Below are positions 1-64,000 of a stretch of 64,000 nucleotides of DNA, one piece after another (position 1 is the first letter of the stretch; every line of letters begins with the position of its first letter). The position numbers and the translations under genes are program-made. The notes below the pieces were generated by a model that saw only the letters and a list, made by a program, of their open reading frames with translations, was not told the origin of the DNA and ran no database searches. Source of the stretch: Isoetes taiwanensis (lineage: Eukaryota; Streptophyta; Lycopodiopsida; Isoetales; Isoetaceae); assembly GCA_021234155.1 (NCBI GenBank), contig JAJEKV010000146.1, positions 496,001 to 560,000 of the forward strand, in the 5' to 3' direction.

Positions 1-180
1 GTTGTGTGCCAGATATTCGGCTGCTATAAAGTGATGTGCTTGTGTCGAGAGAGGGAAATTTTAGAGCCAGAATAGTTGATGCCAAGTATGGCTGCCTGGG
101 ATTTGCTTACTGGGTGCTTTAGTGCTACACGAAAGCAGCGACAAAAAAAGCGACTTCTAAGGTTTAATTTATATGCTACT

Positions 181-330
181 GGCCCCTGAGTGATTAGTCC
201 ATTGGGCTAGCAATTAAGAGATCTTGTGTTCAAATCTATGGAGGTCCATCATATGTCCTCATGGATGCTGCCAATGTGGGATGCTGCCAATGTGGCATGA
301 CGTAAAAATATTATATGCTCTATATTTTAT
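181..330 (+). repeat. tRNA-derived SINE-like repeat, copy 1
   Basis: The head looks like a tRNA: an A-box-like stretch (TGATTAGTCCATTGG) is followed about 30 bases later by a B-box-like GTGTTCAAATC, the two internal RNA polymerase III promoter parts. A body of about 65 bases ends in an AT-rich tail. The same unit lies inverted at 7,141-7,262, which shows it is dispersed. This copy has an internal 16-18 base duplication of GATGCTGCCAATGTGG near 265-297 that the other copy lacks. A non-coding SINE is the simplest reading. Confidence 0.5.
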
Positions 331-1510
331 ACTATGCTCAGACGTACAATTTATATATTTTGCAGATACAATATAAGAGCCGGAATATGTGATCATAGTT
401 GTGTTGTTTGAGAGAAACTATTTTCATAGATTTTCCATGACTGTTAAGGATCTGTTCGAAATCTATATCATTTGTACCACCATTAGAGGATGTGCTGCTT
501 GAAATCTGTGCCATTTGTACAGCATATGACAGCCAGAAACCAATCCAATAAGATAGAACTTGGCAGAACGAAGCTTGGAGATTACCAATTGATTTTGTGT
601 GACTATCCAAATGCTGGTCCTCTACAAAATTCTGAAGAAGAATAACTCTATATTTCTTAAAACTTCATGTGTTCTATGAATACTGCAAGTAATTACCATG
701 GACTCAAAAGGGGGCAAGCCCAACACTGGTCCTCTGCAAAATATAAATTATATCAGCTCTATCTCCTGGCAAAAAATAGGAATATAGCACCTTTCCATCC
801 AACATTCTTCCAATGAACTTATGATGTGGCATTGGATTCACTGTTTGAACATGAAGAAAATCAGCAAAATGCGGAATATTTTGCCTTGGTGTATTATAAA
901 ATGGAGGCGTCAAGGCCAGTCTTCCACGCATATTGAAATCATGTGGGTGGCAGGTGTACTCCTGAGCAGATTAACAACAATAGATTACAATGACACTATG
1001 GTACGTAATGCTATCGCCGACATATAAGCTAAATGTCAAACGACACACTTAGAAACTTCCATCCATCCATCCCCAAATCAAGATTCTGCAAAGCATGTGT
1101 AAGATCAGTTCCACATGGATACTTTCCCTGTACAATTTGCAAATCATTTTTACCACGGGCTTTTATATCAAGAGCATAAGGCAGAAGCAATAGAGAAACT
1201 TCTAACCGTATCTGGGTGACAAAAAAATCATGCTGCTAATTTCATGCATACCAAAAGATTGCGCATTGACATCTACAAATCATTGTTACAGCTTTTTAGT
1301 GCAATGTTCAGACAGATTTACCACTTAAGAATGCTAGGTCCTCATCTCATGATAAACAGGAACAAGATGGGATCCCCTCAGAAAAATCCTGGTGACAAAA
1401 GCATGGTGCCCATATTTCCAATCTTGGTAGCTATAATATTTCCGTATGAAGTGCTAATGCAGCAAAGTAGAACCACAAATCAATAGATTGATAAAGTCTG
1501 CCATGTTGGA
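331..1510. other. Unassigned stretch, downstream of the THA8-like gene
   Basis: No recognisable gene. Two short minus-strand open stretches (338-610 and 704-931) resemble no family I know. A short direct repeat (CTGGTCCTCTRCAAAAT) occurs near 613-630 and 725-742, so this may be decayed repeat sequence. A few ATCC units lie at 1,063-1,074. Confidence 0.4.
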
Positions 1511-1523
1511 AGAAAAATACAGA

Positions 1524-2551
1524 TCAGACTCCAGTAGCACACTTGAAAGATTTCTTTGCCTTCTTGGGAAACTTTCCTGCTTCTCTCTCATCTGCAACAA
1601 TCTTGTTCAGTTCTTTGGTATATTTGGTAGCGAGTTCAACTTCCTCAGACTTCTCGAGGTGTTTACAAAACATACTCATACAAGGAAAGTCAGGTGGGCA
1701 GCCAGCCTCCCTCATTTCTTCTACCACCTCAACAGCACGCATAATCTTATTGCAATGCAAGTATCCTCTCAACAGTTCTGTGTAGATATTCAGTTCTGGC
1801 TCTACACCCTCCTCTTTAAGAGAAGCAAACATATCCTCCATTTCCTTCAGAAGTTTAGCAGTAGCTAATGTGCGCAACATGTCTTTATATAAGAACACAT
1901 CAGGTTTATACCAAGTTTCCCTGCGAACCATGCCAAAAATCTGTCACACCGTGTGATTGTTAGAGAAAGTTAGTGATTAATAAGACGAGAAAACCTACAT
2001 GAATTTAAAATTCTCTTTTAACTCGCCATTCAAGGAATGATCTTGAACTGTAGTAACAAAGAAGGCAAAATAAATGAAGAAAAAAGGATTCTTACCAAAA
2101 GGGCAATTCTGGCCATTTTTTCACGTTGGAGCTCAGTTAGAACAGCTAAAAGATCAACCTTGAGCAACCTTGACACTTTTGTCTTCAGAATCTCCGTTAT
2201 GTGGTTTGCATCATCCTGGTACCTTCTTAAATCCCGCACTACCTGTTGCACTTCCCTGCTCAAACCCTTCCTGCTGCGCCATAGCGGTCCTCGAGGCCTT
2301 GGTAGCCTTTCAGCTTTGAAGTCGCTGAAATACCTTAATATATGAAGCTGGGAAAAAAATAATATGGATCTGACCTCTTGTGCTTTTGTTAATACAGTGC
2401 AGATGCTTCTATCTTGGTTCAACATTCTCAAATCCGTCGGGCTTTCCAAAATTGGTATCGAGGATTTGGAGAGCCATGTCCAATTCAAATATATTTGCCC
2501 ATATCTGCCCTGCCTTGTACTCCAGATGCTTGGACGAAGACTGAATCTCAT
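1524..2551 (-). CDS. THA8L: THYLAKOID ASSEMBLY 8-like PPR protein, two exons
   Basis: Exon 1 runs 2551-2096 and exon 2 runs 1940-1524, joined in phase 0 by an intron with GTAAGA donor and ACAG acceptor; about 290 residues. The joined protein reads RPRGPLWRSRKGLSREVQQ, then KVSRLLKVDLLAVLTELQR, then MVRRETWYKPDVF and a PPR-like helical repeat. This is the order seen in THA8/THA8-like proteins: a short PPR protein of roughly 230-260 residues, targeted to organelles, that binds RNA and supports group II intron splicing in chloroplasts (family knowledge from maize and Arabidopsis). The first 60 residues are unlike the family. The start is therefore uncertain, and a missed small intron near 2,330-2,385 is possible. 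The arginine/serine-rich N-terminus could be a transit peptide. No frame damage is visible. Confidence 0.75.
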
Positions 2552-2639
2552 TTTGCTCCCTCGTTAAAACCTTAGGGTTTCAAAATGGAACACAGGACCG
2601 GCCTGAAAACCTAGGCCGTTTTTTGCTAACTACATGTGG

Positions 2640-3320
2640 ACCCAGAATTTTTTCACGTTGGCGCTTGAGTTTCCTTTCTATTGAGTCACTGAGTGCATTT
2701 AAAAAGAGTGCCTACCGGCCAGTCACCTCGTGAGAAATGGCATCTTGTATTGGGGAATCGAAGGGGGGAGCCCCTTTCCGGTTTGGAAGGGGCAGCCGGG
2801 AGGGGGTCCCTTCCAAACCGGAAAAGGCGACCCCTTCCATTCTCCAACAAAATGGAAGTTGGGAGTCGGGTTTTGTAGCGAGATAAGGAACGATCTGCGA
2901 GGCCGGGTTTTGGATAAGCGATTTCCAGTGAAGCATGAGGATTAGGAAGGCGAGGGGAATAGAAGCGGCGTTCATCAAAAAAGGAAGCCAAGTTGAGAAA
3001 CAGGGGGATTTGAAGGCGCAAGCGGGGATTTTGAAGGCGCACAAGCAGGGGATTTCGAAGCCAGAAAGCATTAAAGCGGATGGGCCGCTTAAACATCGGT
3101 CGAATTGAGCATTAAACATCGGTCCGGAATCACCCCGCCGGCCGGATTAGCGATAGTGAGAGTCTGCGGATTGTTCATCCGGTTTTGCCGGTGTCTTCTT
3201 ACCGGATGAGTGGAAAGCTCGCCCCCAACTTCCATTCCGCGTTGGAATTGAGGACACGTGGCACAACCAGAATGAATTCCAGCGACTAACTTCCATTTTG
3301 TGACTGGCCTGCCGAGTCAA
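2640..3320. promoter_or_regulatory. GC-rich upstream region of the THA8-like gene, with hairpin
   Basis: This block upstream of the minus-strand gene is richer in G, C and CpG than its surroundings. It holds an inverted repeat with 19-base arms at 2,773-2,791 and 2,808-2,827 (core CCGGTTTGGAAGGG and its complement). Further down are small imperfect repeats (AAGGCGCAAGCGGGGATTT-like near 3,013-3,058 and GCATTAAACATCGGTC near 3,068-3,123). I infer a CpG-rich promoter or 5' flank; no TATA box can be fixed. Confidence 0.35.
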
Positions 3321-3470
3321 CCCTCCAGTAACCCCGAGATCCCATCAAACCTTTAATGAGTTGAATAATGCAATGTTCGTGAAGAAATCTTGACAAAGAA
3401 TTGAATCTTGACTAAATCAATCAAACCACACTTATCATTTAGATAGATTGATAAATATATAAGAAAAGCC

Positions 3471-3535
3471 GTATATTTCCTTGAAGCTTCAATAATATTT
3501 TACGTATATTTCCTTGAAGCTTCAATTATATTTTA
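3471..3535. repeat. 33-bp direct repeat, two copies
   Basis: Two adjacent copies of about 33 bases, starting GTATATTTCCTTGAAGCTTC, at 3,471-3,503 and 3,504-3,535. They differ at few bases. AT-rich, non-coding. Confidence 0.7.
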
Positions 3536-3803
3536 TTGTTGTCAGCCCACTATACAACATCAAATATTGTATCATTATTACAGTGTATAAAATGCCTTTG
3601 AATTTACTCAGAATCATTTTTATCAAGATGCCAAAAATGCTCTTTTGAGTTGTTTTCTGAAACACGTATTTGAAGCACTATTAACTTGAAGATCCCAAAT
3701 CCTCCTTAGATGATTCTATTGTCATTAACCAGACCTCATTGTAAATGCCACTCTCCAATGAGTGACAAAAATAAGTTATTACTGTACACCCTATTTCTAG
3801 GGG

Positions 3804-3848
3804 CATTTTGATAATTTTCCTTAATTTAAGGGGAAATTATCAGAATCC
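3804..3848. repeat. Short AT-rich palindrome, MITE-like
   Basis: An imperfect palindrome: TTTTGATAATTTTCCTT on the left is mirrored by AAGGGGAAATTATCAGAA on the right across a 5-base centre. It may be the remnant of a small inverted-repeat transposon. Confidence 0.4.
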
Positions 3849-3949
3849 AAAGAGATGGTTCTGATAGCGCAAACGTTTTCTTTCACAGAATCCTTCTGTT
3901 TTCTTCAACAGATATCGAATGCATATGCCTTGGCTTGCCCCCTAGGTGT

Positions 3950-4160
3950 AGTTGCTCTCTTTTCTTTTTCTTTTTCTTTTTTTAGCAGACCAGCCCTATC
4001 CCCTTTCCTGAAATTCTAAGCTATCCATGTGTCATATTCACCTCACCAAAAAATGATGTGGCATTAGCTTTCACCATTAGATCTAAGCTTTTTCTCATCC
4101 ACGGTCACCAAAATTAGAAAAGTCCTAAAACTTGGAGAACGGAGATAGCAAAGGATGTCG
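3950..4160. repeat. Dispersed repeat shared with 11,880-12,060
   Basis: Both places contain the same diverged block: a TTTTTAGCA start, ATTCTARGCTATCCA, a TGGCATYA segment, an ATTAGAT/ATTGGAT segment and CACSAAAATTAGAAA. The copies share order and spacing over about 170 bases on the same strand. Both are followed by unrelated sequence. Its class is unknown. Confidence 0.45.
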
Positions 4161-5748
4161 ACGTCGAGGGTAAGAGTCCTTTTGTTTTTCTTCTTTTCTT
4201 TAAGCCGCATTTGCCCAAGCCTGCAGTAATGCTAGTTTTCCATTAACAATTTTTCATAGCGTCATAGCAAGACTGTAGTGGTTAGCAACTGTCAAATACG
4301 ACGTGCTGCTCCTGCCTGTTTTCAAATGTCCCAACTTTGGTCTGCCATCGCTGCTCATTCGATTTTCAAAAACGGTTCAAGACCATGCTTGTGGAACTTA
4401 GGGTTTCATTTATCTGTTTTCTCTCATGCCTTTTTGATCCTCCACTATTAACTATCAATTTCTACTAATGCGGTGCACTGGCCATACAACCTACAGATTC
4501 TTGTGACTTTTCCACAAGAAGACACATAAGGTCCTCTACAGTATTCTTGGTTTGGAGTTCATTGCTCATCTGACTTTATTAAATTGAATAATAATACTTG
4601 ATATCTAAGGCTGCTATTATTGTAGTAACTTGCTTCTCATTTTGTTGAACGTGTTGCTTTGTCGACAAACGGAGCTTCTAATCCCCTTATCTCCAATCGA
4701 ACTTCTTTTTCTTTTGCCTAATATACTTCAAATATATGTCATACAGGAGGCTTCAAAGGAAACTAATATTGCTAAGATTGGAAAATTGGCTGCATTCATA
4801 TATTCATGATGCCCATATAATTCTATGTGAATCCTCATGCCACATAGGTATGTTTCTATCTCCTTAAGGTCTACAATCTCACTGGACATTAAAGATGCTC
4901 TCCTCCTCCCCTGCTGTTTTTGGGCTTCTTCCACATCACTTCACTTAACAAACATCTCTCATCCATCCAGAGTTTAGTTTTGGTTGCATGCCTATGTCAT
5001 GCTTGCATAGTACCCCATACTTTGAGACAACGTTCCTTTTCAAACACGTCTAATCCCATGTTTTAGCTCTTTTGACGAGGACATTTTTTTCTCCATTTGG
5101 AACTTTCCAATACTGACTTAATTCCAATAGGAGCTCACAAATGTAATACCTTTTCATTTTGAGAGTCGTGATTTCTAAGTTGTGCTTAAATGCAAGGTGT
5201 TGTGCCATATTTAATAAGCTACATTAATTGATCCTGCGCAATGTGCATTAACTCCACTTGAACATGTTTGAAGGAATAATTATCTATAGATATTTTTTGG
5301 CCTTTTTTTATAAGACATGTGCTAATATGTTTTTTCACAGAATACCACTGCATTGGCAGGAAAATAGATTAGGTATGATGCTCTTAATCCTTCTTTTAGT
5401 TTGAATTGCTGAGTGATATAATCTTGGCATCGGGATCTATGATTTCCTTGACAAATTAGGACAAGTTGAAAGGACATTAGAGATTATGGAGGAAAGGCAC
5501 ATTGGCATAGTGCGAAACAATGCCTACTGCCTCTTGTCCGAGTGTTGCAGAACATACCATTTGATTTTTGGCATGAGGGTGTAGTCACTCATGCTGCACA
5601 AGGGGCTTGACTCAGTTGCTATTTTGAATGACCATATAATTCGCCTTTTTTCCTCCTCTAGATGTTGGATTGAAGCAAACCAAGCATTTATGAAGGTATT
5701 AAAATCAAGTGTGTACACATAGAATGCAATTATTTTGTCTCATGTAGG
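4161..5748. other. Unassigned stretch before the PPR pseudogene
   Basis: Intron- or intergenic-like AT-rich sequence. A tiny ATG start followed by a good donor (GTAAGAG) lies at 4,155-4,175, but no matching exon could be found. Nothing else could be supported. Confidence 0.3.
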
Positions 5749-6700
5749 CTAGATCTTGGGCAAGCACTAGCTGCCCTTGAATTATACTACAAAATGAGAA
5801 TCTTAGGTTTGGAAGGTGATCTCTCTGTCTTTGTCGCAATCCTCAAGGCATGCACTTTAGTAGAAGTTCATGGTTTGGAAAGATCATTTCACGAGCAGAT
5901 ACTTGCTAGTATTGTCAAACCTGATGACTTTGTGAGAAACGCCCTACTGGATATGTATGCTAAGTGTAAGAGCCTGGAGGAGATGCGTAATATCTTTGTC
6001 AATTTACCAAATAAGGATGTGGTCTCATGGAACACAATGATTATTGAGTATGCCCAGAGTGGCAAAATATCTGTTTATAGTGTTCTGATATCATGCAGCA
6101 TGAAGGAATAGAGCCTGACATAGTCACATATTTGGGTATTCTGAAGGCATGTCGCACCATTGGAATCATATAATAGGGCTTCAATATGATGTTTCATTAG
6201 GAAGCACGATAATGGATATATATGCAAAATGTGGGAGCTTGGAAGAGGCACAAAGAGCCTTAAATCAATTGCTGGATCGGAACACAGTTTCATGGGGTGC
6301 AATGATTACTGGATATGCCCAGCATGATGAATGCATACTTGCCCTAGAATGTTTTGAGAACATGCAGTTGGAAGGAATAAAGCCAGATGTGGTCATGTTA
6401 TCGAGCGCTTTGAAGTCACGTGGCATCATGGGTTCTATAGAAAAGGCCAGATGTCTTCATGAGCACCTTGTGCATGAGTGGTTTTAAACAGATGCATGTG
6501 TTGAAAATACCCTGGTGGATATGTATGCCAAGTGCGGTAGTTTGGAAGAGGCACAGGATGCTTTCATCAAATTAAAAACCAGGGACATAGTTTCATGGGG
6601 ATCTATGATTGCTAGATATGTTGAGCATGGTTATGGTTTAGTTGCATTGCATTTCACACAATAATGTGTTTAGCCAAAAAATGCTTCGATGAAATCATCC
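5749..6700 (+). pseudogene. PLS-type pentatricopeptide repeat protein, pseudogene
   Basis: The plus strand encodes a run of PPR motifs. From 5,749 comes LDLGQALAALELYYKM, then RNALLDMYAKCKSLEE and KDVVSWNTMI. After frame changes near 6,080-6,180 come IMDIYAKCGSLEEAQ, NTVSWGAMITGYAQHD, GIKPDVVMLSSAL and LVDMYAKCGSLEEAQ. These are the alternating P, L and S motifs of plant organelle RNA-editing factors, mostly encoded by intron-poor genes. Here the frame breaks near 6,080-6,180, a stop cuts it at 6,485, and another stop (HFTQ then stop) falls near 6,660. No C-terminal E or DYW domain follows. It is a decayed copy; the intact parent would bind organellar RNA. Confidence 0.8.
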
Positions 6701-6914
6701 ATCTAGATCGTTGTTGTATCGCTGCTTATGTGTTGATGGCAAACCTGTAAAGCAAAATTTAGGGTTTGAGAAATTTTGATCATTTTGAGGTGGATTACAA
6801 TATTTCTAGCCTAATTTAAAGTCATAAATGGGTTCTAGACTATTTAATAGGCCTATTGCAACAAATTTCAGGCGATTTGGAGCTGTCTAGCTCAAGTTAT
6901 GAAGGTTCAAGGTT

Positions 6915-7106
6915 TTGACCACTCACACAGTGCGCCAGAGGAAGGGAGCTAAATTTTAGGTAGGGCTCACATTCTGTGAGTGGTAGCCACCTGTTTAGGT
7001 CCTAGAGGAAGGGAGCTAAATTTTAGGTAGGGCTCACATTCTGTGAGTGGTAGCCACCTGTTTAGGTCCTAGATGACTCCACGGCATTTTCCTGCTCTAC
7101 TTGATG

Positions 7107-7148
<42 letters not shown>

Positions 7149-7615
7149 TATTTTTACGTCATGCCACATTGGCAGCGTCTATGAGGACATATGACGGACC
7201 CCCAGAGACTTGAACACAAGATCTCTTAATTGCTAACCCAATGGACTAGCCATTAAGATTGATGAGTAAAGCCAGAATTTAACCTTACTTTCCAGTTTTG
7301 GATTTTTTTTGGTATAGTTTGGAGGTCGAGTATTCACACAGTGCGCTAGAGGCTAGAGCTAAAGTCTAGGTAGGTCCAAGCGCACTCTGTGAGTAGTCAC
7401 TCATTCTTGACTCTATTTTATGTTTTCTAGACACTCTCTTAGGGGTATGACGCGTTTTTCCTAGCTTAGATTTTGATTTTAGACCTAGATATCCCATCAG
7501 ATTACACTAGTTTGCTATCTTTCTAGTTGAACTATGCTCGACTACTCACAGAGTGCGCTAGAGCATGGAGCTAAAATTTAGGTAGGGCCCCAGGCGCACT
7601 CTGTGACTAGTCACT
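6915..7615. repeat. Cluster of palindromic GTGCGC repeat units
   Basis: The motif pair CACACAGTGCGC ... GCGCACTCTGTGAGTAGTCAC recurs at about 6,920-7,072, 7,334-7,402 and 7,538-7,608. Each unit has inverted flanks around a core GAGCTAAARTYTAGGTAGG. In the first unit the core is tandemly doubled (67-base units at 6,937-7,003 and 7,004-7,070). Each unit could fold into a stem of about 12-18 bases. Non-coding, function unknown. Confidence 0.65.
7100..7262 (-). repeat. SINE-like repeat, copy 2, with GATA microsatellite tail
   Basis: The minus strand matches the unit at 181-330 for about 115 bases, including the A-box-like and B-box-like stretches. Its 3' end runs straight into a (GATA)n / (TATC)n tract at 7,105-7,149, where the first copy has an AT-rich tail. 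The microsatellite therefore looks like an expanded SINE tail. Confidence 0.5.
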
Positions 7616-7639
7616 TTCTAGTGGCCATTTTTTTTTTTT

Positions 7640-9540
7640 TAAATTTTACTAGAATTTCATACTTACTTTTGCTAACTAATTCCTTTGCTTAGCTCTTTTA
7701 CACTACTGATGTGAAAAACAATTTTCCCCTCCCCATTTCTCGAGGTTCGTGCTTGGAATTTCAACTCCAAGATTGAAGATTTAGACTGTTAGTACTACTA
7801 GGAAAATGGCCAGTGCTCGATCTTGGTCATCTATGATCATTGCTCTAATAGCAGTATGACGTCCCCTGCTAGTATACGATGCTCCCATCGTACAAAACCG
7901 GAGTTCATCCCCCTTGTCAACGCCCTTGCTGACATGAGGCCATCCACCTAACATCAGATCCTTGCTAACAGACAAGAATTCAATGGGGAAGAATGGACAT
8001 GTCATTTATCCCGTCTTCCCTTGGGACCTATCTAGTTGCAGAAGCACATCAAACATGAGCACATAACATCCAATAACATACATATCCACTTCGAAGGGTG
8101 GCTCACCATAACATAACATATGTAACAACATCAGTAACATCAACATAAGGGGAATCCTACCCAGGGCTCAGACTCATGAGGATCGACTGACAGCTTGGGG
8201 CCTCCAAAAGTCAATGCAGACAGAATTTATGGCAAATGGATTTGGCTGGCATAAGAACATGGCCGTTGGGTAGTCCACTCCATCCGCCCCTCCTGTGCAT
8301 ACTTTACAGATAGGCTGATAAGTCTTGGAGCCTGAGCATAGTCTGTCGAGCCAAAGGGGCTACTGCTGGGTTACATCTCCCCAGTTCCCAATGAGACAAG
8401 AAGAGATCACTCCCCTCCAGAAGTGGCATGCCAATTACAGGCGGGCTAGAGAGCCACTGCTCGTCTACGACTTCAACCCCATTGAAGGTGACGCATCACC
8501 CAAGAGGTGTCGAGCCCATACCTTGCCCACACTCAGTGGCAAACTATTAGGCCTAGCCCACAGTGTTCTCCGGTAGGCTTTACATACCAAAGGATCAATT
8601 GTAACTGAACAAGTCTTCCTTGTTAGCCGGTCTAGCTCCGCCACCCACAACCAGATGGGCTCTTATGCACAGGCTGCATTAATTGAGAATTAATGAGGCT
8701 ATCTAGGTACATCATCTAAGGCTTTTAGGGTCTCTTCCCCCCTTCCCAATACACAGGAGTACGCACAGAGATAGAACATCATCATCCATAAACAGAAATA
8801 TAGAATAATCATCTAATCTGTCTACCTAAACATACATGGTTAGGTTCCTTCGTTAGAGGTTGAGATCTCAGAATCTATAGGGCCTCTAAGGCTAATCTAA
8901 CATACTAACTCGGCCTAATGCCGGATTAGAAGTCGGTATTGCACAATGCCGGATTAGAAGTCGGTATTGCTCCTGTTCGGGTTGAAGATGAACAAGTTCA
9001 GAAGATTTGTTGTGCAAAGCGAGCTTGACGGCATCTGGTAAGACAGAATGCCACAGGCGCTTGGTCAATGCACGCTCCTGAGGCTGGAATCCGAAAAGGG
9101 GACACTTTTAGGGTTCCTGCCTTTTATGCCCACGTTTTAGGGTTAGGGTCTAATGGGCCATATGGCTCATATGGGGTATTGACACATGGCAATATAGGAT
9201 ATATTCACATGTTGCATAACATGTGCAATGGGTTCTAAGTCGCCATGTGTATGTCGTCATAGTTGACATGTACTTGTGACGTGGTAGTATAATATATGTA
9301 TTTATATCGTATATTATGCTGGAACGTCACATATGCCCATCTTTGGCACGTCAAGGATGTTCCTTAAGGCAACTTTACTGCAACAAATTTAGACTCGTGA
9401 GTCGCATCCTCTGTACTTGTATCAACAATATATAAGCCTGCATGATTCATATGACCAATTGCAAGAACCTTCAATCACTCTGATGTAGGAAATCAAATGG
9501 GCTTTTCTCGCTAAGAAACATCCTACTTCCCAAAGATGGC
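7640..9540. other. Non-coding, probably decayed transposon sequence
   Basis: No gene recognised. The 8,040-8,700 part has the even, low-CpG texture of LTR-retrotransposon non-coding sequence, but I found no terminal repeats. A 28-base direct repeat (AATGCCGGATTAGAAGTCGG...) occupies 8,917-8,944 and 8,945-8,970. Confidence 0.3.
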
Positions 9541-9550
9541 ATGTTTCTTC

Positions 9551-11600
9551 TTTTTTTTTTTTTTTTTTTTTTGAAGGACGACAATCTATTATCAAGAAAA
9601 ATCAAGATACGTACAAGGGACCTGTGACATGGGACTCAAAACCAAGAGGACGAAATAGTCCACTAAGCAAAACCACCCATACACAGTATATAATCATACT
9701 CCTCGTGCCACCTTGAAACGTTTAATGGCCTCATCACCATCAACATGGTCTGCGACATCGAGATGATCATTAACAGACATCAAATTATCATGCCACTGAA
9801 TAGTACGAGGTAGGATAGGCTCATGAGATGACATAAGAGACTTCTTCCTCACTGCTTTCTTCCAATTGACCTGCTGCCATGATTCTTTAGCGCACTGAAG
9901 ATTAGGACTATCAGCCATAACAATCTCAGACGCATGAGAAGCAGAAGCAACAACGTGAAGAGTAGTAGGAACTACCATACGCGACTGATGGTGTCAGGGC
10001 GACACCATCGGGCGTATGTAGAGCATCTTCCATAGCCGAGGAATGCAAAGCAACCGGCAAGGGTTGATCATGAATAGATGAAGAAACAACAACGGGAGCT
10101 TGAACCTCAGAAGAATGTTGAATAGATGCCTGAGGTGCACGATTACCTCGACGAAAGCTAGCAAAAGCCTCCTTGTCAGGAAATAAACGAGCTAATTCTG
10201 GACCATTCAGAAGCTTAAGATCCAACTTCTTATACCAAGGCCCACTCTTCACAACTATACAATCTGGTAAAGGCGGTCCACTGGCATAGAAACACAAATC
10301 CTTGGACCATTCATGATGGCGTGTGAGATATGAATCCCAAGTCCCGTTGCAATTGCAACTAGAAATTGATGAGCCATTAGATCAGGAGGAAGATTAGGTA
10401 ACGAGAACTAGCAAGGCATCTTTAATGCACGAACCATATCTGGTGTAAAGCCAGGAGAGTAATACTGGTACATTATATATTCCCCACCGAGAGGATCAAT
10501 CCCTCTTGATACCAAAGAATCCACTGCATCACTAGTTTCAAACATAATAAGAACAAAGTTTTTTGCCAACAACTTGATGGACTGAAAAGGAGGAAGTTGA
10601 AGGCGTCTCAAAAGCCGGGATAACCAAACACGAAATCGTGAGAAATCTAAATAGCCACCAGTAAAATACCCAAGGACACTTAATATGAGCTTGATGATCC
10701 ACTTCAACCACAGGAATACCAGAAGCTTGAACTACATTCTGACAGTCAGACTGGTAAAATACGTCATCTGGAGGCAATTGTTGTTGAAGTTGAATCTGTC
10801 GGGCTTTCAATGTGTCCAAGATTGCCGACAACTCATCCTTACTCCCTTCAGACAACACTTGTAAAGCAACTGCTACCCTTGCCTTTCTAGATGCACTAGA
10901 TATATCTTTACAAAGCCAATCACTAAATCTTTGATATGAAACTTTTGTAACAGAGTTAGATGACTTTCAAGCACAATCATTTGCCCGAGGCTGAGGAACT
11001 ACATTAGGACTGGAATCTGTACCTGTTTGATGCAAATTCCCATAAGCTTCTGCTCCCTTACTCACAGCGCCTTGCAAGGGAGGAAAATCCCTTTCTTCAA
11101 GAACCACTGGAGTAGCCACCATCGAAGGCAAAGAACTTCCAACTCAATTATTTACCTCTTTTTGCGCAGCAACTGGGGGGTCATGTATTACCAAACTGGT
11201 GGTAGACTCACGCCGTTTTGCCGCTGCCTTGGATGCTGGGCCAATATCTGTCTTCCCCATCCCTACTGTAAGTGGTCGAAATCAAACAGACCTAAATCCG
11301 GCCCCTAACCTGATATCAAATCCTAACAAAATTGATCTTGACGGAGAGCTCTCAGAACAAGCTTTCCAACGAACTAAAGATCATCGAAAACGGAGTTCAG
11401 ATGCTCAAGATACAAGGAAAAATGTCGGCAGCCCTAAGCGCCGACGTCACGAGCGCCCCTCGAATTCACTTCCATCAAATCCAATCTTTATCAAATGTAG
11501 AAAGCGAAAGAAGATTAGCAAAGACCAATCCAGGATCAAACAAGAGAAAGTACTTTGAACGGTCTGAAATCCTGTCCTTGGACAAGCATTCTTTGAAGCA
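9551..11600 (-). mobile_element. L1-type LINE copy with ORF1 only
   Basis: Read on the minus strand, it ends in a 22-base poly(A) (T-run 9,551-9,572) after ...TCGTCCTTC. The LINE fragment at 48,160 has the same 3' end, which ties the two to one family. An ORF1 lies upstream, but no endonuclease or reverse transcriptase lies between ORF1 and the short 3' UTR. It is therefore an internally deleted or ORF1-only copy, similar in layout to mammalian HAL1 half-LINEs. The 5' limit is approximate. I could not find a target duplication. Confidence 0.7.
9694..11260 (-). pseudogene. LINE ORF1 (DUF4283-like RNA-binding protein), broken
   Basis: Starts near 11,260 with MGKTDIGPASKAAAKRR and ends near 9,694 with a stop after FKVARGV. 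The middle part, NFVLIMFETSDAVDSLVSRG followed by PLGGEYIMYQYYSPGFTPDM, fits the plant LINE ORF1 domain DUF4283, a chaperone/RNA-binding fold that coats LINE RNA. Frame breaks occur near 10,700, 10,410 and 9,960, and stops near 11,140, so it cannot be translated as one protein. The C-terminal NWKKAVRKKS resembles the ORF1 tail of the LINE at 36.7-37.1 kb. Confidence 0.65.
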
Positions 11601-13690
11601 AAGAGCCACAATTATGTATAGATAAACCGTCTGACGTAAACCTCAATGAAACGACTCTAAATCGTCGGATCCAGCTCCTCCAAGCTTAAAATCGGCTATC
11701 CAATCCTTTTCTTTTGCTCTTGTTTACCATAAAAGCCATGAACAGAGCTTTGCCCTTGAGCATGCAATCGAAGCTATATCTGTTCTAGGGCCTAGAGGCC
11801 TTGTTCCCTGAAGTGGATAGCCTGGTCTGCTGGAACACGATATTTGAGAACAAGAAGGAAAGAGAAGAACCAAATTGAGGAGGGTCAAAGAGAATTTCTC
11901 CACTTTTTATTTTATTTTTAGCACGCCAGCCTAACCAAGCGTGCAACCCTCCTTGCAATTCTAGGCTATCCACGTAGCAGTTCCAAATCAGCCAAATCTT
12001 AGGTGGCATCATATTATGCCATTGGATTTGCATTTTCCTAAATCGATGGCCACGAAAATTAGAAATGGCAGAAAAATAAGCAAGGCATGCCTGTTCGGGA
12101 ACGACCCGTGCATCTTCATCTGCTCGAGGAAGCCCTTGATTCCATTGTCCATGTCCGTTGCCGTTGCCCTTACCAGGGCCTGCGTCTTCTTCCCTATTGT
12201 TGAGTTTTTTCTTACTGTTACCTTGGCATTTTTCAAGTTTGAAGTCGCCCAGATCCTCTTTCATTTTTTATGGCGCCTTCTTACAATTCTCCATCGGTTT
12301 TTTAAGGGTTGCTTGCTTGTATTTTGCGCCGCATCAAATCGGCTTGCTTCTTCCTGTCTTTTGCATGTTTTGTAACGGTGGTTGTTTGTGGCTTCTTGAT
12401 CATTTTCTTTATGGCTTTCGGTCCAGGGCGCAAGGTGGGGCACTTTGTGGAGCCTATTTTTTGTCGACAGTTTATTCTGCACCAGCATCAAACATGAAAA
12501 GCAGAGCCAGGCATTTGTTTGGAACCTATTTTATTTGTTAAGTACGCAGTCGGGTTTTCAATGAGAAGGCGGATTAGCCGTTCTATTACATCAAAGTTTT
12601 CTTCCTTCTTTCTTGAATTGGTTTTGTGCAACTTTGTTCTATTAAAGCTTTCTTTCTTCTTGATGGATTGGGTTTTGTGCAACCTATTTTTGTTCAGGTG
12701 TTTTGTTCTGCCGATTTCCCATCCCATCTAGAAGGCAAACCAGTCATTTGCTTCAATCAGTTCCCTATTCTGTCAAAGTTTTCTTCCATCTTCAATGGAT
12801 TTGTTACATGCCATCAACGGGTCCTGCTTTGCCGAGACTGATCCAAGGGTTGTTGCGGACAAGAATCGTTTGAAACTGGTTTCATGTGGTCTCAGCCAAC
12901 AGCCACTGGTTGCAAAAGAAGGGTTGCTTGCCCTAAGAGTAAGCTTGTTGTAAATAAAGGGCTCTTTGACTGAATATTTTGCATGAGAAGGATAAAAAAC
13001 GTCTCAGAACTGTCTGCCGACCATTTACCGACCATCCATGCACTGTTTTAATCGGCTTTTCACAATTGTAGCGGCGACTATTACCATCTGGCAAAGCCAG
13101 GTAAATCTTTATGTGGAGCTTTATCCTTTTAAGATCGGCATGAATAGACTATTGCATGCAGCAGCCTCCTTTCTTTATTGTTTTAGATAAATAGCCAAAC
13201 CGGAGGACTTTTCATCTGCTTCCTCTGCTAAGATCTTGTATGGACGATGGCGACTCTTCCAGCAGACTGGCGATGCGCGGCATTAGCAAGAACAATCCAT
13301 CAAAAGCTATGATTGAGATTCTAGGGCCTGAGAAATGGCTTGGTTTTTGGCCGGCAAGCATACAGAGATCCGCCTTTTAATTCAACCTCTGCTGTTCTGG
13401 CAAAAATATCCCCTGTTTTTTACCTTTTTGCATTGAAAGTTTTGCAATTGGAGTGTGCCGGAAAAGGCAAAAGAAGATTGATTGCTCTAAAGCAACCTCA
13501 TAGATTGATCCATAGTACCGTTAATAGTAGAACCTTTCTTCCCAATTTTTCTCACATATCCGCAACTTTCAAATGTAAACTTGGGAAAGGAAGCTAGTAA
13601 TTTAACTTGCCCCAACAATAAGAAAGAGAGGCACTTGTTGCTATATTCTGCATCATTGTTAATTTTTCGCCCTTTAATCAATTAACTAGT
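11601..13690. other. Unassigned stretch
   Basis: Contains the second copy of the dispersed block (11,880-12,060) and several open frames on both strands at 11,785-12,840 that match nothing I know. A short open frame at 13,238-13,380 (MDDGDSSSRLAMRG...) is also unrecognised. Nothing can be called a gene with confidence. Confidence 0.3.
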
Positions 13691-13699
13691 ATTGAAGTA

Positions 13700-14230
13700 G
13701 ACCTGGAGGATGTTCTCGAGAGCATTGGATGATAATGTTATTGAGGGTTATGTGCATTTTCTCCAAATCAAGACAATCTGCTTGCTTTACGCAAGCATGA
13801 GTTCTGGAGATGTCATTGTATATAATGCCATAGATTTGGATGCACTATGCCAGGTAGTAAATGGAGATTGTTTTGGTGTTTCTTGTCAACACATAATTAA
13901 CACTTATTTTTCTATCAGATCCAAGCTCACAGGTCTCCATTGACTGCAATGGCCATGTCAATGGATGGATCACTCCTCGCAACCACTTACGACGAGGAAC
14001 CTGTAATTCCTATCCACATCATTCAACAAGCTACAAAGGTTTTTTTTTTTCCATATTTTAAGTCTTCTGAAATTAAGATAAGTTTGTGATAATAAATGTC
14101 AAACTATATATGAAATAAAAAAGAACCATTTTCTTTATCAGGCTTTCACATTTCGACGAGGAACATATCCAGCAACTATTTAGTCACTTTCCTTTGGTCC
14201 CCATCTCTGCAGTTCATCTGGATCACTCGT
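13700..14230 (+). pseudogene. ATG18B: ATG18b-like autophagy protein, pseudogene fragment
   Basis: Three exon-like blocks match the middle of plant ATG18b, a WD40/PROPPIN protein that binds phosphoinositides during autophagosome formation. Block 1 (about 13,715-13,854) gives LCAFSPNQDNLLAL, then, after a frameshift, ASMSSGDVIVYNAIDLDA. Block 2 (13,919-14,038) gives IQAHRSPLTAMAMSMDGSLL and IHIIQQATK. Block 3 (about 14,144-14,229) gives FTFRRGTYPATI followed directly by a stop, then SLSFGP. Splice-like borders are kept between the blocks, so this is a decayed genomic copy, not a processed one. The FRRG phosphoinositide-binding motif is still readable. The N-terminal and C-terminal propeller blades were not found. 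Confidence 0.8.
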
Positions 14231-16550
14231 AAGTTTGTAATCACTTTGTTTTGTACTATCAGGACAGAAGGTTTTATATTGTCAGAATTGGATTTCGTTC
14301 AGACAGACACTAAACTCTTCATAAAATTGGCAATTCTATTAGAAAAAGAACAGGAGACCCTTAAGATGTTCATCTGATCCTTGGTAGTTAAGAAGAAAGA
14401 CTTTAGCAACGCAAGAACCGAGAGCAAAAGTTCATTTCTGATCATTAATATGTTGGATACATCAGCTACTCTTGAAGTGGATTCAAATATACATTTTCCT
14501 TTTTTTCCAAGCTAACAAGCAGTTCTATTGGCTGTTGGCAGCAATTGCAGGATATGTGTGTTGAGCAGATATGTGCACTTCTTGTAGGTCTTCTCCAATA
14601 GAGTGTGGGAATTAGGTCTTGTCTCCATTGCTCATTCATTTTATCTCTGCAAGCATTTTTCCATGTCTGCTCAAGTGTTATACTTACAGTTAAACAAAAC
14701 ATATACGGTTTAAGATTGTGAGGATGCTTGGTTGCAAGGTGAAGAATTCAAGAGGCATAGACTTCTTCTAGTCCTTCTCCGCATCGAGCTTGTGCTTTAT
14801 GTCAAAGTTATAACTTGCTTCATTATGTTGTCTGCTCTCAAGAATATTTTCTTTAAAGGCTCGAAGCTGTAGGCAGATTATATGTAGGTAAATGTCGCAG
14901 TCCCCGTGATTCAAATTTCGTTTCTTATGGTTTGCAAGATGTTATTGGTAACCATTTTGAAGTTTTGTCGTTCACTCGGCGGATACAAGGTCTTCAAATT
15001 TTCATGTAAGTAAGGGCACCTATTCTTCATCTTAGTATGGAAAAACCTGGTTGGAGTTTCATGAACATCTCAAAGCATTTCATACACATTTGCCTCTAGG
15101 ATCTCCTTTCGAGAAAACATTTCATATGGGACGTTTTTCGAAACACTGCTTATCCGTTGGAGATGGAAGGTCAAAGTTTTCGCTCCGGTGACATTTGCAA
15201 AGAAAAGCATGGTATCTGCTTTACTTTTCACTTGTAAAACTCTAGATTTTGCATGAATCCAACTTCACATTTGGTGCATTCTATATGTTGTAGATTATTT
15301 CATCAGGATTTCTACTTCATAGTCGATCCATTCAGTATCCAAATTTTCTCCAAGTTCTATCTCCATGGCACAATCTACAAGCTGTTATTTTACATCTTAA
15401 TCCTCCTCTATTGAACAAGATTCTTGTTCTTTTTTATTGTTGGGATAGGTATACCTCAAACCCTAGCATTCATGCAAAGGGAAAATGATTTCTTCTCTAT
15501 CTATGCTCTTGAGGCTGATCTGATGGCCATTATGGCACCAGTATGTGGCACATGATTTGCAGAACTGACTCGCTTGTGGCTCGAACATATTAAGTGTCGC
15601 AATGATTGATGGGTGCCTAGAAGGTAACGAACCAATGGATTTTATGTTTCTTTTTAGTAAGCTCGCAGTTCATTGTCTTTTTCATTTAGATTTTTCATTA
15701 GAGTGGTTGGTTTCGTTTATTAGTCCGTACAAGCTGCACATTCTTCCGAGCATTCTTCCATGATCAGTATGCTTGCTCTAAAGAGAATCTAAAGATTCTT
15801 GTTCTTTGGTGGAGACGTCATTTTGATTATTTACATGTTATGACCTCATTTCTCCTATCTCTGAATTTTGTTTTCTCTTTGTTCCTGAAAAATAATAATG
15901 TGTGATCCTTGAGATGAAATGCAAATGTAAACCTGGATTGCCTCCTGAAGCTCCTCATATTCTTGCAAAACCATCGGTGATGTTGACAAATTATTTGCCA
16001 TATCTGAGGAATGCTGCAAAGAGGTGCACTTGGTCTCTCTGTTAAGATTGTTTAAAATACTAAACTTGACGCTGCCTTTTTGGAAAGGCATTTGACATGA
16101 TGTATTCCTTTGAGGGCATTGATTGTTGCATCTCTATAGGAAGAAGGTAGTTTCAATCTGTTCTTCTCCAGTGGCAACTCTTAGGCTGACATCTCTTAAC
16201 TTATGGAACGGTCTAAAGGTCAAGTTTCCTCATAGTTTGAGAGTTTTTTTTTCTCCCCTTTTTTAAGAAGTGAATTATGCCATGCAATATTATTTTAAAA
16301 ACTCTGTTGCTACGATATCATCACTCTTGTTTGGTTCTGTTTTCAGAACATTGAGGCTTACAACTGGAACAACCACATTCTGACGCACTTGAAAAGGCAG
16401 TCTCATTGCAATAGATACGCATGATTCTATCCTATCTGGGTCAATTGATCTTAGTGCAAATCCGATTGCAACATGAGTAAATGAAGGCCTCGGGCAAAGA
16501 AAACAACGAAGAACCGGTGAGCGTAAGCCTAAAAAAAAAAAAAAAAAAAA
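14231..16550. other. Unassigned; poly(A) tract at its end
   Basis: No gene recognised. A 20-base poly(A) run at 16,531-16,550 may mark the 3' end of a plus-strand retroposed sequence, but its body matches nothing I know. Confidence 0.3.
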
Positions 16551-17400
16551 CATTAACTACAACAAATACACGTATCAACTGAGAATACTTTTCACGGGAT
16601 TTGTTAAACACATCCTAAGGAAAAAAATGTGGAGGCCATGTGCAACCATCTTAGAGGGCATCACCACCTTTCAAGCTTCTATATTGCACGTCGGTTATAA
16701 CTTGATCATAGATAAAAGTCTCTAAACAAGCAGTCGGGACAATGATGACAACGCTAATGAAATTATCCAACCACAATCACAAACCGAGCAATCCAATGAC
16801 CATTGAAAAGGCGACATATGCTCTTGATGACAAGCTTGTCATCGAATTGTTTGGAAATATTGATTTCTTTCTAGATCCGCCATGTGATGACAATTAATAG
16901 CCTTACAAACTTCACTTTCATATTTCTCATGTTCTGAACAATGAAATCTAAAGACATTACATAAACGTTTATAACACAACAAAAATGGATACAACAACCT
17001 CATATCCTAACCATCCAAAACTAAGAAATATTGGTACATACGGAGGGGCGTCATCTAAATTATCCAAGCAACATATGCTATTTCGATCGCGGAAAATAAA
17101 TTTCAATACAATTTTGCCCTAATACAAACATAATTCAATTATATTTTCCTATCCAATTACCTTGCCCTAATTTTCATGCGCCTTTATTTTCTATGGTCTC
17201 TGGCGTGCCTTTTTGCTAGTTTTATTTTTTTAATCGTAGATCTAGAAAGTTGAAAATCTAACGGCGTAAATTGAAACTTGCTGAAGTGGATTGCAACATG
17301 GATATCCTAGAATTTAAGAAAATGTTGTGGGGGGAGGGAGGCAAGCATGCCGATAACCGATAAGCTTACCTTATTCGCCTCGGCCTCGGCCATACCGAGA
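16551..17400. other. No feature seen
   Basis: AT-rich intergenic sequence with no open frame of note. Confidence 0.4.
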
Positions 17401-17410
17401 GTCGAATTAC

Positions 17411-17744
17411 TATAAAAATGTGTCTATTTTATCCCACGTAGTTCTTCCTTCGCTTGCTATGGTGGCGCCGCAAAACAAAGTTATGGCCAAGCAAAGTTTT
17501 TCTCCCTGGAGGTTAAGGGTAGCAAGTCAGGGCCTCTAGCCGACAAAGCTATGGTTTTGCTCACCGAAGAATTGCCATAGCTGTGCAGAAGACCAAGAAA
17601 AAAGCTGTGTCAAAGACCACCAGAGCCGGACTTCAGTCCCCAGTGGGTCGATTGCAAACTATTTGAAGCAGGGCAGATATTCCAAGCGCATTGGCTCCGG
17701 CGCCCCTGTTTATCTAGCCGCTCTGCTTCTGCTTCTGGAATAGC
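17411..17744 (+). pseudogene. Histone H2A pseudogene with residual promoter
   Basis: From about 17,588 the plus strand reads [22 protein letters not shown]. After a frameshift near 17,660 it reads [20 protein letters not shown] and then stops at about 17,742. This is the H2A docking/N-terminal region (canonical form AGLQFPVGRI ... [22 protein letters not shown]); the core histone would package DNA. The frame is broken, F is changed to S, and everything after the first alpha-helix is lost. A TATA-like TATAAAAAT at 17,411 sits upstream, so the copy seems to have moved with flanking DNA. Confidence 0.8.
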
Positions 17745-18143
17745 CAGTATAATCACCAGCAGCGCTTTTGACGAATTTTTCCAAGCAAAAATTCATTCTA
17801 CACATATGATTCCTTCGTTGCTATTGTTGATGCATTTTGGGCAACTCGGCACTTCTAGAAACTCTGATGATCATGCAGAAGAATCCGGAGCAACGACCAG
17901 TTCTCGCTGCTTCATGTCTCCATGCAAACCTTTGAATTGGTCGGCGTTACAATCCGGCCAACATCTTCCACCCAAATGCGACCTATTCTGTGACAAATTG
18001 CCAAAAAAAAACTGTGCAGCGGCCTTCTTCTGGTGGAGCTAGAATGGAAGTGTATTGTCTCAAAAAAGAAAGATTTTGTGAGTAACAGAACTTTTGGTCT
18101 TGCATGCCCTTTTCTGAAAAAAAACAGAGCCAAATGTGGTTTT

Positions 18144-18290
18144 ATGAAACAAATTAGCCTCTGTCGTAGTTCAACAGGTAAGACATTGCTCCGCCGTGGT
18201 ATGAAACAAATTAGCCTCTGCCGTGGTCAGGCAAGGAATTCCGCCATAGGCAAATTTTTTTTCCGTCAGCCAAAGAATTTCTAGGTTCGT
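18144..18290 (+). repeat. Short repeat with tRNA-like segment
   Basis: The 20-base unit ATGAAACAAATTAGCCTCTG occurs at 18,144-18,163 and again at 18,201-18,220. After the first copy, GTAGTTCAACAGGTAAGACA resembles a tRNA D-arm/A box, and GGTTCGTAATTC at about 18,285 resembles a B box. Possibly an old SINE; weak. Confidence 0.3.
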
Positions 18291-19174
18291 AATTCAACCC
18301 AGACGAGCATTACGTTTGTTAATTTCCGGCGGAGGAATTCTGCCAGAAACGTTTTGAGGCGGCGCCGCCATCCCAGGCAGTGCACGTCCAGTGGAATTCC
18401 TCCGGTCCGGAAATTATCTAATACATAATAGGGAAATTTACCAAAATAACCTTAATTGTTGACTTAATTCCCCAAAAGCCCTTCATATTTTTGAAATTCC
18501 CAAAATGCCCCTAATTCTTAAGTATTTTCCCAAATAGCGCTTTGTATTTTAAAAATCAACAAAGAGCACGTTTTTACAATAGACGATAGGAGAAGTGTTT
18601 GTTATGATGACAATAATTTGGAAAAAAAAAATAGAAACCATGGCATTATGACAAAAATATACAACGTAAATGTCAAATAGGATTTCTACAACCTAGATGG
18701 GGATAAAGCTCTCGACGTTGTCGCCGAAAAATAATAGCAACAACTGCGTAACCGCAAAGGAATTCTAACATTGCCACTTTACGCACGAACATGTTTTAGA
18801 CTCAATATTAACCATAAATTATCGTTCTGTACTTTGTACTTCAAATATAAATGCATCAGAAGAAAGTACTATGTACCTTCTAGCTCGTCTAGTGACCTTT
18901 GTAATATGTCATTGAGCATACGTAGCAGCTTCTCCACAAGATGCCACAAACCTTCTCCACACGATTCTTGTAAAAGCATTCAGCTAGTTGTCTTCGAATT
19001 ATTTCTAGCATTGAAATGATAGGTTTATCTCTAGCGTCAAGAAGCCAAGAATTTAAAGCCCTGTAAAGAATGATCATGTGCGTGCTTTTTGGTGATTTTT
19101 AAAATACACGGGGGTTTTGGGATAATACTTAAGATTTAAGGACATTTTAAGAATTTTAAAAATACGAAGGGCTT

Positions 19175-19340
19175 TGTTGAGAAATGAGCCTTCTATGATT
19201 GGGTGGACAAGCTGGGGATCGAACCCAGGACCTCTTGCTTGCAAGCCAAGTACTCTACCACTGAGCTACCGGCCCTTTGATGGGCTTTCGGTACTCTTCC
19301 ACTGAGACATTCTTCATGTGTGCCCATTACACATACTCCA
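19175..19340 (-). repeat. TRIM 3' LTR
   Basis: About 166 bp, nearly identical to the other LTR without its 58-bp duplication. It begins on the minus strand with TGGAGTATG, so it lacks the first dozen bases of the 5' LTR. Confidence 0.85.
19204..19275 (-). tRNA. tRNA-Ala(UGC)-like sequence inside TRIM 3' LTR
   Basis: The same 72-nt sequence as in the other LTR with one change in the acceptor 3' side (CTTGTCC). Both internal promoter boxes and anticodon TGC are kept. Two aligned copies at the same LTR position show that the tRNA-like part belongs to the element. Confidence 0.7.
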
Positions 19341-19397
19341 TTCCTCCTTAATGGGCACACCAATCCATTCCAGCCTTCACCACAATCCACATGCTTC

Positions 19398-19775
19398 CCT
19401 CCTCGGGCAACTCCACCACTGCGGGAGTTGGACTTTCCACTGGCCTCTCACCCCTACACCACTGGGGAATATCCCGATGCGGGCAACTCCACCACTGCGG
19501 GAGTTGGACTTTCCACTGGCCAAGCTTTGCTCATTCTCACCCCTACACCACCGGGGAATATCCGATGCGGTTAAGCACCCTCTACTGGGACGCACCCTGC
19601 AAGGGAGTTGGACTTTCAGCGGCCAAGCTTTGCTCATTCTCACCCCTACACCATTTGGGAATATCCCGATCGCGGGCAACTCCACCACTGCGGGAGTTGG
19701 ACTTTCCACTGGCCAAGCTTTGCTCATTCTCACCCCTACACCACTGGGGAATATCCCGATGCGGTTAAGCACCCT
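19398..19775. repeat. Tandem repeats in the TRIM interior
   Basis: Units of about 85-95 bases repeat three to four times: GGGCAACTCCACCACTGCGG, then GGAGTTGGACTTTCCACTGG, CCAAGCTTTGCTCATTCTC, then ACCCCTACACCACTGGGG. One unit is a variant with CACCCTCTACTGGGACGCACC. Open frames seen here only follow the repeat period and are not genes. Confidence 0.85.
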
Positions 19776-19784
19776 CTACTTGGG

Positions 19785-19802
19785 ACCATGGCTCTGATAC
19801 CA
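19785..19802 (-). other. Primer-binding site for initiator tRNA-Met
   Basis: On the minus strand it reads TGGTATCAGAGCCATGGT, complementary to the 3' end of plant initiator tRNA-Met. It starts directly after the LTR end CAACA, as is usual for TRIM and copia-like elements. It fixes the strand of the element. Confidence 0.9.
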
Positions 19803-20035
19803 TGTTGAGAAATGAGCCTTCTATGATTGGGTGGACAGGCTGGGGATCGAACCCAGGACCTTGAGAAATGAGCCTTCTATGATTGGGTGGACAGGCTGGG
19901 GATCGAACCCAGGACCTCTTGCTTGCAAGCCAAGTACTCTACCACTGAGCTACCGGCCCTTTGATGGGCTTTCGGCACTCTTCCACTGAGTCATTCTTCA
20001 TGTGTGCCCATTACACATACTCCAACATTCCAACA
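19803..20035 (-). repeat. TRIM 5' LTR
   Basis: 233 bp on the minus strand, beginning TGTTGGAATG and ending CTCAACA. It is longer than the other LTR (about 166 bp), mainly because a 58-bp segment is tandemly doubled (19,805-19,862 repeated from 19,863). The duplicated part covers the 3' half of the tRNA-like sequence. Confidence 0.85.
19888..19959 (-). tRNA. tRNA-Ala(UGC)-like sequence inside TRIM 5' LTR
   Basis: A 72-nt cloverleaf can be drawn: acceptor GGGCCGG with CCTGTCC (five Watson-Crick pairs, one G:U, one C-U mismatch), D arm TAGCTCAGTGGTAGAGT, anticodon loop CTTGCAA (anticodon TGC) and T arm CTGGG-TTCGATC-CCCAG. The third acceptor pair is G3:U70, the identity mark of alanine tRNA. 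The A box TAGCTCAGTGG and B box GGTTCGATCCC match consensus, so RNA polymerase III could start here. Its position inside an LTR, the mismatch and a weak G-G pair in the anticodon stem argue against a normal host tRNA gene. Confidence 0.7.
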
Positions 20036-20230
20036 GGCTTTTTGGGAATTAAGTCAACGATTAAGGTTATTTTGGTAAATTTCCCTATATTTTGATACTT
20101 TGATAATTTGGAACAACGTTTTAACATGTTCTCCAATGTAAGGCACAGTAATAATAATATATATATAATGAGAAGAACAAATCAAGTGCCTAGTCCAGAC
20201 CAATATCACTTGGATCCGATCTGATGTGAG

Positions 20231-23200
20231 ATGCACTCCCCCTCTCTCTCCTCCGCCCTGCCGGAACAAAAACCTTCAACTTTAGATCTACCCAACAAGG
20301 TTCATAATGGGGGTCAACGAAATGAGGAAGCAGACCGGCTTGTAACAGCTGTTGAACCTGGAACTCTAATCAGAGGCGATGATTCCTCCTATATTGCTGT
20401 CAGAAGACTGTTGCTGTATCGAAAGGCGCTTGCAGGCAACCTTTCTCGCCAGGTAATTGCCATTAGAATACTTGGTAATCTGGTTAACAACATATAGCAC
20501 ATACAATGAGAAAAAAGATTGCTTTTCAACGTTCTGCTTTGCATCTTTATCCCGTCAAAACAGCTCAGATAAGTAATTACATATGATATATACGTATTGG
20601 CATATGGAATGAAATGAAAATGGTTTTATACAGGGCTGGCAATGCAATGGAAATGGCTACAACACCTATAGACATTTTATACACAGTTTGAAGCAGTGGG
20701 ATTCTGCACAACCTGTAACCCCTCGCAGTGAAACAGTGAATAGGTGCGCTTTTCTTTGACCGCAACTAATTTTCTTGCTATTAATTTCTTGTTCCATTTT
20801 CAATTCCGTGTTAACACACAGCACTCCATGGGATTCACCTCGAAGAGAATCCCCTCTAGACTATTATGCAAGTAGTGAAATTTCCATCAAGGTGTTTGGC
20901 TCTAATCCATCTTTTGGCAAATTACATTCAATTAAAATGTTAGTTCATAACTTTACATTTATCTATTCAGACAAATAACTCCAGTCTTAGGTCAAGTCCG
21001 GCGCATCAAAAATCTATCACAAATGGGAACGAACCACCCTATTCATTCGTAGGAATGCATTGCCTATTTGATGACTGCAAAGCCTCAGGTCAACAGTTGA
21101 TCTTAGATGTTTATCCAGAATTGCCAGGATTTTTCTATTGAAGTATTCTACTGTGTGTACAGTTAATGTCATCAAGTTTGCACATTTGAGCCTGGACTTG
21201 CTAGCATATGCGGCAACAGATGGGACTCTCACTATATGTTCAGTTTCTGAACCACCACATATCCTTCAAAATTTGGAAGGCCATACCAAAGAAGTTACAG
21301 GTAATTACGCAAGTTGAACTTTACAATAAAACTGTCATTGGGAGAATGACTTTACAATTTGGGACAACTGTCTATTCAAGTTTTTGTCTTGGAACTGGCT
21401 GGTATTTTTTTAAATTCTATTGTATATGTTGCCTTTCAGGAAAAGACGGCCAGATGGATCTGTTATATTCTACATATTGATGATTGATTGTCCATCTAAT
21501 GTACTTCTTACTTTTCAGATGTTGATTGGTCTTGTAATAACCAGTATATATGCTCATCATCTATGGACAAAAGTGTTAGAGTATGGGATGCACACAAGGG
21601 AACTTGTATTCGAGTTGTGTATGACAATTCTCCCCAAACTTGTATTCGCTTCAATCCTGTGAGTTGGGCATGATTTTTTTGGATTGCTAGTAATCAAATC
21701 TCAACGAAACGTTAACCTAGAAGATTTAATGTCTGCTGCGGACACGAATCTAGCAATGCTGTTGTAACTACTTATTCTAATCTTTGTGATTCTACGCAGG
21801 TTAACAACAATTTTCTTATTGTTGGATCTGCTAACAAGGCAGTTAGAGTAAGTATTTCTCCATGCCTGGTTTGCTCTAATTACATTCATTGTGTTGCTGA
21901 AAATCTATGTTTGATCGCGAATTTTAAGGCAAAACTTATCTATTAAAATAATCAATGTCAGGAAAGGGCTTATTATTCATTTTATGTGTAGAAAACCTTC
22001 TGGTAAAGTATTGCTAGTGTGTAACAGTGGCAAGGCAACTCATTTAATATACTTCATCTCATGAACCGATAATATTTCTATTCCTATATATTTCCCCCTG
22101 CCTCAGAGCGAATACCACAAGTAGCTTGCAAACTTTAGCACTGGATGATGCCATATGATATCTCATTAGTAATGTATAAGATGCGTTATGCAGCTCAATT
22201 GACAAGGCAACTGCAGTGGCTGCATTTAATAATACATCTCGTGAATGGATGATGTTTTTATTCTCTAGTCCCCATTATTTCTTCTCTTTTCCTGTGAGGC
22301 ATCTGATTTTTAATCTCCAAAATTTGGTAAAACTTTGCCTCAGGGTTTTCTAGTATTGTTGCAAATGAAATGTTCTTGGCGCATTTGGATTTTCCACATT
22401 TAGCACTGGACGATACTATCTGGTATCCCATTAGTATTGTTACATCCTTTGGACATACATGCACCTATGTCATGGCAACCGTGGTGGCTGCATCTAGCAT
22501 GTGGTTTCACCTTATGAACTGATAACATTTCTTTCATATAGTTCTTTTCTTTTCTCTGTGAGACATCTCAATATTGTGTTTGGCAATCTTCAAAATCTGG
22601 CATAAATTTGTCTCAGGACTTTTAAAAAAGAGCTTGTTGCAAAATGATGAATTCTCAGAGGCGAATGACACATTTAGGTTATCAACTTTAGCACTGGACG
22701 ATGTCTGCATAAGATATCTCTTGAAAGAAACATCACAGCAATGGATGTTGAACCTTCAGGACGGATCACTTTTGCTGGGGACTCCCAGGTGATTTCAGGT
22801 GCTATTTCTCTATTATGTCCATTGAAGGCAGTATTATAATTTGATGTTATATCAGGGTTGTGTGCACAGTCTTAAAGTGGACTTGCAAACAGCAAAAATT
22901 TCACGTATGCACAAAAACCATGTGGGATTATCTCGTAAGTCAGAGACAACAACAGTGCAATTTAGATCCTTCTCTAACCTTGCTGGTGGACCTGTGTTGC
23001 TAGTCGCTAACCAGGATGGGAGTTTGAGGTTTTTCAGGTAGCTTATTGTTTCTTCTGGATTGGATCGACCCAAATCTAAACTATTTGGTCATTTTTCTTT
23101 GTAGTGTCGCATTGAAAGTTGATGGATATTTGACTTTGAGATGTTCATTGCACTTGTCTCCACATGCAAGAAAGATACGAGCTTCGTTCTGCCCATTGCT

Positions 23201-23582
23201 TTCCCTTGAAAAAGGAGAATTTATAGGTACTCATTTCATTATAGAAATTACAAACATATGCTTCTCTGGTATGATACCTGCATCAGGCATTAGATCACTG
23301 GATACTTTGTTTTGTAGTATCAGGACACGAAGACTCCAATGTCTATTTTTATGATTTTACACGCCCAAAGCACCCCTGTGTGAACAAATTACAGGTTCCC
23401 ATTTTCTCCTAGGCCGTGAGAAACATCATAATGTATCATGTCTGTAGAAGCATTTTGTTTTCTTGGTTTTTGCAGGGCCATAGAGTTCCAGTTGTTGGAG
23501 TTTCTTGGAACTATGGAGAAGATTTGCTGGCATCTTCCGACTGTGAAGGCCTGGTCATTGTTTGGAAGAGAACAAGAAGATG
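20231..23582 (+). CDS. WDR13-like WD40-repeat protein, multi-exon
   Basis: Exons I can place: 20,231-20,452; 20,634-20,743; 20,822-20,891; 21,053-21,088; 21,163-21,300; 21,519-21,658; 21,800-21,847; about 22,740-22,791; about 22,857-23,038; about 23,105-23,226; about 23,319-23,394; about 23,477-23,582. The joined protein reads [94 protein letters not shown] and [18 protein letters not shown], ending VWKRTRR. This is the plant homologue of WDR13, a beta-propeller scaffold of unclear role. Splice sites and phases agree at most borders. The exon between residues AVR and AMDVEP (about 25 residues expected) was not found, and the intron there is filled with tandem repeats. The part around 20,892-21,052 is also uncertain, so the gene could be damaged. 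Confidence 0.8.
22015..22700. repeat. Degenerate ~265-285 bp tandem repeats in WDR13 intron
   Basis: TTTAGCACTGGAYGAT recurs at about 22,135, 22,401 and 22,685. It is followed each time by similar text (CTCATTAGTA, GGCAACNGNNGTGGCTGCAT, CNTGAAYNGATAAYATTT, CTTTTCTSTGTGAG). Part of a further unit lies at about 22,020-22,120. The repeats diverge by roughly a quarter, so they are old. Confidence 0.65.
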
Positions 23583-23599
23583 ACTGTAAACTATATAGA

Positions 23600-25080
23600 T
23601 GCATGATGTACCCATTAAGGTCGGGATCAGTGTTCGACTTCATTGGCATTTTTCATGTCAATAAAAATCTTGGATCCATTTTTCCAACGATGAACAACAT
23701 ATTCGCGCTAGTTAGGTGAGCAAAGTTAACACGCTCTCTAATCAAAACAGAAAATAACACAAAGTAAGGTCTCGTGTAGTTTTCACCAAAATCCTTAACC
23801 AACTCTAGAGTGAAGGCAAGGCAATCACCAAGTAAAACTGTAGATGACGTAACTGGTTAGTGGGACTGGGGGAATAGACTCTTAGCACTACTAGTCAACT
23901 ACACACGTCATTTGCTATCTGCTTTAGTTTCCTTCCAGTGCAATTTTACTTGTTTTAGTGGGAATTGAATATGCGCATTTGGAGCATAGATGCTCGGTCT
24001 ACATGTTTTAGTGGAATCCCATACGCGCTTGGAGTCTTATATGCGCTTGCATCAGATGACAGTTTGTTATAGGCTGTTCTGTAGGCTAAAAAATTCTCTG
24101 AGGAGAAGAAATAAAATGTATCACACCATTTGTCAGGCATAATGCTAATCAGATACCTATTCACAAAACAAGTGGGGTGAGATATTCAATTATAACCATA
24201 ATGCAAAAAAGAAGATGATCAAATTACCTTCCAAATATATCTATATGCCTATTAGACATGTGCCTGTCTCTGCAAAGACCTTCCACACAGTATTTAGTCA
24301 CCTTGATTAGAGGTTTTTGCTAGAAAGGGTAGCATGGAACTATTCTCAACAAGCTCTCCAGGTCTCTGTAAACCAAACTTGCATTAGTGAGAAACAAATG
24401 AATTGCAACTACAACAACACCGTACTCACTCTCCTGTGGTGTCATCTGCAGAGGCATAAGATTGAGCACTCTCAGATGATGTTTGGCTTCTAGTCCTGAA
24501 GAAGTTATCATAAGAAGGGCTTGAAGGCTCGAGAGCGGGAGAAATTGTTCTCATCCGATTTCGAAGACCACAGATTTCTTGAGACAACTCTTGAAGGAAA
24601 GGGTGGTCCTCAAGCGGCGATAGGCAATACCTTGGTCGAGCGGCTGTTCCAGAATTCGTATCCCCTTCATGGGGAGGCCGGGGAAGAAAACCACATCGCC
24701 GGATAAGGGATGCATCGAATATGATGGAGATACTGCCACTCTGATTGTTATGATGACATGGATGAAATCAACGATGGAGGAATTACGAGAAATGCTTGCT
24801 GAAGTGATTGTCCATAACAAATCCTTAACTCAGCAGAAGGAAGCCCTATCTAATCATTGTATTTGCTGCTTCTTGATCCTTAGGGTCCAACAAGGCATGA
24901 TAATCAATATCATTATCAATATATTACACTTATAACAGCTTCATATATTTATATATATAATACTAACGCGGAAATAAGATGATAGTTTGTGCGCGATCTT
25001 GTCCGTCGATTTTGTTGTGTGTAAAAACATTGGTTTTGAGTCGTTTAATAATTAGTTATTGTTTTGCCTACCCGAAAACG
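23600..25080. other. Unassigned stretch
   Basis: No known gene. The block at 24,500-24,860 has short open frames on both strands with richer GC, possibly a decayed retrotransposon gag piece, but I could not match it. Confidence 0.3.
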
Positions 25081-25302
25081 ACGTCCTATTTCTTTTGTAG
25101 ATAAGAATCGATTGTACAAAGCATCGTTTCCGGAGATTGAGCAAGGTAGCATACACTGCCTATCTAAATGCATGCCTGAAACAACGTCCTATTTCTCCTG
25201 TAAATAGGGATCGATTGTACAAAGCATCCTTTCCGGGGATTGAGCAAGGTAGCATACACTGCCTATCTAAATGCATGTCTGAAACAACGTCCTATTTCTC
25301 CC
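25081..25302. repeat. 103-bp tandem repeat, two full copies and a third start
   Basis: ACGTCCTATTTC starts units at 25,081, 25,184 and 25,287, a period of 103. The unit holds GGATCGATTGTACAAAGCAT and GATTGAGCAAGGTAGCATAC. Copies are about 93-95% alike, so the duplication is fairly recent. Confidence 0.8.
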
Positions 25303-25959
25303 AGCACTGTCGTTGCTAGATGGGGCGGGTATCTGGTTTTGTGGGAATGGTGAGTTCACCCAATTCTTTCTTAATTCTTTGGAGATCCTTTTAACTCCAG
25401 ACAAAAATATATTTGAATCTCTTGAAAAGTTTCACAGCTTTCTCACGGAATGGAGGAGAAAGTCCTGCAACTAGTCTAATGGGTTGATGTATGCCACGGT
25501 CAACAATCTCAACCTCAGGAGTTTGGATGTGTGGACTGTCCTCAGCATCCGTGACCTAATGTGCCAGAGCTTGCAGCAGAACTAGAGGTGCCGCACTTGC
25601 AATGGTAAAAAATAGAGGAGTTGAGATTGAATTACCATGAGATGTTGGCTGGAGTGTGGGAATTCCTAAAACCTTCCTCAGCATCATCAAGAGAAGGTAG
25701 CATGGTAACTTGATTACAAGGCGCTAAGTATGGATCAAGCAGGGCGGCAATTGCCCCATGGATCATCAGCATATTCAGGATATACAGATAGAGGGAGATC
25801 AGGTGCGAGAGATTGAACTTGATATGTATTTTGAACATCCTCTGAATCACCATCAGAGAGCGAAGGTTCTGCCTATTCTACAACAATAAGTTGACCAGTT
25901 TCAAGATCCATGGTGGCAATGAGACTATCATCTGTGATGACCAGTTGATCAGTGGCCGA

Positions 25960-26619
25960 TTAATGAATGCTCTTAGCTTGGTGAAGAAAAGAGCGATCAA
26001 CAAGCATTTTATAATCATCGGGGTCTTCGCCTGCTCGCCAGACACCAAATTCAAAAGGAATCTTAAGATCTCCTATGCTGATAGTGAGCTGAGATGTGAT
26101 GCCTTGTGGGCACATAATATGGCCATTAGCAAGCTTAATGTCATAGGGCACTCGATAAAGTTGCTTAATGCCCAATTGATGTCGTAGTTTGTCCGTAATG
26201 AGGTTTATCGCATTGCCTCCATCGATTTGTACATGATTGACTTGTTGAGCACCGACCATAGCATGGACCGTGGGTGTCGAAGTTGCCGCAGCTCCAACGA
26301 GCACTATAGGCAATGGCAATTGTTCGCGGAGAGCAGGACAAAGTTTGAGAATGGTGGACAAAAGGAGTTCCGAAGGGATACTGGTGGATGCATTGGTGGT
26401 GTCCACAGAGGGCTGTCCTTGAGGTAAGGAGACAGCAACCTCTTTTAGGAGTTCAACTTCCGCAGCGATATTTGGATATGTATGCTTGCGTGATGGAGGC
26501 GTGGATGTAGAAGATTCAGCTCCCTTTTCTTGTGAACGAATGGTGGCATGGACATTGGCAAAGGTTCGGCCTTCCGCGGCTTGCATGAGGTGAAGAATAC
26601 TATGCCAAAGTTTGGGCAT
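25960..26619 (-). CDS. Retropepsin-like aspartic protease domain of gypsy pol
   Basis: A 219-residue open frame. The C-terminal half reads VNHVQIDGGNAINLITDKL, YDIKLANGHIMCPQGI and KIPFEFGVW ... DYKMLVDRSFL, the fold of plant gypsy proteases. In most of these the active-site motif is D-S/T-G or the related I-D-G-G-S; here it is IDGGNA. Intact, it would cut the Gag-Pol polyprotein. It stays open but is cut off from any RT, so it is a relic. Confidence 0.6.
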   Translation of the reverse strand: MPKLWHSILHLMQAAEGRTFANVHATIRSQEKGAESSTSTPPSRKHTYPNIAAEVELLKEVAVSLPQGQPSVDTTNASTSIPSELLLSTILKLCPALREQLPLPIVLVGAAATSTPTVHAMVGAQQVNHVQIDGGNAINLITDKLRHQLGIKQLYRVPYDIKLANGHIMCPQGITSQLTISIGDLKIPFEFGVWRAGEDPDDYKMLVDRSFLHQAKSIH

Positions 26620-26945
26620 GACATTTGCGATAAGGTGATTGAGATCGGGTGCGAAATGAACAGATTTGGCGAGAAGAGTGTCTACCGCATAAGCAGACCT
26701 TGTGTCTTGAGTTGTAAGAAGGTAAGGGCGAGTATCTTGAGTTTGGCAGGAAACTAATTCAACCCAGTTGGAATGTTAAATCAAAGGATTCAAGGCCCGA
26801 TAAATTTCTTCTTGAGCTTGTTGATCCAAGGGGGCCTGAGAAGGGGTAAGGGTCCATTGTTGTTGTGGCTGAGGTGCGCATGGGGGTTTCTTCAGCGTAG
26901 GTTAGGGACCTTGTTTACCATTGGCGACCTAAAGTTGGTAGGCCG

Positions 26946-27948
26946 TCAGGCGGACTGAAGCGGTTTGATTTGTGCCGGGTAGTTGGACTTGAACTTGCGG
27001 AAGTTGAGGGCACATGGTAGTGGTGTGGCCCTATTCATGACAATGATAGCATTGAGCTTTAGGGGGGTCAAATGGTTGGCGTAAAGACTGCCCACGCTGC
27101 GGCTACTGTTGTGGTGTAATTTGTACCTGTAAGACCATTTTCTGGCAGAAATGGGATTAGCATGCGTACATTCTTCCGTGGTATAATTGCACATGTTGTA
27201 TCTTTTGCAATGAGGAGGTCCATTAGTGGAATTACATTTATTCGCTAGGTGGCCCTGATACTTGCAGAGATGACACCAGATTTGGCTGCATTGTTGAGGT
27301 TGAGGAGTCACTGAGTTGTGAGGAACAACCGTGGAGGACATGAAAGGAAGATCCGTGAGAGGAACTCTTCAGGAAGAGACATTGACAGAGTGATTGACCA
27401 ACTCAATGGCCTGAGTCAAAGATTTAGGGCGCAAGTATTCAGTCATGAGGGGGGAGGAAGACCTTGAACAAACCAGACTAAGATCTGACTTGGGATATTC
27501 TTTGAGTTTACCCACAAGAATCTGCAGATGGTCCGCAAAAATCCCAGGCAGATTCCGTGGCCTGTTGTTGCAGTTCATTTAACTGTTTTTGCAGTTGTTG
27601 ATCATCAACTAGAGATCCATAGTGAGGGAGAACAGCAGCCTTCATGTCTTCCCAGCTTTGCTTCCAATGGCTTTTGTTGGCCATGAGCCATTGGTGCGGG
27701 GTGCTACGCAGCGTGTGAAACTTGATCTGCGATTGAGAATGACCATTAAGAACCGTGAGGGCCTCAAACTCATCCATGTGAGCTTGAGCACTTTGATCAA
27801 CGATGGGTTTGCCTTTGATGTTGCCAAAGATCGAATACTGGAGCTTCAAATTTAAGCCTGAAGGAAAAATGGAAGGTACTGCAGATGGAGAAACATACGC
27901 TGGGGGTGGCATGGGGACCTGAGATTGCCATGGAACATGAGAAGCCAA
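26946..27948 (-). pseudogene. Gypsy gag (capsid and zinc knuckle), broken
   Basis: Capsid-like part from 27,948: LKLQYSIFGNIKGKP, AHMDEFEALTVLNGHSQSQI, HWKQSWEDMKAAVLPHYGSL, LQKQLNELQQQATESAWDF. After frame breaks near 27,540 and 27,345 comes a CCHC zinc knuckle, CHLCKYQGHLANKC (C-x2-C-x4-H-x4-C). Gag packs the element RNA into particles. Frameshifts make it non-functional. Confidence 0.65.
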
Positions 27949-27994
27949 AGGTCATCCTATGACAACAGTAGGAGGCATCATTGAAAACCCTGTT

Positions 27995-28033
27995 GGGGGG
28001 AGGGGGAGGGGGAGGGGGGCGAGGGCGGAGGGG
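27995..28033 (+). repeat. G-rich tract before gag
   Basis: Runs of 5-6 G separated by single A (GGGGGGAGGGGGAGGGGGA...) over about 39 bases on the plus strand, so C-rich in the element RNA sense. It could form a G-quadruplex on the plus strand. Confidence 0.6.
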
Positions 28034-28447
28034 CATCGTCGTGGCTATCTTGCTGTTAAAGATGGAGATAATGGGGCATATGTCTTGTTCAAGCGTAAGA
28101 TCTCTAATGTTGTAAACATTAACCAAAAGTTGAAGAGTTGGTGATCATGGGAATTCATTGACATAAGTGGGACCAAAGGAGACTTGAGAATAGGCCACAC
28201 TGCGTTGTGGTGAAGTTGGTTGAGAGGGTGCAGGAGTTGCCATGGAGAAACGTGGACATAAGTGCTTTCAGGGGTCTGAAAATATGGTGTATGATGAACA
28301 GGGGTTGGACGAGGCGAATGGGGTTAGAGCAATTTTGACAACAGTTAGGTAACCTGGATGTGAAGAGGTCCCGGTGTGGGTGAGGTTGAATGAGCAGGGG
28401 ACCATGGACGAGCACCTTCAATATCATAATCACCATAGTAGAAATCA

Positions 28448-28464
28448 CGGGCAATGTCGCGCCA
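28448..28464 (-). other. Probable primer-binding site (tRNA-Asp-like)
   Basis: Minus strand TGGCGCGACATTGCCCG, about 10 bases inside the LTR, resembles the TGGCGCCGTTGCCGGGG site used by Athila/Tat elements. Match is partial. Confidence 0.45.
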
Positions 28465-28474
28465 TCGGCGACAG

Positions 28475-28976
28475 TGTTTAGGGTCTGGATTCGAGAGAGT
28501 TTGGGGACAGTCCTCTGTAAGAACCCTTGTGTCCTACAAACAACTCAACGAGAGAGAGACAGAGAAAGAGAGAGAACAATGCAACACAGATATAAAAAAT
28601 AAGGATATTGAAAGATCAATGAGAATATATGAAGGGCTCCAAAAAGAGTTGAGACAACAAAAATGCCTGAACTTGTCTAATTAATCTTCTGGTATATATA
28701 GTACAATGCCCTCTGCCCAAAATAACACAGAGTACGTCGTTTCTAAATCTTCGGTTACCTAATCCCGTGATCTCTGCCATGATTCGTGGAATTATTATTG
28801 CCATCATGAGTGGCACTGAAAATTGGCAGGCCATGGATTCCGTATGCCACGGACTCTCGTGATCGCTTCTTCTTGGTTGGCGTGGCCTTAGTTCTGACGT
28901 AGATGCTTGACCTTTGCCCTTTGGCTCTTTTCTGTACCTTAGAAATAGTCCTGTGCTTTGGGGCATGGGACTAACA
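28475..28976 (-). repeat. Gypsy 5' LTR
   Basis: 502 bp, minus sense, from a TTAGTCCC start to TAAACA. It aligns along its length with 57,940-58,494, for example in GATCTCTGCCATGATYYRTGG, CTCCAAAAAG and TATATATAGTACAATGSCCTC. The AT-rich TATATATA box on the minus strand is a likely LTR promoter. A GA-rich microsatellite lies at 28,550-28,577. Confidence 0.75.
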
Positions 28977-28999
28977 TATAGAAAAATATACTAAAGTTG

Positions 29000-29520
29000 A
29001 GAAGAGGCCTAAAACATCTGTAGATATAGATGATGATAATAATTCTACAGTCTCAACTGATGATCGAGTAAAATGAAGCACCAATAATTGATACTCATCT
29101 GCCTAAAAAAGGTAAGAGTGAAGTTGACTATTCAAAAGAAGTTTTACAGATGGATGAGGAACTATATGATAGACAAGAATCAGGGAAAAGTAGACGTTTG
29201 CAAATGCTTTTACTGCAGATGATAATGTTCCCGCTCTTATAGCATCATTTCAGCCTAGTATACTTAATGATTTTGATGAAGCTGTTAGTGCAGAAGATGC
29301 AGAGGAGTGGAAGTGCAAGGGAAGATGAAATGTAGTCCTTTTTGCAAAATAAGACATATGAACTTGTAAAGCGTCCTGAAGGTAAAAACATAGTAGGAAA
29401 TAAATGGGTTTTGAAGATAAAGAAGGGTCCAGATTGATGCATGTAAAATATAAAGCCAGACTAGTTGCGCAAGGCCTTTAACAGAAAAAAGGTATAGACT
29501 ACGAAGAATTTATCACTTTC
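29000..29520 (+). pseudogene. Ty1/copia polyprotein fragment (start of reverse transcriptase)
   Basis: Three frames together give FDEAVSAEDAEEWK, TYELVKRPEGK, NKWVLKIKKG, YKARLVAQG and QKKGIDYEEF. These are the successive landmarks at the beginning of copia reverse transcriptase (usual form W..A...E, NKWVFKIK, YKARLVAKGF.Q..GIDYEETF). At least three frame changes and several stops. It ends at about 29,520 without the FVDD core. Confidence 0.75.
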
Positions 29521-29686
29521 ACATACCACCAATAATCCGGCAGGGTCTCAAGCTGTTGTGCCTGCAGTCCTTCTATGATGAAGAAAAGGGTTTACCAGTA
29601 ATTACGAGGTCCTTGGCAGAAAACCCTGACAAAAAACAAATGTTAATTTGAGCCGCTCTAGAAAGACATCGTAGTTGAGAAATTAC

Positions 29687-29847
29687 CTGGCTTTGCAAGC
29701 CTTCTCTTCTTTGTGCTGGCTGGCGAGCGATCTTTTTTGGCAGAGCGCATATTCAATGGAGTCGATATACTCCAGCACCGACGCGTGGTGCTAGAAGTTG
29801 CAGCACCTGAAGTGCTCTTCCGCCGCGAGGATTTTGTGAGCTAAGGA
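29687..29847 (-). pseudogene. Possible orphan exon
   Basis: A 161-bp block on the minus strand has an acceptor (TGCAG) and a donor (GTAATT). It reads SLAHKILAAEEHFRCCNF, one stop, then HHASVLEYIDSIEYALCQKR. GC content is higher than around it. I do not recognise the family; helical, charged text. It may be an exon carried by a transposon. Confidence 0.3.
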
Positions 29848-29982
29848 CTGCACACAAAGAATTTATCTTGAATTTCAAAATAACATCATGCAATAATTGA
29901 ACGCACATAAGAGATGGCGGGGTACTGCACGTGCATCCTTAGCCCACCTAAATGCATATTTGAAAATAATTGATGTAAGAGT

Positions 29983-30048
29983 GGGCCTCAGTTCGACTGG
30001 AGCAGGATGTCTCACGAAGTCTCGGAGGTCGCACATTCGACTCTCGCC
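29983..30048 (+). repeat. tRNA-like SINE head
   Basis: GGGCCTCAGTTCGACTGG resembles a tRNA acceptor and A box, and CATTCGACTCTCGCC about 40 bases on resembles a B box and T arm. A single copy in this window, so a SINE is only a suggestion. Confidence 0.35.
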
Positions 30049-30769
30049 AAACCTTCAACTAACAGCAGGCAGCTTGCGTTTGTGCATCATTCAAGCTTTG
30101 AGCATTTGGGTAAAGTTGTTTTGACACAGGCTTGTGGTATGTTCAAATGATTTGCTCGATGGCCGCAGAAACACGATAGCAATGGGGGATGAGATCGAGC
30201 CCACGAGGCCATAGAGAAACGATACCCAAGAATCATGTTGATTCAAGTCATTCAGCCCGATGCCTTACTGTTCAAGCCGATGGCGGAAGCAACACTTGGA
30301 GAGGTAATCAGATCTGTGGTTCAATAGCCCAAGAATTATTTGCGACCTGGGATGAGTGTTTTCATTGTGCCTTTCTTTAGTTTCTAGGTGTTGTAGATGT
30401 GTGGGACTGTTAAATAGCTAAATGCGTAGGATGCTGGATCTTGAAAGGAATAGAGCTGAATAGACAAAGATTAGTTGGTTTCTCGTTCTATTGCTTGTTT
30501 CCTTGTCGAACATATTTTCAGCGTCGAGAAACTATCTACAATTAGAGACGCTGAGCAAGGGAACAAGCAATTGACGAGACTATCGAACAGTTGTAAATCC
30601 ATAGATGGCATGTCCATAGAGGGCATTAGATGAATAGATTCGAATACGTCGAATGCATTCTTGAGTCGCTCATTGCGGATGCCTCTACTCAAACTAGGTC
30701 CTTCCCCTTCAAAAATTCAAAGGAGCAGGTAGGAAGGAGAGTGGCCCAAATGGGGTAGAGGCACCCACA

Positions 30770-31510
30770 ACTCGAGGGTCGAGAATGAAATTGAAGGAAT
30801 TATTGATGAATTCTCGATGCGCAGTTTTGAATGCTTACGCCCAGACTGAGCTCCTGTCCTTCTAAGTCCTGGAGTAGAGAGATCCAGTCTGGATAGCTGC
30901 ATTCTCGACCCGCGAGTCGAGAATAGGAGACGGTCGAGACATTTTGGCTCGGGAGTCGAGTATGCGACCACCAAGACTAAGCCCTCTCCTCCTAAGTCCT
31001 GGAGTAGAGGGATCCAGTTTGAATGACTGCATTCTTGACATGCAAGTCGAGAATAGGAGACAGTAGGCAGTGTTTACTCAGGAGTCGAGTTTGCGACTAC
31101 CCAGAGAAGGAGTCATGGAATGAGGGATCCAGCCTAGATGGCCACATTCTCGTCGAGAATGCACTTACATAAGCAAGCGTGGTAAAGAGGGTATCGAGTC
31201 GAGAATGCACCCTTGAGCCTAGACAAGTATATTAAAGAAAGTATTTTGGTAAAGTCAAGAATGCACTCGAGAAGTGCAGGGAGGGTGTCAGGCTGGTTGA
31301 GTGAGCCATTCTCAATATGCGAGTCAAGAATGCACTCGAGAAGTGCAAGGAGGGTGTCGGGCTGGCTGGGTGAGCCATTCTCAACTGGCGGGTCAAGAAT
31401 ATAGAAGAGAAGTGCAGGAAGAGTGTGTCGGGCTGGCTGGGTGTGCCATTCTCGACTCTAGAGTCGAGAATGCAGTCGAGAAGTGCAGGGGTGTCGGGCT
31501 GGGTGGATGA
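30770..31510. repeat. Two tandem arrays rich in a GAGTCGAGAAT palindrome
   Basis: From about 30,835 units of about 120-130 bases repeat (TAAGTCCTGGAGTAGAGRGA, TCCAGTYTGRATRRCTGC, GTCGAGAATAGGAGAC). From about 31,255 a second array has a 69-71 base period, with GAAGTGCAGG at 31,271, 31,340, 31,409 and 31,480. Both arrays contain the dyad ATTCTCGACNN / GAGTCGAGAAT; the copy at 31,448-31,471 is a perfect 24-base palindrome (half-site ATTCTCGACTCT). Non-coding; open frames here follow the repeat. Confidence 0.75.
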
Positions 31511-31659
31511 GGAATGCACCCTTGAGCTTGGGCATGACACAAAAAAAAACATAAAGATAACGTCATTAAGTATGTTTCATTAACTAGGAATTGGGAGGAA
31601 TATCATTGGGCTCAGGATTCATATTCTGGACCAGGAATAGTCCTCGGGACCACTTTAGT

Positions 31660-31885
31660 GTTAATACTTAATATATAAAGATAGGATTAATCCTACGTCG
31701 GTTCATTGCCCGCATGAATATATATTAGAATATTTGCCTCTCATAAAGAGGCATAGGACAGTTGCAAAGACTTAATATTACAAAGAAAAGATTAATCCTA
31801 CACTGGTTCATTGTGCACAGGAATATATATCAGCACATTTGCCTCTGATGAAGAGGCATTGGACAGTTGCATCTATTTGTACAGT
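31660..31885. repeat. ~115-bp direct duplication
   Basis: Two adjacent copies: GGATTAATCCTACGTCGGTTCATTG-like text, GAATATATATYAG, TTTGCCTCT, AAGAGGCAT and GGACAGTTGCA, about 85% alike. Each unit has a small hairpin (GCCTCT...AGAGGC). Confidence 0.65.
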
Positions 31886-32497
31886 GCACACCATCTCAAA
31901 ATTAAAATAGACAGATGGATGTGAGAGCCTTGAACCCCTGCTAAAATAAATCTATATCCTGCAAATAATGTTTTTGGCAATAAAACTAACAACAAGCATA
32001 ATTATTTTCATATTAGACCTAGTTTTTTCTTTTTTGCTCAATTATGATTCATCAGCTTGGTATAATTTTGAAGGGCATCTTTCTACAATCAAACCAACTC
32101 TCCCCTAGAATCCCCCAAGTTATTTTGCTACATACTCTAGTCATGGAACGTGTTTCTGACCTAGTGGCTTTGGAAAAAGGTCCTGAGATGGATCATTGGT
32201 GTGGTTTTTGGATCTCGGTGCTATGCACTCTTGTTTTGATAATTTGTGCGGGTGAAGCATGCATTAGATTGCGTCTTCTTGAGGTGTTATCATGTGCAAT
32301 GTTCTGAAGGATATGCGCTTACATTATTATGAGAGTGAGTTAGGTTAATTTTAACGATGTAGAAAAGATGCACTTATTATTATTATTATTTCAAAGAAGT
32401 ATCCCTAGAGCAATTAGGGCGTAAGAATTATCTATGCTCTCTATGGTGCTGAGACATCAAGAATTTTGTTGTCTTGGATAATTGAAACCTGATGCAA

Positions 32498-32688
32498 AGA
32501 ATTTGATATCATGGTTGTAACGAAGAACAACCTCCGTATACAAGAATGTTTATTTAGGCAACGTTCTGGCATGGAAACCATGCCGACGTGCGGAGCGCGG
32601 AGGCATGGTTGACATGCCAGAACGTTGCCTAAATAAACATTCTTGTATACGGAGGTTGTTCTTCGTTACAACCATGATATCAAATTCT
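32498..32688. repeat. Perfect 76-bp inverted repeat (hairpin)
   Basis: The arms at 32,498-32,573 and 32,613-32,688 are exact reverse complements over 76 bases (starting AGAATTTGATATCATGG). The 39-base loop holds a further 9-base pair (AACCATGCC / GGCATGGTT). The whole can fold into one stem of about 85 pairs. It sits just upstream of a G-box and TATA box. Confidence 0.9.
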
Positions 32689-32690
32689 GT

Positions 32691-32713
32691 GACACGTGTA
32701 CCAGCTATAAAAG
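32691..32713 (+). promoter_or_regulatory. G-box and TATA box
   Basis: GACACGTGTA (ACGT core, G-box) is followed at 32,706 by TATAAAAG, with a pyrimidine-rich CTCT leader and an ATG about 65 bases on. It looks like a plant core promoter reading plus, toward the gene fragment at 33,087. Two bases separate it from the hairpin. Confidence 0.55.
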
Positions 32714-33086
32714 GGTTTTTTTTCTCTGTATTCATTCTTTTCTTCCCGTTCCGTCCAGAGCGAGAGCTCTAGGGCGATGGAGATGGCGCTAGGAGTTCTA
32801 TAATCGTGCCGATGTGACTCAAGAAAGGCCGTTGAGGTTAGCTACATCACTGGCTACTGTTGTTACTGATTCTTGCTGCTGTTTTCTAGCTATTTCCTTC
32901 ATTTCAAAATACTCTTCTCTTGTTGCAAAAGATCCGTGGCTTTTGCTGTTTTTAGTATCCCCTGCGAGAATCATTGAAGATCTCAGAGTTCTTGGTAAGA
33001 ATATGAAGTATTTTCAAGATCTAGCTTTCTTTTTTAAAGAAATCAGTTATAGCAGAGTTGTGCCTGTATCTTGGAGATGTGCAAGC

Positions 33087-33571
33087 ATGGATGACGCACC
33101 TAGTTTCAGCATGCATTGTAATATAGGTGCATCTAGCCCTGTTTTACGTGATATTACAAATATACAAGAGGCAGATGAAGATTTCGAGCAAACTTTAGTG
33201 GCTGAGTTTGGAGACGAACAGATAACACTATTTCTGGAAGAAGCTCGCAAAAATGGCACTTATAATAACTTGCATTCTGAAAATCTTTTCCGTACAGATT
33301 CTGAAAATCATTCTGCAGTTGAAAATCATTCTGCAGTTCCTTTTGTTGAGATAGACGAAAATTTGATAGAGGAGATTAATACTGGTGGAATTAGTAAATC
33401 CGAGGGAAAAACATTGTGGACAAGGAGACGTTTTGATCAATGGAGGAAACATGCTAATTTGTCAACTGACATAGCAATTGAGGATTTGGATTTAAAGGAT
33501 TTAGCCGGGATGTTGGAAGTGTTCATGATTCAGGTTGTGAAATTGGATGGCAGTTTCTATCCGTCTGAATC
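33087..33571 (+). CDS. DUF3504 / ZMYM-Crypton-like protein, 5' part
   Basis: Starting at the first in-frame ATG (MDDAPSFSMHC), an acidic region of about 100 residues leads to LWTRRRFDQWRKHANL ... DLKDLAGMLEVFMIQVVKLDG and YPSES. This resembles the start of the domain found in ZMYM2/QRICH1-type proteins and derived from Crypton tyrosine recombinases (W...F..W...R, then L...L..F..EVRK.DG..YPP.SLY). The frame continues six bases to a TAA that lies inside a consensus donor GTAAGT (GT at 33,572), so the true gene probably splices on. The next exon, expected to begin LYQ, was not found before the LINE at 33.9 kb. A hexapeptide ENHSAV is tandemly doubled (33,302-33,337). Upstream the frame stays open to 32,814 without ATG. 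Confidence 0.5.
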
Positions 33572-33897
33572 GTAAGTAATTTATAGGCGTGTTTTGTTTA
33601 GGTAATATTCTAGATCTGGGCAAATCTCAACCTTAGATCCAAATTCTAATTACCATAAGTTCACTAGATTTTGCCAGCTACTTTTTCCCAAATGCCATGG
33701 TCCCAACGAAGGAGGAGGAACTTCAATTTGAACTCATTCCACGTCATCAATCTTGTCTCATTATACCATGCAGATCCGTGAGCACACCTGCTGCTCGCCA
33801 CCGACGTTGCGTCAATGGATGGACAGAAGAGACCAGGGGACAATTTGCCTGGCCGTCACCCAAAGGGATCCACCAGCAATTGGCTGTAGGATCTATG

Positions 33898-34968
33898 TTA
33901 CTGAAACAAAGTGCGCACAGTCTCCCAAGCAGCTAGAAACCCATAGTCTCCCAAGCAGCTAGCAACCCCTTGAGGAAAGAAGATGTATGGAGAAAGTGGA
34001 TAGAATAATGCCCATGGGAGGAATGGCTTAATGGATGGAGAGCCAAAGGAAATGCACATCTGTAAAGACTGGTGAATGAGACGCAGACCTGGAGAATTAT
34101 CAGCATTATTTAGAATCCGCCATATGAACTTAGAAATCAGCACCTTGCTCTGGAGAAGAAAGTGAATCATCTCCAGCCCCCCACAAAGTTTAGGCATAAT
34201 GCACTTCGCCCAACTAATTTTAACATCAGCTCCTTCTTTAGTGACACCCCAGATGAAGTTCCTGATAGTACGAACAATGAGCTGCATCTTTCTCTGCGGT
34301 GCCAGTAAGATGGATGCCATATAGACATATGTACCACTCAGAACTGACTTTGCCACAGTTACACGACCAGCCATGGATAATTTAGCCGTGGACCACCAGA
34401 ACAAATGCCTTTCCAACCCCTTAATAATGACATCCCATGCGTCCCTAGATAAGAGGTGTATACCAACTGAAATGCCCAGAAGCCTAGTTGCCTTCCCATG
34501 AGGAAGAACCTTCCATGGAAATGCAACCATAGAAGACAGCACTGGAGAGTCTAGGGCCCAGAAGGCAGTACACTTTTGCCATCCCACAAAGATACCAGAA
34601 GTCGGAGAGAAACTGTCCAACAAGGAAATGGCATTCTGCAAATTTTGCTCATCAGCCATTAAGAACAAGAAAGTGTGATCTGCCTACTGATTACAAATCT
34701 CTTTCGAACCATTATTCATAGGAAGACCATGCAGGATGCCTTCTTGCATTGCAAGAGAGAATACCTGAGAAAGAATCTCTGCCACAATTGTAAAAAGCAG
34801 CGGTGCCAAAGGACAGCACTGGCGAATGCCACGTCCCACCTGAAAAATGTCAATGGTTCTCCTTGAAAAAGAACTGAAGAACGAGCAGAATAATGAAGTT
34901 TCATAACGTCTGTTGCGAACTGGGCACCAAAACCAAGACGTAAAAGGCACTGCTCCAAGAAACTCCAA
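33898..34968 (-). pseudogene. LINE ORF2: RT catalytic core and thumb, broken
   Basis: Continues the RT: GIRQCCPLAPLLFTIVAEIL. Where the YADD catalytic box should be, the text is NQ-stop-ADHTFLFL, so the Tyr codon is a stop and the second Asp is His. The element is certainly inactive. Downstream TRLLGISVGIH, LSMAGRVTVAKSVLSGTYVY and IRNFIWGV are the usual thumb motifs. Confidence 0.85.
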
Positions 34969-36730
34969 TCAACACTGTCATATGCTTTTGCAAAATCCAG
35001 CTTCAAGTATACAATGGGGTAACCATGCATTTTAGCCCAATAGAGACCCTCATATGCTGCTGCCACATTACTCAACCGGCGAGGCAAGAAACTTGACTGT
35101 GTGGAAGAGATGGACTCAGTAAGCACACCACAAAGCTTCTGAGCAAAAACTTTAGCAAAGATCTTGTACATTGAGGACAACAAGGTAATGGGGCCCCAAT
35201 CTGAAATGGAAGAGGGATCCTTACATTTTGGAATAAGGGAGATGCAACTAGAGTTGAGGATTTTGTCCAGGTGCCTCTGTCTTTTAAAATCCCTGAAAGC
35301 ATCATACACATTTGAACCAAGCCAATCCCAATACTCCTGGAAAAATTCCACCGGAATACCATCAAGACCCCGACACTTGCCCCTCTGAGAGAAAATGTGG
35401 CCTCAGCTAAATCATTCTGACTGATCTCAGCCTCTAAAGTGGCCCTTTGCTCATTGATGACTATAGGATGAACCTTAGCGAGCAAGGTCGCTTGAAAATC
35501 TGACTGAAAGGGAAGATGCCGAGCAATGAAGAAAGCTGAAAAGTGATTGTGCAAAAAGCCTCTAAGCTCAGCCGGATCTGAAATAACAAGCCCATCCTGA
35601 ATCTGCAGAGACTGAAGAGATGCAGCTAGCTTTCTTGTTTTGGCAGCTCTGAAGAAAAACCTGTGCACCGGTCTCCCTCCTTAAACCATTGCAACCCAGC
35701 TTTAATGCGAGCATATTGCACTTGTTCAGATTCCATCTGCCGAATGCTACACAAAATTTTCTTCTCCACATGACCATCTGATGTGGCAACAGACCTGCAT
35801 GCCTCAAGTTGTTGATAAAGAGCCAGCAGAAGGCTCCGGTTAGCAAAAGCCCGTTCACGACCCCAACCTTTAGCAAAAGACTTCACAGCAGCGAGAGCAT
35901 CAACAATACCTGCCATGCCCCTGTGCCGAGAGAAAGAAGTGAACCACGCCTGTCTACAACCTGCCAAAGATTCCTCATCCTTCAAGAAAAATGTATTCAT
36001 CTTGAAATATGTCTTAGATACAGCATGCACCACCATATGAGAGCAAGAGAAATACTGTGGATTATGGTCAGAAATCGCAATATTCAACAGGGTTGCTACC
36101 AAAGCATTGTAGTAGCCTCTATCATGTCTTGCATATCCTCTACCACCACCCAACCAGCCATTACACCAAGTAAAACTTGAGGGACCCTCAACTTCTATGA
36201 AGCCACAATCTTGCATTAAGCGGTGCCATTGCTCCCGTTCAAAGCCCTGCACTATCTCGGCACCTCTGCCACATCTGTCTTGCTCAAGCTCGACCATGTT
36301 AAAATCACCCACCATGATCCATGCAACAGGGGAGTCTAACCTCAGTAATTTGGAACGCAAAGAAGCCCGTAATGCGCCTCTCTGACGTGGTCGATTATGC
36401 GCATATACATTAACCAATCCCCATTCTTGCCCCTTATCAAACCGCTTGATTATGATCCACCGGCCAAATCTGTCAACCTGAGTAAATGACACTGTAATAG
36501 TCCTCCTCCATGCTATAAGGACACCAGCCTTTGCCGAGTCTGCGGCCGCCACAAGAACATTGTACTGCCTATTGATTATTGCAGCAACTTTATGGGCATC
36601 CTCTTTCTTGCATTTATGCTCTTGCAAACAAATGAAATCTGAGTCCCACCTAGCCAGGGCCATGGACAACCTACTCCTTTTAGTAGGGGAGGAGGCAAAC
36701 CCCCCGCACATTCCAGGAGATTAACTTCAT
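34960..36730 (-). pseudogene. LINE ORF2: endonuclease and N-terminal reverse transcriptase
   Basis: Starts near 36,730 with LISWNVRG, changes frame, and continues DSDFICLQEHK, WIMVGDFNMVE and AISDHNPQYFS, the signature of the APE-type endonuclease that nicks target DNA. After a break near 35,650 the RT follows: SCISLIPKCKDP, DWGPITLLSSMYKIFAKV and LKLDFAKAYDSVDWSFLEQ (first catalytic Asp kept). A frameshift near 34,860 leads to GIRQCCPLAPLLF. Confidence 0.85.
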
Positions 36731-37572
36731 TGATCAGGTGGATGTGGATAAGTCCATATCAACCTGTATATGAGACTCATTATCCACTTGATCAGCCCAA
36801 TGTGGCTGCGATGCTATTGGACGCGTAGTAACAGTGGTGAGGAGTGTTGGTTCAATAGGGTTAAGAGAAGCAGATGCAGAAGGTTGTGGTGCAAAGCTAT
36901 TCCTCCTCCGAACGGCTTTTTTCATGCGAGCAATGGATCATTCTTCTTCAATGCGCTCTTGCTTGCGTGCAATCATGTCCAGCCTCTCTTTCTGGTCAGA
37001 AGAAAGACAATTATGGGCAGCGGGGAGTGTGCCAATGTCTAGGGCAGAAGACGAAGAAGGGGTCCTATGATCCATGTTCTCCATCGACAAGTCATCAACG
37101 CATTCATAAAGATCTTTTACGGCACTAACCCAACCATTACCATCATTTACACCCCTAAATTTTTGGCACTCTGTTGTAATTGTTGGACTTGTCTTATAAA
37201 AGTCTGTGCATGTTTTTGTGCTAAAAACTTTTAGGGGGAGGCGGTGTTAACCACCTAGTGGTTAACATTGTGCACATGCTAGGTTCAGTGGTGGCAGACA
37301 ACACTTGGCATGTTTAGGTTAGGATAAGTGTAGGGTTTAGATTTAGCTAGATGTAGGGCTCAGATTTGCGGTCTACACTATATTAGACCAGAGCCTCTTC
37401 AGATGTATTCAAGTTTTATCTCGAGTTTGGAGAGCCTCATTTGGCGCACGTTTCCTTCATTCTTTGTACATATTTGTTTTTCTTATTCTTATTTTGTGGT
37501 TATGAGTATGAGCATGGCAGCTTTGTAGCATCCGGCCATCATAGACTGCTGCTGCATGGTGTATGCTAAGAA

Positions 37573-37763
37573 TACTACAAAAATAGGTAGAAATGACACA
37601 AAAGTGACACTTATGCTCCGCCCTTTTTACGGAGCATAAACATCACTTTTGTGCCATTTGGGGAGCACAAACGTCATAAACGGCACAAAAGTGACGTTTA
37701 TGCTCCGTAAAAAGGCGGAGCATAAGTGTCACTTTTGTGCCATTTCTACCTATTTTTGTAGTA
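37573..37763. mobile_element. Hairpin MITE, 191 bp
   Basis: Nearly perfect inverted arms of about 80 bases: TACTACAAAAATAGGTAGAA at the left, its complement at the right. Inside lie GTGACACTTATGCTCCGCC and a Cys-free, non-coding spacer of about 25 bases. The ends resemble CACTA- or Harbinger-type MITEs, but no clear target duplication was seen. Confidence 0.75.
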
Positions 37764-38267
37764 GTGACTCACAATTAACACATGGGGCTGCCAAGCACAA
37801 TCGACATTATCTTTACCAAAAATATGATACAACCATGTTATTACCTCATTAATCTGACTTTGAATTCATTTGGATGTTCTATGCTGACAAACCAGTATAG
37901 AACTTTACCAAGGACCTTTTGGAGGTTCAACATCATTTCCACCTGAATGTGTCTCAATTTTTTTTATAAAACTAAGGACTATAAAAAGTGTGAACCTAAA
38001 GCTTTTCAACTAGCACAAGCACACTTGAACCCACCATCGAATGCAAGAATTATGGCAAAAAGAAAATTGCAGTCAAACCGCCACTGGATCTGTCATCATC
38101 TTTTCCTCCATGAAAACTAATAAATCACCATTCGAATCACATATTGACAGAAAAGGCACGTAATAGACTTTTCAACGAGCCCAAAAACACTCGAAGCTTA
38201 AAGATCCACACTCTATTATCCTAAGGATCTACCCCTGCCTTCGAGATTCCAAAGTATGGATAAATGG

Positions 38268-38291
38268 AAAAAAAAAAAAAAAAAAAAAAAA
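38268..38291 (+). repeat. Poly(A) tract
   Basis: 24 A in a row after unrecognised sequence; possibly the tail of an old retroposon on the plus strand. Confidence 0.4.
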
Positions 38292-38639
38292 GAGAGCATT
38301 GGCAATGGCCAAGGATGTTTCATGTTTCTAAGGCGAGCCACTCCACTATCCCTTCTCTCAGCCATAGGAGAAATTCCTTTGCTCTATTTCGGTAGCCCCT
38401 TTCTTATTCCAAGGAGAAGGATGCTCTAAATTATCAAATTATTGATAGAATTAATAATCAAATTATTAATAGATAAACTCAAATTATTGATAGATTGCCA
38501 TCTAAGTTTCTTCTTTGTCTAAATTTGGCCACTTCAAGCGCTAAAAATTGAAGAAAGAATCGCCATTTCGATTAGACTTGCATTGGGAAAAAATGGCAAA
38601 AATAGCCATTTCAGGCTTCATTTCAGAAGCTAAATTACA

Positions 38640-38994
38640 TAAGGAATGGCCAATTCATTTCATTTAGAAAAAAATATAACGGTGCTTAAAACTTTTGTTG
38701 GTAGGTATGTGCATTCCATGCACGCCGATCATAAAGGAGGTGGTTTATCTTTAAGGGTATGGATACTGCAGATGAGATTCTTCTTCAATGGACGTAGAAT
38801 AACTTTGTTATGGCTTTTAATTGTTCTTCTCTTGATCAAGAAAAGAAAGTACTGATTTGGCATACCTTCAGATTCATTCTTATGCATAGACAGGTGGTTG
38901 TGCTCAGTTAGATCAGTTTTTCCGCTGGGGTTATAATCTTGTCTTTGCATTTTATGTTGTTATAGTTTTTGATTGGTGAATAAAGCTTGTCATC

Positions 38995-39029
<35 letters not shown>

Positions 39030-39036
39030 AAAAAAG
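38640..39036 (+). mobile_element. Retroposed 3' end with poly(A) tail
   Basis: About 350 bases end in AATAAA (38,979-38,984), 15 bases, and a run of about 28 A with a CAAAAAAG end at 39,028-39,036. The layout is that of a reverse-transcribed mRNA or LINE 3' end. The body codes for nothing I recognise. Confidence 0.5.
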
Positions 39037-39039
39037 TCC

Positions 39040-40720
39040 TCACACTTTAAAGTGTCACCCATAAGTATTAGATCCTTATTGAATACTTTTTTATTCTTAT
39101 TTTTCCTTAATGCATAACAAAGAAACATAGCTGGGAAGGGGAGCCGTTATTGACCCCCAAGACAGATACTGGGTCCATATAACACGCAGTGTGCTATAAT
39201 GATACTGATTAATGCTCTATATGATACGACCAATAAATCTTATACGTAGATAGTGCACCCAAAAATCCTTTTGCTGTATATGTATAATAAAAAAAGTAAC
39301 GCCATTCTTTAATTGCATTTGCTGGCACTGTGTCCAGTATAAATTTATTGTACTAAACATATGTCAACTCAAATATAATGCATCTGAATTTCTTGTCCAG
39401 TATATGAATGAAATGATAGACCAAACGAATCAAAGTACAATATTGCCTCCACAACCAAATTGTCACCCACACTTCAGACGCCCTCTTACCGTTGAGACAC
39501 TCTATTGCCCACTAAGGAGCAATAAAGGGAGCACAATATCTCTCAACCATCAAGAGAAACTGTAGAGAAAAGGAATGGTGAAGAATACAAGTTTGATTCT
39601 TCTAGACCGGCTTCTAAATCTAGAATGTTTTAGTAGAATGCTTCAGATGCTTACAATTAGTACTTCTAGTACTACTCTTGAGTCATCATCACTGCTTGAG
39701 TTTGATGCCATCTCATCGTTGTTTTGTGTCTTTAAACCCTTGTTCTTTAGCTAGTTGGACAATCATAAACAGCCAAGGAAAAAGGTTTATCGAGGAATAA
39801 ATTACAAAAAAATTATATTAAAAGAACAAGACTTTTACACCGAATCTAGACTAACTTTCGTGGTAGAATGATGTGCCAATGAAGGAATGTACATGATTTG
39901 TTTTCTAGTGCTAGGTGACTTAAAGAATGAACGAAGATACTAGTATTGTAAAATATAATATATGCTAAGGACGAATGCACATGGTGCCAAGGTTGTGGTC
40001 GGTATTTTTGGATGCTATCATTGTCACACTTTGGCGGCCTTGGGGGGTACATAAATTAGGTGTCAAAGCCATGGTTCTACAAAAATGGGTCAACTACAAC
40101 ATGACCGCTAACTAACGTGTCCGAGCCAATGTTAAAACTGTCATGGGAGGACCCATTCATGATCATATCTCCCATACCATTCGTTAAGCCATGTGACATG
40201 ACATCATTTCTAACATGGCTTTCCCTTTTGGCTTGTGACAGCATGACCTTGCCCTCCATTTGTCTCAAAAACGGTGTGTGAAAACCCCACCATAACATCA
40301 ACTTTTGATAGTATATTGTTTTGTATTTTACATTTCTTATTTATGTTGTTTATGTTTTGCATGATACAAAAGTTGCTTCTTCTTCATTGTTTGAATTAAA
40401 GACAAACAAGCCCACCCATGTATGTTTATCCAACTAAGTTCATATTTTATTAATCAAATGCTACTGTTTGACCAAGTTAGGTCTCCTAAATGAACTTCTA
40501 GAGGAGATCTTTTCTTGAGCGTAGTCGAAGCTTCAAGAATCTCTCTCATGCATTTGATATAGTGTCTTGCAAGCTCCTTTGGTTCGCATGCATTCGGGGT
40601 TCCATAAGATAGTATAGAGCCCCTATATGGAAGAGTCTTCGCTATAGGTATCAACCATGATATTGTTGTAGGATATTGAATGACCTCTTTCTCCTACACC
40701 TTTTCGCTTGTGCATTGACC
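39040..40720. other. No feature seen
   Basis: AT-rich intergenic sequence; short open frames without recognisable content. Confidence 0.4.
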
Positions 40721-40729
40721 AATTCTAGT

Positions 40730-41890
40730 CGAGGACTTATCTACGCCCGATTTGGGTTATCCACCAAGAAAGAGAAACTTAATATAGTTTCATTTTGGAA
40801 ACTATATAAAGCTTCAGTGGAAACTATATTCAGTTTCCCCTATATTCAGTTTCCCCTCAAACTTAAAAAGTAGTCTTTCTATCCTGTCGTTTTCTTTGAA
40901 CTTTTGCAATGATTTCTGATTGTGTATCTAGGCTTCCATATCTGCAGCAGGATCTAATGCATGCACTTCCATTTAACGCACCAATTTGCAAGAATACTTC
41001 ATCCGGCAAGAATTTGAAGCAGGAATTTGAGGGGCATGCCACTGTTGCCTTGATCTTGATCTTGGTAAGTATGTAGATGCTGAATTTGTCTTGTCTGCTA
41101 CATTTGTTTTGTTGATTGTCGGATTTAGAACCCAAAGATTTGATTGTTTTCTTGCTACAAGAGATGCCCAAGTAGAAAATGGCAGAGCTTTTCTATAAGA
41201 GAGGCCCAAATAGAAAATGGCAGAGCTTCTTATTCTTTTACTTCATCCGATCCTTTTGCAAAACACAATGCTGAAAGCTTTGCTCTGCTGTTGCATCTCA
41301 AATCTGCTCTACGACGACTTTTAATCCATTTAGAGCTAGTTGGAGACCACAAAGGAGACAACTGGGGCCTGGGGGATCAATCGATTCTGCTGCTGCATTC
41401 TTCATAACAAGGGATTCTTCTAACTTCATAGCAGGGCCAGAGGATTTTTTCATGCAACTAATAGGGATCAATCCGTTACAGCCATTCGAGCGGCGATTCC
41501 AGAAGAGATCATCAGTCAGGCAATGATCAGGAGCCGCGATTTGGCGATCCAGAATATTTTATTTCCTTTACGGCAAAGATGAGAGAGAAAAACCAAACCT
41601 GAGCCGAGGAATGCTCTGCCCGATTTCAGAAATACTTAGTTCGAAAATGTTTTTGCTTCGAGTGAGAATGCTCTGCCCTATGTTTTGTTTCACAGGGATA
41701 CTGGATGCATGAATCCCAACCCCCTTAATATTTTGTATTAAAGCTTCACCTTATTATTTTAATACACTTTGATTTAAAAAACTTGGCCTTAGATTTAAAC
41801 TTGTTGCTTAATATTAGAGCGAGCTTGTTGCTTAATATTGAAATAAAAAGCAATTGTACACTCTATTTTTGTGTGGATTTACAATAGTTT
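40730..41890 (+). repeat. Left inverted arm of the MULE
   Basis: Matches the reverse complement of the right arm in landmarks such as GGCTTCCATATCTGCAGCAG, GCACTTCCATTTAA, CCCAAAGATTTGATTG, GAGGAATGCTCTGCC and TTGTTGCTTAATATT. Near the end, GGAAACT / AGTTTCC motifs recur every 20-odd bases. Confidence 0.8.
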
Positions 41891-41894
41891 AAGA

Positions 41895-42515
41895 GTTCGC
41901 TGGAAACCTCATAGGGTTTCTTGTTGAAACTTGATGTGGTTTCAATGGAAACTTGATGTAGTTTCCTGAAACTACAACAAGTTTCCACTGAAACCGTATT
42001 AAGTTTCCATGGATACTATGTTAGGTTTCCTCTAGTGAAAACCTTGTAAGGTTTCCTTTGTGGAAACTATACGTAGTTTACTTTTGGGAAAGAGTCTAGG
42101 CACGTGTTGATCTTGTGGCACATTTGCAAGAATGTATGACAAAATGTAATCAATGTGTAAGATCTTATGGAGGATTGTGTTCCCAAATGCATTAACGGTG
42201 TCCTTTTAGCATGAGGAGTACGCCAACATTGTGGATTTGAAGCTGCATTAGGTTTCCAAAGAAACTCAAACTACATTAGGTTTCCAAAGAAACTACATTA
42301 AGTTTCCCTTGATACTACATTAGGTTTCTTCTAAAGTGTGTAGTTTTAATTTGGATAGGAAACTTTATAAGGTTTCCATTTTGTAAAATAAAATGGAGGA
42401 GTGTAGGCACGTGTGTAAGATCTTGTGGCACATATGCAAGATTGTATGACAACATGCATTAAATGGTATCCTCTTAGCGTAAGGAGCATGCTGACATTTT
42501 GAATTTGAAGGGGAA
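41895..42515. repeat. GTTTCC-rich and ~330-bp tandem repeats in the MULE
   Basis: GGAAACTTGATG-, GGTTTCC- and AGTTTCC-containing short repeats alternate over about 480 bases. A longer unit starting TCTAGGCACGTGT / TGTAGGCACGTGT, with CTTGTGGCACAT, GCAAGANTGTATGACAA and GCATTAA, appears at about 42,095-42,245 and 42,400-42,515. Confidence 0.65.
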
Positions 42516-42911
42516 CCTCAGTTCCAGTTTCGCCTAGTTTCCAGAGGTCATGGTTCTATTCCAATCCAGATTCGGCCATACCAGGTTACCTCTTGTTTAG
42601 TTTGGTGTTGGTTTAGGGTCTTGTTTAAAGCCGGGTTGAAGGATCTGTTACACCTGCCCGGGGAGCTCCCTTTTGTTTCATAGGCAGTTTTGCTTGCCCA
42701 TCTTCTTATTGCTCCAATGATTTGCTCCTGAGAACCTTGGACCTCAACTTGTTATCTGCTTGCTCATCTTCTCGTAATCCGTAGGCTGATTTTTGCTGTG
42801 TTGTCCCTTGTTTTGCCTTCTGGATTCCCCTTTGCATCCAAGCTCACCGCTAGGATCGAATTGCTCTGGTGCCCTTGCAACTGCTCTCTCCCTCACCACC
42901 TTGTCATTAGA

Positions 42912-43244
42912 ATGGCTCGTAAGATCAAGCGCATGGCCAGGGAAACCCGCAAAGAAAAGAACCTTATTAGGCTGTCTGAGCCGGTCTTGAATAGGCCCTA
43001 TGACCCTGCGATCGCGCTATATCTTCAGGCAGCCCCATCATTTGGGCCTCAACGCCCTATACTGACACACCCAGACACACAATCTGCTCCGGATGCATCT
43101 TATGCTGCGGCCTTGTCGGAGATTGATGCTCGGATCCATTGTGCGCCTCCGGATCTGTTGGCGGGATCCGCCACGATCCAATCGGCGATCCACCTCCACG
43201 GGAACATCGGCTCGGTTGCCCTTGGGAAGCGGGTCCGGCTTTAG
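42912..43244 (+). CDS. Unrecognised GC-rich ORF carried by the MULE
   Basis: 110 residues from MARKIKRMARETRKEK: a basic start, then NRPYDPAIALYLQ, THPDTQSAPDASYAAAL and SEIDARIHCAPP. GC content is far above the surroundings and stays high to about 43,760, where other frames remain open (TLFWDSRGTRFFLRG, LDLAARHYRSVWGCL), as if one longer coding sequence had frameshifted. The block ends at 43,900-44,085 in text like a plant LINE 3' UTR (GGCTTGGTCCCCG, TTTTGCCCTCTC, a CTTCCTTCCTTCC end). It may be a captured gene or an internally deleted LINE. Function unknown. Confidence 0.35.
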   Translation: MARKIKRMARETRKEKNLIRLSEPVLNRPYDPAIALYLQAAPSFGPQRPILTHPDTQSAPDASYAAALSEIDARIHCAPPDLLAGSATIQSAIHLHGNIGSVALGKRVRL

Positions 43245-44176
43245 AGATGTTGCTACGATCGGCTGAGGAGAGCCGCTGACAACGGTATAGGGTTAGAGTC
43301 TGAGCATGTGGATGCCACGCCCCAGGTCGATGATACCACACCTATACCCGCCGGGCCGCCACACGAGGATTGTTTGCCCTTTGCACGGGTCCCGCCAGCT
43401 TTGGCCGGACCCGCGAGCACCCGTTAGCCACGAACCACGCATTGTGGGTTTGGAAGAAGCTGGCGACACTCTTTTGGGACAGCCGAGGGACCCGTTTCTT
43501 TCTTCGAGGTGATGCACGTAAAGGCGGATGGCATTCTCTCGGCTTGCCGAAGTTGGAGGCGAGTCTGGACTTGGCCGCCCGTCATTATCGGTCGGTTTGG
43601 GGATGCCTTGTCCAGGCTGCACATCCTCCGCCATGGCAATCACCTGCAAGGGACCCCCTTCTCCGTCCAGGAAGACCTTACCCCAGACGGCTCTGCCCGG
43701 CGGAAGGATGAACTATACGCGCCCGCGTAGGCTCGTCTACATCGGAAGTAAATTTTGTGTATAGAGGCTGCGGGCTATCATTCGGGATCACTGGCCACTT
43801 GATCCATGGGCACTGTCTGTGTAGTTGGTTTGCCACCGAGCTCTGCTTGGCCTTATATCCTTTTGTTTTATTTCATTTTAGCATTATGATTTGTTACGGG
43901 GTATAGTCCTCGGGTTCTGTGTACTGGGGCTGGTCCCCACGTTTGATTTTGGCTTCGGCCTTTTTGGTTTGGTCACGGGGCTTGGTCCCCGAGTTTCAGT
44001 TTGGGCTTTTGCCCTCTCTTTTGTATTGGGTCCCATAACCCGATTGGGTTCCGTGGACGTTAAAAATTTCTTCCTTCCTTCCTTATAGATACTTGAACTT
44101 GTTTGTTTTCCCCATCTTCATTCAGAGCTCCTTGATCATCCTTTGTTCATGCAAGTTACAACTTATTATCAATCGC

Positions 44177-44263
44177 ATGATGGAGCTAGAGTTCAACTTG
44201 GAAGAGGATGAGGAAGAATTGCTTTCAATGGATTCAACTCCGTCTGATTCAATGAAAATGTAG
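44177..44263 (+). CDS. Small acidic ORF, 28 residues
   Basis: MMELEFNLEEDEEELLSMDS then TPSDSMKM and a stop. It sits just before the right arm of the MULE, after an AT-rich leader. Strongly acidic; could be the first exon of a lost transposase or a chance frame. Confidence 0.25.
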   Translation: MMELEFNLEEDEEELLSMDSTPSDSMKM

Positions 44264-44369
44264 CCATCCCTATGGTAAAGCGCTAGAAAAATTATGTTTT
44301 AGTTAGAAGACCATAAATATTGTATGCACACAAGTAAACAATTGCAAATACATCCTATTAACCATATAT

Positions 44370-45872
44370 ACACTCTTAAGCTATTGTAAATCCACACAAA
44401 GTCGAGTGTACAATTGCTTTTTATTTCAATATTAAGCAACAAGCTCAAGTCTTAGTTTTACCCTAATATTAAGCAACAAGTTTAAATCTAAGGTAAGGTT
44501 TTTTAAATTAAAGTCCATTAAAATAATAAGGTGAAGTTTTAATACAAAATCTTAAGGGGGTTGGGATTCATGCACCCAGTATTGCTATGAAACAAAACAT
44601 GGGGCAGAGCATTCTCGAACTGAAATAGCGCAGAGCATTTTCAAACTGAAATAGGGCAGAGCATTCCTCGGTGTAGAAATGGACGGCTATGGCCGATCCT
44701 AAGCAATTTAAAATTAGTGAAGAAAAGGCGTTGTTTAAGCATTGGGTCTCAGCATTGTTCTAAATCCGACACCTAACTGATTGTGGAGCTGGAAATCCAG
44801 TTTTGGGTGCAGAGTTCTATGTCATGGATCAAAGTTTTCATGGCAGTGCAGTGCAGATAAAGTCCTCCAAGTCTCAATGTTTCTCTGTTTCTGTCAAACG
44901 AATGATAGCATTTTGGAGCAGATCAGATTAGATGCATGCATTGTGTGCATGTTTATGAGCCGGCCGCTGCCAAACAAAGCACTCCAGCAAGAAAAGGGAG
45001 GATCCAAATCCGCCCATATCATTGGGTCTCAGAACAAAACAGGACAGCAAAAATAGAACAGAAAAATATAAAACAACTGATTCTTTTTTTTGCAGTTTTT
45101 AAAGCAGATCCTCTAGTGTAGAATCATGCCTCGATTTGCAGGCAAATAAGAGGGCCTTGTAGAATCATGCCATGTTTTTACAGCACCGTGTTTCCTGTAG
45201 AATTGTCTCCCTTTTGGACCTTGTAAAGTTTTGTAAAACGGTCGGATGAAGTAAAAGAATAAGAAGCTTTGCCATTTTCTATTTGGGCATCTCTTGTAGC
45301 AAGAAAAGGGAGGACCCAAATCCGCCCATATCATTGGGTCTCAGAATATTTCGGCGGTGCAAAATAGAACAGCAAAATCAAAACAATAGATTGTGAGATG
45401 AGAATAGAATAGCAAAATGAAAATGTACACAACACAGATATTTGAACTTACAAAAACAATCAAATCTTTGGGTTCTAAATCCAGCAATCAACAAGACAAA
45501 TGCAGCAGACAAGACAAATGCAGCAGTCTGTATACTTACCAAGATCAAGGCAACAACGGCATGCCCTCAAAATCCTGCTTCAAATTCTTGCCAGATGAAA
45601 CATTCTTGCAAATTGGTGCATTAAATGGAAGTGCATGCACTAGATTCTGCTGCAGATATGGAAGCCTAGATACACAAACTGAAGTCATTGCAAAAGTTCA
45701 AAGAAAAAGACAGGATAGAAAGACTACTTTTAAGTTTGAAGAGAAACTGCATATAGTTTCAGAGAAACTGAATATAGTTCCCACTGAAGCTTTATATAGT
45801 TTCCAGATTGAAACTAAATTAAGTTTCCCTTTTTTGGTGGATAACTCGAATCGGGCGTAGATAAAGTGCTCG
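44370..45872 (-). repeat. Right inverted arm of the MULE
   Basis: Reverse complement of the left arm with extra DNA around 44,740-45,380. There GGCGGATTTGGRTCCTCCC occurs twice (about 44,995-45,020 and 45,305-45,330). An open frame at 45,417-45,860 here and one on the opposite strand at 40,863-41,171 are the same arm read in mirrored places, so I do not call them genes. Confidence 0.8.
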
Positions 45873-45899
45873 AATTCTAGTGGTTTGATAGTTGTGGTC

Positions 45900-48148
45900 G
45901 AGTAGGCCCCACATTTGGCACAATCTTTCTATTGTGTAGATGGTGCCACTATAGGTCACTCAACTCCTAGTGTACAACAAAATGTCGTTGGGCTTTGCAT
46001 TAATCTCTAATGAAAAGGCTCTCAATAGCTTGGCCATACACTATTCCAACTTGATACGATGATAACACAAGTATTCTATTGTCGAGTTATGTGAGAATAC
46101 ACTATGGGGTATATGCCTTGTGTGCAAGAATACACTATAGAATGTTTGCCCCAAAAAAAAAAAAACCCTTACATATAGCTCATGAGTGGAATCTATTGTA
46201 CTTTACCAAAAGGACCAGATTTTTTACATTTTCAACAATCTGCCATGTATTCCTTACATATACCATATCATATGGATATCCCTCCTTAGCACTTGGAATT
46301 GCCAAAACTAAAAATTTAAAAATTTAGTGGAAGGAGCATTGCAACACAAAAGAGAAACAGAAAAGCATGTCCATTCAACCTGCATAGTATATTAAACATC
46401 AAGACTAAGGAACAAAAGGAATAGAAAATGGAGAAGCTACAGCTTAGAAATGACCATGAAGGACTTGTAGAAGAGAGCTTAAAAGACCTGCCAGAAACAA
46501 GAACAATATATAAGAATTAGTATTGAAAGATGTAGAGCTAGCACTTGAAATAGATAGAGTGTTGTTGCACTTCATGGGAAATTTTTAGGAGACATTACCT
46601 CTGCCCCTTGTCAACTCCAATCCATGTTAAAAAACATTTATTTCTCTCTTTGATTGTGAGTTTTGCAAGCACATATTAGAAGTAAGAAAGGATATCATGC
46701 ATATTGCTTTACGTTTCGATGCGTATTGCCTCTCTATCTATCTGTTTTCAACGAAGTCGTCCAAGGGGAAGCCAGTGGCTGACTGAGCTAGGTTCAATAC
46801 TTGGCATTCAAGAACCGGGTACTTAAAAGTTGAACTCATTATTCTTTGTGGATCTCCTAAAAGTTGCAAATTTAAGCAGAAATAATGAATGAATGAACAT
46901 GCTAGAATGATCTAATTGAAATATAACATAACATTTGTAGACTCATTCTAGATTAGTCCCACGCTTGCTAGGGGTCCACAATGGTACATGTTGACACATT
47001 TATCCACGAAAAAAGCATAGAGCAATTGAGTCCATTTGCATAGAAGCACACCGCCTCAGAACTGAAACAGGCAGATGGGCTCGAGAAGAGCGAGTAATTT
47101 GAATCTGTCAATGCTGCCAACTAGGAATTATTGAAGATGAGTGTCACACTCGTCAAAATTGCCCAGCATTTGCACCTACCCAGATACGACACGCCGTGTT
47201 GGTTACATCTAACCAACTGCTATATGTGATGATGAGCACTTGTTCATTAGGGACACTGGCATCTTATATCTAGGAGGGACTAGACATGTGGGTTCAATTG
47301 TGCCCTTGACACTTACGTATGGAAATGTATAGTTCATCAACAAGCCTAATATTGCTAAGCCTTTTTCCTTGGAAACCCTTCGAGGTAGGGGTTTTTTAAC
47401 CTTGGACAGTAATAGGCTAGCTGTTCTTTCTTTGTTTGTTTGTTTGCTTGCTTGGGTCTGTAGACCATCTGGTCTTAAAAGGCAATTATTCAATCCAATT
47501 CAATTCAATTTAGTTCAGGATTATTTGAGTGGCTTTAATAGCACCATTTGAAACCACAATAATTTCTTTGCATGTATTTGATATAGCTTTTGGATGGTTA
47601 ATGTGCCACAGCATAACATGTTTAGAATTTGTTTTTATAAGAGGCCGAGCATTATAATGGGAATATTGTGGAAGCATTACTCTATTACTGAGCGCTACAC
47701 ATGACCCCTAATATGTTTATAATTAGATTCCCTCATGACCCTTTTTTATTTGGGGAGATATTCAAATTGAGGTGCACCATGGACTATCTCGATTCTCGGA
47801 TCCATCGATCCCACGACCCATAGCGTATTTTCTGGGCGCCTCTCATTTCAATAATAGTCAAATATGATTCAGGGGTAATTTTTAGATATGTATAAGATTA
47901 AGCCTATGGTTTGCAATATGATATACGGGCGCGAACTGCTACTATAAAAACCAATTTTTTAGTGGGAGTACCTTTATCAATAGAACCGGCAGTCAAATGT
48001 GATTATTTTCTCAAATTAAATCTACCCTTCCTTTTTTGTTTAAATATAATACGAGTTTCTCAGCATCAAGGTATTTTTTAATCTCCCTATCCTTTTTTGA
48101 ATCCTTACACCATTGTTGTAACTTAAATGACAAAATCATAGAACTAAC
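45900..48148. other. No gene seen
   Basis: AT-rich intergenic sequence. Near 47,490-47,510 a short (ATTCA/CAATT)n tract follows LINE-like 3' text (GGTCTGTAGACCATCTGGTC), possibly another LINE tail; not provable. Confidence 0.3.
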
Positions 48149-48159
48149 AATTTAACCAA

Positions 48160-49066
48160 TTTTTTTTTTTTTTTTGAAGGACGAAAGCCAAAAAGTTTAT
48201 TAATCAGGGAAATAGTACAAAATTTACATGTCTCATCTAACTGTGTAAGCACAAAAAGATGCCACAGGAGCACGAGCCTGGAGCACAATGTACTTACTCC
48301 AGAAAAGGAGACTAATGATAAGAATCAATTCGAAGATACTGAATCCAAATGAGTTCTGATTCAAGGGAAGAACACTCGTAGGCTATCAATATCTTTTTCT
48401 GGGCCACCGTAATAACACTGTGTGCAGATGAATAAATGCCCTAAAAGATGTGGTGTCTGCGACGCTCCCATATCAACCATAGGAGCCAACCGGAACCAAG
48501 ATGAAATGCCCTTTGTTTAGCTGGAGGACATGCGTTGGGATAGGACGGCAAAAGGATGCATCGGCAGTTCAATGTACTGTTAAACAAACCTTGTAGCCAG
48601 GACCACGCTGGTTGAACCTCAGGACAATCAAAGAGACAATGCTCAAGAGTCTCAACGTCTGAAAGACAGAGCGGACATATTGCAGATATGCGAAGATCAT
48701 AGCGATGTCGAAAGGCATTAACTCGCAGGCACCTGTGGATAACCTGCCACCACAGTACAGAGACTTTAGGGTGGAGCAACCTATCCCAAAGCCATCGCCA
48801 TCTACAACACAAAGTGGGCTGTGGAACCTGTAGGTGCCACCCATCTGGCAACTGGAGGGGTTGTGGTGCTAAAAGAAGGCCATATACTGATCTGACAAAT
48901 TGCTTGCCTTCGTGAATATTTTCATGATAGTCCCATGGCACCCTTTCAGCAACACTAACTTGCACTATAAGAGGCAAATTTTCTGCGACCTTCTCCCATA
49001 GAGGTACGTCCCAACGAGAGAGCAAGAACTTTGCCTGAAATTCAGGCCAAGACAATAGGCGACCCG
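48160..49066 (-). mobile_element. 5'-truncated LINE, 3' end with poly(A) and target duplication
   Basis: Minus strand, 907 bp. It starts inside ORF2 and ends ...TTTCGTCCTTC and poly(A) (T-run 48,160-48,176). Target copies AATTTAACCAA (48,149-48,159) and AATTTAACTAA (49,067-49,077) flank it with one mismatch. The 3' end matches the ORF1-only LINE at 9,551. Confidence 0.85.
48441..49055 (-). pseudogene. LINE ORF2 C-terminus, zinc-binding RT domain (zf-RVT)
   Basis: 204 open residues with FVRSVYGLLL, WLWDRLLHPKVSVLWWQVIH and the zinc-binding set CPLCLSDVETLEHCLFDC (C-x2-C ... H-x4-C), then WLLWLIWERRRHHIF. This domain follows RT in plant L1 ORF2. The open frame is intact but only the last part of ORF2 was inserted. 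Confidence 0.85.
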
Positions 49067-49077
49067 AATTTAACTAA

Positions 49078-52000
49078 ATATTTGAATTGGCCACATCCAT
49101 ACATCTAACACGTAAAGACGATAGCCACGTCAGTAAGACAATCTCTAGTTTCTATGATGCTCTATACAGTTGTCACAAACAAATGCATAACTAGGATTAC
49201 TATAAAATCATTTGAATGTATTAAACATGCTAAATGTAGGCAGAAGCACAAATGGATTTGGTGGGATGGATCTCATCAAAAATTATATTGCAGGTCCTTG
49301 GTAAATTGAAACTAACATTGATTTGATTTGGGAAGCAGATTCGGACAGGATGATGAAGCACAAATTCGGGATGCAAATTGCAAATTCAATCAAAGCATAT
49401 CTAAATCGAAGCAAAAATACTATATTATCAGAAATGCTTCTAGAATTTTAGGGCTAAGCCCTCTACAAGTGGCAAAATTATGCCCCTACAATTGGTCAAT
49501 ATAGAGCCTGGCCATAACCCTAGAAGTAAAAAATTATTCTATGGAAATGGCCACCACAACAAGTTGCTACTGCACATAATATTTTGGAATGGCCATGCCA
49601 TGGGGGTTTGAAGATTTGGCAAATATCAAATTGGCCACTTATAGAGTGAATTTAATAAGTCGGTATTTTAAATTGGCCACCACCTTCGGTCACGGTGAGA
49701 ATGCATCCTACTCTAGCTGACTACTTTTTGAAATATGTAAATGTGTGGCCAACTGGCCGGGGCCACTAAAAAACACTCTCTCAGCATGAAAATGTAAGTA
49801 CGTTCCTTTGCACAACCAAATCAATTTCTTTTAGGTCCAAATTGTTTTGGAAGAGAGGGACGTTTTTGTGCATCGAATGCTACTTGATGGGCATACTCAT
49901 GAATTTTGTCTCGTTTTGAGTCATAGATAGCATCCTCATTTGCAGGGTGTACTCTCACAAGTTGGAGTATATGTATGGCGAGATTAGTATAGCAGGGTAT
50001 ATAGTATGGCTGCCTTAGAGCTCTCTTCCAATTGTCTGGGAAATGCCTACACCTTTGTTTGATAGTTCTTTGTGCGTTACTCTTTTCTTTGGTGGTTGTG
50101 TTGCTGACTTGTCTCTTCTTACAAATCACTATCCCTCTAGTATACCAGAGACTATTGCCCCTCTTTACGATTCTAATCAAGTAATGCCACAGGTTGAGAG
50201 GATTTCTCAGTCTTCAACCTCTTCTCCTTTGTTTGGTGGATGCTATTCATCTATTGAATGTAGATCCTAATTTGTTTTTGCATATTACCAATGAACTAGA
50301 CAACATAATTATAGAAGCAGATGGACTTTTAAATGTGGATGGTTTGTGTGGTAGATTATCTGCCTTTGTTTCACCCAATGGCATAATCAAGGTAAGGAAA
50401 GTTGTACTTTATAGATGTGAGACATGAGTATCAACAGTCGAATCATGGCAAAAGGTAGAACAGATCAAAATATATTTCTTGCCGAAGGAGCTAGATCTGA
50501 AAGTGTAAGATGCTCGCAGAAATCCTTCTTCTTCGTCAAGAAGTTGAAGCCCTTTGCCAAACCTTAGATTATGTCAATCGAATAAAGACACTTGGGATAT
50601 TGTCACTCCTAGCAATACTTTAGTCATAAGAATCCAGTTAATATTAGCAGATTGTAAAATGGGTTGCAAAATGGGACGTTCATGAAGAGGATTGGCTGAT
50701 GACTTTGATTGAAGTTACAAAATTATGCCCAATGAAAGGTTCTAGAGAAACTTTGGACTTTGTATGCGGATGATGTGAAGAGAACTTCCTATTGGGACAA
50801 AATTAACATACATAGAAAATAAGAGTACCTCCTCTCAGAGGTGGAAGGAAGAAAGCACCAGATCATCTCGCAAGGAAGACTGAGCTCCCATAGGGTCTTC
50901 ATAATATGAGGAGGAAGGGAGGAGGGTAGGTAGGTTGGTGGAGAGATATGCCTTGTGTACAATGCTTGTGCCTATGCTGCTCTAGTGTGGTGATAGTGAA
51001 CATGGCAATTTTTACAGCATAATCTCAAAGATGCTTTTGGAACACAAGCTACGACATTACAAGGATACTTCACAGTACCAAAGAGTATCTTAAGGGATTA
51101 CTTGAAGGCTATATGGGAAGAGAGATGAAAGAATAAAATTCTATGAAGCAAGTGTGCTCATAGAAGCGAGTGGCCTTCGGACAAAATATCGTTGTATTAT
51201 GTTTGTTTTAAAAACCCTCAGTTAGGATTCTAAAAGCTTAATATAGATTGCCTATATATTTGTTTCATGATGGTAGGCATACAAGAATGCAATAGCAACT
51301 GATACAATCTTACAAACAATCTAGTGTAGTATTAATAGATATTGGACACTAGGTTGAATGTTGGTAGTGTTGTGTTGAGGTGTCAATTTACAAGTGTGAT
51401 TGGTGGGCGCCTTGTCGTGTTATGGGATAGAGGATCAGTTGCAACAAAGCCATATAGAATACATGAGAACAGTTGAGAGTGATAGGGATCGTTGGGAGGA
51501 ATGGGTGAGAAAGTGAAAGGAAAGGAAGATTGAAGAGAAATAGAAGCAAGCGATAGGTAGGTAGGTAGATATTAGTTTAACGCTTACGGTTTGGTTTACG
51601 AAGACCACAGATGGCGATAGACGGAACTATACATAGTGAAATTCTGGGCGATCTTGAACTCGAGACATAACTATTCTAAAATTAGTGTGTTTGTAATTTT
51701 TTTTTTCACTTTAAGGTTTTTTGAACACGGTTTACAACACGGTAATTCGGTGCCCATGTGCCATAGCATCATTCATGTTTGACATATGTCCCCAAGAAGG
51801 CACCTAGCCTCCCAACATTGGCCAAAAAAAAAGGCAAAAAAAATAAACTAGGGGCGGCGTGACTAGGGGGAAAAGACAATATGCAAAAAGGCAAAAGCTT
51901 AGGAACGCGTTTTCCGACCAACAGCTTTTTCTTTTTCGCCTACTTTTTTTTCTTTTCCGTAGCCGGGCCCACATTTGGCCCACACACGTGGCCACCATGG

Positions 52001-53240
52001 CCATGGCCTATGGCCATCGCTGACTGACTGACGGTCTTCTGACGGCCGTCAGCCGCCGTCATCTTTTCAGCCCATCATGGTTGCCCCGGCTATGGCAGCG
52101 CTGCAGCATGATTTTTCTTTTCGGTCCAAATTAAAAAACGATCCCATTCCGGCCCTCAAATTTGTAAACCATTCATTCTCCGGCATCGATTTCGATTTTC
52201 TTAAACAAATTTGGCACAAAAACCCATCTCCGGCAGTCCTTTTCCTTCCAGTTACGATGTATCTATCTATCTCGCATTCATTGAAGGATTATAGAAACAA
52301 TATATTAAAATCCTTGTCCGCCGCGTCAATCCCGGTCATAGAAAAGGCCCAAAAACCGTGATTGAAGCTTCAAAAATGCGATCTTCTGATTTGGGTAGCT
52401 TGAATTCGGCTTGAATTTAGCGATTTATTGATTTGAGTCGGGATAAACAGAATCAATTGTATCATAAAAATCTTGCTGGGTAAAATTTCGTGCTCGAAAA
52501 ATCGGTTTTTGAGGTCTATGGAGGTACCAGACATGGCGGATTTTCATGAATGAAGGATTTTGACTTGCTGGGCGTATGAATGGGACAGAAGAAGCAGCTA
52601 AAGTTTCAGTTTTTTTGGTCGTGGTTGTCCTGATTTGAGGTCGGTTTGACTGTTGAAACTGTAGGCTTGAATTGAATGATAGGATCTTGCTGCAGCGGCG
52701 GTAGTTTCTGGTCTGCTTCTAGACCAGCTGTGACAAATTGAAAAGACTCTGTTTTTTTGGTTCTGTTGGAGGATTTGTTTTCCGTTTCAACCAATTGGTC
52801 TGGCCGGATCGAAGAAACATCATTGTTTTCAGTGCATCGGTGTCATAACCCGCAACTTGAGACTCTTTTTTTTTTAAGCTTCTGACCGCCGGAGTTGGAT
52901 TTGTAAGAAGAACCCACAAAGCAAATCATTCATTTCTTAGCTTGCAAGCTAAGAGGTTGCTTTGGTTTAGAGTAGACACAAAAAATCCAAAACTGTGCTT
53001 CCAAATGCTGCAAAAATCAGGCTAGTTAGCAGGGCAATAATCCGATTCTTCATCTGGGCAGGTCGAATCGGGAAAATTTCTGAAGAAATTCTCACATTTC
53101 AATTCAAAACAGGACTTTGTCTGCTATGCTAAGCTCTGCCGCTGCAGCATTTTTCTGTTCTGGAATGTAAGCTTTCTATCTCATCATCTGCTTATTATCA
53201 GAGTTGCCGGAGTTGGGGACCATTTTTTAGCTTGATTGCC
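49078..53240. other. Intergenic and 5' flank of the bHLH gene
   Basis: 49.1-51.7 kb: no gene; short open frames such as 49,821-50,180 (minus) and 50,043-50,427 (plus) are unrecognised. 51,940-52,090 is GC-rich with ACACGTGGCC (G-box core) and repeated GGCCATGG; it could be the promoter of the bHLH gene. An open frame at 52,077-52,361 may lie in its 5' leader. Confidence 0.35.
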
Positions 53241-54811
53241 ATGTCAATTGGGCCTAGATCCTTCAATGCAAGCACTGTAATGCCGAATTTTTCTTCAAAC
53301 TGGCAATGGGCGAATTATGAGCTGCAAAATTGCACTTCTAGCACAGATTTGGACAACAACTGGGAAACTATTTCCGGCCTGAGCAGCGAAATGGACATGG
53401 ATTTCCGGCCTCCAATTTCAAGCTTGGCTATGGAGGATATCCCTCCTTGGGCTCCAGGCTGTATGTAGGTGTCATTTTTTCTTGTTTCAAAAACCCTGCT
53501 TTTGATGATATTTACAGAACGGTTTGTTGTGCAGACCGAATTTAAGCACAGAATACCCGAGATTCGTTGAATCAAATACCATTCTGCTTGAAAATCATCA
53601 AAAGCTTTTTGATCCGGCAATGATCAAGCAAGAAATTAATCGGCCGGGTTCAAGTGTATGGGACAAATCTAACGAAAGCTGCAGTTTTACGCAGCTCTTA
53701 ACCGGCCACAATGCCAACAGATTGGCGCCTGTTTTGCCATCGGATTCATGCAATCAAGCAGAAAGGTTGTCGGATCAAAGTTCTGTTACCCATTCCGGCG
53801 ATCAAAGTGAAGAATCTACCAACCCGCAGGCTTGCAACAGAAATCTGGTGCGTAAATTCTCTTTTTTTCCCAAAATTCTGCACTTTGCTTTGATTTTTTT
53901 GACGAATTTGCTTGCCACAGGTTGAGGATGGAAGTAATTATTCGCCGGATCAAAAACGATTCCTGTCAAGTAGTGGATCGGAAGCAAAATTTAAGAGACC
54001 CAAAACAGAACAGAATAGTTGCTTCCCTTTGAAGGCAAGGATCTAAACAGAATTAAAGTCTGATACAACATCGCTATTCTAATAGTGTTTGCCGGATTTT
54101 CTTAGGTGCGAAAGGAGAAATTGGGCGAGAGAATTTCTGCCCTGCAACAACTGGTGTCGCCGTTTGGCAAGGTATTTTCGCATTAAATGGGCTCCGATCT
54201 TTGTCTGATGAATGAATTGATTCATTGACCCCACAAAAATCCCCGCCCTGGATCGTTTTTCTTTAATTCAGGTTTCTTTTCTGCAGACTGATACAGCTTC
54301 CGTGCTGCTTGAAGCAATTGGGTACATCAAATTTCTTCACGAACAGGTTCAGGTATTATTAACTTCACGATCAAAACACAAATTTCAAGCTTAGGCGCAT
54401 GAATCAGACTCCGATATCCCAATTTCTGGAAGAATTAGTCTATAATTTTGTGGGAAGAACACTAAATTTTGCCCCTTTTCTCTGTTTCGCAGGTCCTGAG
54501 CACTCCATATATGAAGGGTAGCTCCGCAAGAAGCCGGAATCATGTAAGATCGAGCTAGGCAATCAAAATTCGCACGAAATTTTGTGATTTTAGTATTGAA
54601 ATGGGCGGATTTTAGTGCAGCGCGATTAAATTTTTTGTATTTCATGCCGCAGGATTCTGCAAAAGGGGGTTGGATCAGGGATAAGGATGATCCAAGCTTA
54701 AGGGTAGATCTTCGAAGCAGAGGGCTTTGTCTAGTTCCGGTAACAAACAGCTTGCAGATCGCAAACGACAATGGAGCAGATTATTGGGCTCCTGCAGTAA
54801 CGTCCCTGTAG
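53241..54811 (+). CDS. bHLH transcription factor, bHLH68/bHLH112-like
   Basis: Seven exons: 53,241-53,464; 53,535-53,847; 53,921-54,034; 54,106-54,171; 54,287-54,352; 54,493-54,543; 54,653-54,811; 993 bases, 330 residues, all phases consistent. The bHLH is [16 protein letters not shown] (from residue 218), then [20 protein letters not shown] and [15 protein letters not shown]. The tail [12 protein letters not shown] ... NGADYWAP is the mark of the plant group with AtbHLH68, 110, 112 and 123, which lacks the usual His-Glu-Arg DNA contact set. Upstream come SFTQLLTG and a serine-rich linker. Intron 3 has a GC donor (AAG|GCAAGG), a rare but known type. Nuclear regulator; target genes unknown. 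Confidence 0.92.
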
Positions 54812-55106
54812 TAAAGCTTCAGGAAAAAAATGCCAACAGGAAGAGAAAAAAAAACAGAGAAAAAATTTGGTCCACTGTCTCAAAGTTTTTTTTGAACCAC
54901 TTTGTCCTTGTGTGCCAAATTCTACACTGGTTTGCTCCTCCCACTTTTTGTACATGTTTTTTACTTGTGGAGTTGAGCCAAAATATATTTTAGGCTAGTT
55001 TGATCAAAACTTTATTTGACAAATTGATCAAAGCTTGTATTTTTTGATTTATTATATATCTTATATATAATATATGGCAATATATGGTAAAGTAGAGCAT
55101 ATTCTG
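54812..55106. other. Short convergent 3' intergenic space
   Basis: 295 AT-rich bases between the stops of the bHLH gene (plus) and the O-methyltransferase (minus). It must hold both 3' UTRs; a TATATA-rich patch lies at 55,050-55,080. Confidence 0.6.
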
Positions 55107-56476
55107 TCATTTGTAGACCTCCACCACACTAGTAGAATCTATAGTTGCTACCACCTCCATCCTTGAGAACCCTCCTTTTGTAACCAGTTTCTGCAGCTCC
55201 CTCAGCGTTCGCTCCCTTCCTCCACTGTTGTATGCCAGCATCAGAAGATCGACTGTTAGTGCCTGTCTTGCCCTTGGACAAGCATTGCTGATTGTTTCTG
55301 GCAATATGGCATCCACTATGATGATCTTTCCATCGTCTGGAAGTGCTTGGTAGCAGTTCTTTAATATACGCTCGCAATGCTCGTCATCCCAATCGTGTAG
55401 AATCCACTAAGACATTCATCAAAATATGAGGTCAAATGCATACAAAAAGAACAAAATAGCTGATTTTACTTGTTTCAATTCTCACCTTCATGAACATTGC
55501 GTCTCCCTTTGGAACACTTTCAAACATATCCCCACCTATGTTTTGCACTCCTATTATACATAAAGCATGAGAGGTAATCTTTTGGATTAACTTAGAGAGC
55601 AAACAAAACTTAGATCATAAGAGAGATTCGTTTGAGTGAGTAGAGAAATACATAAATCGCAAGATGTAATCTTTTTGATAATGTACCTGCCATATGTGGA
55701 GCCTTGGAAACTACGTGAGGTTGATCAAAGTTTATGCCATTGATTGTGGGGTATTTTTTAATAATAGAATGCAAGGAGGCACCAAAACCTCCTCCTACAT
55801 CCACCAAGCTTTTTAAAGTAGAAAATCCACCATATTCCTTTAGTACTAACTTCATAAATAGCCTCGAATGGTTGGCCATAGCAACATTAAACAGATTGTC
55901 TAATCTTGGATCTTCAGCCCCCATTTCAAATGCACTCTTTCCATGAGCTTTCTTGAATGGTGACACCCCATCTAATATCGCATCTTCCAAATATAACCAT
56001 GATTTCATGAAAATGGGATCGGTGTTCATGCAGATCAATGGCCCCAAACATACACCTTCCTCATCTGGGGCCAGATATTTACCACTTGGAGTAAGCTTGT
56101 ACCTACGATCTGAATGCCCATCCTTCTCAATCACAATTTCTTCAAGAAAACCTCTACTAGCCAAAGCACGGAGTAACCTTTCTAAATTCAAATGGCCGAC
56201 TTCATTGTATTTCACAACTGATATCTGTTTTAAAATTTCTTTAGCATTCATTCCCTGATCTATGTTTGCGCCAATTAATTTCTCCCTTTTTGCGAGAATC
56301 TCGGGAACGCCAAGCCTAATTATAGCTCTAAGTGCTAGTGGCAACGAGATAATAGTTGACATCTCATACACTAATAATCTTGTTTGATCTATCATTGATG
56401 TTCCTCGATGGTTCACAATTAAATCTGATTCTTTGCTTGATTGCAATTGTCCATTTTGTAGCAGTTCCATTTGCAC
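55107..56476 (-). CDS. COMT-type S-adenosylmethionine O-methyltransferase
   Basis: Three exons: 56,476-55,687; 55,550-55,486; 55,406-55,107; 384 residues, phases fit. It would transfer a methyl group from S-adenosylmethionine to a hydroxyl of a phenolic, as in lignin or alkaloid pathways; the substrate cannot be told. N-terminal dimerisation part: LALRAIIRLGVPEIL and LERLLRALASRGFLEE. SAM-binding motif LVDVGGGFGASL (residues 224-235), then INFDQPHVV and VQNIGGDMFESVP. Catalytic-type His 289 in WILHDWDDEHC; Asp 317 (IIIVDAILPE) stands where many relatives have Glu; Glu of GGRERT is kept. Exon 2 is only 65 bases. No damage visible. It faces the bHLH gene tail to tail. Confidence 0.92.
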
Positions 56477-56569
56477 TCACTTTGCAAGACGAAAACACTA
56501 TGGACTTAGAGAAGAAACTACTTAAGCACATTAAGTCACAACAAAAGTGAAGGCTATTAAAAAGCATAC

Positions 56570-57410
56570 AATGTTTACATCATGCTTTACCTACAAACTT
56601 ACCTACCCCTTACGTATTATTTATCGTGTAGGATAATTTTCATGAGTGCGCCTGGAATGCATTACACATGTAATCCAGTGGTGTGATATGGTTTCGAATG
56701 CTATAATGGTTCATAAAAACTAGTTGTGATTTCTAGGTAGTTCCTTACATATGATAATGGTTCACTAAAACTTGCAATGGCTTGTTAAAATCACTTTTGA
56801 AACCACGAACCAACAATGTTATTTTGGATGGCATAGTGATTTGTTAAAACAATTGCTTTATGGTATGGCTTGTTATGAAAGATAAAAAGGGGTTAGTCCT
56901 AGACTACATCTAGACAATTGCACCTTATATTGGACTACCTTATGAGGTTCAACCAAAGTGATTTTCAACCTTGATATTTTGAGATTTATTCTTATGAGCT
57001 TTTGGAAAGCAAGCCTCGTCATTTTTATGATATAATACAATATCTAAAATCTTTGCAAAATGACAATGCTGGTTAATCACAATTCACGACCAGACATAAT
57101 AATCCCATTGCATCAGTTTTTTTAAGAAAGATTGGGCATATTCATATCCCCGCCAATGCTTCTGAGCAATAGGAATATTTGCCCAAGCCATCACATTAAT
57201 GAGGGATTGCCCAACCAAAGTAGCACATGCCTCATTTTTATGAATTTGCCATTTTTTTACTCTGGCAAATTTGCTTTTATAGTACACGAAAATTATTTTC
57301 CATTTGTAAAGCTTTAGAAGGCACATGTAATAGTGCCATTTTAGATTGGTGACATTTTTTCATTTTCAAGGACATGAATGGCTCATTTATGAGTGCCCTG
57401 TAATTGATAG
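56570..57410. other. No feature seen
   Basis: AT-rich 5' flank of the O-methyltransferase. No TATA box or motif could be fixed. Confidence 0.35.
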
Positions 57411-57416
57411 ATTCAT

Positions 57417-57775
57417 TTTGGCCTTCTCACTCAATACTGGAGGTGGATCATTCATCTTCCCCCCCAAATGAGGTGATGAACTTTTCACTCTCTCTTATCT
57501 ATTCTTATCGCCATAGAAGTGCACCTTCTTGGATAAATGCACAAAATGATACTTACACAAGTTTATTTATTTGTGACCAAATTGGCGAACGTTTTTGACA
57601 TTCAGCCTTCCCACTCCATACGGCAAGGTGGATTATTCATTTCAATCTCCCTCCAAATGAGGTGCCGACGTGTTTAATTTCCTTTATCGCCATAAAAGTG
57701 CACCTTCTTGGATAAACATACACAGATGACACTTATAAAAGTTCATCTATTTATCATTTAATGTGGCCACAATTT
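57417..57775. repeat. ~183-bp direct duplication
   Basis: CCTTCYCACTCNATAC ... GGTGGATYATTCAT ... CCAAATGAGGTG ... ATCGCCATARAAGTGCACC ... TTCTTGGATAAA occurs from 57,419 and again from 57,602. About 80% alike. Confidence 0.65.
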
Positions 57776-57939
57776 TTTATACTCTACCTAAAATATGTAT
57801 TAAGTGTCATGCACATGATATATACTTGTGTAGTGTAGTCTTTTTTGCTATTCCAATTTGGTCTTTAATGTTTAGTTCAATGACCATAACATGCTTGCAT
57901 AAGTGAGTGTAATCTCTTATTGAGCAACCAAACTGAATT

Positions 57940-58494
57940 TGTTCGGGATCCACATTCGAGAGAGCTTGAGGGACGATCCTCTGTGAGAACCTTTGCGCCC
58001 AACAAACAACTCCTCAATAGGAAAAGAAATGTCACGCGGGCTTTTGCAATACAAGAGAAACAAGAGACTAGAAACAGAAGAAGGAAATAAGATACAGATG
58101 GAAGTGAAAATCTTGAATGGTCTCTGAGAATATATGAAAGCTCCAAAAAGGGGTGAGAAAACAAAAATGTCTGAGTTTTTCCAAAGTTCTAAGTCTAAAC
58201 TCCTAATATATATATAGTACAATGGCCTCTGTCCCAAAATAGCAAACAGTCTGCCGTTTCTGTATCTTCGGTTCCCTAATTCCGTGATCTCTGCCATGAT
58301 CTATGGAACCATTATTGCCATAATTTATGGCACTAAAATCTGACGGGTCGTGAATTCCCTATGCCGTGGACTCTCTTGGTCTCTTCTTCTTGGTTGGCAT
58401 GGCCTTGGCTCCTGACATGGATGCTTGGCCTTTGCTTTTAGGCTCTTTGGCATGCCTTAGAAATAGTCTTGTGCCTTTGGGCACGGGACTAACA
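57940..58494 (-). repeat. Gypsy 3' LTR
   Basis: 555 bp, minus sense, from TGTTAGTCCCGTG to CCCGAACA (TG...CA). It aligns with the LTR at 28,475-28,976. The TATATATATA box is at about 58,205-58,217. A polypurine tract lies next to its start, so this is the 3' LTR of an element that extends upward past the window end. Confidence 0.75.
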
Positions 58495-58506
58495 CTCCCC
58501 CCACCA
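58495..58506 (-). other. Polypurine tract
   Basis: Minus strand TGGTGGGGGGAG, directly before the LTR start TGTTAG. This is the plus-strand primer site of LTR retrotransposons. Confidence 0.7.
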
Positions 58507-58734
58507 AAGAACACTCAGAGGAGAGAAAAATGGGTATTGTCTTTGGAGGAGGGAAATTGTCAAGATCGACAACATCATCTTGATGACTGTGTGGGCGGAC
58601 TTGATTATGATAACCATCAACCAATTTTTGACATTGTAGGAGCACATCTGGCATGGCCTGTCTAAGAGCAGGTGTGGCATCAATTAGGATCCCAGTTTGC
58701 ACTATTTCTTCAAGGGCTTGATGAGCAGCAGTAG

Positions 58735-60845
58735 GTACATACTAACATTCCATCAGAAAAAGAGTAAGGTTGATCATCCTTCGAAGTTTCAAGATTGGAG
58801 ACCCATATCCCTAACAAACACTACCTATAAGCTTTGTGCCAAGATCATTGCCTTAAGAGTTAAAAGCTTTCTTCAAAGAAATATTAGTCCAAATCAATCT
58901 GCTTTCCTTCCTAATAGATATATTTTGGATAATTATGTGGCTGCTATGGAAGGTTTGCATTGGAACAATATCTCTAATCAAAATTGCATTCTTCTTAAGT
59001 TGGACTTCAAGAGAGCTTTTGATTCTGTGAGATGGAATTTCTTAGATTTTGTCATGCTAAAATTGGCTTCCCTCCTAAGCTTATTAATCTTATTCATGGC
59101 TTGAATGCTAGATCGAATTTCAGCTGTTCTTATCAATGGTGTCCCTTCTGGATTCTTTCCTCTCTCTTGTGGGGTTAGACAAGGCTGTCCTCTTGCCCCT
59201 TATCTATTTTTAGTAGCTGCTGAACTTCTAACCAAGGTCATTATACATTATCAGAATACTGCTCAAATAAAGGGCTTAAAACTTCCAAATTCTCATGATA
59301 GCATTACCATTCTCCAATATGCTGATGACACCTTATCATTCCTTGATGCTGATTTGCCAAACATTAATCTTTTCCTCAAGATTCTCAGTCAATTTTTCGC
59401 TGCCTCTGGCATTCATTTAAACTTGAGTAAGAGTATGATTATTGGAGATGTCAATACTCCAATTCTAGCTGGTATTAATGTTCTTCCTTCCAATCAGGCA
59501 ACTAAATTATTGGGTATGCCTCTCTCTATGAATCATAGCATCAAAGGTCTTTGGGACCCTATTCTCCAGAGAATTAAAAAGAAGCTGAATAATTACAGGA
59601 ATTATCTCTCTCTTGCTGGCAGATCTATTATTGCTAATGTTGTTCTTGCTAGCTCTCATGTGTACTTTTCCACAGCCTTAGTTGCTCCTAAATGTGTTTA
59701 TTTGGAGCTTAGAAACTTCATTTGGGAATTCTATATGCAAGCCAAAATCTTCTGGTGGTTTAGGCTGCAAGAATCTTTTCAGACAAGCTCAATCTCTTGC
59801 TGGAAAATTTATTTGGAAAGCCATTCATGGAAATCTTTCCCCTGCCTGCTATTTCATCAGATATTGGATTACCCCGAGTCATCCTTATGGGCATCCCTCT
59901 ATTCAGCACTTGCTTCCTCACTCTGCTTTCAATCAATTAAAACCAGCCTCTAATATCTCTCCTCTTATGCGTAATCTCATCAAGGCTTGGAATGCTATCT
60001 CTCTTAATTTCCAATTCGTTTCTAGAGATAAGCTTCATGTTGAAGCTCCAATTTTCTGGAACCCTCGATTGACTGAGCTAAATTCTCCAGTTCTTGCTAT
60101 CAAACACCCTAGAATCTATAAGAAATGGCATGAGGCTGGTTTAATTTATCTTAAAGACCTCTTTATTGATGGGAGAGTCATCTCTTGGACTAGATTGAAA
60201 GGTATTATTAGGGGCACTTTATCTGATAAGAAAATTTATTCTCTCATCAAACCTTTTCTCTCAAACTTAGCTCTCAATTCAGATGGAAATGATTGGACTA
60301 TAAATGGGAAAGGGGTCTACAAAGTGAAGAATGTGTATAATGCTATGTCCTCTTTCATAGATGATTGTAAAGCCATGTTGAAATGGTCCATTAGTCATGA
60401 TCAGCTTAAGAGTCTTTTCGATAATGTTTGGAATTCTTATTGTCCCCCGAAAATTTCTTACTTCATCTGGCTTCTTGCTAATGGTAGTCTGAACAACTTG
60501 GTCTCTGTGTCTAAAAGAAATCCTAACATCTCAACAAATTGTCCTTTGGCTTGTAACAGACTTGAGGATATGTGTCATATTTTCTTCTGTAGCAAATTGG
60601 ATGATTTTTGGACTTGGATTGCTGCTAAATTTGGCATTGTAATTAATGGGGATCTTCTGTCCCTTATGCAACATGATGATAAATTTGTCAACTCTATTAT
60701 ATACATTGCCCTATGGAACATTTGGAAAGCAAGAAATCGAGTGTTATATGGTCATAAGAATCCATCCAACTTCTGGATAAAGATGCACTTTCAGTTTGAT
60801 TTTGAGACTATTGCAACTGCTCATAAAAAGAAAATTTGGAGCTAA
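58735..60845 (+). pseudogene. LINE ORF2: reverse transcriptase and zf-RVT
   Basis: RT landmarks: DWRPISLTNTTYKLCAKIIA, LKLDFKRAFDSVRWNFLDF, CGVRQGCPLAPYLF, LQYADDTLSFLD, KLLGMPLSMN and YRNYLSLAGRSIIANVVL. After a frame change near 59,730: WTINGKGVYKVKNVYNAM, ISYFIWLLANGSL and a zinc-binding stretch CPLACNRLEDMCHIFFC, ending KKKIWS. The catalytic YADD is kept. A stop or shift near 59,104 and one near 59,730 break it; the endonuclease is absent by truncation. Confidence 0.85.
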
Positions 60846-61732
60846 CTTTGACAGGAAATGGGAGGCTTTCGGACAGTATAGGGGTCATTATAATTTATTT
60901 GCTTCCAACTTAAATGTTGTGGATTCTAACTTGTTTCTTTCTGATGATCCTAGAGTATCTTGAATTCATGCGTGGAGAAGGAAGTAATAAATTCGACAAC
61001 AGTCACTCTCCCTTTAGCCAAACATCTCAAGATCAGGTTATGAAGAATGACATTGCTAGTACCATGGAATCATTTCTTATGAAGAGAGGCCATATGAAAC
61101 ATCTGAAGGAAAGTGAAGATTTGTGGGCAAGTATTTTTGCAGAGAGGTTGTCCAAATCCATTGCCTATGGAATTTTCTGTCAATCAACAACTTTATCCTT
61201 ACAGAAGCTCAACTGACAAGGTACAGAACAATGTATTATAATCATAGATTATTGGCTGATCTTTATGGATCATTGCTGATCCTTCTGGAGGGTAGAGATA
61301 TGTTCCGCCTATTCTACCATAACAATTGGGCACCCAACAAATACCTTTTCGGCTCCACAGAAGCCTTCAATGTCTATTACAACTCTGTCTTCTCATCTCA
61401 GTCCTGATACTACTATGCTTTTGGCCTTCCATCGAAGAAACATGTCCTTGCTCTTATTTAATTTAGTTCTGGCTTACTTTTTTGGTGGATTACAATTTTG
61501 GCAGGTTTTCTATCTTCTTAAAAGCTCCAGAAATTCTGCTCTCCATTGTGGAATCTACATAGTGTTATTGTTCTGCAAATAACGTGGACTTCAGCTTATC
61601 TTCTTAATTGTTGCTGCTCATCATTTTGTTTGACTTCAGACCTTATCTTCTGTGTCCTGTTATTATTTGCTGGTTCTGCTGCACAAATGTACTTGAGATT
61701 TTATAATTAATGACACAAAACCAACTCTTACT
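60846..61732 (+). other. LINE 3' region, with an unrecognised open frame
   Basis: Between ORF2 and the A-rich tail. A 100-residue frame (60,914-61,216) reads GSNKFDNSHSPFSQTSQ, ASTMESFLMKRGHMKHL, LWASIFAERLSKSIAYGI. It is longer than a normal LINE 3' UTR and may be picked-up sequence or a separate exon. Confidence 0.35.
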
Positions 61733-64000
61733 TTCAAAAAAGAAAAAAAAAGAAAAAAAAAAGAAGGAAGAACGCCAGTCCGTGATCATATAACTGTGGA
61801 GAGGCGCCAAGAGAAGCATAAGGACTGGGATATGGTGGTGGATGCATGTGCTCATTCTGTGATTGAGCACGGAACTCTGCTACCAGAGCGAGATCCAACT
61901 GTTTGCAGAGTGTCTCCCAATCTTGAGGCGATATCAAGGTCTCAAGAGAGGACGGTTCCCAGTCCAGTGGAATGACCTTATTCTCCAAATATATGTGGAG
62001 GGTATTCAGAATTCCAATATACTAGAGAAACAACTGCGCATAGCTAATGCCCTAACCTCTCTGTAAATGGCCTTGAGCACAGTGAAGAGCCTCCTGCGCC
62101 AGTGTGAGATGTGAATGAAGCTCTGGCATATATTTGTTCTGTAGCATGGATGTGGCAGTCGGATCAGAGAGATATTGGTTGTCCTTCTGAAGTAACAACA
62201 CATCAGACTGATTGCCCGTGAATGCTTCGAGATGGCCTTCAGAAAATTTTCCTTGAGAATGAGCCAGATAAAAATCATGCAAGACATAAGCCATGGGTTA
62301 GACTGTTCGAAAAATAAAGAACAAAAGTTCTTCGATAGGGAGGAGCGGAAAGTTAACCAGGGCACACAGTGTGCCTCTTTCTTCTATGGTAAGGCTAGGC
62401 CACAGACTCAAAAAATCATTTACTGGAATAGCTCCTTCCACAAAGCCCGATGCACCGCACCATCTTATAAGAAAAAGGCGACGCCATAATTTGACATAGC
62501 CAAGGTATCCCATGGGAAGGGGATAATTCGTGCTTATATATGTTGCCAAAATAGAGTACCTTTCAGTGGTGAGATGAGCGTCCTCTACAGACTATTCTGC
62601 CCGTTGTAGCTAGTGTCGCAGGTCCTGAATTTGATTTGTCTTCTCATCCACCATGAGTTCTTTTATCTTTCGATATGCTGGAGCGCTATGAGAGGGAGAA
62701 GCATCCATGAAAGAGATTTGAAATTGAAGACCCACAAGTTCTGTATCATTAATGATTTTCTGCTTAATAGAATTTTGCAACTGGATTTCTAAGGATTTGA
62801 CCTGTATATGGGCAGCTGTTACAAAACCTTCCAATTTAGTGATGCAGAGCTGCTATGGAGTGATTGCACTCTTTTGAGTTTGAAACTCTTCTTGAAGGCT
62901 ACGATGGAGTGCCAAGGTATCCTTCAGGAGCTTATCCTTGGTCATGAGTTGGTCTATGAGAGTGTGTACTTGGGTATGTAATGGAGCGTGGATAGCTTCC
63001 AAATGAGCTGTGGCCTCCTGAGCCCTTTTTAATTCATCATGGATGGCGAGAATGGTGCTGTGTTTTTCCTGAACCTGTGCTGCCATGTGAGTTTTTTGAG
63101 CATTAAGATCTTGTAGTTCCTTCTTGAGGGCATCTGAGGAGTCCAAATAATCTTTGATACCATTCATTAGTTTTGCTTGAGATTCTTGTAACTGGAGAAT
63201 GCAGCCAGCTACCTATTGCTCATACTCGTATAGAGCTTGTCGAGAAGGTTGGGGCATCTAATAATGAACTTCATGAGGTGTGAAAATCTGAAAGTGTTGT
63301 TTGAGATCAGATGGAATTGTCTTTGCAGAATGATGAGAAGAAGAGATGGAAATGGGGGAGTTATTGTGTGGAGAGTGCGAACTTCTTTCTGAGTAAAGTT
63401 GAGATTCTGTTGCTGAGAGGTCTCGTCCATAAGTTCTCAGATGGCGGTTATCTTTGAGGAAACTTTACTGGGGGCATGAGACATAGACGTGGTTTCATAT
63501 GTAGAGACTGTACTGGAGACCGGAAGGCATTGATTGATGAGGGGCCTGAAAATGAGCACCCATTGTAGAAGCATGGCCAGAGCCCGGGGCTTTCCTAAGA
63601 TGATCAAGTTTCGCGAACATGCACTATATCAAGAGCTGAGACCAATCAATAGGCTTATCAGAATGTAGCAAATGGAAGTATTGAAAAAGTATTTGCTGAT
63701 ATGGGTGTTCTTGACAGAATGGCCGAAAATGGGGTGACATCGAGATCCTGTAAGTCCTACCATCCCAAAGAATGTGGGGTATTGACAAGGCGAAAGACCT
63801 TAGAGACAAAGGCCCGATTAATCAGAACGGGGGTTCCATCCACAAACGTTTGATAACTCGTGGAAGTACTGACCAGATTGGCCACAAACTGCTGCAGTTG
63901 CCTAGGATTGGGAACTGGAAGTTTTTGATCTGCAAAATGTTCAAGAGCTGCCCTAACTGCAACAACGCGATTGTTACCTTGCAAAGACGCTGAAAGAGTG

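Follow-up and report, generated by a model that had tools for sequence, protein, structure and literature searches.

The window analysed here, a stretch of 64,000 nucleotides of Isoetes taiwanensis (contig JAJEKV010000146.1, positions 496,001 to 560,000), carries a TRIM without recognised coding capacity whose two LTRs each contain a sequence resembling a tRNA-Ala(UGC) gene. It is a new family of Helenus, a class into which it is placed by the description of the class rather than by sequence comparison to the Selaginella member Helenus-1_SMo. Comparison of LTR pairs within and between family members indicates selection on the whole 72-nt tRNA-like part, which is the new aspect of the present analysis, and the copy in the window has probably been moved by Pol III transcription from this part together with the enzymes of a helper element.

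Anatomy of the element and its tRNA-like part

The target copies GGCTT, two LTRs, primer-binding site of the tRNA-iMet type and purine tract, by which a preliminary description had recognised the element as a TRIM, were all located in the sequence. The features are as follows (window coordinates).

19175..20035, minus strand: whole TRIM (Helenus-type), 861 bp; its sense strand is the minus strand
19170..19174: target-site duplication GGCTT, left copy, from sequence
20036..20040: target-site duplication GGCTT, right copy, from sequence
19803..20035, minus strand: 5' LTR, 233 bp, composed of an LTR of the 177-bp type and a 56-bp duplication of the LTR end
19803..19858, minus strand: duplicated LTR end, 56 bp, with a second box B
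19888..19959, minus strand: tRNA-Ala(UGC)-like sequence of the 5' LTR, 72 nt (ARAGORN; Rfam RF00005, 62.3 bits)
19942..19952, minus strand: box A of the 5' LTR (TAGCTCAGTGG), from sequence
19900..19909, minus strand: box B of the 5' LTR (GGTTCGATCC), from sequence
19844..19853, minus strand: extra box B inside the duplicated LTR end, from sequence
19978..19993, minus strand: stretch resembling box A and D-arm (TGACTCAGTGGAAGAG) that precedes the tRNA part on the sense strand; judged by eye, it may be a partial duplicate
19790..19802, minus strand: primer-binding site (PBS) TGGTATCAGAGCC after the 5' LTR, from sequence
19403..19756, minus strand: internal repeat of four 85-nt units (repeat family D1)
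19341..19349, minus strand: polypurine tract (PPT) AAGGAGGAA before the 3' LTR, from sequence
19175..19340, minus strand: 3' LTR, 166 bp, without the first 11 bp of the ordinary LTR
19204..19275, minus strand: tRNA-Ala(UGC)-like sequence of the 3' LTR, 72 nt (ARAGORN; Rfam RF00005, 59.9 bits)
19258..19268, minus strand: box A of the 3' LTR, from sequence
19216..19225, minus strand: box B of the 3' LTR, from sequence

Read on the sense strand, the element starts with TGTTG and ends with CAACA, and its PBS is of a type that we take to match the plant initiator-Met tRNA. The window copy is atypical, having a duplicated 5' LTR end, a trimmed 3' LTR and an amplified interior repeat, two of whose four units are just 62-65% identical in ungapped register. 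Ordinary copies of the family measure about 547 bp, with 177-bp LTRs and an internal part of about 193 bp, and the 24 elements of our first set of loci (set 1, described below) that have exact target copies range from 531 to 697 bp. The LTR length of 166 bp given in the preliminary description is that of the trimmed 3' LTR and differs both from the ordinary length and from the 233 bp of the window's 5' LTR. The longest open reading frame of the window copy (159 aa, antisense) had no Pfam match at E up to 1.

The tRNA-like nature of the LTR sequence was recognised by two programs. ARAGORN predicted a tRNA-Ala(TGC) on the minus strand at 19202-19275 and at 19886-19959, and the Rfam model RF00005 was matched over its full length in both LTRs (62.3 bits, E 9.2e-13, and 59.9 bits, E 4.1e-12), which against a gathering score of 29 places the tRNA match far beyond chance. 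Boxes A and B, described earlier as fitting the consensus, were located in each LTR of the window. Among 70 LTRs of set 1, ARAGORN reported a tRNA in 64 (62 Ala-TGC, 1 Val and 1 Thr) and none in six. The anticodon TGC and the G3:U70 pair seen in the window are thus features of the family: the latter is G-U in 89 of 92 LTRs and G-C in the other three, and both are retained, together with A73, in most copies. These three features confer alanine identity on a tRNA. The 72-nt sense-strand cloverleaf that had been drawn for each LTR fared less uniformly, being borne out by the full-length covariance match and contradicted at two positions that are mispaired in nearly all copies, C5:U68 (paired in 0 of 90 LTRs) and G31:G39 (paired in 1 of 92), in canonical tRNA numbering. 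Other stem changes in the 92 LTRs were mostly one-sided, C-to-T or G-to-A, and compensatory base changes worth claiming were not found among them. Minimum-energy folding of the tRNA-like sequences did not return the cloverleaf and was no better than that of shuffles (z 0.44 and 1.20).

The kept anticodon, G3:U70 and A73 would suit an element that supplies its host with a working tRNA-Ala. Such a role is very improbable, given the two mispairs, the 190 pattern matches to the ordinary tRNA-Ala core that the host genome already has, and the identity of just 0.743 between the tRNA part and the nearest host tRNA outside the family. This nearest tRNA, out of 18 used for comparison (20 were taken, and two resembling the TRIM family were left out), is an Ala(AGC), followed by Ile(TAT) at 0.724 and Ala(TGC) at 0.720; 95% of the identities between host tRNAs of different amino-acid types lie below 0.693, or below 0.728 with the two family-like tRNAs kept. 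The comparison with host tRNA-Ala genes, proposed earlier as a check, therefore yields a tRNA-Ala as best match without singling out a source tRNA, the Ala(TGC) standing third behind Ile(TAT). A tRNA-Cys query sequence gave no match in the genome, and one tRNA-Cys was found otherwise.

Some observations on the host tRNA genes were made along the way. Among the matches listed (100 of 190), ordinary tRNA-Ala genes were clustered on contigs C926, C232 and C66, and an unusual T-arm, GGGATCGATACCC, occurred in the two that were extracted (L139 and L140). Genes resembling tRNA-Lys were clustered on contigs C38, C318, C431, C550, C777 and C986 among the matches listed (100 of 126), where CTT and TTT types by eye often alternate at a spacing of roughly 1 kb.

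Copies across the genome and known relatives

Two sets of family copies were assembled. Set 1 comprises 40 loci, including L001, from a DNA search (97 matches; 40 of 380 candidates scored). Set 2 comprises 60 copies from 100 of 157 matches to the junction of LTR end and PBS, with members of set 1 left out; it was picked by LTR end and PBS alone, blind to the tRNA part. The junction occurs at these 157 places genome-wide with up to 3 mismatches and a 40-nt core of the tRNA part at 295, and the reversed-pattern controls gave 0 in each case.

Besides the window copy, exact 5-bp target copies were found at 24 of 30 two-LTR units in set 1 and at 7 of 29 in set 2. Further genomic copies with target duplications, as called for in the preliminary description, are hence present and represent insertions with independent target duplications. 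Two elements, L014 and L015, are identical across 547 bp and have different target copies, which demonstrates recent transposition of the family. L023 and L035 have their target copy and flanks in common, are 95% identical over the whole stretch and look, from their sequences, like one insertion that has been duplicated. At some loci, e.g. L006 and L008, three LTRs stand in tandem.

The tRNA part was at least partly present, at the same place and on the same strand, in all 60 copies of set 2. Four or fewer of its 72 positions were missing in 55 of them, and 8 to 37 positions in the other five (L087, L100, L105, L110 and L115). Box A was identical to that of the window in 38 of the 60 copies and had at most one change in 47; for box B the respective counts were 35 and 54, so that the boxes have decayed in some copies. 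Neither of two outcomes named beforehand as counter-evidence, a tRNA part absent or randomly placed in other copies and the loss of both Pol III boxes in all of them, was thus encountered. In six divergent copies (L065, L077, L097, L108, L109 and L111) the D-arm is of a different, CGATGG type (in L065 it reads CGAGCTGG) and the stems have changed, with the middle stretch around TACTTGGCTTGCAAGCAAGAGGTC nearly unchanged.

Exact matches to the tRNA core outside the earlier sets were sampled as well (20, drawn from 100 of the 295). All 20 lie in LTR sequence of this TRIM family, 14 of them in a near-complete LTR, and three of these 14 are solo LTRs with exact target copies; a free-standing progenitor gene or SINE was not seen among the 20. 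The tRNA-derived SINEs, which have a tRNA head with Pol III boxes as the TRIM does, lack LTRs and a PBS, end in a LINE-type tail and have target copies of variable length. The Isoetes TRIM differs in its LTRs, PBS, PPT and integrase-type 5-bp target copies, by which a tRNA-derived SINE is ruled out, and in the position of all 20 sampled cores within LTRs.

The statement of the preliminary description that no described TRIM carries a tRNA was mistaken, since the Helenus class, defined by Kojima 2024 (PMC10886601), consists of TRIMs with tRNA-derived LTR sequence. According to that paper, Helenus occurs in fungi and animals and, among plants, in the lycophyte Selaginella moellendorffii alone; 5-bp target copies accompany the fungal and plant elements, and Pol III transcription of Helenus, a class known from sequence alone, was proposed there as an unproven possibility. 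TRIMs have also been reported in Selaginella by Gao et al. 2016 (PMC4717578), in whose available text a tRNA is not mentioned. To the extent of the searches made, Isoetes taiwanensis is the second plant with Helenus, after Selaginella, both being lycophytes; Helenus in Isoetes was not found in the literature searched, of partial coverage and exclusive of Repbase.

The window TRIM resembles Helenus in being shorter than 1000 bp and non-coding, with two LTRs and tRNA-derived sequence in both, and its family does so in the conserved boxes A and B, the PBS and PPT at the ends of the internal part and the 5-bp target copies. Helenus-1_SMo of Selaginella has an LTR of 120 bp and an internal part of 85 bp, as compared with 177 bp and about 193 bp in the Isoetes family (PMC10886601). 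The Ala-TGC type is found here and in Puccinia triticina, where Helenus-4_PTrit makes up 133 of 137 predicted tRNA-Ala-TGC genes (PMC10886601); automatic counts of tRNA genes in the I. taiwanensis genome would likewise include LTR copies of the present family.

The likeness to Cassandra drawn in the preliminary description was substantiated, insofar as a plant TRIM has a small RNA gene with an internal Pol III promoter inside its LTRs, and tandem arrays are known from both. The RNA gene is a 5S rRNA in Cassandra and a tRNA in the Isoetes TRIM, for which an Rfam search of 18900-20300 (E up to 1) gave two tRNAs, one sub-threshold tmRNA and no 5S rRNA. Ajax, a TRIM of nemerteans, shares the presence of a small-RNA-derived promoter sequence in its LTRs and differs in being an animal element with a partial 5S rRNA (PMC10886601). 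With its hundreds of LTRs and its recent activity, the Isoetes family provides a plant system for testing the Pol III proposal made for Helenus.

Evidence of selection on the tRNA-like part

The two LTRs of an element come to differ after its insertion, while a comparison of different elements also takes in changes that occurred in their sources. This reasoning, which supposes that mutation followed the same patterns before insertion as after it, was applied to 56 elements, 26 of the 40 set-1 loci and 30 of the 60 set-2 loci; the remaining 14 loci of set 1 were dropped for not having exactly two near-complete LTRs, and the remaining 30 of set 2 for having no second near-complete LTR. Since set 2 had been selected by LTR positions 164-177, these were excluded.

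Within elements, the tRNA part (0.0503) and the LTR flanks (0.0486) had diverged equally. The excess between elements, i.e. the divergence of the source lineages, was 0.0115 in the tRNA part versus 0.0514 in the flanks, a ratio of 0.22 (bootstrap 0.11-0.36). The ratio was 0.23 without L035, 0.30 (0.16-0.51) in the 30 pairs of set 2 alone, 0.04 (-0.03 to 0.12) in set 1 alone, 0.26 (0.12-0.43) without LTR positions 41-76 and 0.14 (0.03-0.29) at A/T sites alone, which are not prone to methyl-cytosine decay. The whole tRNA-like part hence appears, by this comparison of sequences, to be under purifying selection in the source elements.

Within the tRNA part, the excess relative to within-element divergence was 0.26 (0.05-0.57) for the 21 sites of boxes A and B and 0.22 (0.09-0.40) for the remaining 51 sites, with 0.15 (-0.02 to 0.41) between the boxes and 0.31 (0.09-0.63) in the acceptor stem, whereas the LTR flanks gave 1.06 (0.77-1.5). 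Constraint outside the boxes is thus about as strong as inside, so that selection may act on more than a Pol III promoter. The LTR-pair test points to a function that maintains the tRNA part and to a maintained unit that extends beyond boxes A and B.

These values bear on the reading in which the tRNA part entered one LTR by chance and has since been carried as a functionless passenger. A free-riding sequence would be copied with its LTR, close copies can mimic conservation, and positions with shared variants are not depleted in the tRNA part (13 of 72 versus 18 of 91 outside, p 0.84), a count that mixes inherited and post-insertion changes and draws on per-position data from 92 of 100 LTRs. 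Source-lineage divergence that is 4-5 times lower than in the adjoining LTR, at equal post-insertion decay and likewise when only set 2 or only A/T sites are considered, makes such a passenger highly unlikely; the single insertion duplicated with the LTR, which had been raised earlier as an objection, is disfavoured by the same ratio. The LTR-pair method superseded both the shared-variant count and an earlier per-site divergence from set 1 only, which had been 0.0136 in the tRNA part versus 0.0374 and 0.0414 on either side.

The anticodon arm has the lowest raw divergence within the tRNA part and was considered as a special signal, e.g. a palindrome serving as a dimerisation site. This candidate was dropped, as post-insertion differences are low there too and much of the low divergence is accordingly mutational.

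Transcription, mobilisation and elements with the same primer-binding site

From the sequence and by analogy with Cassandra, we infer that Pol III transcription, which the preliminary description had put forward as one possibility, is the best explanation for the way in which the element is expressed. With the internal boxes A and B as its promoter, Pol III would start shortly before the tRNA part of the 5' LTR and would read through the element into the 3' LTR or the flank. The element RNA would then be primed at the PBS by initiator-Met tRNA, and the enzymes of an autonomous retrotransposon would copy, package and integrate it, giving rise to the 5-bp target copies. A promoter downstream of the start site would lie within the RNA and so be restored in both LTRs at every round, and the R-U5 copy within the 3' LTR could still serve for strand transfer. 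For Cassandra, the transcript ends inside the 3' LTR, as summarised in PMC10886601.

Several features favour Pol III: boxes A and B are retained, the reference LTR has neither TATA nor AATAAA, the element is small, T-runs are scarce, and Cassandra offers an analogy. A CAA, at which transcription of plant tRNA genes often begins, stands at LTR position 73 and shortly precedes the tRNA part. Sense-strand runs of four or more T are absent from 24 of 25 elements, which is weak evidence, as only about 0.5 runs per element are expected from dinucleotides and shuffles and A-runs are depleted too; avoidance of Pol III terminators was accordingly not retained as a claim, the scarcity being consistent with it and not significant. 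The reference LTR has no T-run, which makes read-through into flanking DNA likely. Counting against a pure promoter is the spread of the constraint beyond boxes A and B; further points against the Pol III reading are the mispaired positions, folding no better than that of shuffles and the shared-variant count.

The even constraint across the tRNA part, with ratios of 0.22 outside and 0.26 inside the boxes against 1.06 in the flanks, would also be expected if Pol II transcribed the TRIM and the tRNA-like sequence or fold were selected in the RNA for export, stability, dimerisation or packaging into helper particles. We regard this as rather unlikely: the reference LTR has neither TATA nor AATAAA, the Pol III boxes would be incidental, and the mispaired positions, the lack of covariation and the failure of single-strand folding to give a cloverleaf speak against a selected fold. 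It is likewise conceivable, with a fairly low probability, that the whole tRNA part is selected as a unit beyond the Pol III promoter, as a tRNA mimic at the start of R acting in processing, export, dimerisation or particle loading; its retention in Selaginella and Isoetes could mean that this solution is old and remains in use.

As to the enzymes required for movement by Pol III transcription, we infer a helper of Copia type, which the PBS and the 5-bp target copies fit. Three elements with Copia-like ORFs (by eye) in the same genome use the same PBS as the TRIM.

A search for other tRNA-bearing LTR families with this PBS, using the pattern box B, LTR end and PBS, gave 271 matches (control 0), and the sampled ones had no clear tRNA, so that this candidate was rejected. 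In 20 examples outside the window family (L044-L063, from 100 of the 271), ARAGORN found no tRNA in 19 and a doubtful intron-bearing tRNA in L044; most had by eye just a T-arm-like hairpin, and ORFs read in three of the 20 had the look of Copia gag or integrase, again by eye. Patterns that added box A gave 2 and 1 matches, each a member of the window family; one form of box A was fixed in these patterns, and their last gap fell short of the family's ordinary spacing. The LTR of these 20 elements often ends in a hairpin that resembles a T-arm and agrees with the box B consensus GGTTCRANYCC, and in one hairpin type the sequence continues, right before the PBS, with GCTCTGATTCTAACAT, which presumably resembles the 3' end of the initiator-Met tRNA. 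Box B followed by AACA, any nucleotide and the PBS occurs at 107 places, versus 1325 for AACA, any nucleotide and the PBS alone.

Elsewhere in the window, ORFs with reverse transcriptase, endonuclease/exonuclease and zf-RVT domains at 34716-36711 (minus strand), 48441-49055 (minus strand) and 59105-60845 (plus strand) look like LINE remains, and an ORF at 55610-56476 (minus strand) has O-methyltransferase and dimerisation domains.
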